A stretch of DNA of 64,000 nucleotides, taken from positions 11,434,441-11,498,440 of the forward strand of contig CM022677.1 of NCBI GenBank assembly GCA_012295275.1. The letters are read 5' to 3'. The stretch comes from Chrysomallon squamiferum. Its lineage: Eukaryota; Mollusca; Gastropoda; Neomphalida; Peltospiridae. The notes under the pieces were generated by a model. That model saw only the letters and a list, made by a program, of their open reading frames with translations. It was not told the DNA's origin and did no database searches. Numbering within the stretch: the first letter of the stretch is position 1; each line of letters starts with the position of its first letter. Below, one piece after another: positions 1 to 64,000 of this stretch. Made by a program: the position numbers and the translations under genes.

Positions 1-2254
1 TATTTTATTTAATTTATTTTATTTTATTATTATTATTTTTAATATACCAAAAATCAAAAAAATCCAACACACACCTCAGTACTCATTTATAATTTTTAAT
101 AATAATAATAATAATAACATTATTACAGATAAACCTCAATTCAATCATATAAACATGTCATGTTAATAATAAAAATACTGACAGTGAATACAACGTAAAT
201 TCCGACGCGCAGTCTTTCTTCAGATATCTGTAGAAATGTAATTCTCAGTTTGTCAGTTTAACCGTTGTGACTCTAAAAGCCTTTTCTCCATCTGCAATCT
301 TAATACATTATCCAGAAATACTCGTATTTTCCTGTAATATATAATAAATAAATTGTGAGAAAAAAAAGAAGTAATAATAATAATAATAACACATATACTC
401 ACACAATTCCTTAGTTGTTATTAAAGTTTAAAAAAAATGTTTATCACTTAAGCTGTTCTATAATTCTCGATTTACACTGATTCTACATTCTATAATATTA
501 ACTGCGCTCCTACTAAAGATGATTTTATTTATTTATTTTTCATAAATAAAAAAGAAATATTCACTTTATTTATACGGCGTTATTTGATTTTAATAACCTT
601 TTCCAGCAGTATCATCTTTCTTTTCTGTATTCTCTGATAGTTAAATACAAAATGTTTGACATTATACAGCGCCGTGTTTCACAATAATATGCGGGTATGT
701 AACAGAAAACAACATTGCGCCGTTTCTTAAACTAAATTTTGATAACCTTGACATAGTCGAAAAATAAAATTTTATTTTCAGTTACAGCGCAGAACATTTT
801 ATTAAAAACGGCGTTAACTTAATAATAAGAATAATTTTCTGCAGATGACAGGTAGCTGTCTGACTTTTCCTATTGTTAATAGAAAAGTATATCAATTAAT
901 TTTCTGAAAGTAAATATTTTTAATATAAAATAAGAATATAATTACCAAGATATTCAGTTTTGCACCTAATAAAAAGAAAACACAGAGAAGTCTGGGAAAA
1001 GGGAAACTTATTAATGTATTTTCACTCAGTGATTCTGTATTTTATCTATATTTATCTATTATTATTATTGTATTCAGAGGTGATCTAATACAATGAAATA
1101 TTAATTTTCGAGGTAAACTACAAAAGTTCTTGATATTTTAAAGTTGTTTTGATAATGACGTGTAAAAGAATCAGTGTTAAACAGCAGTACAGTTATTATA
1201 AGATTAAGGTAATTGTCGCTCATTGTCTCAATTTATTCCTGTAAACTGCTGGTAGTAAATTAAAACGGAAATTCTGTCGAACGTTCTCACATTATCTTCA
1301 GAAAACTACGCTCCTAGAAACTAAATATGATATTTATGTCATTAATTCTGAAGTTATTAATATAATTTGCTGAGATTCCATTAAGGTAGCAGCTAGGTGT
1401 TAAAGTTATACTATTCTGTTCTTTACAAAATATTTTTAAAGTTTTGTAGAAGACGTATGGACAGGCATGTTTTTTTTTTTTTTATGATATAACTTACAGA
1501 TTATAATATTAATACAATAGACGTCTCCTAGTAGAATAAAATGTAACTGTAAGTGAAATTATCAGTATTTTTTATGATACAAAACAGTGATAAATCATAA
1601 TAAAACATCACGTTATTTTCACTCAGTATCAATTTATGATAAAACGTCGCTGGTTTTATATATTAACGTGAATTACGTCGCGTTTTACAAAACAGAAAAC
1701 TTCGCTTATCTCTGTGAATTTTAATTTTAATGTCGTTTGCTTTGCAAAATCAAATTTTGTGATCAAGTAAAGTGTATATTAATTTTTATTTTTATTTTTT
1801 TTGTTCAGAAGAAACTGTAAGTCAGTTTAACAGAAAAATATTGTCACAATAGAGTGGCTTCCCCTGTATAATCTAGTCAATAAGTTATTTATTTCTGAAT
1901 TTACAAGTCGAGCTCTGTAAAATGCCACTATAAAATAAAAGCTCAGACTTTATTAGAATCTATTCATTTTTGTTTATACGTTGATAATAAATTTATGTTG
2001 TCAACATGAGCGCAGTTTTCACAGGTAATTTGAAACTGAACGACGACATTTACTGTTATTAACTCTATCAAGATTTTTCTTGAAAAGCCGATAAAATTCC
2101 TTTAGTTGTATCCAAGATTATACTACCAAATTAAATATGAAATTATACAGAGAAATTAATGATTAACTGGTATAATATTGGTTACCATATTTAAAAATAT
2201 CATTTGTTTGAAAGGCCCTCTGTACTTCTCAACAACAACAAAAAAATATATATA

Positions 2255-2297
<43 letters not shown>

Positions 2298-2672
2298 ATA
2301 TATGTATAGTTTTATAAAATTTGTTTTAGAGAGAAATGAAAAGATATGATCAGTATGCCTTTCTGTTATTATAATTAAAAGTCCCGCGTAATATCAATAA
2401 CTTCAGAGACGTTATGAGAGTAATAGTATCTTATTTATAGATTTTAAAAGAAAAGCAGGAAATGCTCAGTTTAACATGTTATTATCTTTCATAATCCAAT
2501 TAATCCTCTAAATAATAATTATTCTGTAGTATAGCAATAAATATGGTGTCAATATCTCACTGATTAAAACTGCATAACGCCGTACAAATAAAAAAAAAAA
2601 AACAAACGGTCTCATTTTTATTTGTATAAACCTTTCGAGGTATTAAAAAAAAAAGAAAAAAAAAGAAGCAGA

Positions 2673-2725
<53 letters not shown>

Positions 2726-3797
2726 GCGATTAAAAAAAGAACAAAAAAACCAACAACATTAAGCTTATCCAGCAGCGCAGTTTGTAATATGATATTTTAT
2801 ATTCATTTCAAATTCTTCACCTTTTCCTGTATTTTTTATTTAACATTGTCTTCGCCTCGGATACTTGTTTTACATGTTAGACTGTAAAACTGATGACGTA
2901 ATCGAGACCTCGCGTGACCTCTGTAGATAATTTATTTATTTATTTGTATGAAATTTTCTGAAACAATTTTACAGTCAACTTTGCAAAACTAATTTAAAAT
3001 AATTAATTTTAAAATCAACATGCAACACTGAAACATTAGGATATACACAGAAAGAATATAAACCATTAGGGAGATGCATAAAGATATAGATAGGACAATA
3101 ATAATAATAATAGTTTGGACTGTTCATAGAAAGAAGCAGGCGGCGACAGAAAAATTGTTAAAACTGTGTAGAATTTATGGATTGATAGACAAACACATGG
3201 ACAGATGTGGGTATATGTATTTGGCTGTTAGAAAAACATATATACATACACACAAGTTGTGTGTGAATGTAGGTGTGTACTGAAGGAAATTCGAATTTTT
3301 GTATGCGTTATCTGAGGCATGGGTATTTAGGAGAAATAGATGCAGACACAGATACAGACAGAAAGACAGACAGATGTGAATGTTGATACAGAGAGAATGA
3401 CAGACAGATGTGAATGTGAAAGGATGAGTTGGTACATACATGATATCTGTGAGAGACAGTTAATGTGTTTGTTATCAGAGAGAACTGTTGTATGTTAAAG
3501 ACAATGTCCTTGTTTATGTATAAATAAATACAAGTTCCAAGTGTTTTGATTCTTGTTTTGTTTTTAAAAAATGAACAGTAAGATATAAAAATATAATTAT
3601 TAATTGGATTATTTTAATGATTTATTCTTATATTATTGTCTTGATTTTGAATTGTTGTATTAACATTAAAAGATATTTGAAAAAAGCAGAAATTAATCAG
3701 TCTAAAACAATAATTTTAGCTCTATTAAAACCAGTATCTTTTTTAAAAACAGATTTAGAGTAATTTTTATTTTAAAGAAAATGAAAATGAAATGATG

Positions 3798-3853
<56 letters not shown>

Positions 3854-4119
3854 CTAAAAAACCAATGATAATTAATTTGCTTTATTATGGCTTCATTATG
3901 ACAGTCTGTGACCTCGAATAAAAGCGTCTTGAAATGCTATGTAATTATACTTCCTATTTAATAAACTTCAGTTTGATTAGTAACATTATGCAGAGTGATC
4001 TTGACTGCTCAAGATTTATATGTTGTATGAAAAATTCATTGTTTTTATTCAAGGGGCAAATCGGAAAAAAAAAAATGGGGGTTTTAAACTCAGTGTTCTG
4101 TGTGTTTTTACAAACACGC

Positions 4120-4198
4120 TAAATAGAGTTATTTCCCTTAGACCATGAATGCATATGCAGTCATTATAATAATGGTCTAAGGGAAATAACTCTATTTA
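4120..4198. repeat. Perfect 27-bp inverted repeat (hairpin / tiny MITE)
   Basis: Arms at 4,120-4,146 and 4,172-4,198 are perfect reverse complements around a 25-bp loop. Each arm contains the motif AAGGGAAATAACTCT, which recurs elsewhere in the window. In the duplicated copy B only the right arm is recognisable (56,036-56,062), so one arm was either lost there or gained here. Confidence 0.9.
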
Positions 4199-4791
4199 AC
4201 GAGTTTACAGAATGCCATATAGTATGATTAGTGTTCTTTCTAGTGCTTTGATTATTTGTTTTTGTAAAATTAAACAAAATGTACATATAAAAAATAATGA
4301 TTAAATCACATTATCTTTTGCTGGTTGGCAAAAAATACCGAAGATAATGATCAGTATATAAATAAAAAAACTAAAAACAGACTAAAAAATTTTGAAATTT
4401 TCCAACATGTCAAAGGCTAATTATAAAATACTCAGAAAAATTCCATTTATCAATTAAAAAGGTTAATGAACTATCACACTGATTTTAGCTTATTTACAAA
4501 GATGGCATTCCATAGCAAAGATGAATCTCTATTCCTCTTTCAGTGAGAAAAATTAAATAACCAAGCACACATCAATGATAAAAACAGAGCAAGCTGCTAT
4601 GAAGTACAATGTGTACACTGGATTTTCTGATCACATTAACAATGCAGTCTCTTGGAGATCAGTGAGTTTTTGAAATTCAAATTACATTTCAGACATATTT
4701 TCTCTTGAAAGTGTTGAGGTTTCTCTGGTAAGGGAAGACTGTGATGTAATAGCATTCTAGCGCTTTAGTCAACCTTGTCTGAAAATGGGTC

Positions 4792-4849
4792 TTACAACAT
4801 TTTCGACTGAACTGCTGGCTGAGGCACCTTGAATCTGTTGTCTAGGATC
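4792..4849 (-). CDS. Terminal coding exon, unidentified gene (copy A)
   Basis: On the minus strand a T-rich tract ending TTGTTGTAG is an acceptor for an exon starting GATCCTAG. In the phase implied by the upstream exon of copy B (58,007-58,125, phase 2) it reads R-ILDNRFKVPQPAVQSKML-stop. A second frame is also open, reading DPRQQIQGASASSSVENVV and on to a TGA. The paralogous exon at 56,908-56,965 keeps both frames open. I do not recognise the protein. In copy A the preceding exon is missing, so this exon may be a relic. Confidence 0.5.
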
Positions 4850-5747
4850 CTACAACAAAATACAATATTTATTAATAAATTAAACATAAAATGAAGTGAA
4901 AGTAGAATTTATTGTCAGCTCTAACTGCATTTCACTGTCTTAGCAACAATAATTTTAGTCCACATTTTTGTTTTTTCCATATAATTTTAATAACAATAAT
5001 TAATTTTTTTTTAACTTTTATGTAAAAGGATTAAAACAGCAATACGTCAATAAAAGAGATTTTGATAAATATTTTTTAATATATTTGAATACTTCTGTAA
5101 CTTGGTAAAATTTGATATTTACACTGTCTTTTAGAATTTTAGTCTAGTTTACGATGACTGCCAGGAATATTAAGTAAATAAACATTTTACACCTATATTG
5201 TATTACATTAGTCAATAAGTAAAATGGTCTTCTAATACTGATTCTACTTGAAATACTAACATACTAACATGATAACATTTGAGAATATTCTGTCAAACTT
5301 TAATTGACCTTTCACAATTGTTATATTACCTGAATAACAAATTATTTGATTAATTAAAACATTTAATTGTAATATTCTTTCCTGCCACTTTAATGTAATT
5401 TAATTTTTACCACTAATGAAATATATTTTGTCGTATGAATAAATAACAATTATCCTATGCTGAATGCATGGCAACAGTTACAATAATAATCATTAAGGTA
5501 TATTTTAAAATGTATTTAAAACAAACACAACATTAAATAAAGATGAATTTGAATCACATAATTAAAGTTAAAGTAGAATTTTTTATTAGATCTGTTTTTA
5601 TTTATGAACTGATTTCAACATCATTCCTTAACCATGTGATTTTTATGAGTTAGAAATGAAACTGTTTTGATTACTGCTAGTACAAATATAAGACAAATAT
5701 AAGCTAAAAAGAAATAAAACAATGCTAATGGAAGTAAACTAAGTCAC

Positions 5748-5807
5748 CTGCTGCTCAACTTCCAGGCTTTTGTCTTTGCCACTGTCACACACAGCCATCA
5801 CAGTCAT
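5748..5807 (-). CDS. 60-bp candidate exon, unidentified (duplicate of 8064-8123)
   Basis: The minus strand shows an acceptor (ACTTGACAG) at the start and a donor (CAG|GTGACT) at the end of a 60-bp phase-0 block reading MTVMAVCDSGKDKSLEVEQQ. The block at 8,064-8,123 has the same length and matching flanks. No known domain is recognised. It could be a genuine small exon or a duplicated pseudo-exon. Confidence 0.4.
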
Positions 5808-5874
5808 CTGTCAAGTGATTTCATTTTAATGTTTTTCTTTGTCTGGTTTTAGCATATTCAAGATTTTCAAGTTT

Positions 5875-6822
5875 TTTCTCCTGATATTTGACTGTTGAGA
5901 TTGGTGACTAGTGTAAGACTCTCCAACTTAACATGGTTGGATTCAACGTCCAGGTCACCAAAATTCACACAACTGAGTGGATGCTGACATTGGACTAGAG
6001 AGGGGACGATTCACTGGTCAGAGTGTGACTGGTGGGTGCACTGGTCAGTGTGACTGGTGGGTGCACTGCCTCAAATAAAACATAAATAAAATATTGTATA
6101 AAACATAAATAAAACACTGCTACTACTACATTTACTGCAACATTACATGCTACTTTTATTAACATCATTACTATAACTAATATTTCCTGTTATTCCTTAT
6201 TCAACTAGGGTTACTGTTATTGAAATAATACTCCTATTACTAAAATTACTGTCCATTAATAATAAAAGTGATATTTATTACTGTCTTCACTGTTACTCCT
6301 ATGTCTGTATTTCTTTATACTAATATTATTATAATTACTACAACCACCACAATTATGACTACTATTACTACTACTATCACTGCTGTTACACTACTCTTCT
6401 TGTTACATTTATCATAACAATTTCTCTAAAAACAACTACTATCAGTACTGCTACTACTACTACCACCACCACTACAACCAGTCATTTGACTACAACCAGT
6501 TTTTTTAATCACCTTTAGTCTCACATGATATATTACTACTACTAAGCTATGGAGATAGCATCATCAGCTAAAACATCATTAAGATCAATTCTACAGCATT
6601 AAACAACACCTATTAATGCTGTAACAATTACATCACTACAACAATGGCAAAGACTATATTACTATAAAAACAACCTCTATAGATGTTCCTGTTCTGCCTT
6701 ATTCTTTCATGACATTTCTCTCCTGTGGTGATCTCACAGATTTAACTCTTCTTGAGTACAGAGCGGTTTCTGAAATCAACAATCATTTATTTATTTACCT
6801 TTGTAGTTATATATGTATCTGT

Positions 6823-6833
<11 letters not shown>
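5875..6833. other. No gene seen; short tandem repeat at 6012-6063
   Basis: A 27-bp unit and a 25-bp unit sharing CACTGGTCAG and GTGTGACTGGTGGGTG follow each other at 6,012-6,038 and 6,039-6,063. The rest is AT-rich with scattered ACT and ATT triplets. I found no convincing exon, although 5,900-6,010 is more GC-rich than its surroundings. Confidence 0.6.

Positions 6834-6915
<82 letters not shown>
6834..6915. repeat. (GA)n microsatellite
   Basis: Uninterrupted AG/GA dinucleotides over 82 bp. It produces spurious R-E open reading frames on both strands. Confidence 0.99.
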
Positions 6916-6917
<2 letters not shown>

Positions 6918-6993
6918 ATGAGAAATACATAAGAAAACACAAATTCACAGTTCAGTTTTTCCTTTTTCAGTGGCAGCAGTACAAACTTTATCC

Positions 6994-7071
6994 TCAGTGC
7001 TGAACAGCACCTTCTACTGAAACAACTTCACTAGCCAACATTAGCACATCAATCAGAACTGTATGTGCATT
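6994..7071 (-). CDS. Candidate terminal exon, unidentified
   Basis: A pyrimidine-rich acceptor (TTTTTTCAG) on the minus strand opens a block whose only open frame reads NAHTVLIDVLMLASEVVS and seven more residues before TGA. The composition looks like a real amphipathic helix, but I do not recognise the family. It lies on the same strand as the candidate exons at 5.7, 7.4 and 8.1 kb and may belong with them. Confidence 0.4.
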   Translation of the reverse strand, partial: NAHTVLIDVLMLASEVVSVEGAVQH

Positions 7072-7391
7072 CTGAAAAAAAAAATACAAGTAAAATAATA
7101 AAAATAATAAATAATATAAATAAATAAATAATGTTTGTGTTATTATTAAAATTTCAATTTTGCTGTTATCAGTTGCTGGATTATTCAGACACAAAGGGGT
7201 GTGGGATATTTTTGATATACTTTGTATAATCATTATAATGATAATGATGATAATGGTAATATTTTAAATAATTAACTAAACAACAGGAAACAAATGATTA
7301 TTATTATGCTATTTTACAATCAGTAAAGAGTTGTTACTATAAAACTTATTTTACTTGCTAAGAAATAAAAATAAGTTAGAAAACTCACAAC

Positions 7392-7466
7392 TTAGAATTT
7401 TGCAGTCTGCAGTTTCTGTAAAGCTGATTCATCCTTCTTCATAATGCAAATTCCCTTAAACAGCAC
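7392..7466 (-). CDS. Candidate terminal exon, unidentified
   Basis: An acceptor (TTGTTTAG) precedes 24 codons beginning VLFKGICIMKK and ending LQKLQTAKF before TAA; the other two frames close quickly. It could instead be a non-coding exon with a donor-like GTGAGT just after the stop. No family assigned. Confidence 0.3.
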   Translation of the reverse strand: MLFKGICIMKKDESALQKLQTAKF

Positions 7467-7645
7467 CTAAACAATACTGGAATGACCTACATATAATATT
7501 TAAAATCAACAGTAAACAATGTTATTAGAAATTCCAACATGAACATAATACATTTTTTTTAATCAATCTACATTTGTCATGCATATTTTATTTTATTATC
7601 ATTCATGCAATATTTCTCTCTCACACACGCATGCACAAACACACA

Positions 7646-7648
<3 letters not shown>

Positions 7649-7703
<55 letters not shown>
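7649..7703. repeat. (CA)n microsatellite
   Basis: Uninterrupted CA dinucleotides, preceded by an impure CA/CT tract from about 7,615. Confidence 0.98.
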
Positions 7704-7708
<5 letters not shown>

Positions 7709-7770
7709 ACAAAACATACCCTGCCACTGTTGAGAGGTTTCTAAAAACATTCTAACACAGGTCTGACAGA

Positions 7771-8022
7771 TTAGTTGACAGCAGACTGTTGATTCACAGT
7801 ATCAATAGTCTCTTGTGTCCATTCTCTGGAACATGGCCTGGGTTTTTGTGACGATGAAGAAGGGGACAGGGACCTGGCTGCATTGATCCACTCTGAATCA
7901 GGAACAAGACTAGTTCGGTCCTTCAAATGTGGTGAGAGATCATAAATGTTGCCTTCCTGAATCTCATCTTGTTCTGCAGCAGCAACAGTCTCTGTTTTCT
8001 TCTCTCTGTTTTCTTTATCTTC
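7771..8022 (-). CDS. 83-codon open frame, unidentified protein fragment
   Basis: On the minus strand this frame has no ATG at its start but runs open from a TGA to TAA and has protein-like composition. It has an acidic/basic start (EDKENREKK), an Ala/Glu stretch, then NIYDLSPHLKDRTSLVPDSE and a Ser/Pro-rich tail ending TVNQQSAVN. It overlaps, in another frame, the coiled-coil-like reading that continues from the 60-bp exon at 8,064-8,123, so only one of the two is likely used. A CTGCTGCAG acceptor-like site lies inside it. No family is recognised. Confidence 0.4.
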   Translation of the reverse strand, partial: EDKENREKKTETVAAAEQDEIQEGNIYDLSPHLKDRTSLVPDSEWINAARSLSPSSSSQKPRPCSREWTQETIDTVNQQSAVN

Positions 8023-8063
8023 TCATCCAGCTTCATTATCAGAGATGCAAGCTCAGACATCAC

Positions 8064-8123
8064 CTGCTGCTCAACTTCCTGTCTGTTGTCTTTGCCACCA
8101 TCATGCAGAGCCATCGCAATCAT
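8064..8123 (-). CDS. 60-bp candidate exon, unidentified (duplicate of 5748-5807)
   Basis: An acceptor-like TTGGTAG precedes MIAMALHDGGKDNRQEVEQQ, followed by a donor-like CAG|GTGATG. If not spliced, the frame continues as a charged, coiled-coil-like stretch to a stop near 7,923. The same 60-bp block, in the same phase, occurs at 5,748-5,807. Confidence 0.4.
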
Positions 8124-8239
8124 CTACCAAGTTGTTTTGTTTGACAGCACAGCAGATGAAGTGTTTTTACCAGCATCAGCTTGTTTTTACAAAACTGCAG
8201 TCTTCAGTGGTGCTCTGCCCTTTCCTTCTTGTTCCTGTC

Positions 8240-8510
8240 TCTAATAATACTAGACATGGTGCACTCCCTTGAATAGACTGACAGGATAGCACATACCACA
8301 GCTTCTAATATACTAGACACAATTCACAAAAGAGACCCACTGACAGGGTAGTATATACCATAGTCTCTAATATATTAGATTCAGTGTACTGCCTTCAAAA
8401 AACAGACTCACTGTCAGGGTAGCACATACCACATTCTCTAATATACTAGACACAATGTACTGGAGGGTATTAAGTACCACAGTCTAATATACTAGGTATG
8501 ATGCACTGTA
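8240..8510. repeat. Diverged minisatellite, about 70-80-bp unit
   Basis: Three to four imperfect units share CTAATATACTAGACAC, GACTCACTGTCAGGGTAG and CACATACCACAG. No coding content was seen. Confidence 0.75.
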
Positions 8511-11018
8511 TCCAATCCCACATACACATAATAATGAAATAGTAAAAAATATTTTTGTTTCTGTAATGTTTTCAAATGAAATATTACTTTTCAGAATATA
8601 AACATTTTTATAAACCAATACTTAAATATTTTGGGGTTCTTTGTTTGTTTGTTTTTTTTTGCTTTTTCAGTTTGAATAAATATAAATCTTTATATATATA
8701 TATATATACAATCTATGATGCACTTTAGTTTGCTTTGAATTAGTTATTTGTTAAATAAACCTTCAAACAGATCACCTGATTTACAGTCTGTAGTAAGTGA
8801 CAGCAATACAAAATGCATAATTTGGGACAGTTTTGCACTTTTTAATTATTTTTTTTTTATTTTTTTTTTTTTTTTTTTTGCATGATTTACATCCCTACTA
8901 CCAATTTAAAATTGTTAAATTTGAGCATTGTAATTAATAGCAGATATCATCAAATATTAAAACTTTGCAAAAGACAAAATATGTAATATGTTCTAACTGA
9001 AATTATTTGATTAATTCCCAAGAATACTTTTTACATATTTTATCTATAAACTATAATAAAAAATAGATTTTAGGATTTATGAGAGATAATAATCAAACTA
9101 TTAAACATAAAATGATAAATTAGGAACAATTATATAATTACATGAAATATTTAAATAAAATTTAACAATACAAAAATTAAATATTATTACTAAAATAAAA
9201 TTATTTGCCTGCTCTTTGAAATTTTATTACAAATATTATCAAACTTTACATTACTTGTGTCTTAAGTATTAGAGAACACCGAACTGGTTCAAACTGGTTC
9301 ATACTGACACACACAACAGTTGGTCAAATCAGATGTTCAGCAGCAAATTTCTGTAGGGAAAAAAAATCATTGTTTACATGTTTTTTTCTTATGAAAACAA
9401 TGCAGAACATTTAAAACATAGTATTAATAGTAACAATATTTAATTACCAAGATTAATTATTTACATATTTTATATTTAGTCTATTTAAAACTATGTATTA
9501 TCACTGATAAATTCAGAATATTAAAAACAGATATTAAGCAAAAAGTGATAATATTATTTTATTTTATTAATTGCAAAGATTAATTATTTACATATTTATA
9601 AATTATAAATTACTGAAAAAATGCAGAAAAAGTAATAAAAATGTTTAGGTAAAGGTGATAATATTTTATTAATTATCAAGTTTTGTTTTAATTTTGAAAT
9701 CTGTATGATACTAGAAAAACATTTTAATTAACTTCTTTCATTTCTTTCTTTTTTTTAACAGGATTTTCTGGGGGTTTTGAGTATACAGATTTATAATGAT
9801 CAAGTAGAATTTAAGGAAATAGAAAGAGAAAAGCAGAAAGTACTTGACTTTTATCAAACGTTGACTCTGCTTAACATGCTAAGTAAATTTTAAGCAAATT
9901 AGAATAAATATTATCTTGCCAATATATAGGCAAAACAGATGAAAATTATTAGCTGTTTTAACAGTTTTTTAGTTTTTTTCAGGTTATTAATAATCAATAA
10001 AATATTAAAAACAAGAAATAACAGTAAAAATCCTAATCCTGAGTGTTCCGTTTGTTTTAAGACAACTCACTAATCTTGAAACACAAGAAAATATCAGTAA
10101 AACCTGCCACTGAAGAAGAAACAAAATAAATAAGAAAATAATTAATAAAATAAATAAATAACTAAATAAATAATTAATAAAATAAATAAATAAATAAATA
10201 ATTAAAAATTAAAAAAAGAAAAAGAGACTGAACAACAAAAGCACACCTAAAAGCAAATTGAAAAGAAGAACAATGCCACAGTAAATTATTTTATTTTCTG
10301 AGTTTATACAAAAACATTGAAAGTAGACAGGGTAGATTAAATAAATAAGTAAACAAATAAATAAAATATCAAACTGTATTCTGAAAACACTTATTTCTCT
10401 TCATACAGTTGATAATTATTCAGTTTATTCAATTTTCACACTTGTATGCATTATTTCTCTGAAAGCAAGTGAGGTCTGTGTGTGTGTCTGTGTGTGTGAG
10501 TGTGTGTGTGTGTGTGCATGCTGGACGGTGTTTGTATTTATGTATGTATATATGTGTATGCATGTGTATCAGTGTTGGTGTATATGTGTTTGTTTGTTAA
10601 AGTAATTGGTAAAACATTACAAGTATAAATATCCAATTATATACACAACTGCACACATTAGACTTTCAGAACCAGGATAAATAACAACAAACCCACCTCT
10701 GAAAATGCAACAACATAGAACACTTAAAAATCACTAATTCAGAAGATTAAGAAATGGAAATTAGGATTTCCAAAAGATAGCAGCTGACAATAGTATTACA
10801 AGAAAAAAGCTGGTTGGACACGTACTGTCATTTCTTGTGTGTTGTAGAGCTGTATGCAGTGAGGAAGATGACAGAGCCTGCCTCATGTCAGTTTTATACA
10901 TGACACTCGACTATCTTGTCACTGACCTTCAAAATAAAACAAAATTAAAAATTAAATTAAATACAGATAATAAATAGATATCAAATGCAATAGAGCACAT
11001 TATTAAGATTAGATTTAA

Positions 11019-11071
<53 letters not shown>

Positions 11072-11440
11072 GCTGAATACAGTTCATTATGACATCTACA
11101 AAACATTTATTTCAGTTTTAATGTGTCTTGTTTATCAAGATAAGATTTATTACAATTCATTTTACATCTTAAATTTTCAATTTGTTAAAATAATATGGTG
11201 GACCGTTTTTTTTTATTAAAATTTTTTGTTTTTGTTTTTATGGTGGTCGTAAATTGTCTCGTAAAAATATTATTTGTATCACAAATGAATGAAGAAAAAC
11301 TCATTTAGAAGAAATAAAATGTTTCGTTTTTAATTGTAGGAAATATTTTTTCCAAGTTAATTATAATTTTATCTCCATCATATCCATGCCTGTGTTTATT
11401 TAAAATACAGTTAAAGGCAAAACAGGATGAAAGTACAGAG
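8511..11440. other. AT-rich non-coding stretch
   Basis: I find no supportable exon. There are simple repeats such as (TA)n near 8,693, a poly-T near 8,852-8,879, (TAAA)n near 10,140-10,205, (GT)n near 10,477-10,516 and (TAA)n at 11,019-11,068. Confidence 0.6.
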
Positions 11441-11990
11441 CACCATCGAAGTGGGCCCATTCATGGGAAACATGGTTATCCTCGATATCGGCGGGCCGCA
11501 GTTACCACTTTAAGCAATTTTGTGTTTTTTACGTAGAATTTTGTTTTTGTACAAAATTCATTTTGATTTCCCTCAGAAACTGTTATAATAAAAAAATTAC
11601 ATGTGTTTTATGAATTAAAGTAGAGACAAAATAGACGCATTTTTTATAACATTTGAATTAACGTTATTTTTCCAAGTAAGTAATTAATCTTCTGCAAGCA
11701 ACAGACGTTTAAAAACAACTAGCACAGACATGACACAACCTTTACAAACAGCAGGGCCTGGGTCATTGAAAGATGGCACCTCCTCAGGTAGGGCCGCCCA
11801 TAAGTTACTAAATTTACAAACACAGTGTTTTTACGTATTTGTTTCTCAAAATAAAATTCATTTTCATTTTTTTTATATAATTCTAAAGTTTATATTAAGT
11901 GTCCATGAGAAAAAAAAATTACATTTGTTTTAATTCACATTCGTCTTTAATCTAGCAGCATCTTTATAAACCAGCTCCATAACGTTATTT
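11440..11990. repeat. Two tandem diverged units, about 300 bp each
   Basis: The blocks 11,440-11,690 and 11,745-11,990 share, in order, a GC-richer head, a segment around TTTTTACGTA, a segment with AAAATTCATTTTGATT or AAAATTCATTTTCATT, an AAAAAAATTACATGTG or AAAAAAATTACATTTG block, and AACGTTATTTTT. They look like an old tandem duplication of non-coding DNA. Confidence 0.6.
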
Positions 11991-12211
11991 TTAAAGAACG
12001 AAAGAATAAAAGAACGAGATACAGAATGAAATATGATAATAAATAAAATAAAATAAAACATGATCGACTGCTTGGAGAAAAAGTATTTCAAACGTGATGG
12101 GCATTCATTTGAAGATCTGGGTAACGTAATTTATTTATTTATTTTTGTTCAGGTTGACTGAACTCACTGTATTTATTTTGTTTTACTTTCTTTTTCTTCT
12201 TTTTTTTCAAA

Positions 12212-12255
<44 letters not shown>

Positions 12256-14468
12256 TATATTTTTATATAATTCGATAAACATTTTAATAGTTTTGGTATA
12301 AAGTTGAAGAACATATTTACGAACATGAAAACGTAACATCCACGTTTCGCCGCTGTAATTCCCGAACATTCAGGTTACTATTAACACCTAAAGGTAAAAG
12401 GTTGCCTTAACCAGCTGTCGTCACGTAACCTGAACACATCATCACATGACATGGAGGACATGCTCACTTTATCTCTTTTTTTAAATATTTTTAATTAAAT
12501 TTGCTTTTCAGAAAGATTAATATGTTCCATTATATACCTATTTTCTCAAAATTTAATATATTTTTATAAAAGTCTCATAAAGACTTTTCTATTTAAAATG
12601 ATATTTTGCCTTCATGAAAAATATTTATTTACATTTATTTATTTCGCCGCTGATTAATTGTTGTTGCTGCTGTTGTTGTTGTTATTATTACTATTATTAT
12701 TTTATTTTATTTATTTATTTTTCTTTATTTGTTTATTTTTTATTATTTTATTATTTTTTTTTTCTTTTTTGTACATTTTATTTAACATGTTTTACATTTG
12801 AACGTTAGATGCATTTTTAAAAGTAATTACAGTAATATTACTGAATTTTAACGCGGATAAAACGTCATAAAAAAAAAAAAAAAAACTGAGATGTGCCTAA
12901 CAAGTCTCAATAGCAAAGCATAACTTTCTTCACACATGTATCTTGATTTTTCAGTGTAAACTATTTTAAATATTTAGTGGTAAAACGTTAAAAAGATGTT
13001 TAATCTGAAACTATATATGTATATAAATATGTGTTTATGTGTATGTATGTATGTATATATGCATATGTGTGTATGTGTATGTTTGTTAATTGAAAGAAGT
13101 ACAATATCTTGTAATAGAAACAAATCAGACTTCATATTGGATGTTAATGATTCGCTGTTTGATTGTACCGAGCATTCAGTTATGTGTGTTCTATTTTTAA
13201 TTATTTACTTATTTGTGTGTGTGTGTGTGCGCGTGCCCATGTATTTGTATATTGCATCGATTAGTTTTCATTTTACGTTTAAAATTAAAATAATTTAACA
13301 ATATAAAAAAACACGGATATTTTGTTTTTATTTAACTTTATTTTTTCTCTTTTCTTTTTTTTTTTTCTTATTTTTCTTAGTAGTATTTTAAGAACGTATA
13401 AGGGGTTTTAACAAATATTCGGTACGTGCTTTCTCTCCTTAACTTTCAAATCTGGCTACGCCTCTGATGGGTGCTGAGGATATAAAATAGACTTAATTTT
13501 ACAATGTACATGTTCATAACTTGACAAACCGTATATACGTTTTACTAAGGCAAATACTGATTACACTATTTCCAAGATACATAATTATATGCCAGTCCTG
13601 AACTAGAATTATTTCGTGAAAACAACGAATGATGCTGCCCTATTGAAATAATAATGTAAGAACACATTTTTATTATTATTTGGTTTTTTTATACGCCTTT
13701 ACTGAACATTAACTTCAACAAATAAAATGAAACAAATAAAAGACCGGAAGCACACTTTCAATCGTTTGGGTTGTCAGATATTGTGCAAAATAAACTGACG
13801 TCGAAATATTAAAATTCTCTGATTGTCGGTCCAGGGAAGTAACTCTGACTAATAACAAGATAGGAAGATGTCTGAACAAGTTTGTAACTTGAAAAATAAT
13901 AAGAGAAACCAAAAATAATTGTCTTTGGATGGAAAGTGAAATGTTGAGGCCAACTTGTGCATGGTATAGTATCTAAGTTTATATATTTTATCCACTCATA
14001 ACTCATATTTTATTCTCGTTAACTGAATTCTTAGCAGAGATACTGGACATTACCGATATCGAAACAATTTGTTATTATGTCTAGTATAAATATAAAGATT
14101 TAAACTCAGTAAAAACTTAGATTGTTTACAATATTATCATATAGGGACATAGAAAATAATATAACATATCGATTCGGTCTATATTATGAAAGGTGGTAGT
14201 AAATTTATTTGGAAGAAAAATAAAATATATAAATTCAACAACTTATGTTTAATATTACAATTATTTTGTATTTGACTATTGACCCTCAAAAAGTGTTTAC
14301 ACTGTTGTTGTTTCTTCAATTGACTGTCATTAGCCGTTTAATATAGCTGTTCTTGTTCTTGTTGTGGTTGTTGTCAAACATAAAGAAGAACGCAGATTAC
14401 CTGATCAATATTTCAGTAACAATTTTTAAAATAATTTTTAGTTATTATTATAATTCATTCATTGTCAG

Positions 14469-14514
<46 letters not shown>

Positions 14515-15602
14515 TAAATTTGGTGTATTGATAATAATCATCATCATCATCATCATTTAATTTTTAGTTTTTAATTTTTTTCATTTGGTTTCTGTAATTT
14601 GTATTATTTCTTCATTTTGTTGCTATTTCAGTAATATTTTATTTTATGACATTTTAGTATTTTTCTTTTTTCTATAAGTAATTCATTTAATTTATTTGCA
14701 TTATGTATTTTAAATATATATATATACCTGAGTGTGTGTGTGTATGTATGTATGGATATATACATATACTATCTTAATTCTTCTGTCTTCTTGTTTCTTC
14801 TTATTCCTGTGTTTATTCATATTTCTTCATATTATTTGTTTTCATTTTTGTGTTATCTTTAAAGCTATTTTCTTGTTTATTATTTTAACCTATTTATTAT
14901 TTACCATGATTATTGTTTCTTGTTATTTTTCTTCATTACAGTTTACTCAAAATCTTTTTCTACTTGTCTGTTCCTCCTGTCTATATTTAATTTGTTATTT
15001 TATTGATAAGCAAGATTTTTGTAATATACCATTTATTTATTATTTGTTAGTCTCCCAATTTCTGTTCATAGTTCTTATTCTTCTTTCTTTTTCTTTTTTC
15101 ATATTTTAAATTCTTAATTTTTATTTTAATGATTTTTATTATTTATTTATTATATTTTGTATTTTGTATTTTTTATTTTTTTTGAAGCTACTGACCATTT
15201 GTATTCTTGTTATTTTTCTTCTTCATTCTTTTTGTTTCTTACTCTTCATTTCCTAGTTTCTGTGTTTTCTTTTATGTTACCATTATTTGTTATTTACTTA
15301 TTTTTTTCCTGTGATGTCTCTTAAAATACACTATTATTTTTTTAGTTCTTCAGTCTCTTTCTTTTATCGTTTTAATTTCTTTTGTGTTTTTGAATTTTGT
15401 TCTTCTGCTCATTTTATTTAAAGAATTCGAATTTTTTTAATTATTATTATATGTATGTATATGTATTTATATTATTATAATTTTAATATAATGTTTATTT
15501 ATTTATAGTATTAATATTTTCAATCTCTTAACTGCATCACCCATCTTTCTGGTTATTTTTCTACATTCTAATAATTCAAATTCTTTTTATTTTATTAATT
15601 AT

Positions 15603-15685
<83 letters not shown>

Positions 15686-16039
15686 AGCTTGTTACATTCA
15701 TTTTAATATTACATTTCTTCTTCATGTTTCTTCTTATTCAGTTGTGAGAAGAATTTTTTGGTTTGTTTTGATTTATAAAAATGCTCTTAAAACAAGTTTT
15801 AGTAGACAGTTGATTTTTTTTTTTTTTCTCACTTCTGTCTATCTAATGTGTGTATGTGTGTATGTATCTATCATTTATTTATTTATTTATTTATTATATT
15901 ATTGTTTTTAATTTATTAAAATATGAATTACATAATATTCACATTAATTATTATCAACCTTTTCATTATTTTATTTTAAATTACAACCTACTGAATAATA
16001 AATTGTTCTGTATTTTCATTATTTTTTTTAATTTGTCAG
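11991..16039. other. AT-rich non-coding stretch
   Basis: No exon is supported. It contains (CT)n at about 12,217-12,251, poly-A near 12,868, (ATT)n at 14,469-14,513 and 15,605-15,653, and several T-rich tracts that generate long hydrophobic but meaningless open frames (for example 14,732-15,109). The motif AGGGAAGTAACTCT lies at 13,833-13,846. Confidence 0.6.
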
Positions 16040-16149
16040 GAAACAGTTTTGGACCCCAGGCTTTCCGAGCTGTGTGTTTGGCAATGTGTTCTAACACAAC
16101 AGTGATCTTCCTTAGCCTCACCACCAACAAAACAGACACTGAGAGTGCT
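16040..16149 (+). CDS. Leucine-rich-repeat exon (NLR/ribonuclease-inhibitor-like)
   Basis: An acceptor (AATTTGTCAG) at 16,030-16,039 and a strong donor (GTGAGT) at 16,150 bound a 110-bp exon entering in phase 1 and leaving in phase 0. It reads NSFGPQAFRAVCLAMCSNTT and then VIFLSLTTNK. The pattern 'G-N-x-F/I-G-x-x-A-x-x-x-x-x-x-L...N-T-T-x-x-x-L-x-L' is that of RI-type leucine-rich repeats in NLR and LRR proteins. Only this exon is recognisable; neighbouring exons were not found within several kb, so it may be isolated or part of a gene with long introns. Confidence 0.6.
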
Positions 16150-16186
16150 GTGAGTAATCTTAATTATAACTGTTATAAAAAGTTAC

Positions 16187-16187
<1 letters not shown>

Positions 16188-16226
<39 letters not shown>

Positions 16227-16370
16227 GTAACAACAACAATAACAATAATAATGACAATAATAATAGTAGTAGTAGTAGTAGTAGTAGTAATACTAGTAAT
16301 AATGATAATAGTAATAATAATGATAGTAATAATAGTAATACAATAATAATAATAATAGTAATAATAATAA
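16188..16370. repeat. Compound triplet microsatellite (AAT/AGT/AAC)n
   Basis: Runs of TAA, AGT and AAC triplets starting about 40 bp after the LRR exon. The following 16,480-16,980 stays triplet-rich and non-coding. Confidence 0.95.
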
Positions 16371-17568
16371 AACCAGTTTAAAGGATTCCATATTCATAAT
16401 ATAATGCTTATGCTGATAACAAGAAATTATTTTTATATTTATATATGTATAACTGTCAAAAAAAATGCTTATATTCTTTTCTTCTTCTTCTTATTATAAT
16501 TAGTAGGAGTATTGTCATTATTATTGTTATTCTTATTATTATTAATACTATTATTGTCATTGTTATTGTTATTGTTACTATTTTTATTATTATTAGTAGT
16601 TAGTATTTGTAATTATCCAGCAGTATATGTTATCTACTAATATTGCTACTTCTGGTATTACCACTGTTACTACTGTTATTCTACTACTGAAAAAAAATAG
16701 TTACGAAACGGTGACTTTGAACACACTAAAGCTATTAGCAATAACTATTATATTATATATCTATTTACCTCTGTGTCTGTCACTGCTATTTCTAATGTTG
16801 CTACTTTATCTTATTTACTACCTCTATGTATTGTATCTACTTGTATTATACAACCTAAGCTAATTCTACCACAGTTATCACTATTACTGATACTGCTGTG
16901 ATTACCACTATTACTGCTACTAGTACTGTTATTACTAATACTTAGATATAAGATACAACAACAGCAACAATAAGAATATAACAAGAACAAACAAAAAATA
17001 TACGAATGCAGACAAACCGATATAAACATGCTTGCTGTTGTATTCTTTGTTCTTGATATGAAAATTAAAGACCATGTTAACTGTGAAAGGAGATATATTT
17101 TGATTGGGTGTCTATTTACTTATTTATTAAAAAATAATAATCAATGATGCTGTATGTGAATATTTATAATTATAATAATAATAATATAAGTAATTTTCTC
17201 TTGGGACTGTATACTGTTTACTGTCATGTAATTCAAGTATTTTGTTTTAATGAAACATCTCATTATTATTTCAACAAAGAGGGAAACGCCTTTATCAATT
17301 ATTATTATTATTATATGATTATTTCTCCTCTAACTTGATAGTCCCTTAAAAAGTATTAAACTTACCAGTTTCTACTTATTTCAGCCAAACATCAACAAGT
17401 CTGTTTTGAGATGTACTGAAATTTGTAATATCAATAGCTAAAAATTGTTTATGCTGCTTGTATTAACCTGAATATATATATTAACAGTCCACTGTAGATG
17501 TAAATTGGCATTAAACAATGAGGTAAAAAAACAAGTACTCGTATGTTAAAAACTGGCAATCTCTCATT

Positions 17569-17612
<44 letters not shown>

Positions 17613-17846
17613 AAATATTTTATATTTTATACACTTTACTTAATTAAAATATATAATGACAGTATTGTATAAAATACCCCACATGTAACATGCGATTCAG
17701 TATCTTACTTTTTCATGTGTTATATTACAGAATTAGAATATCATAAATGTCAGTAACTTGCTGATAACGAAACATCGTATATAGCTGTATAATTTTCCTT
17801 GTATATTTCTGATTTATTGTTTACATTATGAATACATGAATTTATG

Positions 17847-17891
<45 letters not shown>

Positions 17892-18136
17892 TTAACTGTA
17901 TTCAGTCGACTCTGAGAAAACCAGACTTCGACTAATACAGATTTCTGAATAACCTGCACCATTTCAAAGTTTCGTCCAGCTATCGGTAACCTACTATCAT
18001 AGTGGGGGAAAACACCATAAGCCATAAGCTTATAAAATAAAATATATTTAATAAATGAATGAATGAAAAAAATTAACTTGCTAATCAGAGCAAGCTGTTG
18101 TGAAGCACGTCTACGACAGGCACGCTTTCTGATAGG
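16371..18136. other. Non-coding stretch with microsatellites
   Basis: No exon is supported. It contains (CA)n at 17,573-17,609 and (ATT)n at 17,848-17,891. Confidence 0.6.
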
Positions 18137-19240
18137 TCAGCAGGAGTGCCCATCACAGAAAAGAGTTTTAGGTAAGGAAAGAAAGTGGATAGAGAGTGGG
18201 TAGAGAGTGGATAGAGAGTGGGTTCTCATTACAATTGCAGGACAAAAGGGAGTGTCCAGCAATTCGGATCGTAACCAGTCGGTTCCGATGTTTCGTAGAC
18301 ATCCGCTCCTTGTTGTTTCTGGTATATGTCTCGTATTCGTCACCAGGTCTGTGTTGGTTGCGTCCTGTTTGTTTGTTCTGTTCTCGGCTGCTGTTGATTT
18401 TTCCTTGTTCTTTTTGACTGCGTCCATCTGGTCCAACAATTCCAAACTTATTTTTTTTTTTGCCAATGATATTTTTATTGATTTAAAAGATGCTGTAAAC
18501 ACCTGTAACTAAAAAAAATAAGAAATGAATGTAGCCCCCATTTCTGACAGTGGCCGCACTTGGGCAACTGCGGCCTCATTTCTGCCAGTGTATATTTGTA
18601 GCCATCAATGGTGATGGTTGTGTTCGTTAATTTGCTGTTAAATGTCAGTGTGGTCCAGTAATTTGGCTTTTTCCACATTTCCACACCGACTAGTGATGAA
18701 TTTGTTTGTTGTACGAGTTCTTTGTTGAACATTTCAAACAAATCTAGTTTGTTTGCATAGGGGTAATAAAAACCCAAATCTTTTGAAATGTATTTATATA
18801 TTGTTGTATCTTTTGCTTTTGTTGTTTGTTTAGGTTGATGTTGTTGTTGTTTCGTAATTGGTAGTTGTTTTGGCTGCTGTTGTGTGAGCAGTGTTTTTCT
18901 GGGTTGTGGTGTGGGTGTTTTTTTCTGTGTCTGTTTTGTGTCAGGGATTATTTTTGGTAAAACCCTGACAACAAATGTTTCGTCCCAGATGGTAATGTTG
19001 GGACCGATTGTTTTAAGTGAGTTTGTATCTACTTCGAAGTATATTTCTTTTCCGTTTTGATTATTGTTCACTTTTGTTGTTTTATCATTAATGTGTATTT
19101 GCGCTTCTAGTAAGTAGCGCAACTTTTTGTTGATGTTTGAGTGTTTTTTGGTGGGTATTGCAATGGTGGTTCGGCTGTGGGTATGTTTTTTTTTCTTTTA
19201 ATTATTTTCCAAGCGTTTTGTTCGCTTTCGTCTTCCGTAC
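18137..19240 (-). mobile_element. Internally deleted LINE: ORF1 plus 3' tail
   Basis: The minus-strand frame from about 19,238 down to 18,475 is a retrotransposon ORF1. It has a basic start (NAWKIIKRKK, upstream of the track-like start at 19,122), a Gln/Thr/Pro-rich linker, and at the end AEMRPQLPKCGHCQKWG, the beginning of a CCHC zinc knuckle. Immediately after the knuckle the frame runs into about 300 bp that resembles the 3' end of the related element at 27.34-27.51 kb; both share a block around GTCGGT-CCGATGTTTCG and CACC(A/G)GGTCTGTGTT. The rest of ORF1 and nearly all of ORF2 are therefore missing. It is a non-autonomous derivative or a deletion relic. Confidence 0.75.
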
Positions 19241-19459
19241 ATTTTCATATTTTTTGTTGCCATGTTTGTTGTGTAAATGTATGGGTTGTTGTTGTTTTGT
19301 TGTTATTGTCTTGTTTTGTTTTTTGAAAAATACTTCGATTTTAAAAATATACTTGGATTTTTAAATATATAGATAATTCTATATTAATTCAAAAAAAGAC
19401 TAAAGCTAACGCAACTCACTTTCAGATCGAGATAAAGATAAGATATATCGGTTATTTAA

Positions 19460-19495
19460 GATACCGGAAAGTTAAAGACAAAACACGAACAACCA

Positions 19496-19530
<35 letters not shown>

Positions 19531-19770
19531 TAAAAGTAACAATAATACAAAAGCCTACAAATAATATAAATAAGAATTTCAGTCTAAATAAATAAAGAAA
19601 ATGGTACAGTATCTTTTTCGTTTCTGAATTCCGCTCAGTAAGCACAATCCGTCCGTTAGTATTCTTCACAGCTTCTCTTCCGGGCTTGCACCATGTCGAC
19701 CATCACGGTGGAGAGTCTGTTGTGAGATATTCGATCTCGTTCAAAACGCGTGCCGCTACTTATACACCAA
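19460..19770 (-). other. Possible 5' region of the LINE at 18.1-19.2 kb
   Basis: On the minus strand a GC-richer segment with a TATA-like TGTATAAG near 19,766 precedes a short open frame reading KNTNGRIVLTERNSETKKIL. It lies just upstream of ORF1, separated by a poly-T of about 27 bp and by AT-rich sequence. It could be the element's 5' end or an unrelated first exon. Confidence 0.3.
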
Positions 19771-21623
19771 TAGCTACAGCTCTGCAGATAGCCTTTCTGA
19801 ATTTACTTTGAAGCTTTTAATACAAATTTTCAGTTACTTAAAACCCATTGTTTCTTAGTTTATTAAATAACGGAACTTCCCCTAATTATATAAAACAGCT
19901 TCTTAATAGCCCATGTACATCTGCATACGCTCTGCTATTTAGTTTTTGTGTATTTAACCCTATTTTCTGTCATTAATTACGTAAAGAGTTAAGGACTGTA
20001 AAAATATAAATTATAAAGATGATTATACAAGACAGCTAAATAAATATTATCGTAATATAATAATATAAATGTAGCAGACATTCTGCTTTAATGGGCATAC
20101 AAAAATAAAGATTTAGTGAATATTGTATAATTCACTACAAAGAAAACAAAATTACAACTAAAAAGTCTCGCAAAGAGGCACTAATGAGGTTGTCACACCG
20201 TACCAAGCTGAATAGCAGTGAAAGTTTTTTTATTTTCGTTTTTTTTTAAATAAAGCTACATAGAAAATACAATCTTTACTGATGAAATACGATACGAAAT
20301 AAAAACTGGTTTGCTTTATGACTACAGATATGAAACTGGCTGATGGTATAAATCGGGTAATTTTACAATGCGTATTAATTAGAGTATGTTTAAATACTGC
20401 TGTTCACAAATGTGTTATGATGGTTCACTGTGGAGTGTTATAAAGAGACGACTGTCACGAGGCTCACACCTTTAAGCACCTTGGATGTTTTATTAAGGCT
20501 CAGTGTACGGTAACAAGGTGCTTTAATGGCCACCTAACAAGGAGTATAAACACTAAAATCACAGCAAACTATATAAATCAGTAAGTCTACCTATCCACTA
20601 TACAAGTTAAGGTTTACATTACAGGTGACTTGATAATAATACATTATAAAACATACGTTTAAATCATTTTGATTAATGATACGACTAAGGTTATAAAGGG
20701 AACCAAGACAAAATAAGAATCTGCACGGAGGACATTAAAACCTACAATAAATGTTATTGACACAGGTTAATTGCACATTACACCCTATCAAAATAAGAAT
20801 AGACAATTGTTTACCATACTCGTCCGTAAAGAAAATGTCATTCGAAAACATTTGGTTTCCCCGCCTAACTGAATTCTCGTCTTCACCGTTTCCTTCGCTT
20901 ACTTCTCTCCTTAATTACTAAAAGCCAGCCTTTTTTTAATAACAACGCCATGGAGTTGAAAAATTTGCGTAAACAATAAAAAGAGCGATGTGATTGTAGT
21001 AATAATTAAAGTTAAACAATTTCAATTCCATAGCTTAAAATAAAAGAGCGGATGTGATTTGAAGTAACAATTAAAGTTAAGCAATCTGAATTCCGTGACA
21101 CTATATCAACATTATGACAGAAATTTGGTAGTAAATAACTAACTGTTAGTATATACAGTTACTAATAAGACTGCAAACAGAGTGGGAAAAAACACCCAGA
21201 TACTGTTTCGTTTAATTTTGACAATTGTTTTCTTTCTTTTTTTAAACTACGCAGGATTTGATGACATTCTACACAGACAACCCAGCACATAAATAATTTT
21301 TATTATTAATAACCATCTACTTTCTCTCTTCAAGAAATTAAATTTTAATAATATCTTCCTGTAAAATGATGTCATTCCAGATTTTTTGTTTTTTCAATTT
21401 GTTCCTTATTATTATTTATTATCTTTGTTGTTGTTTGTTCCATTTAACTCGTTTCGACAATCCATTTGGTGTCCAAAAGTTGTTACAAAATATTGATAAA
21501 GTCTCAAGAAAAAAAAAAAACAAGGAAGCTCAAATCTGCGACGAGGGCATTTTACATAACCAATAAACTAATGTTTCCAAATCGTATGTAATTTTTACAG
21601 ACATACAGACAAACAGTGAAATA
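19771..21623. other. Non-coding stretch with a 65-bp tandem duplication
   Basis: No exon is supported. At about 20,977-21,100 two units share AAGAGCG(GA)TGTGATT and TAA(AC)AATTAAAGTTAA(AG)CAAT. Confidence 0.6.
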
Positions 21624-22493
21624 CCGTATATACTTGTGTATTAGTCGAATTTTTGGGAGACTATATTAAGGTAATATTTTGGGGGTCGACTTATACATAG
21701 GTAATGCTTTTGTAGCTGTTGCTGAAGAGTCGCCATTTTGACTATTTTTTGCTACGGGATGCATCTAAAATAATCGCGGTCTTTCAGCTTTTCAAAAATA
21801 TAATTTTATCGCATAAAAATTTTTGAAACATTAAATAACAAAACCAAATATGAATGTAAAACATGATATTCTTCCGTTTAATGACATAAAAATACATTTT
21901 AAAGCGAGAAAACCGTCAGTACGGCGTTATGCCATACGGCGTCTTGCAATGATCTAGGAATGCAGACTTCTCTGCCAAATTGCACTAAATATCGGTCCTA
22001 ATTTCATAAACAAAACTCACTTGTGTAACTGTAAAGAATTTGGTGAAATAATATTGCAATCGTCATTAATATCCACTACCGACAAATCGAAAACAAACTA
22101 AATTTCTATAAACGTTCTGCAACAAAAATCAGTTCAACTTCTCGCCATATTTGTTATTCTAGTCGGTTGCCAAGTGCGCGAAGCCTCGGCCAATTAGCGC
22201 GCTAGGAATAGGATCGGGGGCGTGTCTTGTAGCAGAGTTTCGATAGAAAAAAATATTGCTGAGGTTCCGAAATTATCTTACTTTGAATTGCACGTGCAAG
22301 TTACAGCTCGTGCAAGTTATGTTACAGTAGGCGTACAATGTAGGCCTTCGTGGCACTGTCACACTGGTCTAAAAATAGTGCCTGGAATCTACAGTCGACA
22401 TATACACAAGTAATACCTATAATGACGCAATTTTTGGTCTTAAAATACACATCGACTTATACATAAGGTCGTCTTGTACGCAAGTATATACGG
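21624..22493. mobile_element. 870-bp inverted-repeat DNA transposon (MITE-like), TA flanks
   Basis: The left end CCGTATATACTTGTGTATTA and the right end (reverse complement CCGTATATACTTGCGTACAA) form terminal inverted repeats. TA dinucleotides at 21,622-21,623 and 22,494-22,495 are the probable target duplication. Subterminal TCGACTTATACATA occurs near both ends. There is no transposase; the internal 63-codon frame at 22,222-22,413 has no recognisable domain. TA flanks fit Tc1/mariner/pogo elements, but the superfamily is not certain. Confidence 0.8.
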
Positions 22494-22495
22494 TA

Positions 22496-23022
22496 CCTAA
22501 ATGGAGAAGTTCTGATATCATGACAACATCATGTGTATATCGTCTGGTGAGCTGCGAGAGAATTACAACTTTTGTGTTTTCCAGATCTGGTATCAAATGA
22601 ACTGGGATCAGCTCTACTCATCTTAATATGTGCCAAATAAATAAATAAAGAAAAGAAATAAATATGTAACAAAATGAATACAAGAAAATGAAATTTAAAA
22701 GAAAAATTGTATGACTCTACTTTACAAGAGTATTTATAAATAATGTCAGTTTTGTGATAAAATGTATAGAAACATTTCTATATAATATATTATCAATAGG
22801 ACTGCAAATAAATATGTATTTTTTATGTACTGTACGTTTCGAAAACGGCATATTGTGGGTCCTCAGTCTTTTGTGAGACTTTGCATCAAACGAAAACAGA
22901 AATTGGTTTATCAATAACTATATTTTTATACGATAATGTTTTCTATCTGTAAGCATTATTAGTCTATGCTAATTTAAAAAAGAAGTGTTTATGCTCATTT
23001 TTACATGCATGCTATTTCTCAC
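22496..23022. other. No gene identified; presumed intron
   Basis: This AT-rich stretch should hold the first intron of the LigB-like gene at 23.0-23.5 kb. I could not find the next minus-strand exon here or further down to 19.8 kb. A plus-strand acceptor-like site near 22,583 opens only 13 codons. Confidence 0.5.
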
Positions 23023-23477
23023 CTCAATGGAAATGCTTCATCGCTTTTTCCGGGTGGACCATAACCGCTTAATCCCGAAATATTCCGAGCATAGCCAAAT
23101 TTATTTACGATGTCTTCCGAAAGTTGGCTAGAAAGATTAGCGGTTACTTTATAACAACAAGGAGGACAGTTGCAATTATCAGTATCTGCAAAGCCTTCTC
23201 CTGTGGGATTTAAATAGAACACAAAGTTATTTAAGTCAGAAATACCATGGGGCGTGCTCAGAAAAAGTGTATCGGGCGATAAAGACAGAATCGTCTGATC
23301 GACAGTTTTGCAGGTTTCGTGAATTTTCCACGCTTCTTGTTTTGCTGTGTGGTTGGTTGTATTGAAATGTTTCGGATCCAGAGCAATTCCGCCGTGCGGC
23401 AGAACGAACCCGGCCAGTAGTTTGGAGAAAGATAAATCAAGTGATGTGAAAAACACAATCACAATTGGAAAAGACAT
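23023..23477 (-). CDS. First exon of a LigB-like (class III extradiol dioxygenase-fold) protein
   Basis: The exon starts at ATG 23,477 and ends at a good donor (TTGAG|GTGAGA, phase 2). It gives a hydrophobic, signal-like start (MSFPIVIVFFTSL), then LPHGGIALDPKHFN, LFLSTPHGISDLNNFVFYLN, a Cys-rich patch (NCNCPPCCY) and SGLSGYGPPGKSDEAFPLR. The PHGG and STPHG motifs, with His residues available for metal binding, match the N-terminal half of the LigB/Memo-like family of class III extradiol ring-cleavage dioxygenases. The remaining exons are not found downstream, so this copy looks partial. A hAT element has inserted 33 bp upstream of the ATG. Biochemical activity is unknown. Confidence 0.7.
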
Positions 23478-23588
23478 CTCGACATACTATTTCGTTCTTA
23501 AATCATATGACTCTAGAGCAGTGGTTCCCAACCATTTTAGTACCATGCCCCACTTTTTTATCACAAATTTCTTCATGTCCCCCACCCG

Positions 23589-23712
23589 TTAATTGTTTAG
23601 TATGATATAACAATATCAGTTAATTGTTTAGTATGATATAACAATATCAGTTAATTGTTTAGTATGATATAACAATATCAGTTAATTGTTTAGTATGATA
23701 CAACAATATCAG
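23589..23712. repeat. 31-bp minisatellite, four units, inside the hAT element
   Basis: Four units at 23,589-23,619, 23,620-23,650, 23,651-23,681 and 23,682-23,712 differ by at most one base. They lie between the left terminus and the transposase stop. Confidence 0.95.
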
Positions 23713-23852
23713 TTTTGAAGAAGTATAACATAAAAAATTGTATCTTTCAAATAAAACTAAAGTGTTTAACTTCAAATTTAATCGAATAAAATCCATTTTA
23801 TAATGTACATAACATATCTACCATCAGATTAAATAAATTCAATTACAATCAA

Positions 23853-24896
23853 TTAATGAGACACTTGAGCCTGATGTCTACTGGAAAGAGATTTTATCCG
23901 AGGCAGAAATTTTGTTAATTTCAATCTCAAGTCGCCTCGTTTAGTCATATCCACTCGGTTTCTTTTCCTCAGTAATAAGTCGTTCACAGCACTAAATCCA
24001 CATTCCACTAAGTATGACGATGGGAATGGTAACAGTAGTTTTCTTGCCAAACTACTTGTATTTGGATATTTAGCTTGTGTTTCTTCACAGAGCCACATCA
24101 TTGTTCCTTTTATTTTGAACAGGGCTTTAATCGAGTCATCATTTTGTAATTCTGAAAGTTCTCCTTGATAATCCATGGTTAATCTGACAGATCCACTAGC
24201 AATGGCTGAGTCATCCAAGATGGATAATTAATTTCTTTCAAATCAGAAAATCTGAAGTTGAAATTGCTTACCATTATTTTTAAGTGCTCCACAATAACAA
24301 GACAAGTAGCAAATATATCTGCTAAATAACTGACAAGTGCTTTACCATCAACTGTCAGTAGCAGAGTCATATAAGGTTTGTCATCCAAGAACTCACTAAG
24401 AATAGCAAATAATTCCATGAATCTTTTCAGGCAATTCCACTTTGATAACCACCTTACATCAATATGAAGTAATAATCTTACATACTCTGCATTTTGATCC
24501 TTGCAAAATTGTTTGAAAAGACGCTCACATTTGGCATTAGCTTTTATAGTGTTGATGCATTTTATAACTGCATTCAATGTCTCCTTTAAAATAGAGGAAA
24601 CCTTTGGAAACTAAATTCTGTCTATGAATAATACAATGCACTAACAACATTTGGGGATTGTCATCTTTCAATAATTTTAAAACTCCATTTTTCTTGCCCA
24701 TCATTACTGGAGCACCGTCTGCAGCACAAGATATACAGTTTTCCATTGGTATCTGCTTATCATCTAAATATGTTTTTAATTTCTTATATGTATCAATTGC
24801 AATAGTGGTGGTTTCTAATGCTTCGCAAAATAGCATATCCTCAATAAATTCATGCACGATAAAATTAGTGGGTGAACACTTGACTAGATTACACAA
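23853..24896 (-). pseudogene. hAT transposase remnant (SCAND3/ZBED-like)
   Basis: Three overlapping minus-strand frames join into one degraded transposase. The N-terminal part (24,537-24,896) has CAADGAPVMMGKKNGV and VHCIIHRQNL, the RNase-H-like block with the D-G-A-P and H-C-x-x-H-R signatures. The middle (24,179-24,577) has HIDVRWLSKWNCLKRF. The C-terminal part (23,853-24,218) has LLPFPSSYLVECGFSAVNDL, the hAT dimerisation region. Two frameshifts separate the parts, and the BED-finger and N-terminal region are missing. It cannot encode an active transposase. Confidence 0.9.
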
Positions 24897-25077
24897 GCTG
24901 TTGTGCTCAGCTAGGTTGTAATTACAATTTTACCCTATAAATTTATAATTTTTAGCCATATAGGGTAAAATAAACAAAAATGTTGATATTACTATATTTT
25001 TCATATTGCCCCCATATTATTATTGAATTGCCCCCCAATGGGGCGTAGGCCCCACGTTGGGAATCACTGCTCTAGAG

Positions 25078-26148
25078 TTACCTGCCCTTCTGGGTTTTTC
25101 CTTAAAGAGCAAAATACATCTGAAGGAAATAGTATTTCATTTGTATAATGATAATCGATAGGAATTAAAAATCTATATTATCGCCTTGTTAATTTATAAG
25201 AATTGGTCTTCTGAATTGTCCCAATAGTTAATTTTTTGTTCATGATATTTTTGTTTTTTCTTCCTTTATGTATTTGTTTGTCATTGTCATTGTCATCATC
25301 ATCAGCAGCAGCAGTTGCAGCATCATTATTACCATTATGTTCTTGTTATTTTTATGGGCAAAGGGCGTGTACATGAAACGTTAAGCGATGCATCACAGTA
25401 GTTTGTATCAATACATTGTTTTAGAAAAACGTTCTTTAAAACAGATTTATAGAAGACTACATGGTTGCTTTGGAGTAACATCAAAGTTTATTATTATCAT
25501 CATCATCATTATTATTATTATTATGATCATCATGATCATCATCATTGATATTATCATCATTATTAAAAGGTGAATTGTAAGTGAGAAAATCTGAGGTAAT
25601 AATGGCGTATTACTTTAGCTCCTTTTCAGCGGCCGCGCCTCACATTTTTCTTTCGTAATTCAGCATCATCGAAGCTGTAATAACATGTTGTAGATAACGC
25701 TGCATCCGAAACACTGCGTTACCTGTAAGTGTGATAGGCCTGCATCAAAGCTGAACAGGCCTACACGTCTACAGACACAGTCAGTGACGAAATCAAAGGC
25801 AAGTTGTGTTAAAAGAAATATACAAGTACAGAAGTGTGATCACTGCACATGTAAAATGGAGCTCTCAAGTCTGTAGCGAAAAAAACAACAATGGCTGTAC
25901 AGCTAAATACCCATTGTTGCTGCAGCATCATTATTACAATTATTTTCTTGTTATTTTTATGGGCAAAGGGCGTGTACATGAAACGTTAAGCGATGCATGA
26001 CTGTAGTTTGTATCAATACACTGTGTTAGAAAAACGTTCTTTAACACAGATTTATAGAAGACTACATGGTTGCTTTGGAGTAACATCAAAGTTTATTATT
26101 ACCATCATCATCATCATTATTATTATTATTATCATCATTATTACATAC
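25078..26148. other. Non-coding stretch with a 200-bp direct repeat
   Basis: 25,316-25,515 and 25,921-26,115 are nearly identical in the same orientation. Each starts TGCAGCATCATTATTA, contains GGGCAAAGGGCGTGTACATG, and ends in a CAT/TAT triplet tract. No exon was seen in the spacer. Confidence 0.85.
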
Positions 26149-26260
26149 CATGTAACATGACTAGACCCGTGTAACCACACGACAGCGCGCGATCGACTAG
26201 TCCAGCCGCTCTGTTCAACAGCAACATGCCGTCCAGAGTCGCTGCCCACTCACCAACAGC
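26149..26260 (-). CDS. Internal exon of a LigB-like protein
   Basis: The acceptor TGATTATTTCAG and donor CATG|GTATGT bound a 112-bp exon entering in phase 0 and leaving in phase 1. It reads AVGEWAATLDGMLLLNRAAG and then LVDRALSCGYTGLVMLH. It continues directly and in phase from the exon at 26,614-26,744. This is the C-terminal helical part of the LigB fold. Confidence 0.7.
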
Positions 26261-26613
26261 CTGAAATAATCAAATAATGAGAACCATCGTGACAACTGTA
26301 TTAACGAAACAAAAACAAACTGTGATCAGTTATGTACTAATCACACAAGTCTTTCAACACTGAAGACAAAACAGTTACAGCATGTTCTTTCCTACCCATA
26401 ACATTAAACATAAATAGTTTTAGAAATTCTTCCAAACGTCAGTCACATTCATTAATTCAAACAAATAAATAAGTCTATTTAACACCTATTAATCATCAAT
26501 ATAAAAATCTGCTCAGGTCCTATTACAAAACACATCTGCTTTGATACAGTTGTTCTGGTAAAATGTTAAAGTGTTTTTAAAAGGTTCAAGCACGACTGAC
26601 TGGTTGTACTTAC

Positions 26614-26744
26614 ATGGTCGAATGGCTCTGATGCGTTGGAGTAGCCGTGTGGGTCAGTGCTGAGATGCGTGTGTGCGAGGTCAGCGCTGTTGATGACAAC
26701 AACACGCTCTGGCGCGTCTTCCAAATACCTGTATAAATCAGCAC
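26614..26744 (-). CDS. Internal exon of a LigB-like protein
   Basis: The acceptor GTATCAATTTCAG and donor CAT|GTAAGT bound a 131-bp exon entering in phase 1 and leaving in phase 0. It reads GADLYRYLEDAPERVVVINS, then ADLAHTHLSTDPHGYSNASE and PFDH. The V-I-N-S-A-D-L-A-H-T-H block is the conserved metal/substrate region of class III extradiol dioxygenase-like proteins. Together with 26,149-26,260 it is the middle of a gene whose first exon should lie above 26.8 kb. The first exon at 23.0-23.5 kb is in the wrong order to belong to it, so there are at least two partial copies. Confidence 0.75.
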
Positions 26745-27339
26745 CTGAAATTGATACACAGACAGGTAAAAGTTTAATTAATGAAGCAAATACCAACTTG
26801 TTATTTAGGCAGTTTGCTGTGTGACGTGTTAACGTAAGCTGAATTCAAAGATAATGGCAACAGTTCAAAATTAGACATTTGTGAAACTCAAAATGTACAA
26901 CTTTCGTCAAATTGAAACATTTTACATAATATTACAAACGTTCATTTATGTTGTGATTTGTTCTTTTTTAGTCTTAATTACAGTCCATCCTCTTTATAAA
27001 ATTGACAGAAACTCTCAGTTAATTTTGGCATTACAAGGAGTTGGGTGATAAGATTTCTGAGATGCTAACTTAAAGGAATTTAGGTAGTGCCATATGTCAT
27101 GTGACTAGTCTGAGTGGTATTAGTACCTGAAAGGGCAGCAGACTATAATAACATCACGTGACAAGGTGTTAATTATCTCAGACAGCTTAACTATTAAATG
27201 ACTATTCTGTATGCACAAGAGAACAATGACAGAAACACGAATTCAGTATGGATAATTGTTTTATATAATATATATATATATATATATATATCCTGTTTAC
27301 ACAAATTAGCCTTCAAGGGTAATATATAGCTATTTTGTT
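26745..27339. other. No gene seen
   Basis: AT-rich sequence with a (TA)n tract at about 27,267-27,290. It is the presumed intron or upstream flank of the LigB-like exons. Confidence 0.55.
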
Positions 27340-28165
27340 AAATCGAACGATTCGTGACGAGTCGGTACCGATGTTTCGCAGCCGCAATTCGCCCCCTGTG
27401 GTCTCCGGCACAATCTCTCAGCCATCACCGGGTCTGTGTTGTTTGCCGTCCTGGTTGTTCTGCTCTTCGCTGCTGTTGTTGTTTCTTTTTCTGTTTAAAA
27501 AAAAAAGTTTAAAGTTTGTGTTTTGTGTTGAGAATGTAATTTGTTACTGCAGCGAGGACTAACTGTCTGTCTTTCATGTTTGGTGCCAGGATGTGTTGGA
27601 TCGTGAATTCGATTTTTAGTTCCTCCAATGTATCGCCTAGTACTTGTCTTTCCTTGGCAAAATTTGGACAGTGAAACAAGTAGTGTTTCATGTTTTCTGA
27701 GAGTCCACAACTGCTGTTGGGTGATGTGGTGATGTTATGTTTGTATCGAATTGCGTTTAGATTGGTTGAGTAACCAATTCTGGCTTTGGTGAGATTGTTG
27801 TTGTGTAGTTTGTTGGCGAGTGTGATTTTGGGTGTTTTGGCGAATGGTTTTATGTTTAAGTGCCATTTGTTTTTGGTGTTGTTCCATTCGTTTTGCCATT
27901 GTTTGTCTTAATGTTTGGCAGCGATGGAGACAATTTCGTTTATTCCGTAATGTATGTCAGTGCAGATGTCTTCGTCTTTAATGCTGAGTGACTCTTTGAA
28001 GTAGTGGTCGCCAAGTTGGATACCGATGATGCCGACGTGTGCTGGCAGCCTCTACATGGTTAATTCTTTCTTGTTGTGTTGTATGTCCTCGTGTAGTTGT
28101 TGTATTTTGCTGAGCAGGTCTGGTCTGCTGGAACTTCCGGATTGTATTGAGATCACGGAACTTTA
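27340..28165 (-). mobile_element. 5'-truncated LINE: RNase H to C-terminus of ORF2 and 3' tail
   Basis: Minus-strand frames give, in order, an RNase-H-like stretch (LPAHVGIIG), then HYGINEIVSIAAKH, then KITLANKLHNNNLTKARIGY. The end has the C-terminal zinc-binding motif CGLSENMKHYLFHCPNF, and the frame stops at 27,509. About 150 bp of 3' tail (27,340-27,490) resembles 18.25-18.42 kb. RNase H plus a CCHC tail fits I/R1-like LINE clades. A nonsense codon and a frameshift mark it as dead. Confidence 0.8.
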
Positions 28166-28321
28166 TTGTTGTTATTTACTTACCTGTTCGCCCCGCTCAG
28201 CACGCACTCGGCTCGGCGTACGGGAGGAAGGGAAATACCTTCGGGTTTGATCAGTCAGGAGTTGTTGTTATCGTTATTGTTATTGTTGTTGTTATTGTTA
28301 TTGTTGTTGTTGTTGTTGTTG

Positions 28322-28377
<56 letters not shown>

Positions 28378-28555
28378 TTTGTTGAATTTTATTTATTTTA
28401 TTTTGTTTTATTATTTTATTTTTTACTATTTCTTTTTGTCATGTTTTCCTTTTATTTTTTTTATTTTATTTTATTTTATTTTATTTTATTTATTTTTTTA
28501 TTTGTTTGTTTGTTTATTTATTCTTTTTTTTTATTTTTTTATGTGTTTATTTTCT
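28166..28555. repeat. (GTT)n-(ATT)n and T-rich low-complexity tract
   Basis: Pure triplet repeats at about 28,258-28,376 are followed by T-rich sequence. The long Leu- or Phe-rich frames predicted here are artefacts. Confidence 0.9.
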
Positions 28556-28955
28556 TTGTGAGTGTGTGTGTGTGTATCTATTTGTGTGTGTGTGTGTGTT
28601 TGTGTGTGTGTGCACTTCTTAAGGTTCATCTCACCGTTGCCTTGGGAACCGTGTGTTTATGTTCGTACGACCGTGTGTGCGTAAGTATGTATGTATGTAT
28701 GTATGTATTGTATTGTGTGTGTGTGTGTGTGCGTGTGTGTGTGTGTGTGCGCGCGTGCGTGCGTCGGTTTGAAAAAGGTGTCTTCCAATGTGAAACTGAA
28801 TTGCCACATCACGACGGCGCGATTATTAATGCATTTCAATTTCAATGTTTGCTTTTTTTTTTTTTTTTTTAGTCATTTATAAAATAAGCAAGTAAATAAA
28901 CAAATAAATAAACAAACAAACAAACAAAAACTATTAATAATAATAATAAGTATGA

Positions 28956-29012
<57 letters not shown>

Positions 29013-29580
29013 TAATAATAATACTGATGATGATAATGATACTAAAAACAACAGCAACAATAACAACAACAACAACAACAACAACAACAATAATAATTGA
29101 CAGTGGACGGATGAAACCCGGCGGCTCTTTTCCTATTTATTTATTTATTTTTTCAAATTATTTTTTCCTTAATAATTATTTCTTTCTACTCTTTCTTTCT
29201 TTCTTTATTTCTTTCTTTATTTATTTATTGTTTTTTTTTTATTATTATTATTACTTTATTTTTTTTTTGGTTTATTTATTTATTTATTGTTTTTTTTTTT
29301 TTTTTTTTTTTTTTTTCTGCTGTCTTTAAGGTGATATTGACATCGGTAGTGAGTTCCGAGACCCACTTTTCAAAATATTGTTATACTTTATTACTAGGAA
29401 AGGCTGGTACCATTGATCCTGGAATGTATAAATTACACTGGGTCCATTATAGAGCATCACCTATATTTTTATTAAGTTCAACTTTTATAAGTAAAATCTT
29501 TTTCTTTGAGCTTAATTCTCACATTGCTTATTTACAGAATTTTCATCATTTATCCCAAATAGTGACTAATGAACTTAAAA

Positions 29581-29616
<36 letters not shown>

Positions 29617-30113
29617 TAATAATAATAATAATTAAAACAACAACAACAACAGTAATAATAATAGGCAGTGGATGGATGAAGCCCGACGGCTTTTTTCTTT
29701 TTCTCTCGTCCGCCGAGTGGAGTGCAGTCGACCCGACCCGACCTGACCCGACCCGACCTTACCCGAGTGAAGCCGAACGGAGCTGAGCTGAGATCGGTTC
29801 CCATCGCAACAGTGAGATGAACGTTAGAAAACTGGGTCTCGGTACTCGCTACCGATGTCAATTTCGCCTTAAACACTGCACAAAAATTAAGAATAAAAAA
29901 AAAAAAAAAAAAAAAAAATTAAAATTATTGACAGTGACACTTTACAGTCCATCACCACGAAAGACGAAATGCTGTTCACAACAACAACAACAACAAGCAG
30001 CAGCACCACCACCACCACCACCAACAACAACAACAGCAGTAATGCTAATTTCGTGCAAAATGACTCGTGAACACAGGATAAGTTCGAAACCTTTCTATTA
30101 TTATCATTACCGG

Positions 30114-30204
<91 letters not shown>

Positions 30205-30510
30205 GTACAGTACCGTAGATGCACAGACACACACACACCACGCATGGCGCTTTCTTTCTTTCTTTCTTTCTTTGAGTAGAAGAAGAAGAACAAGAAGATC
30301 GAATACTGCCAGCGCTTTATTTTTCTTTTTGTATTTCTTTATTTTTCTTTTCTTTTCATTTCTTTTTTATTTTTTTTTTTATTTTTTTTAAATTCTTTTT
30401 CGTTGTTTTTTTTTTTTTTTTTTTTTTTTTTTCTCATTTTTTTTTTATTTTTTTTTTTGTCATGTTTTTATTTTAAGTTTTACATATTTTTTTTTATTTT
30501 CTTTTTTTTT

Positions 30511-30555
<45 letters not shown>
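28556..30555. repeat. Diverged 5S rDNA spacer modules in both orientations
   Basis: Plus-strand 28,765-28,850 (GGTTTGAAAAAGG to ATTTCAATTTC) matches the spacer downstream of the 5S gene at 36,362-36,445. Plus-strand 29,334-29,372 (GACATCGGTAGTGAG) matches 36,216-36,235 and is inverted relative to 29,828-29,872. 28,621-28,650 is inverted relative to 29,798-29,824. Between them lie (TAA)n and T-rich tracts, and two copies of a CAGTGGA(C/T)GGATGAA head at 29,101 and 29,668. I see no protein gene. It looks like rearranged remains of 5S repeat units or of a 5S-associated repeat. Confidence 0.65.
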
Positions 30556-30633
30556 CATTGCCATCGTCATCGTTATTTAGCGCACGCAATAAGAACAACA
30601 AAGATAAATAGACCTCGGTTCGTTAAAGCGATC
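30556..30633 (+). promoter_or_regulatory. 5S rRNA upstream spacer/promoter
   Basis: The segment immediately before the 5S start has a TATA-like ATAAATA at 30,604-30,610, 24-30 bp upstream of the first 5S nucleotide, the usual place for an upstream element of animal 5S genes. An equivalent segment recurs at 36,530-36,597 with the same CGCACGCAATAAGAA core. Confidence 0.7.
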
Positions 30634-30672
30634 GTCTACGGCCACACCACGTTGAAAACACCGGTTCTCGTC
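30634..30672 (+). rRNA. 5S rRNA, 5' part (nucleotides 1-39), split by a LINE
   Basis: The 39 nt start GTCTACGGCCACACCACGTT and run to GGTTCTCGTC, matching the 5' end of metazoan 5S rRNA. The gene is then interrupted by a 5.37-kb retrotransposon and resumes at 36,064. The last 18 nt are the left copy of the target duplication. Confidence 0.95.
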
Positions 30673-30751
30673 TTTGGTTAGGGTGGCGTCGAGTGTGGAC
30701 GCGTTTCACATCGGTCCCCGCTTTGGAAAGTTTTATTTGAAATCAAAAATT

Positions 30752-31936
30752 ATGTCTTGGGCAGAAGAATCTGAAAAGTATGAAGAAAAGATCAAAGATA
30801 TGAATTTAAAAAAAGAAGTAATGAGAAAAAATGTTTTTAAAAAAGAATTCACTGTGATAGTAAATGTAGAAGATAACAAGAAAATTTCAGCAGGCGACAT
30901 GATAGATTTTGTAAGTGGCCAGGTGGGTGATGTGATAAAAGCGTGCGTACCGAAAGAATCCGACTCTTATGAAATAACACTAGAAGATATTATACAAGCG
31001 AGAATGATTACGGAAATTGATGAAACAGAATTGAAAGGTCTAACAATAAAGCCGAGGATTTTGAAATCTCAAACTGTAGTTGTTACCTTTTTGCACTTGC
31101 CTTTATACATAGAAGATGAAGAAATTGAAGAAAAATTGAAAGAAATGAAAATAGAAATTTTAACACCAATTTATAGGAGAGTATACAAAGGGACAAAAAT
31201 AGCAGATGGAACAAGATATGTGAGAGTGAAATTTCCACCCGAAATAAAAAGTTGACCATATTCAATGAAATTTCGGACTTTCGAAGGAATAAAATATTTT
31301 CGAGTTTTACATGACAATCAAATAAAAGTCTGTTACAACTGGATGGCGGATAATCATTTGTTGAAAGACTGTCCAAATATAACGTGTCATAACTGTAAAC
31401 AAAAAGGACATTTTGCTAGAAACTGCCCGAACATATTTCTGTGTGAAAAGTGTGGAAACAAAGAGGATGAATGTGAGTGTTGGACAGAGTATGACAGCGA
31501 CGAACAAAAAAACAGCGACAGTGACAGTGATGGTATGGTATGGAATAAAAAAAAGTACTACAGATAATAATAAAAATCAAAGGAGAAAAAAGAAAGAAAG
31601 TGAAGCACAATAATATCCAAAGGAGAGGATAAATACAACAAAGAAATGAAAATCAAAAAAAGGAAAAACAAAAATCGGAAAATGGAGAAACCAGAAAAAA
31701 AAAAAAAACCTGATGAAAACAAAACAGTGAAAAATACTAACAAGGAAGCTGAAACCATCGAAGCAGAGAAAAACAACGAACGAACGAGATTGATCAAGCG
31801 TCCGTCAGAAGAAAAACTGTGGAGCTTGGTAGAAAACAGAAAACAAAAACAGAGACAAGCAGCGCATGAAAAGTGTGAGAGAAAGTGTTGCCAGGGCGAT
31901 GAACGAGTATGGTGGGGGAATATAGACAAGATATAG
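30752..31936 (+). pseudogene. LINE ORF1 (zinc-knuckle nucleic-acid-binding protein)
   Basis: The first ATG in frame is at 30,752 (MSWAEESEKYEEK). The frame is open to a single TGA at 31,253-31,255 and resumes in the same frame at 31,265. Two zinc knuckles follow: CYNWMADNHLLKDC, and CHNCKQKGHFARNCPNIFLC followed by a further Cys cluster. An acidic Ser/Asp stretch ends at triple TAA codons (31,565-31,573), apparently an (ATA)n expansion. A Lys/Glu-rich tail at 31,646-31,936 is again in the same frame. It probably encodes an RNA-binding cofactor of retrotransposition. Confidence 0.8.
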
Positions 31937-31948
31937 AATATTTTAAAA

Positions 31949-34900
31949 ATGGATAATAGTTTTATAACTTTTCTAATTCTAATTATGATTTTGTCTATAA
32001 ATGTAAACGGACTGAGAGATATTGAGAAATTAAATTCAGTTTTTGCAACTATTAAAAGTAAACATGCAAATATTATTTTTCTACAGGAAACATTTTGGGA
32101 TAATGACTTCATTGAGAGATATAAACATTTATGGGAAGGAAATATATTTTATAATAATTGTCCAAATAAAAAAAGAAGGGGTGTAGCAATACTGGTATCA
32201 AAAGAATGTCCTTGTAAGTTTACATTTAATGGTTGCGACACTGAAGGCAGGATTTTAAAAATTAATACTAAAATAGATGAAGAAGAATACAGTTTTATAA
32301 ATGTATATGCACCAAATAATATTGAAGAAAGAATTTTATTTTTTAAAGGATTATGTAAATTTGTGGATTTATAAAATAGAATAATGGCAGGAGATTTTAA
32401 TGAAATTTTAGATCCTAATTTAGATATAGGCATTAATAATAAAACTTTCAATATGAAAAGTAGTAATGAATTACAGTCAGTTATTTTTAATTATAATTTA
32501 GTTGATATTTGGCGACACAGAAATCCAGATAAAAGGCAATTTACTAGATCTCAAATAGTTGAAAAAACTATAAAACAGTCAAGAATTGATTTATTCTTAA
32601 TTTCTAGAAATTTATTACAGTTTATAAGTAATGTATACATATCCTATACCTCGGTTAGTGATCACAATTTTTTATCACTTAAAATAGATTTTTCTCATGT
32701 AGAGAGAGGTCAAGGTATTTGGATCTTTAATAATGAATTGTTGAAAGATGAAAGTTTTTGTAAAGCTATTATTGAAGTTATTAATAATGTTTCTGAGTGT
32801 CCTTTGTTACAGACTGAACCTAGTGTTTGGTGGGACAACTTAAAATATAAAATGAAAATGTGCAAGAAATTTTGCAATAAAAAAGAGAAAATCAGATAAC
32901 GAAAAATATTATAATATACAAAATGCTTTGAAACGAGAATATGCTAAACTAGCTGTAAATAAGCATCATGATTTGAGTAACACAAATTTTAGAAGAAAAA
33001 TTAAAATTAATTGAGAGAATTAAATGTAATGGTGCTATTTTAAGATCTAAAGCTCATTGGAATCTAGATATGGATAGAAATACCACATTTTTTCTCAGTT
33101 TAGAAAAATCAAAACAAGAATCAAATTCTATTAAAGAGCTAAAAACAGTAAATGGATTAACAAGAAAAACGGAAGATATATTACAATATGCTTATGACTT
33201 TTATTCAAAATTATTTACACAAGAAAAAATGTAGATATTATTAAACAGGAAGAAATAATAAATTTAATATCAAATAAACTAAAGGAATCTGAAAGTGAAA
33301 ACTGTGAGAAAGACATTACAATTGAAGAATTAACTGAAGCTTTAAAAGAAATGAATAGAAATAAATCACCTGGTTTGGATGGTCTAACAGTAGAATTTTA
33401 TGTTAAATTCTGGGAAAATTTTAAAAATTTCTTTCATAAAGTAGTTATGTCAATTCAGAAAGAAGAAATGTTGTCACGTAGTATGAAAAAAAAAGGAGTA
33501 ATTAGTTTATTTTACAAGAAAAAAAGGAGATAAAGCAGACCTAAAAAATTTCAGACCTATCAGCCTTTTAAATGTAGATTATAAAATTATTGCTAAAGTT
33601 CTTGCAAATCATCTTAAACAAGTAATGTCAACTATTATTTCATCAGAACAAACCTGTTGTGTAAAAGGAAGAGATGTTGCTGACAATATTATGTCAGTAA
33701 GAGATATTATAGATATTGTCGAGTTAAATAATACAGAAGGGTATAAAGTTAAAATAGATCAAGAGAAAAAGCTTTTGATACAGTATCACAGTTTTATTTT
33801 AAAAGTTTTGAAAAAATTCAATTTTGGTGATAATTTTATAAAGTGGATTAAAATACTATATAATAATATAAAAAAGTTGTGTAAAAATTAATGGACATTT
33901 AACACCTTTTTTCAATATTACAAGAGGGGTTAGACAAGGATGTCCAATATCAATGATGCTTTATGTTATTGTAGCTGAACCCTTAAATAAATTAAATTAA
34001 AAAAAGACATAGCATGAATGGAATTAGAATAACAAATGAACTTAATTCTTTATTATTTCAGCATGTAGATGATACTACAGTAACTGTCTGCGATGCTCAG
34101 TCAGTAGAATCTGTTTTAATGCAATAAATATGTATTGTAGTGCTACAGGGGCAAAAGTCAATGTAGATAAGTCAGAAGTACTTTATCTTGGTAAAACCAT
34201 GATTGAAAACTTATCTTTTAACATTCCAATATCAATAAATAAAAACTATGTTAAAATTCTAGGTATATATTTAGGACCAAATAAACCATTATGTGAAAGA
34301 TTGAACTGGAAAAATAAATTAGCTAAAATGTCTAATTTAATTAACTTATGGAGTCAAAGGAAACTTACTTTACATGGAAAAGCTGAAGTATGGAATACTT
34401 TATTAACATCTAGACTGTGGTATATCATTAGCACAATAAATGTACCAAATTGGGTAGAAAATGAAATTCATAAATTATTTTGTAAATTTATGTGGGAAGG
34501 AAAAACGCATTTAATAAAATATTCAACAATAATTGGAAATAAAATGTCGGGTGGACTAAATATTCAAGATATTTCATTAAAGAAAATGACTTTTCGTATA
34601 AAAATGTTAAAGAAATATTTTGATAATAATTTTAAAAATGTGTGGAAATATACAATGTCAATATTTCTTGAAAAATATATGAATATGAATCTAAATTATG
34701 ACATTTTTAAAATAGTATACAGTAAAGAAGCTTTAAAAGTTATCAATCCTTTTTATGCTGAAATGTTATCAGCTTGGGACTATGTTAATAATGGAGAACG
34801 TAATTTCCCACTTGATACAGACGAAATATTGTCTCAGCCACTTTTTCAAAATCCATTTATTAAATATAAAAACAAATTATTATTATTTAGTTCTTTTATA

Positions 34901-35822
34901 AAAAGTGGAATAGTCAAAGTGGCTGATATTGCATATGAAGTAATATCAGGTTTTCTTCCTTTTACAGCTATTGTAGAAATTATTCATGAAAAATCTCCAG
35001 AATTATCCAAAAACCAAATTTATATAGCTTACAATGTTATTAAGAAATCACTTCCAGATGAATGGAAAAGTTCTATTAACAGAAATGCTAAAAAATTAAC
35101 ATCTAATAAAGATTTATTTTTGTTTCAGAATAATGAAATGATAAATGTCAGTAAATTTACAGTTAAAATAATTTATTCTATTTTAATTTTAAAAAACTTT
35201 AAAGCACCAAGTTGTGAAGAAAAATGGAATGAGCTTGGTTTTAATATATTCTGGAGACCAGTTTGGAAATGGATACACTATAGTGATAAATTTACTGAAT
35301 TTATAGACTTAGATTTTAGAACAGTTCATCATATAATATATACATATAGTAAATTATATAAATATGGCAAAATCTCATCTAGTGTATGTCCAGTCTGTTT
35401 GAAGGATGATGAAGATTTGTGCCATTTATTTTTGTATTGTGAAGAATTGAAGGAATTAATATCAATCTTTCATGAAATATGTATTTATATATTTAAGAAA
35501 ACAGGGTTTTCTCTAGAACAATTAAAAAGATTATTAATATTTGGATGAAAATAGTACCATAGAATTTATTAATATTATTCTTTCAATTTATAGAATATCA
35601 GTGTTCAAAAGGCGTGTAATAGCTCAAATGAAAGGAACAAATATCAATATAATACATTTTTTTAGAAATTATATGTATCAGTGCTTTAAAATCATTCTAA
35701 ATCAAAATCGTATTCAAAACAAACTTTCAATTTTTATTAACAAATATGTTAAGAACAATATTTTCCTAGAACTAAAAGATGACATACTTATTTTCAAATA
35801 TCCTTTGGAAAGCCACAAATAA
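31949..35822 (+). pseudogene. LINE ORF2 (endonuclease and reverse transcriptase)
   Basis: The start at 31,949 gives an APE-type endonuclease with SINVNGLRD, IIFLQETFW, NVYAPNN, MAGDFNEILD, SRIDLFLISRN and SDHNFLSL. One in-frame stop at 32,372-32,374 interrupts it. The reverse transcriptase has MNRNKSPGLDGL, NFRPISLLNVDYKIIAK, RGVRQGCPISMMLYV and the catalytic V-D-D in LFQHVDDTTV, where most relatives have A-D-D. A compensated double indel at about 33,765-33,790 scrambles the first catalytic motif region. The thumb and C-terminus are one long open frame (34,130-35,548) with CPVCLKDDEDLCHLFLYC, then a frameshift into 35,541-35,822. The total of about 1,290 codons is near full length for the clade. 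Confidence 0.85.
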
Positions 35823-36063
35823 TCAATATAGATATATCATGGAAATGGATAAAAGAATTAATACTATAAACTACTGTAAATTATATATGAATATTACGAA
35901 TAAATAAGTATGCGTGCACGTGAGTGTGACTGAGTGTGTGAGAGGAAACAGTTTTTATTATAGTTATTTACAGTTTTAATGTTATTTTAATTGTGTACAA
36001 CTGTTTATTATATTAATAAAGATAAAAAAAAAAAAAAAAAAACCCAAAAGACCAGTTCTCGTC

Positions 36064-36142
36064 CGATCACCGAAGTTAAGCAACGCAGGGCTCGGACAGT
36101 ACTTGGATGGGTGACCGCCTGGGAACACCGAGTGCCGTAGAC
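36064..36142 (+). rRNA. 5S rRNA, 3' part (nucleotide 40 to end)
   Basis: After the right target duplication the 5S sequence resumes with CGATCACCGAAGTTAAGC and ends GAGTGCCGTAGAC. The internal control region (CTTGGATGGGTGACCGCC) is intact. The two parts sum to 118 nt, almost exactly a 5S gene. Downstream T-runs (TCTTTCTT from 36,149) could terminate RNA polymerase III. As split here it cannot yield 5S rRNA, though the internal promoter might still be bound. Confidence 0.95.
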
Positions 36143-36451
36143 ACGCCTCTTTCTTCGTTTCTTTCTTACTTTCTTTCTTTCTTATTTCTTTCTTATGTCA
36201 ACAGCAAGAGCCAATTGACATCGGTAGCGAGTGTGTGCGTGGGCGCAGATTTTGGAGTGACCGTGTTGTGTATGTCTGATTGTGTGTGTACGTATGTTTG
36301 TTATTTCAGAACGCGCCTGTGTGTGTGTGTGCGTGTGTGTGTGTGTGCGTGTGTGCGCGAGCCGGTTCGAAAAAGGAATCTTCCAACGAAAAATTGAATT
36401 GCCAGATCACGACGGCGCGATAATTAATGTATTTTCATTTCGATTTTATTA

Positions 36452-36519
<68 letters not shown>

Positions 36520-36529
36520 GTTATTATTA
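36143..36529 (+). other. 5S rDNA intergenic spacer with (ATT)n
   Basis: This runs from the 5S terminator region through a (GT)n tract, the GGTTCGAAAAAGGAATC module and an (ATT)n microsatellite. Parts are repeated at 28.6-29.9 kb. No gene. Confidence 0.75.
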
Positions 36530-36597
36530 TTGCCATCGTTATCGTTGTCGTTATTCAGCGCACGCAATAAGAAGAACGAAGATAAATAGACGTCGGT
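36530..36597 (+). promoter_or_regulatory. 5S promoter-like segment with no 5S gene behind it
   Basis: It matches 30,556-30,624 closely (CGCACGCAATAAGAA, then GATAAATAGAC and TCGGTTCG), but at 36,601 the sequence turns into a poly-T instead of the expected 5S start. Either the next 5S gene of the array was deleted, or this is a separately dispersed spacer. Confidence 0.7.
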
Positions 36598-37129
36598 TCG
36601 TCTTTTTTTTTTTTTTTTTTTTCTTTCTTTTTCTTTCAAATTTTCAGTCACTGCCGGACAATTCGGCTGTTGCCTCATCTATTGACGAATAACCTACCCA
36701 TTTACAATTGACCAGGTTCTCTTCGAACATTAAAAATTAGTAAATTCTGTCTTAATTGAAAATAACGACGATTACGATTTAATTTATAAAATGATCAGAC
36801 ACGTTGTTGTTGTTGTTGTTCTTGAAGTTATTCTGAAACCATCTTTACAAATGGAAGATTGAGCCCACTCCACAGACAGTGTGCCTAGTGTGCGTCGGTG
36901 CCGTGGACTCAGTCTTGCATGCGTTTTTTGTTCACTGCAGCAAAACTAACTCATTTATTGAACGTATTGAACCCTGTTGAAAAAAAGCAAACAAATAAAA
37001 AAAAAAAAAAAACACAACAATTTTTTTGGCAGCACGCAGTTCAAACTAAATCCATATAGAATAATTTTTTGGAATCAAGCACACAAAAAGTGGCGGCAAC
37101 TTTCCATCTAATTTAGAGATTATTTTTCT
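36598..37129. other. No gene seen
   Basis: Poly-T (36,602-36,622) and unremarkable AT-rich sequence up to the assembly gap. Confidence 0.6.
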
Positions 37130-37329
37130 NNNNNNNNNNNNNNNNNNNNNNNNNNNNNNNNNNNNNNNNNNNNNNNNNNNNNNNNNNNNNNNNNNNNNNN
37201 NNNNNNNNNNNNNNNNNNNNNNNNNNNNNNNNNNNNNNNNNNNNNNNNNNNNNNNNNNNNNNNNNNNNNNNNNNNNNNNNNNNNNNNNNNNNNNNNNNNN
37301 NNNNNNNNNNNNNNNNNNNNNNNNNNNNN
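37130..37329. other. Assembly gap (200 N)
   Basis: Exactly 200 undetermined bases, probably a scaffold spacer of conventional length. The order of the 5S/LINE region relative to the BTB gene therefore rests on scaffolding. Confidence 1.
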
Positions 37330-37470
37330 TATATAATGGAATAATAATAGCAGCAGTAGTAGTAGTAGTAGTAATAATAGTATCACCTAAATATAGTTCA
37401 ATGATTCATTTATTACTTATGCTATCTATTTGTGGATCTGATTACTTTAAATTACTTTAATTCTTTTCAT

Positions 37471-37517
<47 letters not shown>

Positions 37518-37520
37518 TAG

Positions 37521-37611
37521 ATTTATCCTCCCTGATCTCAGTGATCAAGAGCAGAGTTGTTCAACTGGAATTATTCATTTCTAAGAAATTATCGATCAGG
37601 ACGTTTTTCAG
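37521..37611 (+). other. Candidate 5' UTR exon, copy 1
   Basis: The acceptor TTATAG and donor CAG|GTAGGT bound 91 bp containing TGATCTCAGTG, CTAAGAAATTATCGATCAGG and stops in all frames. Related blocks with their own splice sites occur at 39,036-39,120 and 39,476-39,545, all upstream of and on the same strand as the BTB gene. Confidence 0.5.
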
Positions 37612-38636
37612 GTAGGTATCTATTTTGAAACTACAAAGTATTTTATATTGTTCTTATTTAATTTTAATTTTATTATTATTATTACATATCTTATTTATTT
37701 CTTTGCATGTGTTTCGTTCAGTCTTTCTTTCTTCCTTTCTTAATTCGTTCCTTCCTTGTTGTCTAACATTCGTTTTGATCTATCACCCATTCTAACCAGT
37801 ATATAAAATGTTATTGCATTTGTTTTCATCTACAAGGGAAAACAAAATAAAAAAAAAAAAAAATAAAAAAGAAGAAGAAAGAATAAACATTATTGGATAT
37901 ACATGTAACAAACAGCATTATAGCATGAGGCTTTTTAAAGATGAAAACATATGTGCTAGACCCGACTATAAAATGTTTCTCACCATCTGGTGTATGTAAG
38001 TAGATGATGTGTGATAATATTATCTCATATAATTTAATTTTTTTTTATTATATTTATGAGTTTGTCAGTTGGTTGTCTTTATTGTCTTTATTGAAATTAT
38101 TTATCTTCTCACAAAGCTGACAAATGTAAATAATTTCTTATTTTCACGGGTTATTTCTACACTTATGGACAGATTGTGTATTAACAACGAAATTGTCAGA
38201 TCGCTGTAAATAACACCCGAGTATATCTTTGTGTGTCTCGCGTACCAGTGACACGCTGTTTTTATATGACCTACATAACAAACAAACAGTCAGTGTTAGA
38301 TTACATTGAAACTGGTCATGCAAGCCTCGTCAGAGAAATAAGACATGTACACTTATATTCAGTATACTGTAAAAATATTTTTATTATTATTATTGTTGTT
38401 GTTGATGATGTTGATGTTGTTGTTGTTGCTATTACAATTATTATTATTATTATTATTAATATTATAACTTACGTATAAGCAATGGCATCTAGTAGTATTT
38501 AATTTATCTGAATTAGAATTAATGTAATTTATTGTAAAGAAGATTTATGTAAGATCAGTGTACATATATCTCGTAGCACGATTTGTCTATTTTAATCTGA
38601 AACTGAAACGTAACACTTGATGACGTATAAGATATT
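37612..38636. other. No gene seen
   Basis: AT-rich sequence with (GTT/ATT)n near 38,393-38,465; presumed intron or intergenic DNA. Confidence 0.5.
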
Positions 38637-38760
38637 TGACGTCAGTCGCGTGTTTATCAGTGGAGGGTTTCCTAACTAAAAGAACACAAAGCAGAACTGA
38701 CAGCAGTCGGCCATATTGAACGTGTATAAAATTTTATATTTTATTATGTGTTGACGCTTC
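38637..38760 (+). promoter_or_regulatory. Promoter-like segment upstream of the BTB gene
   Basis: A full CRE palindrome TGACGTCA (38,637-38,644), a YY1-type GGCCATATTG (38,709-38,718) and a TATA-like TATAAA (38,725-38,730) cluster within 95 bp, oriented towards the BTB gene about 1.1 kb downstream. The arrangement resembles a CRE/TATA promoter but is inferred from motifs alone. Confidence 0.4.
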
Positions 38761-38879
38761 CACTGTTCTTAATTTATTATAAATATATCAGAGTTAGTTC
38801 TCTAACAAATAGATTACTTAAGTGTCAGGTGTTTTAAATTGAAATGAAAAAAGTTATGTATATCCTGACTTTAATATGC

Positions 38880-38927
<48 letters not shown>

Positions 38928-39035
38928 TGCTATCCTATTATATCTCTTTTTCTTTTTTTTTTTTTTTTTTATTAACGCCTTTTGCTATATATCGCTTACT
39001 TTATATTATTTTATTTTATTTTAATTTATTCTTAG

Positions 39036-39120
39036 ATCGGTGACATCTGTGATCTATAACTGAGTTGATAGAAAATAGTCGCTTATAAGAAATTGTCGAT
39101 CAGGAAGTTGAAATTACAAG
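39036..39120 (+). other. Candidate 5' UTR exon, copy 2
   Basis: The acceptor ATTCTTAG and donor AAG|GTATTT bound a block sharing GTGATC/TAAGAAATTGTCGATCAGGA and the following intron start (GTATTTTATATTGTT) with the copy at 37,521. Confidence 0.5.
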
Positions 39121-39475
39121 GTATTTTATATTGTTTTATATTTCAAAAGTTTCACATCTTTTTTCTTGATTTTCCTCACTTATTATTCTTTTTTCTTATA
39201 TCGTGTTTCTTTTAGATTTGTTATTGTCGGTTAATTATTTTGTCTTTTCGAGGAGTAAGTTGGTATAAATGACCATATGTACATTGCGATTTGAAAACCG
39301 TATCTCCCACAGTTAAATATGTCTGTGTATAATAATAATTATTGTTGTTGTCGTCATCATAATAATCACTAGTGTAAGCATAATGTACTTCTTTTTATCT
39401 TTTATCGATTTGGTATATATTTATCTGATTTGTTTTCTTTCTTTCATTATCTTTTATTTATTTATTTGTTTTTAG

Positions 39476-39545
39476 ATTTCTGATCTCAGTGTTGAACAGT
39501 ACAGGCCTTAAACAGAAAGTACTCGATTGTTAGAAATTATCTCAG
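39476..39545 (+). other. Candidate 5' UTR exon, copy 3
   Basis: The acceptor TTTTTAG and donor CAG|GTTGAT bound a block containing ATTTCTGATCTCAGTGTT and TTAGAAATTATC. It is the copy nearest to the coding exon, whose own acceptor (TTTTAG) lies 5 bp before the ATG, so a spliced upstream UTR exon is expected. Confidence 0.5.
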
Positions 39546-39687
39546 GTTGATTATTTTTTTACATAAAAATGTTTAGTATTTGAAATATTTCTATGTACAG
39601 GTCATAGCTAGATGTGAATATAGAAAACTGATCACTGCAATGTGAGGCTGCGTATTAGAAACATTTTAAAATTATATTTCGTATGAG

Positions 39688-39741
<54 letters not shown>

Positions 39742-39790
39742 TTATTATTATTATTTTTATTATTATTATTATTATTATTATTTGTTTTAG

Positions 39791-40052
39791 AAAACATGGC
39801 CACCTCAGCAGAAGTTTCAAGTTGGCAGACAGGGAAAACACTAACGGAGTGTATTGAACACGTTTTTCATACGAGAACAGACAGCGACGTCAGATTTATT
39901 GTTGGGGAAGAAGAAAAAATTGTAGAAGCACATCGCTTCATCCTGATGATCAGAAGCGATGTCTTCCACAAAATGATTATGGGAGAACTTCGCGAACAAA
40001 ACAGCATCATCTTGCCTGATGTTCAGGCAGATATTTTTACCGAGTTTTTAAA
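39791..40052 (+). CDS. BTB/POZ-BACK-PHR protein, exon 1 (BTB domain)
   Basis: The acceptor GTTTTAG at 39,784-39,790 precedes AAAAC and ATG at 39,796; the exon ends at donor AA|GTATGT (phase 2). It encodes WQTGKTLTECIEHVFHTR, then SDVRFIVGEEE, VEAHRFILMIRSDVFHKMI and LPDVQADIFTEFLK, the first part of a BTB domain. The A-H-R-F...S-x-V-F core corresponds to the dimerisation and cullin-3-binding surface of BTBD1/2/3/6-type proteins. These proteins are usually substrate adaptors of cullin-3 ubiquitin ligases. The family is often strongly expanded in molluscs (recollection). Confidence 0.85.
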
Positions 40053-40123
40053 GTATGTTAACAAACTCATACACACACGCACACGCACACAGCCACACAC
40101 AGAGACACAGACACAAACACACA

Positions 40124-40171
<48 letters not shown>

Positions 40172-40374
40172 ACACACACACACACAAACACACAGACACA
40201 CACACACACACACACAGACACACACAGGTACGAACATAGTGAGTAACGAAACATACAAACCGACACGAACGTTGATAACAATACAGTTTTTGTTAGTAAT
40301 ATAATTATTTTCTAATTGAATAATCTCACATAATTATCTCTCGTTTGAAGTCTTACTCTACTTCTTTTACACAG
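40053..40374 (+). repeat. BTB gene intron with (CA)n microsatellite
   Basis: The 322-bp intron holds an impure CA tract from about 40,068 to 40,226, then AT-rich sequence to the acceptor CTTTTACACAG. Confidence 0.9.
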
Positions 40375-41542
40375 ATATCTTTACACGGATGACGTCGTCC
40401 TAACAGGCGACAACGTCACCGGTCTGCTGTATCTATCGAGGAAGTACATCGTCACGACACTGGAAGAACAGTGCGTGAAATATTTGGAGTCGTCGTTGTC
40501 GTCACGGAATGCGTGCGTCGTGCTGGAACAAGCTCACCTGTTTGATGAACATGATCTAAGGAAAAAACTCTGGACTTCATTTTGAAAAATGGCGACGAAG
40601 TTCTGAAGTCAGATGAAGTCACCGATCTTTGTCACGAATGTCTGGTTGAGATCGTACGATCAGACGAACTGACAGCAGACGAGAAAAATGTTTTTGAAGC
40701 CGCTGTGAAGTGGGCTGACAGCGCGTGCAGGAAGCAAGGGAGACAGACGAATGAAAAAACATGCGCGAAGCACTGGGAGAGGTCGTGAAGCACGTGCGTT
40801 ATCCATTACTCGATCAGACGTATTTTGTAAAACACGTGACACCCACTCACATACTCACTGACACAGAAGAAAACAAGATTTTGAGACACCTGGTGAGCAG
40901 TGATGAAGATGTTTCACCTTTCAACTCAAACAAGAGAACTGCAATGATTCCTAAAACACAGATTACAATAAACAGGTTTGGTTCGTATGGTTATACTGGT
41001 TTTATGTTTGGTTACTTGACATGTTCTGGTCTGAAGAAGATGAATCCATTACTTTCTCTGTCAACAAAAACGCTTTACTTCGCGGATTTCAGTTGTACGG
41101 TTACAACCAACCACGAAACTACGACGTCAGCGCCTTCGTCACTGACACAAGAACAGACGAAATACTGGACGGGTCTACACTGACACAGAGATATGAACAC
41201 GTCGTGTCTGACGTGTATGACGTCGTGTTCAGACGTCCAGTGAAGATTACTAAAGACACTGAGTACAGCTTGTTTGTTAATGTTAAGGGAGGAGACTCAT
41301 GGTGTGGACATGAAGGTAAATCAGAAATTGTTGTAGACTCTTTTGTTTGTAGATTTTCTGAGTCACACAAATCTAAACACAGTGACAGACAACTTCGTAC
41401 ACATGTGTGTGACAGACGGACAAATACCTGCTTTGTTATTTTTAGTGTAAAAAACAACATCGTTCAAACACTGTCACTTTTAGTCATCACTGGCCTAATA
41501 TTTGTATTTATTTATTTATTTGTTTACTTATTGATTTATTGA
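40375..41542 (+). CDS. BTB/POZ-BACK-PHR protein, exon 2, three frameshifts
   Basis: The exon continues the BTB domain (YLYTDDVVLTGDNVTGLLYL, then SRKYIVTTLEEQCVKYLESS) and the BACK domain (LTADEKNVFEAAVKWADSAC; VRYPLLDQTYFVKHVTP). It then encodes a PHR domain (ITINRFGSYGYTGFMF; MFWSEEDESITFSVNKNALL; PVKITKDTEYSLFVNVKGGD). The frame drops by one base three times: at the A-run 40,562-40,567, the A-run 40,754-40,759 and near 41,015-41,018. Adding one base at each site would give continuous homology, so these are either homopolymer assembly errors or a young pseudogene. The last 60 residues after CRFSES are low-complexity and may be beyond the natural end. Confidence 0.8.
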
Positions 41543-42547
<1,005 letters not shown>

Positions 42548-42855
42548 CACTGGTTTTCAACCTTTATCATACCTTGACCCTTATGAGGAACTCAGTATGA
42601 GCGAAGACCCCTTTAAAATGTTTGATTCAATAATATGTAGTGTTACCATATTTTCATCAACCAAAGTCAGTACAAAAGGAATCTATATTCACTATGACGG
42701 GTCCCAAACCAATCTACACGTTTTTATTTATTCCTCCTTCCAAGTCAAGTTGAAAAAAACTAAAACATACCATTGCTCAAGAACGATCTCGCGACCCCCA
42801 GAAAAAAGTCTGGCGAGCCCTCTAGAGGTCATGACCCTTAGGTTGAAAACCTATG
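42548..42855. mobile_element. 308-bp hAT-type MITE
   Basis: The ends CACTGGTTTTCAACC and (reverse complement) CATAGGTTTTCAACC are inverted repeats. The flanking octamers CTCTATAC and CCCTTTAC agree at 6 of 8 positions, as expected for an old 8-bp duplication. Internal TGACCCTTATGAGG resembles other non-autonomous hAT elements. There is no coding capacity. Confidence 0.75.
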
Positions 42856-43559
42856 CCCTTTACACAGCTAAATGAACAAGAACATTATTAGTCTGTTAAC
42901 ACCTAAGTGAATTCACTCATTTAGAGTAAGTGTCAAAAGCAGAGGTCTATATAAATATGTATGACGCACATATGCTTTCTTTTATTGAATTCATCGCAAA
43001 GCGACCTAAAAAACGGCAAAGTATCGAACTTTCAAATGCCACGCTATTGTCACAAACATAAAATTAAACATCAAATTACATACATCGATGTTTTGTTTCT
43101 AATACAAAAGCGCTGTTAGCAAAGTACTGTATACAGACCTTGTTAAAGCCATTATGTCATTTATCGTGTGAATCTCAATTAAATTAATTTGTATACATGT
43201 TTAGAAGAACTGTGTTTATTGTCAAACTCTAATCACAACAGTAAACAATACATTTGACAGAAATAACAAAAGTCCACTGATTGATCGCAGAATGTTTTCT
43301 GGAGATCGTTGGACAAAATGGAGGCAAACTGCGCACAAGTCTCCCAGTGGTCAGTTCACAGCGTTTGTTCCGCTTGCCTCGGTAGTACTTCCCAGAGATG
43401 TCTCTTCTTTGCACGCTATGGATTGGGTGTACTGACAGTCACAGATACACCTCCCCATACGATAACCCGTCCACGGCTAAATCTACCATTAATCGAATTT
43501 TTGGGTTTGCTTGCCTTTCATTTCGACCGTGCATGTAAGGCAGTTCGAGAATGAACAGG

Positions 43560-43795
43560 CAACATACGAAAAGATGCCACGTGTCCAGCGACAGATGCAC
43601 CAGTTCTTATGCTCACCACACCATTTCCCGTCTATGGGCAGTGTGACTATTGTCAAGACAAGACAGGTTCCACCCTACTGAACAAATGCATGTTCAGTTA
43701 TATGGAAAGTGTTTCAGTGTGTTGATAAACAGACCTGAACCTTCTTTGCCTGGACGTGCACAATAACCAGCTGAGCTACAGCAGCCGGGCCCTGT
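43560..43795 (-). mobile_element. tRNA-derived SINE (head at the right end)
   Basis: On the minus strand CTGTAGCTCAGCTGGTTATT is a good RNA polymerase III A box in tRNA context, followed about 40 bp later by a B-box-like GGTTCAGGTCT. The body extends at least to 43,560 and perhaps to about 43,300. It ends about 60 bp before the secreted-protein gene. The family is not identified. Confidence 0.5.
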
Positions 43796-43819
43796 TTTGT
43801 CTTTTTATCTAAGAATCAT

Positions 43820-44585
43820 ACGTAACTAGTTTGGAAACTTTGGAAAACTGTTCGTTGTGAAGACCGTTCTACTTTTAGCGTTCTGTAGATTATGTCTGAG
43901 CAACAGTTACCCATTACCAGCCTCCGAGGTTCGAGATAAACACCGAATACATTTTCGATCGAACGCTTTGTCAAAGAAGGTAGTGTTTTTAACAGGCTAC
44001 GAAACCATTAATTTTTACTTCTGTCTGAAGAAAACAACCACGGTAGAAATCTCCAGTTTACGATACTCCAATGGCAACGATCCCGAAAACATCACAGCAG
44101 TTTTAAACCAGAAGAAAATGGGATCCTTTCTCACCATATCACCAGAAACAGCTGGAGATAACTAGAATGTTTTTCATTCCAGTACCGAGATGAAAGGATC
44201 AGTAATTCTGGAAAGAGGTTGGTATATTTTAAAGATCCAGGTTCACGGATCTGATGGAGTGGAACTGGACACAGTCAGTCTAGATATTGATGACAGCAGT
44301 CTCGCGCAGGACATGCTTCAGTGTAAACTTCACTGTACGAGTGATCTGCCCCGTCTGAACTCTTCGCCTCGAATTAATGTTGACAAAAAAGCTAAACTTA
44401 GACAGAAAGGTTACCCATCTAAATGTGCGGAAGAGGACAACGTCAACATACCAGTATACCTCGACAGCGTGAAACAGTACAAACTAATAGCTACTCTACC
44501 AGTGCATAAAGCTTTTGTAAACAGAAGAGAACCAAATAATACTGATTGTCTTGCTTTGTCTCCTCTCTACTGGAGTTTTACCCAC
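43820..44585 (+). pseudogene. Secreted-protein family gene, nonsense at a conserved Trp
   Basis: The frame carries a signal-peptide-like TVLLLAFCRLCLSNSYPLPA. It continues with YETINFYFCLKKTTTVEISS, NITAVLNQKKMGSFLTI, VFHSS, LERGWYILKIQVHGSDGVEL, DTVSLDIDDSSLAQD and CAEEDNVNIPVY. Stop TAG at 44,163-44,165 interrupts an otherwise continuous frame just before N-V-F-H-S-S, where relatives known to me have Trp (TGG to TAG). The order resembles a lineage-expanded molluscan family of extracellular, carbohydrate-binding-like beta-sandwich proteins; I cannot name the function. No clear ATG is seen; the frame opens from GTG near 43,857. Confidence 0.6.
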
Positions 44586-44632
44586 CTCTGTTTGAACAAA
44601 ACAAAACAAATAATCATTTATTTTCAAATTAG

Positions 44633-47099
<2,467 letters not shown>

Positions 47100-47869
47100 A
47101 ACTACTGTTACTATATTTGATAAAACTACTTCTAATTCTACGACTGTCAATACTTCTACTGTTAGCTACTGCTGTTATTACTGTTATTACTACTACTATT
47201 ATTACTGTTATTACTACTACTATCTATTACTGTTATTACTACTACTATCATACTACTTACTGTTATTACTACTACTATCATACTGTTATTACTGTTATTA
47301 CTACTACTATCATACTGTTATTACTGTTATTACTACTACTATCATACTGTTATTACTGTTATTACTACTACTCATACTGTTACCTAGTTTACTACTACTA
47401 TATTACTACTACTACTACTACTATACTACTACTGTTATTACTACTACTATCATACTATTATTACTACTACTACTACATCATACTACTACTACTTACTACT
47501 ACTACTACTATCATACTGTTATTACTGTTATTATACTACTATCATACTGTTATTACTGTTATTACTACTACTATTGTTATTACTGTTATTACTTACTACT
47601 ATACTACTACTACTGTTATTACTGTTATTACTACTACTATCATACTGTTATTACTGTTATTACTACTACTATCATACTGTTATTACTGTTATTACTACTA
47701 CTATCATACTGTTATTACTGTTATTACTACTACTATCATACTGTTATTACTGTTATTACTACTACTATCATACTGTTATTACTGTTATTACTACTACTAT
47801 CATACTGTTACCAGTGTTACTAGTACCGCACGTGTTAGGCCTGCTGCTACACCTTTACTACTACCACTG

Positions 47870-47955
<86 letters not shown>

Positions 47956-47960
47956 GTAAC
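47100..47960. repeat. (ACT)-rich minisatellite, 32-bp higher-order unit
   Basis: A unit of about 32 bp built from CTGTTATTACTGTTATTA and CTACTACTATCATA recurs about a dozen times between 47,260 and 47,815. A pure (ACT)n run follows at 47,868-47,955. The 280-codon open frame across it is an artefact. Confidence 0.95.
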
Positions 47961-49017
<1,057 letters not shown>

Positions 49018-49124
49018 TTTAAAAACCTTTCGCTTCTGTGAAACTGCCAGAAAAGAAATGTAAAAAGATATAAATTAAAATATTTATTACTTCTTTATGA
49101 CTTTTCGATTTTTATTATTACTCC

Positions 49125-49159
<35 letters not shown>

Positions 49160-49519
49160 GTTCCCAACAGTCGATCTGCTTTATATATCTCTGTCTATTT
49201 ATTTATTTGTTTTCATTTTCTAAGGTAAATTAGAATCATAAGCTAGCAGTCGACGTTTTTTCACTTCGGGTCAAATCAGTGCATTTGTGATTTTTATCTT
49301 ACATATATCTTGACAGCGATTTACTTTACTGAACCTAAGAATTCATATTAAATCAAATACGCACGCGCACACACACACACACACAATTTTTTCTTTCTTG
49401 CCTGTATGCTAGCATGTATATGTGTGTATATGTATTTGTGAGCATGTGATTTTAATATGAGTTCGCAAACACATACAGACATGTTTGTATGTATTGCTGT
49501 ATATATGTATGTGTGTATA

Positions 49520-49557
<38 letters not shown>

Positions 49558-49953
49558 TAGTCAAGCAGCCGTTATCTCTTCCCCCTCTTCCAGATTCTAA
49601 AATTATTACAGACTGCGAAAACATCATGAACATAGTTGAATGTTACTGTTTATAAGAAAAAGTAATATTCGGGTCTGTATGGCTTATGCGACAACAGAAA
49701 ATAATCAGAATGTCTAATAGTAAAATTTCCCTGTTGTAACTAATTTTCTGACAATTCAGTGATTTAATAAGAGTACAGACCTGATATCAAATATTTCTCT
49801 CTCCAACAATCTGCTGACCGCGTGACTGACCCAGATAAAACACTTCTTAAAATAAATCTTTAACCTTTGTTGTATTCAAGATAACACTAGGTACAGAGGA
49901 AACACTTGGTTTAATGGTTTAATGTAATTTAAAATATTTGAAATAAAATTCAT

Positions 49954-49994
<41 letters not shown>

Positions 49995-50370
49995 TAATTC
50001 CTTTATTATCAAATTTTTCTATGTTTGATATTGTTAATGTCCTGTGTTTCATCTATTTAAATTTCTTTGCTTATGAATAACTGGATTCTGTACTGAAAGT
50101 TGTTCAGCTTGTTATTGAAACACGTGTTAGCGATAAATAATAAAAGCACTGAATCACGTTAACTACCTAACTAAACTGAAAACACGTTATCTGTTTCCAT
50201 AGACTCCACACAGGCAAAATGTATAAACAAGTTAAGAAAAAAGACCATAATAAAAAAATAATAAAAAATTTTCTTCTCGATGTTCATCTCAAAGTTTGCT
50301 CCAACCTGTCAGAAAAAAAAACAAAAAACAACAATATTTAAGTAAGTCAAATGACTAAAAAGTAAAATCT
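49018..50370. other. No gene seen
   Basis: (ATT)n at 49,128-49,158, (GT)n at 49,526-49,554 and (TAA)n at 49,956-49,993 in AT-rich DNA. 49,740-49,790 partly repeats 48,150-48,195. Confidence 0.6.
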
Positions 50371-51150
50371 ATAAAATAACCTTAATAATAGTTTTAGGGT
50401 CAGGGTTAGAAATAGACTTTGCATAAGAATTAAAGTTAGGCACTTCTTTAGCGTCAGAGTTAGGGCTTAAGGTTTGGGTTAGGGTTCGAGCTCGGGTTAT
50501 GTAAATTTTAGTATGAGGTTATGATAATGTGGAAATAATTTTAGGCTCACGATTAGAAGTAACGTTAAGAATCAAGGATCGGGACTTGAGTAAGATTAGC
50601 TTTAGAAGTTCGGCTGTGGTTAGCTTTAGGATGAGGGTTAGGGTTAGGGTTAGGATTAGCGTTAGTGTTAGGATTACTCAAAGTTTATTATGAGTCTTAT
50701 GATAATCTGCAAAACAGTTTTATGATCAGAGTTAGTATTAGTGTTAGGGATAGAGTCGGGGTTAGGCTTAGGGTTAGGATTAAGGTTAGGGTTAGGGTTA
50801 ATTTAGGGTTAGGGTAAGGGTTAAGGTGATGTTTATTTAAAGATTATTATCAGTGTTACGATAATATGCAAAATAATTTTAGGGTCACCATTAGGAGGAG
50901 CGTTAATGTAAAAATCCACGTTGTGGACTTAGTTAGGATTAGGTTTAGAATTTGAGCTAGGGTTAGGTTAGGTTAGGGTTAAGATTAGGGTTATTGTTTG
51001 GGTTAGGCTTAGGATTACGGTAGTGTGGAAAATAGTTTTAGGTCAGAGTTAGAGATAGGGCTCAATGTTATGGATATTGTAAATATTACTATGAATGTTA
51101 TAATAATAATAAAAATAATATTAAGATCATCATTAGAAGTAGCCTTTGCG
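50371..51150. repeat. Degenerate TTAGGG-like higher-order repeat
   Basis: Many GTTAGG, TTAGGG and GTTAGGGTTAGGGTTAGG stretches are embedded in units of about 90-180 bp. The unit starts at AATAATTTTAGG(G/C)TCA or a variant, near 50,385, 50,535, 50,712, 50,868, 51,030 and 51,110. The telomere-like hexamers are too diverged and interspersed to be a functional telomere. Confidence 0.85.
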
Positions 51151-51432
51151 TAAGAATTAAGGTTTCGGGGTATTGGCATTAAAATTACCTCACGTCATTA
51201 GTTTTACACTATCAACAAATTCTACCATGTATAAACAAAATTCTAAGACGAAGATGTTGTAAAAATGAAACTAACTTCGTCCTTCAGCAAGCATCATATT
51301 ATTATTTTAGATGTCATAATATGCGACAGTTTTGGCAGCCGGAAAATAACGATGATCCCAAATAAATCTTTCTTTGAAAACTGATTTAAATTGAGATTGA
51401 TGAAAACGAATTATCAGATATTTTCTTTTTAG

Positions 51433-51497
51433 GTGCAGTGTCACGTAATATACCAGACAAACAGAAAGATCCATTTGCTGTATTCATCAACCTGTAA
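51433..51497 (+). CDS. Candidate terminal exon, unidentified
   Basis: A strong acceptor (TTTTCTTTTTAG) precedes 20 codons, AVSRNIPDKQKDPFAVFINL, then TAA, with an AATAAA at about 51,521 downstream. The composition is protein-like but the family is unknown. Confidence 0.35.
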
Positions 51498-52455
51498 TTA
51501 ATTCTCACATTTTCCTGTAATAAAGCCTTCTGATAAAATCACCACCACTGTTTATGTGACAAATTTATTATCGAGTGATTTTTAACTCGTTACAGTTATG
51601 CAGAAACAGTGGTAAGATTTGTAGCCTCTTCTTTATGAAACCGGAAAGTATAATCAGAAATATGGAGGACATTCTATAGCAATATTAAATTACAAATTAT
51701 GTTCAGAGTTATTAATGTCATTAATAAAATATTAAGTTATTTTCGTTGTTTTAACAGTGTATAAACTGCGCTTCTGATAACTTGAGAATAAATGACTACA
51801 ACGTGACTTTTCTTTCTTTTTTTAAACTTTTTCAGTATATTTTAACCTTGAGATATCCCGTTTATTTTGTAATAGGAGCACTGTTCATAAACGTGAATTG
51901 AGACTGAGCAAAAATGATATAAAATATAGGTTATTATAACTAAATCTCAGTGTATTCATTCAAACAGCTCTACTGGCGGTAATTATAAACTTTGCATTAA
52001 ATAAAGTTGCAGAAAATGATTCATTCTATTAAAGTATATTAATTTACAGTACTGCTAGTAACTAAAGGATAATTACTGTTGTGACATTCAAGTTAATAGA
52101 AAATTAGACTTTTAGGCAAAAAATGAAGATTAATTACAGGCTGATGGTATGAATCAACATAAACCTTTTTAAAGTGAAATGCTTGATCGCTAGAAATTAA
52201 TGTGGTTTACACAGCATATTAGAGTGATATTTAGATGTGCAGCGTAATATCAAGTGGTGCTGTGTTCTTTATTTAACAAATATTGTAAAAAGAAAAGTCT
52301 ACATGACAGAAAAAGGTGAGATACATTTTATTATCTATCACAGTTTATTATTTATAATTACAGTCTTCTAGAGTCAGAACAAGTTGAGAATAAAATATAT
52401 TAATCTGAGTACTGTTGTGTAAATGAATAAATTGAGTTTCACCTATAATAATGTT

Positions 52456-52522
<67 letters not shown>

Positions 52523-55500
52523 GGACTTCTTTTTCATTTTATTTATTTTATTTTATTATTATTATTTTTAATGAAACAAATCCCACAACAAACATCAAAC
52601 ACACACCTCAGTACTCATTCAAAATTTTTAATAATAACAATAACAGTCACATAATTACAGATAAACCTGAATTTAATCATATGTCATGTTAATAATAAAA
52701 ATACTGACAGTGAATACAACGTAAATTCCGACGCGCAGTTTTTCTTCAGATATCTGTAGAAATGTAATTCTCAGTTTGTCAGAATAACCGTTGTGACTCT
52801 AAAAGCCTTCTCTCCAGCTGCAATCTTAATACATTATCCAGAGATACTCGTATTTTCCTGTAATATATAAAATAAATAAAAAAAAAAAAAAAAAAAAAAA
52901 AAAATAATAATTTAATAATAATAATAATAATAATAATAATTTATAATAATAATAATTTTATCTGAAATATTAACATTAATGTTTAGTTGTTATTAAAGTT
53001 TAAAAAAATGTTTATCACTTAACCTGTTCCATAATTCTCGATTTACACTGATTCTACATTCTGTCATATTAACTGCGCTCCTACTAAACATGTTTGTTTG
53101 GTTTTTTTTCATAAATAAAAATGAAATATTTACTTTATTTATACGGCGTTATTTGATTTTAATAACCTTTTCCCGCAATATCACCTTTCCTTTTTGTATT
53201 CTCTAATTGTTAAATACAAAATGTTTGACATTATACAGCGCCGTGTTTCACAATAATATGTGGGTAAGTAACAGAAAACAACATTGCGCCGTTTCTTAAA
53301 CTAAATTTTGATAACCTTGACATAGTCGAAAAATAAAATGTTATTTTCAGTTACAGCACAGAAGATTTTGATATATTTTATTAAAAACGGCGTTAACTTG
53401 ATAAGATGAATAATTTTCTGCAGATAACTCGTGCCTGTCTGACTTTTCCTATTGTTAAGAGAAAGTATATCAGTTAATTTTCTGAAAGGAAATATTTCTA
53501 CTATAAAATAAGAATATAATTACCAAAATATTCAGTTTTGTACAGAAATAAGCCTGGGAAAAGGGAAACTTATTAATGTATTTTCACTCGGTCATTCTGT
53601 ATTTTATCTATATTTATCTATTATTATTATTGTATTCAGAAGTGATTTAATACAATGAAATATTAATTTTCGAGGTAAACAACAAAACTTCTTGACATTT
53701 TAAGTTTGTTTTGATAATGACGTGTAAAAACATGTGTTAAACAGAGGTACAGTTATTATAAGATTCAGGTAATTTTCGCTCATTGTCTCAATTTATTCCT
53801 GTAAACTGCTGGTAGTAAAATAAAACGTAAATTCTGTCCAACGTTCTCAAATTATCTTCAGAAAACTACGCTCATAGAAACTAAATATGATATTTATGTC
53901 ATTAATTCTGAAGTTATTAATATAAATTACTGTGATTCCATTAAGGTAGCAGCTAGGTTTTAAAGTTATACTATTCTGTTCTTGACAACATATTTTTAAA
54001 GTTTTGTAGAAGACTATGGATAGGCATCTCTTTTTTTGTATATAACTTACAAATTATAATATTAATACAGTAGACATCTCTTAGTAGAACAAAATGTAAC
54101 TGTAATGAAATTATCAATATTGTTTATGATACAAAACAGTGATAAATCATAATAAAACATCACGTTATTTTCACTCAGTATCAATTTATGATATAAACGT
54201 CGCTGGTTTTATATATAAAACGTGAATTACGTCGCGTTTTACAAAACAGAAAACTTCGCTTATCTCTGTGAATTTTAATTTTAATGTCGTTTGCTTTGCA
54301 AAATCAAATTTTGTGATTCATGTAAAGAGCATATTCATTTTTAATTTGTTATTTTTATTTTTATTTTTTTTTTGAGAAGAAACTGTAACTCAGTTTAACA
54401 GAAAAATATTGTCACAATAGAGTAGCTTCCCCTGTATATCTAGTCATTAAGTTATTTATTTCTAAATTTACAAGTCGAGAGCTGTAAAATGCCACTATAA
54501 AATAAAAGCTCAGACTTAATAAGAATCCATTCATTTTTGTTGATACGTTGATAATAAATTTATGTTGTCAACATAAGCGCAGTTTTCACAGGTAATTTGA
54601 AACTGAACGGCGACATTTACTGTTATTAACTCTATCAAGATTATTCTTCAAAAGCCGATATCTTTAGCTGTATCCAAGATTATACTGACAGTTTTAAATA
54701 TTTGTTATGAAGCAAAACAGAGGTGAACGTACTAAAATATCGAGGTAAGGAGTGGTTCTTTTACTAAGATGGAACGTAATTTCCACTCAGTCTCAGTTTA
54801 GTCGTATAAGCTGGTACCTAATAAAAACGTAAATTCTGTCGAGCAGTCTCAAATTATTTTCAGGAAGCAACGAAAATAAATATGAAATTATACATAGAAA
54901 CTAATGATTAACTGGTATAATATTGGTTACCATATTTAAAAGTATGATTTATTTGAAAGGCCCTCTGTATTTCTCAACAATAACAAAATATATAAATAAA
55001 TAAATAAATAAATAAATATATAGTTTTATAAAATTTGTTTTAAAGAGACATGAAAAGATATGATCAGTATGGCTTTCTGTTAGTTATTACTGTGATAATG
55101 AAATTTTCTGAAACAATTGTACAGTCAACTTTGCAAAAGTAATTTAAAATAATTAAATTTAAAATGAACATGCAACACTGAAACAGTAGGAGATACACAG
55201 AAAGAATATACATTATTAGGGAGATGCATAAAGATATAGATAGAACAATACTAATAGTAACTAGTTTGGACTGTTCATAGAGAGAAGCAGGCGGCGACAG
55301 AAAAATTGTTAAAACTGACAGAGAAACACATGGACAGATGTGGGTATATGTGTTTGAATGTTAGAAAAACATATATACATACACACAAGTTGTATATGAG
55401 TGTATGTGTGTACTGAAGGAAATTATAATTTTTGTATGTGGTATCTGAGGCATGGATACCGAGCGATAGACAGACAGATGTGAATGTGAAAGGATGAGTT

Positions 55501-56074
55501 GGTACAGACAGGTTATCTGTGAGAAAGAGTTAATGTGTTTGTTGTCAAATAACTGCTGCATGTGAAAGACAGTGTCCTTGTTTATGTATAAATAAAGTTC
55601 TAAGTGTTTTGATTGTTGTTTTGTTTTTAAAAAATGAATAGAAAAATGATATACAATTAGATAAAAAAATACAATTAATAATTGGATTATTTTAATGATT
55701 TATTCTTATATCTTGATTTTGAATTGTTTATTAACATTAAAAGATATTTGAAAAAAGCTGAAATTAATCAGGCTAAAAGAGTAATTTTAGCTCTATTAAA
55801 ACCAATATCTTTTTCAAAAACAGATTTGCAGTAATTTTTATTTTAAAGAAAATGAAAATGAAACGATGTAATAATAATAATAATAAATCAAATAAACCAA
55901 CAAATAATGGAAACTCGTTGTTTAGAAACTGTTGTATTTAATATTGGAATATTTTGCTTGAATTTTTTTTTTTATTCAATTAGCTGAATTCATCTAAAAG
56001 TAGTAAATTGAATTTAGCTCAGTCTTTTTCTATTAATGGTCTAAGGGAAATAACTCTATTTAACGGGTTTGTAA

Positions 56075-56117
<43 letters not shown>

Positions 56118-56558
56118 TACAGAATGCCATTTTTGTTGATTAGTGTTCATTCTAGTGCTTTGATTGTTTGTTTTTGTAAAATCGAACAAGATGTCTATAT
56201 AAAAGATAATGATTAAATCAGATTATCTTTTCTGGTTGACAACAAATAACGAAGATATTGATCATTATAAATAATAAAACTAAAAACAGACAAAGACTAG
56301 TCTTTATTTATTTATTTTTGTTTTAAAATATTTGAATGTGCCTTAACATTTTTAATGTTAACAAACTGAAAAATGTTTAGCATGATTTTCCATTTTGATT
56401 ATTGTTTTTAGATAAGATGCAATGGGTTTGATTTTGTAGATGTCAGGATTTAAAACAGTTAAGAACAAATAATGTTTTTGTATTAAAAATATTTGTACTG
56501 CCACTCATTTATGTAACATGTCCTGGTTATATTTTATTGTTTTTTATTTTTTATTATT

Positions 56559-56590
<32 letters not shown>

Positions 56591-56907
56591 TTTCATTTTT
56601 CCCCCAGCTTTTTAATTGAATTAATTCAATACAGATTATAAAATACTTGGAAGACATTTCCATTTGCACATATTTGAAATAATTTTTTGAATTTTTCCAA
56701 CATGTGAAAGGCTAATTATAAAATACTGAGAAAAATTCCATTTATGTACATTTTTTCTCTTCTTTGATTTTTATCATTTTTAAATTATGATTTTCTATTT
56801 TTAATAATTCAATTATTCTTTCTAAAGTGTTGTGGTTTCTCTGGACAGGGAAGACTGTGATGTAAAAGCATTCTAGTGCTTTAGTTAACCTTTTCTGAAA
56901 ATGGGTC

Positions 56908-56965
56908 TTACATCATTTTCAACTGAAGTGCTGGCTGAGGCAGCTTGAATCTGTTGTCGAGGATC
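56908..56965 (-). CDS. Terminal coding exon, unidentified gene (copy B)
   Basis: After acceptor TTTTGTTGTAG the exon completes Arg from the preceding phase-2 donor and reads ILDNRFKLPQPALQLKMM before TAA. The alternative frame DPRQQIQAASASTSVENDV is also open. The matching exon of copy A is at 4,792-4,849. Confidence 0.55.
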
Positions 56966-58006
56966 CTACAACAAAATATAATATTCATTAATAAACAAAA
57001 CATAAAACAAAGTGAAAGAAGTATTTGTTGTTGGCTCTAACTGCATTTCACTGTCTTAGCAAGAAAAATTTTAGTCCACATTTTTATTTTTTCCATAAAA
57101 CTTTAATAATAACAATAATTTATTAAATGTTTTTATATTCTCAATTTAAATCAGTTTAAGATTTTTTTTTTAACTTTGATATAAAAGGATTAAAATAGCA
57201 ATACATCAGTAAAAGTGATTATGAAAAAATATATTTTAATATATTTGAATAATTCTGTAACTTGATACAATTTGTTATTTACACTGTGCTTTAGTCCAGT
57301 TTAAGATGGCTGCAAGGAATATTAAGTAAATAAACATTTTAAACTATATAGCTATTCATTACACAATACAGATTCTATTTGAAATACTAACAAACTAACA
57401 AATTATTTAATTAATTAAAATATTTAATTATAACATTCTTTCCTGCCACTTTAATGTAATTTAATTGTTGCCATTAATGAAATATATTGTCTTATAAATA
57501 AACCAGAATTATTTTCTGCATTCAACCAATAGTTACAATAAAGAATCCTTTACATATAATTTAAAATGTATTTAAAACAAAGACAATATTACACATGCAT
57601 GAGATAAAATAAGAAAATAAGCTAAATCTTTCAAGCCAATTTATGCATATTCCATCTGTCTACCAAATTTCAAAATATGGTAAATATCTTCAGCCCTACC
57701 ACATAAAGTATTAAAATGTATGGATTTCAGATTACAGGGAGATATTAATAAAAGCAAATTTCAAATTTATACAAATGTTCTGTTCCCTACTCTATTAGGC
57801 TGGCATGCAAATTATTACAAGGTTTACACTGATTCTATACTACTAATGTTCAGTGCATCATTTTGCAAAAACACAAATGTATTATATTTTCATGTATGCT
57901 GCTTAAATCAGTATAACATTTTGTGTAGAATTTTGTGAAAGACTGAAGAAATATTTAAAACTGAAGTAAAATGGAAAGGTTTACAATGAATAATGTATTT
58001 AAATAC

Positions 58007-58125
58007 CTGCTGGACAGCACCAAATACTTCAACTCTACTGGAGACTCAAGCTGCTCTTTGTTCCAAAATGTCAATTCGATTTTGAATTTATCAACAATTT
58101 CTTGAATAACAAGCTGATTTAACTT
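58007..58125 (-). CDS. Penultimate coding exon, unidentified gene (copy B)
   Basis: The acceptor ATGTTTTCAG and donor GCAG|GTATTT bound 119 bp, entering in phase 0 and leaving in phase 2. It encodes KLNQLVIQEIVDKFKIEL and FWNKEQLESPVELKYLVLSS. The other frames close. It splices in phase to 56,965. The sequence looks like a real soluble helical segment but I do not recognise it. Copy A lacks it. Confidence 0.55.
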
Positions 58126-60829
58126 CTGAAAACATACAGTTTAAATCCACAGACTAGTATATTGTTTTTTTCTATTCCTATAAATATATGTGATACCAGA
58201 TGAAAGATCATTCAGTAAGTACTCTCATTTCCTTGTTATAAAATGATTTAATAAATTAAGTCATATGAATCAATAAAATTAGAGTAAATTAAAAATTGAA
58301 ATATAACCTTCTTAAAATCTTTTCTTTGTATTCTAATGAGATCTAATGATGCGGTTATCAATTCAAATTATTTACCGAAAGATAATTTAAAGTTAGATAA
58401 CAAATATGTCTAAAATAAATTTGAATCACATAATTAAAGCTAAAGTAGAATTTTTCATTCAGAAAGACCTTCAAGAAAATTAACATAGATCTGTATTTCT
58501 TTATGAACTGATTTCACACATACCTCAACATCATTCCTTAAGCTATGCATTGTTATCATTATTCATTGTCAAAAATCCCACAATAAAGGGCAACTGATTA
58601 TTTTTGATAACTGTTACTGAATCACAACAATTTGTATAAATGTTTAGAACCTGGCAGAAAAAACTATGTTATTACAGTCATTTTGATTACATATTGCATT
58701 ACCTTTCTGGGACAGCACAGTACTGACTCTATACATCTAATTTTATATTTGATTAAAAATATAAGTTTATAATCTGGCTACAACAATAAACTTATCCAGA
58801 ATAATAATATTTTAATCTGAAAAGATCATTTTAGAATGAGATGATATAATTATTGCAAACCACAAAAAAGTTGTTTATGCCTGCAGATCCGTTTCTTGAA
58901 CAAGAAAGTGAACCAGCTGATAAAAAAAATTAAATTTTTTTTTAGACAAAAGTGGTTTCACTTTATTTGCTGAATGGAAAAGTTTTGTGCCATTTTAATT
59001 TTTATTTTAACTTAACCTTTGAATGTTGTTGTATTATTGCTTTATTTATTCTTTGCATTTTATTATTGTTTTGAATTTATTCTATTCAAAATCAATTAGC
59101 TTAATATAAAAAACAATATAGTTGCGAATGTGAAACTGTAGAAAAAGCTTTATCATTAAGTTGTGGTTTATATTTTGAATAAAATTATTAAAATTACATT
59201 GATCACATTATTATAGCAATTAAAGAAAATCAAAATTAATATTTCAAAGAAAACATTTTTGACAGTAGCTCTCTTAACAATACTTATTATAACACTTTTG
59301 TTATATTCAAAGAACTAAAAACTCAATATGTAAAATGATAGAAATAGTAGAAATAATCATATAAGTGTATAATTAAGTTGTGCAAGTCTCAGACAAGAAT
59401 GTAACAAGATTTAATTTTTTTAATGGTATTTTTAGCATTTGTATGAAGTTGAAATGATCTGCAAATGGTTTATTTTATGAATTCAGTGGAATATAAACTT
59501 AATTTATAGGGGAGATAATAGAATGTCAGTTTCTACAGTTAATTAAGTATTAATCCATTTTGTTTTATAGAAGAGCATTGGATAATGAGAAATATAGCTT
59601 GCGCTTATTGATTAACGTCATTTGTTTATTGACTATATTAGAACATATAAAATAAAAAATAAAATGTCACATTATTATTACAGTTAAAACTAAATCTCTA
59701 AACTGTGAATTTAAAAAAAAAAAAATATGCTGCCGGGAAATAGAGAGTTAGGTACCCTTTTTTCAGCAGTAGCTGAAGAGTTGATACTTGGCACTAATAG
59801 AAGAAAATATCATTTTTATAATTCCAGGCAAAGCGTTGTATATATTTCAGAAATATACTTTTTCTAAGCAGGAGAATGATGATGGTGATTTTCATTACCA
59901 CAGATTGTGTTCTTAATTAGTTTTCTGATAATTAATATTTAATCAGTATATTTTAATAAATGTGGTACTTGCTCGTCCTATACCACGGCGAGTGTTTTGT
60001 GAAGAAACGTTTGTGTGAAATTAGTTTATTTGAGGTAAACATCACATAGCAAGAAGAAAAAGAAAAATATTACTGCAATTCCAAAAAATGTACTTGTTTG
60101 TAATTTTTACTAATTTTAAACCTAATTAAGTAAAGTAGAAAAAGTAAAATAAAATAAAAATAAAATAAAAATAAAACTAATAATTACGGAATTGAACCCA
60201 ACAGTGGTAAAAAGAAAAGTGAAATAGAAAAAACAAAACAATTATAAGAATGACCAAAATAATTTTAATTCTAAAATTGCAATATACATGTAATATATAT
60301 ACTTTTCCTTGAAACTTGAGCAAAAAAAAAAATCAATAAATAAAATGTATATGACATTAGATATGTGTATCGTTTAAAGTTTTAAATACAAAAAAAATCA
60401 ATATTAATATTACTAAAAACTGATGTTTTTAATTTAATTTTTTTTATTTTCATCATCATTATTATTTTTTAAGAAGATAAAAACTCAAAATTATTTTAGA
60501 AATATTGGTGTCTTGTAAATACTCAAAGTAGTCTTCTGAAACTAACTGAATATCATGATCCATATTCTCTGACAGTATCATACCTGTGATTTCCACTGAA
60601 AATTAATAACAAGCATCAGAAATTATGGGAAAACAATTTCAATAAAAACATTGATAATAGACAAACATTCCACATTATTCAAATAATTGTAAATTCTGTA
60701 AATGAAACAGTGAAATAAATTCAAAATATTTGTTTATTGTTTAATTTTACACAGAGTTATATTATTCTATAATATAATAATAAGTGTGTATATAACCCAC
60801 AAAAATAACCCCCAAGACAAAATATATAC
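58126..60829. other. No gene identified; presumed intron
   Basis: AT-rich. A minus-strand acceptor-like TTTTCAG at 60,597 opens an unassigned frame starting EITGMILSENMDHDIQ, but no donor was found. Confidence 0.45.
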
Positions 60830-60940
60830 CATAATCTTAGATATATCAGGCATGGATCATCAGCTAGATTGTTAAATAACCTTCTACCAGTCTGTGTAGC
60901 AGATCCACATGTTGCAGACCAGGCACCATAAACATAAGCA
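60830..60940 (-). CDS. Thrombospondin type 1-like exon, degenerate
   Basis: The acceptor ATTTTTGTTAG and donor ATG|GTATAT bound a block reading VYGAWSATCGSATQTGRRLF and NNLADDPC. It keeps G-A-W-S and C-G-x-x-T-Q-T-x-R-R of TSP1 repeats but lacks the usual W-S-x-C-S segment between them. Probably a decayed or divergent repeat of the same gene as the next two exons. Confidence 0.5.
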
Positions 60941-61375
60941 CTAACAAAAATAGTTTTGTATAAATGGAATATAAAATATACATTATAACTTTAGAAATAT
61001 GCTGTTTAATGGTTCAGTAAACCTAATGTAATTCAATGGCCTTAAAGTTCCACCAAATCATTAACAACTGGATTATAGAGAAATCATTAAATAAATATTT
61101 TTTTATTTGTCATTCTTCACTTCTTAGGCAGAGAAGTAATTTTATTCCTCAGATTATTTAGTGACAACATCTTTCCTCACAATCTAGAGAGTGTTATTTA
61201 TTGTCATCTTAGAATAGATGCATAAATGCCTCACAGTAAACAAGATGCCCACCTGTCTGTACATAATTTGTTTAAACGAAAATATATGAATATATTTGAT
61301 TTAATTATTGCCTGTTACTTGGACATAAAACATTTGTTTCACATGTTTCTTGAAGATTCCTGTGTCATCTGTTCC

Positions 61376-61503
61376 TCAGTCTTTGCCTCCATTCTTAGGA
61401 TTTGTGCAGGTTCTTATCTCAAATCTTCTTCTGGTGCCTCTACCACATGTTTCACTACAACTACCCAGTCTCTGAAGTGACCATGCAGTCCAGGCACCGT
61501 CAA
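61376..61503 (-). pseudogene. Thrombospondin type 1 repeat exon with in-frame stop
   Basis: After acceptor AACTCTTACAG-type sequence at 61,504 the exon joins in phase to 61,809-61,871 and reads VDGAWTAWSLQRLGSCSETC, GRGTRRRFEIRTCTNPKNGG and KD before TGA (61,376-61,378). The WxxW-type start, C-S-E-T-C-G-x-G and R-T-C-T-N-P are diagnostic of TSP1 domains of secreted or adhesion proteins. The stop falls where the next conserved Cys (GGKDC) belongs, which suggests inactivation. Confidence 0.7.
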
Positions 61504-61808
61504 CTGTAAGAGTAAAATTAAAGAATAAATAAATAAATAAATAAATTAATTAATTAATTAAAACTGAGAATTAAATAGTTTTTAACAATGTCGTAGATAA
61601 AAGCTAAAAACATAATTTTGTATTTCAGACATTAGACAGAAAATGCAGACAGTTTCACCAAATTTAACACATATTCAATTCACCTAATTATAAAAATAGT
61701 TTAAGAAGCTCTTTATTGATATGACCAGATTTATAATTTTGATGAAAGCAGACACAGGAATTAATTCTTGGTCATTTTAAAATTCTTCCTGCTATATAAA
61801 ATAATCAC

Positions 61809-61871
61809 CTCTGTTACATGATCCTCCAGTACAGGCTTCTGTGGTTGTGCATGCACCACCTTGAATACACC
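61809..61871 (-). CDS. Small Cys-rich exon preceding the TSP1 exon
   Basis: The acceptor GAATTGTCAG and donor AGAG|GTGATT bound 63 bp in phase 1 at both ends, reading CIQGGACTTTEACTGGSCNR and splicing exactly to V-D-G-A-W of the TSP1 exon. Matching phase and the Cys pattern support it as the end of a preceding extracellular module. Confidence 0.6.
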
Positions 61872-63691
61872 CTGACAATTCAGATCTGTGCAAGAAACAT
61901 ATGTCATAGGCCTCAGATATTCTTATCCAAGGGGGACCACACTGAATATTAAATATTTAAATATTTCTTATAATGGTTTTGCTTTTAATCAATAAAAACT
62001 AGAATGTCAATTGTTTCAGTACACTTTTGATATTAAACATTTGTGTGTGTTTATGTATGTATGTGTGTGTGTGTGTTATCGTGTTTCTGTGAGTCTGTGT
62101 GTGTGTGTGTGTGTCAGAGAGAGACATATGAAAAGTTTTATATGGTAGAGGAGTAAGAGAACATTTGGGGTATTTTCTCATCACACAAATATGTTAACAC
62201 ACCACACCCTAGATCTGTACCTGCTGTCTTCTGTACAGATAAATTTCTATTTAACTTACACTTGTTGTTTAGATGTTATAATTAATAATGTTGATATCTT
62301 TTAAAATAAATATAATTTTTTCATTTTCTGTTATTGCCTTGTTTTTCGTTATTAATGCCGCTTTAAGATAAATTTGAATGAACTTTTACGAATGCAATAA
62401 ACATCTCTACCAAAACCCAGTAACAGTAATCTAAATAATCCATTGAAGAAATCTGTGAATATTATTAATAATGTTCATTACGCTTTACTAATCTTGACTT
62501 CAGAAAAACAGTTGATTAAAGACGTGCACATTTCATCATCTCTGAAAATATATCCTTAGAACATGGTTATTGTAAACACTCATGTGACAAGAACCGTGAT
62601 TTCTTCTAGTGAAATTCCATATCTATACAATAATATAACCGATAATCTCTAACAATCAATACAATAAAACTGCTTCTTATTTTGTTATCAGTGGGTAAAA
62701 TTATCAGTGCAAATAGCGATATTCTTTAGTTAAAAATCAATGTTAAAAGTTCACGCTTTATCATTTAAATAAATCAATCTATAAATAATCAGATAAATAT
62801 ATGTTTATATGGTTAAATATATTTTGATATAATTAAGTATTTCTGACTTAATTAAATATATTTTGATATGATTACATAATTTCTCATTGAATTATATCAT
62901 AAATAAATCATTTATAAACTGATTTATTTATAATATATTTTTTGCTTGTTTTTAAAAAGAAGTATTTGGTTTTTAACTCGACGGAAAAGATATACTAAGA
63001 ATAAATCTGATTTCTCTGATAACTTTATGCGGCCTAATAAAAAATTCGAAGTAATTTTGATACCCGCACTCAGAACAGTTCTAATGAAACTAAGAGCATA
63101 GAGTCAAATATATATAGGAAGCTTCCGATTTTACAGAAAAATAAAAACAAAATAAAAAATAAAGATATTACTATTGTTGTTATTGTTCTGCTGTCGACAA
63201 AAAAAGAGGACAAATATGCTTCATTGTTATATAGATTATTACTGGTGGAGCGGTTATAGTAATATCTAAAGTAATAACATGTTCACCTTCTTTGTTCGCA
63301 GCTAATCATCGTGATTCCAGGGAATTAACTCTGATATTTTTCAATATAACCTGATATAAATATCCGATATTAATAAAATATGAAATTAACTTTTCTCAAC
63401 ATACTTAATCTACAAACTAAATATCATTGTTCAACCAGCAATTAATTCTCACCTTTTTCTTTTTACAGGTAATTAAACCGCTTATTTTCATAACGCCATG
63501 TAGAATTATCATTTATAACTGTCAGTAATATCTAATAGATATAGTTATCAATATTTTCTGTAGTAATATTCAAGTTCAACGTTATAGTAAAATTACAACT
63601 TTTTATTATACGATTTAGAATTAGCAAAGTAAAATATTCTGCCTGACATAAGATTTTAAAATCAAACCATGAAAGAAACGGAATCCAAGAC

Positions 63692-63773
<82 letters not shown>

Positions 63774-64000
63774 TCACACTCTCACTCACTCACTCAGACA
63801 CACTCACTCACAAATACACACACACACACACTTTCACTCACTAATACACAGGCACGCGCACACCCACATCCAATAAAAATAAAATAGGAGAAACAACCGC
63901 ACGAACAAAAAGTGCAAATATAAAAATATAAATACAAAGAAAAAACGTTTTAAAAACATGATTAAATATGAAACTGTATACTGGAGATCTAAAGACATGT
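61872..64000. other. No gene seen; (CT)n-(CA)n near the right end
   Basis: AT-rich sequence with (GT)n at 62,041-62,113 and a compound (TC)n-(AC)n at 63,694-63,772. The motif AGGGAATTAACTCT lies at 63,319-63,332. Confidence 0.6.

Follow-up and report, generated by a model that had tools for sequence, protein, structure and literature searches.

The target-specific LINEs in the literature compared here are each tied, in the accessible text of these sources, to one gene or repeat, with the exception of TRE5-A of Dictyostelium. Mutsu, a LINE of the zebrafish, inserts in 5S rRNA genes (Kojima and Fujiwara, 2004, as described in the available text of PMC11202950 and PMC3706591). Dewa, also from the zebrafish, is tied to tRNA genes and sits in the spacer of tRNA-Leu (PMC3706591, available part), and Keno combines an APE endonuclease with a site in a small-RNA gene, that of U2 snRNA (PMC4640811, available part). 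TRE5-A uses tRNA and 5S genes alike according to the descriptions at hand, in which this element and its dictyostelid kin are listed under the L1 clade and insert 2–150 bp beside the genes; tethering to the Pol III complex has been proposed for it. A table of retrotransposons adjacent to tRNA genes names, in its accessible part, dictyostelid elements only among the non-LTR ones, all of them beside genes (PMC5911963). Outside the LINEs, the Dada elements, which are DDE DNA transposons, occupy specific sites inside tRNA, snRNA or 5S genes, and each family is described as faithful to one gene type for the most part, though not without exception. Finally, Jockey-like LINEs of Tribolium freemani lie in satellite-linked 5S arrays (PMC11202950, available part).

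The element described here lies in a stretch of 64,000 nucleotides (the window) from the gastropod Chrysomallon squamiferum; the first-pass annotation, made from the sequence alone, had correctly suspected a mollusc. A gastropod host is well supported by an HSP70 of this genome, which over 96% of its length is 85% identical to one of Gigantopelta aegis; this is the top identity in the best 120 of 7,992 scored proteins, where longer multi-copy proteins have higher scores. A search of the genome for COX1 gave no match. Like Mutsu, it is a LINE of approximately 5.5 kb with two ORFs, found in 5S rRNA genes; unlike Mutsu, as that element is known from the descriptions available, its family has 5S genes as a minority target and tRNA or tRNA-like genes as the majority. 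It shares with Dewa a tie to tRNA genes, but it sits inside genes of ten isotypes and not in one spacer. With Keno it shares the APE endonuclease and a site in small-RNA genes, although its targets differ from U2, which hosts only a distant relative. It resembles TRE5-A in using both tRNA and 5S genes, and Dada in entering the genes themselves, but it inserts inside its targets, unlike the former, and it is not a DNA transposon bound mainly to one gene type, unlike the latter. The window copy is in a 5S gene, as the Tribolium LINEs are in 5S arrays, but those belong to another clade, as named in their source. Further literature was also compared, in its accessible parts (PMC5029490, PMC8869645, PMC6136364, PMC10886601, PMC7348941, PMC5437419, PMC5391098). 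The literature searched, which covers subscription papers poorly and does not prove absence, showed no LINE that inserts within the tRNA genes of more than one isotype.

The split 5S gene and the element within it

On the forward strand of the window, the 5′ half of a 5S rRNA gene (nt 1–39) lies at positions 30,634–30,672 and the 3′ half (nt 40–118) at 36,064–36,142; a near-full-length LINE of 5.37 kb sits precisely between them, as had been proposed. The insertion is flanked by a duplication of 5S nt 22–39. Its upstream copy (AAAACACCGGTTCTCGTC, 30,655–30,672) and its downstream copy (AAAAGACCAGTTCTCGTC, 36,046–36,063) are 18 bp of 5S sequence, identical at 16 of 18 positions, in agreement with the earlier reading, and three C residues (36,043–36,045) separate the poly-A from the downstream copy. 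The 3′ half gives the only match above the Rfam gathering cut-off in the window (36,044–36,133, 50.8 bits, E = 1.2e-7). The gene was compared with eight 5S loci (L093–L100). One of them, L093, on the same chromosome, is an uninterrupted 5S gene that equals both window halves exactly and has the same 40 bases upstream. Four others (L095, L096, L099, L100) are uninterrupted with few changes, two have damaged 3′ halves (L094, L097) and L098 is of the other 5S type. A 5S-derived SINE was ruled out, since the two halves compose a true 5S gene and an identical intact gene exists (L093).

The element itself extends over 30,673–36,042 and ends in a poly-A run (36,024–36,042). ORF1 (30,752–31,933) carries a CCHC zinc knuckle (PF00098, E = 7.6e-7) and an in-frame stop at 31,253–31,255; further stops at about 31,565–31,603 are probable rather than certain, and the portion beyond 31,604 was attributed to ORF1 by eye because it resembles the tail of a related protein (P0121). 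ORF2 consists of an APE-type endonuclease part (31,949–32,896, with an in-frame stop at 32,372–32,374), a reverse transcriptase part in which the frame is lost several times (32,892–34,121) and a C-terminal part with a CCHC motif of the form CPVC...H....C (34,115–35,904), with frame changes near its end. The last of these may fall outside the ORF. When ORF2 is read through, the endonuclease (PF03372, 6.4e-8) and the reverse transcriptase (PF00078, 9.5e-23) are recognised, together with a weak C-terminal zf-RVT under its cut-off (0.0057); the reverse transcriptase motif is HVDD, compared with HADD in the best protein relative, P0001.

The L1/Tx1-like layout that had been described (zinc-knuckle ORF1, APE endonuclease, reverse transcriptase, C-terminal CCHC motif and poly-A) stands, but the copy is not intact. 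It is dead: two or more stops lie in frame, and ORF2, as pieced together by hand, changes frame about ten times. The family has the marks of an APE-type non-LTR retrotransposon. Its ORF2 holds an APE endonuclease and a reverse transcriptase, the 3′ tails are simple or poly-A, the target duplications vary, and some copies are truncated at the 5′ end; the window element is a dead member of this family.

Mutsu belongs to the Tx1 clade, for which a CCHC zinc knuckle in ORF1 is typical. Such a knuckle is present here, although this feature is not unique to that clade. Among solved structures, the endonuclease is matched best by 2v0r “LTX” (85.5 bits), which we take to be an L1 endonuclease carrying the Tx1L hairpin; this single hybrid protein compares with 76.2 bits for the native L1 endonuclease (1vyb) and 78–79.7 bits for full-length L1 ORF2 chains. 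Within the best 120 of 631 proteins, P0001 is the closest relative of the window element (66% identical over the region searched), and the matches listed also include proteins of Patella caerulea (42%), Holothuria leucospilota and Oculina patagonica. ORF1 has 13 protein relatives, of which P0121 and P0123 are 63% identical. At L107, a locus that also holds a 66% relative, Rfam found no tRNA or 5S gene, and the contig ends within the element; another locus, L106, has a 28% match.

A scan of bacterial genome records yielded a distant relative (L108, 35% identical to P0001) on a contaminant contig in the MAG of a symbiont of Taylorina, presumably a lucinid bivalve. Its A-rich tail ends at position 3,521 of that locus, beyond which the sequence is that of U2 snRNA, starting near nt 33; this junction was read by eye against the U2 sequence, and Rfam reported a full-length U2 from 3,497. 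In an ORF2 tree of 58 proteins (FastTree, with long branches flagged) this U2-inserted element forms a distant branch. Its insertion fits a Tx1 setting, since U2 is the target of Keno, without being proof of it. Taken together, the LTX match of the endonuclease and this distant relative make membership in the Tx1 clade plausible. The presence of Tx1 elements in molluscs is as such not new; L1-Tx1 is listed for 35 mollusc species in the accessible text of PMC10294476.

Target genes across the genome

Other copies were sought in the window's own genome (22 contigs, 404,604,130 bases), for which the available part of the genome paper gives 15 linkage groups, seven unanchored contigs and a size of 444.4 Mb (PMC7142155). 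Searches with the C-terminus of ORF2, the 3′ end and the 5′ end gave 95, 40 and 43 matches, respectively, and a 3′-end pattern had 39 matches in the genome and none in the control. At three loci with predicted element 5′ ends (L101–L103) no element was found. The copy counts are partial, with 40 of 74 candidates scored in the 3′-end search and these chosen by likeness to the window copy; moreover, some loci are duplicates of each other, so that independent insertion events are fewer than counted. The resulting partial list holds 47 distinct 3′ ends (40 from the 3′-end search, three from fetched loci and four from the pattern), and 43 junctions were readable once two ends at assembly gaps and two lacking the element's own 3′ end were set aside.

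More than half of the readable junctions (22 of 43) adjoin a tRNA 3′ half whose fold score is 18–20 out of 20 (17 of them at 20); at 4,000 random positions of the window, the 99.9th percentile of this score was 18 and the maximum 19. Seven more are tRNA-like (L017, L020, L029, L072, L073, L076, L089). Their fold scores of 12–17 make them weaker evidence, and they were recognised, partly by eye, through a B-box, the 5′ half of a tRNA or a tRNA that appeared when the flanks were joined. Four junctions are in 5S genes, four have ambiguous targets (L028, L031, L078, L092) and six are in neither tRNA nor 5S genes (L014, L018, L034, L038, L071, L091), one of which, L038, lies approximately 47 bp upstream of a tRNA-Ser gene in opposite orientation. 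Junctions in tRNA or 5S genes thus number 26 of 43 on the strict count and 33 of 43 on the wider one. Judged by anticodon or joined tRNA, ten isotypes have been hit (Ile, Gly, Pro, Lys, Asn, Cys, Val, Phe, Glu and Trp), and tRNA-like repeats and degenerate tRNAs are also among the targets.

A B-box motif occurs 29–34 nt past the poly-A in 25 of the 47 flanks and at 37 nt in one more, compared with 31 of 9,129 window positions over a wider range (15–45). When the two flanks were joined at eleven hand-chosen sites, a complete tRNA appeared at eight (Gly, Asn, Val, Glu, Trp, Val, Lys and Phe), while ARAGORN found no tRNA at C6:4.409, C7:28.6977 and C7:28.6738; automatic joining gave a tRNA at only 10 of the 29 sites, and at four of these the tRNA was a doubtful one or a neighbour. 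In the copy at C10:3.965, a piece that by eye resembles the 3′ half of tRNA-Lys lies between two poly-A runs, as expected if the parent copy resided in a tRNA-Lys gene. At C2:8.217 the 5′ flank resembles tRNA-Ala and the 3′ flank tRNA-Pro, again by eye.

These counts come out against the earlier assignment of the element to 5S-specific insertion and to the Mutsu group, for which copies in unrelated sequence had been named as the refuting observation. Most tabulated copies, including ones up to 97% identical to the window copy in the C-terminus of ORF2, are in tRNA or tRNA-like genes; 5S specificity is not supported, and hence neither is a place in the 5S-specific Mutsu group. The tRNA genes of the genome are clustered (63 of 16,305 candidates scored) and several target sites have additional tRNA genes close by, as would be expected if insertion were nearly random and copies survived mainly in multicopy tRNA and 5S clusters. 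Such survivorship is, however, exceedingly improbable, given that the junction falls at one place in the gene, also among copies at least 99% identical.

Five copies are in 5S genes, all on C13, and three of them follow nt 39 exactly. The insertion point given for the window copy is thereby supported, with two of the three copies belonging to one segmental duplication. The fifth copy (C13:2.43 Mb) is visible from its 5′ side only. The 5′ sides of the copies at 0.758 and 14.65 Mb run into assembly gaps. Counted by a pattern for the 5′ half only, 5S genes number 39 in the genome (none in the control), with 15 on C13, 18 on C15, three on C3 and one each on C1, C4 and C7. Thirteen of those on C15 are spaced approximately 2.6 kb apart, too closely and evenly for a full-length copy to lie between any two of them; on C13, the element's 5′ end adjoins three of the 15 matches (2.40, 2.43 and 11.47 Mb).

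The 2.40- and 2.43-Mb copies have 1,488 bp of upstream flank in common (97.7% identical), the mark of the segmental duplication, and the downstream flanks of four 5S copies are 86–95% alike. These likenesses could mean that all the 5S copies on C13 stem from one chance insertion that spread by segmental duplication or gene conversion. A single event of this kind is nonetheless unlikely: the match between the upstream flank of the window copy and those at 2.40 and 2.43 Mb extends over only 66 bp beside simple repeats, the intact unit L093 has the same flanks as the C13 copies, the 14.65-Mb copy has a different junction, and the 5′ region speaks against a single 5S clade (below). There were probably two or more independent 5S events, a number that is not firm because the C13 5S units have flanks in common.

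The relationships among copies bear on whether the 5S copies could, after all, represent a 5S-specific element of the Mutsu type, with the tRNA copies forming a different family. Apart from the five 5S insertions and their shared position, this reading draws on the 5′ end TTTGGTTAGGG, which is common to the three 5S copies where that end can be read and differs from that of the tRNA copies (GACTTCCGGTTATGG), and on the 3′ region, where a single 5S clade is not rejected (p-AU 0.21). On the first 900 bp, on the other hand, such a clade is rejected (p-AU 0.0001; 22 copies, three rows), and in the 3′-region tree of 29 copies, rooted on a copy with an ambiguous target, the 5S copies are nested among tRNA copies. 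The deeper branches of that tree carry tRNA-Lys and tRNA-Asn copies beside ambiguous and off-target ones, tRNA copies predominate on the younger branches, and those in 5S genes fall in between. Over the last 2 kb, many tRNA copies are 94–97% identical to the window copy (older ones 79–93%), and over the C-terminus of ORF2 the copies at C15:23.083 (tRNA-Gly) and C9:24.255 (tRNA-Glu) reach 97% and 96%. The 14.65-Mb 5S copy, furthermore, has the 3′ end of the main tRNA copies. A separate 5S-specific family is accordingly very improbable and already largely refuted. The majority of tRNA junctions and the nested position of the 5S copies indicate instead a LINE of tRNA gene bodies that also enters 5S genes: with high probability, the family inserts inside Pol III genes, mostly in the bodies of tRNA genes, and 5S genes are a minority target of the same lineage.

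Within the 5′ part, copies that sit at separate tRNA or tRNA-like loci reach 99.9% identity with each other. The window copy and the 2.40-Mb copy are 98% identical in the 3′ part and 94% in the 5′ part, a difference that suggests that the former may be a mosaic.

The junction and the choice of site

In the 22 strong tRNA cases, numbered by the spacing to the B-box, the poly-A gives way to target sequence at nt 22 in 11, nt 23 in six and nt 24 in three, with two outliers. These positions carry an uncertainty of one or two bases, since A residues of the target merge with the poly-A, and alignment of the anticodon stem places at nt 22 three of the four Glu and Gly junctions counted as nt 23. The duplication at the window copy likewise begins at 5S nt 22. 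The element's 5′ junction is variable, and 5′-truncated copies are present. Exact duplications range from none to 89 bp; they reach at least 5 bp in 11 of the 29 sites with both flanks, and the other 18 include the imperfect one of the window. Examples are 10 bp (Glu), 13 bp (Trp), 89 bp (Val) and 14 bp in one 5S copy, and two Val loci with 13 and 16 bp look like duplicates of each other, that is, one event. The 89-bp duplication has left a complete tRNA-Val upstream of the insert.

Target-primed reverse transcription is established for LINEs, and a fixed 3′ junction combined with a variable 5′ junction fits this process when it starts from a nick in the bottom strand. The endonuclease would nick that strand at a fixed point of the gene, the poly-A RNA would be reverse transcribed from the nick, and the cut in the second strand would fall downstream, at a distance that varies; where the duplication is long, the insert could then be preceded by a complete tRNA gene.

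What fixes the point of the nick can be viewed in two ways. The endonuclease alone might read the GG(T)TA of the tRNA D-loop, with the GTTG|A of the 5S gene as a look-alike, a proposal whose chance of being right is only a little short of even. The junction has near base-level precision, G-G-T-(T)-A stands before it in 10 of 11 aligned tRNA sites (Phe has GGGA; the left halves of Ile and Cys in this alignment were entered by hand), and the accessible part of PMC3706591 ascribes direct reading of DNA to target-specific LINEs that have a fixed site within a gene. A motif so short must nevertheless be common in the genome, and with a weight matrix of the 11 tRNA sites the true 5S site ranks at best 15th of 340. 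The top match around the 5S gene, a GTTA 8 bp upstream of it, is unused, as are other better matches nearby. Sequence alone does not explain the 5S site, and its likeness to the tRNA D-loop was rejected as a complete explanation.

Alternatively, the Pol III complex may pick the point, with the element's proteins tethered to it and the endonuclease cutting approximately 21 nt into the gene; this is a reasonable possibility, if a somewhat doubtful one. The same coordinate is used in two gene types with different promoters and in ten isotypes, with a scatter of a few nucleotides. The weak sequence match of the 5S site, the stray copy near tRNA-Ser and the use of tRNA and 5S genes alike by TRE5-A, as described in the sources available, point in the same direction. 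Against it, tRNA-like repeats and degenerate tRNAs are hit too, and TRE5-A and the other non-LTR elements listed in the accessible table insert within a certain distance beside genes and not inside them. The present family is not TRE-like in this respect, its junctions lying inside genes with the one stray beside tRNA-Ser. As a tentative proposal, held with some reserve, the LINE may read a position about 21 nt into the Pol III unit under the guidance of Pol III, with long duplications that spare an intact tRNA gene.

The family is an unusual case of a parasite homing to the bodies of small-RNA genes. Its near-identical copies suggest recent activity, so that population data could reveal new insertions directly. 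With a fixed site inside ten tRNA isotypes and 5S genes, the choice of sequence by an endonuclease and guidance by Pol III become testable against each other in one natural system.

Other features of the window

Besides the LINE copy, the window holds a gene for a BTB-BACK-PHR protein (39796-41539), whose exons lie in several reading frames, and a weak match to the hAT transposase dimerisation domain on the reverse strand (23856-24218), which falls under the family cut-off.

Genomic setting of the target genes

Contigs C13 and C15 of the assembly carry two types of 5S gene: those on C15 form a tandem array with a unit of approximately 2.6 kb, and those on C13 are dispersed genes with a common upstream stretch. 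On contig C3 (16.499-16.526 Mb), tRNA genes, tRNA-Lys where they were read, are spaced approximately 1.24 kb apart; near them lie several copies of the LINE, as well as three 5S genes. A pattern for a tRNA-like repeat matches the genome 37 times, on contigs C10 and C12 and nowhere else; many of these matches form inverted pairs approximately 460 bp apart, and some of them serve as LINE targets.

A distant relative and a copy with two poly-A runs

A distant relative of the LINE (L108:1-3521), found on a contaminant contig within a bacterial MAG from Taylorina, has its insertion site in a U2 snRNA gene. In the LINE copy at locus L073 (C10:3965349), a short tRNA-Lys-like piece lies between two poly-A runs and is followed by half a tRNA-Gly gene, an arrangement that is likely to represent a 3' transduction.
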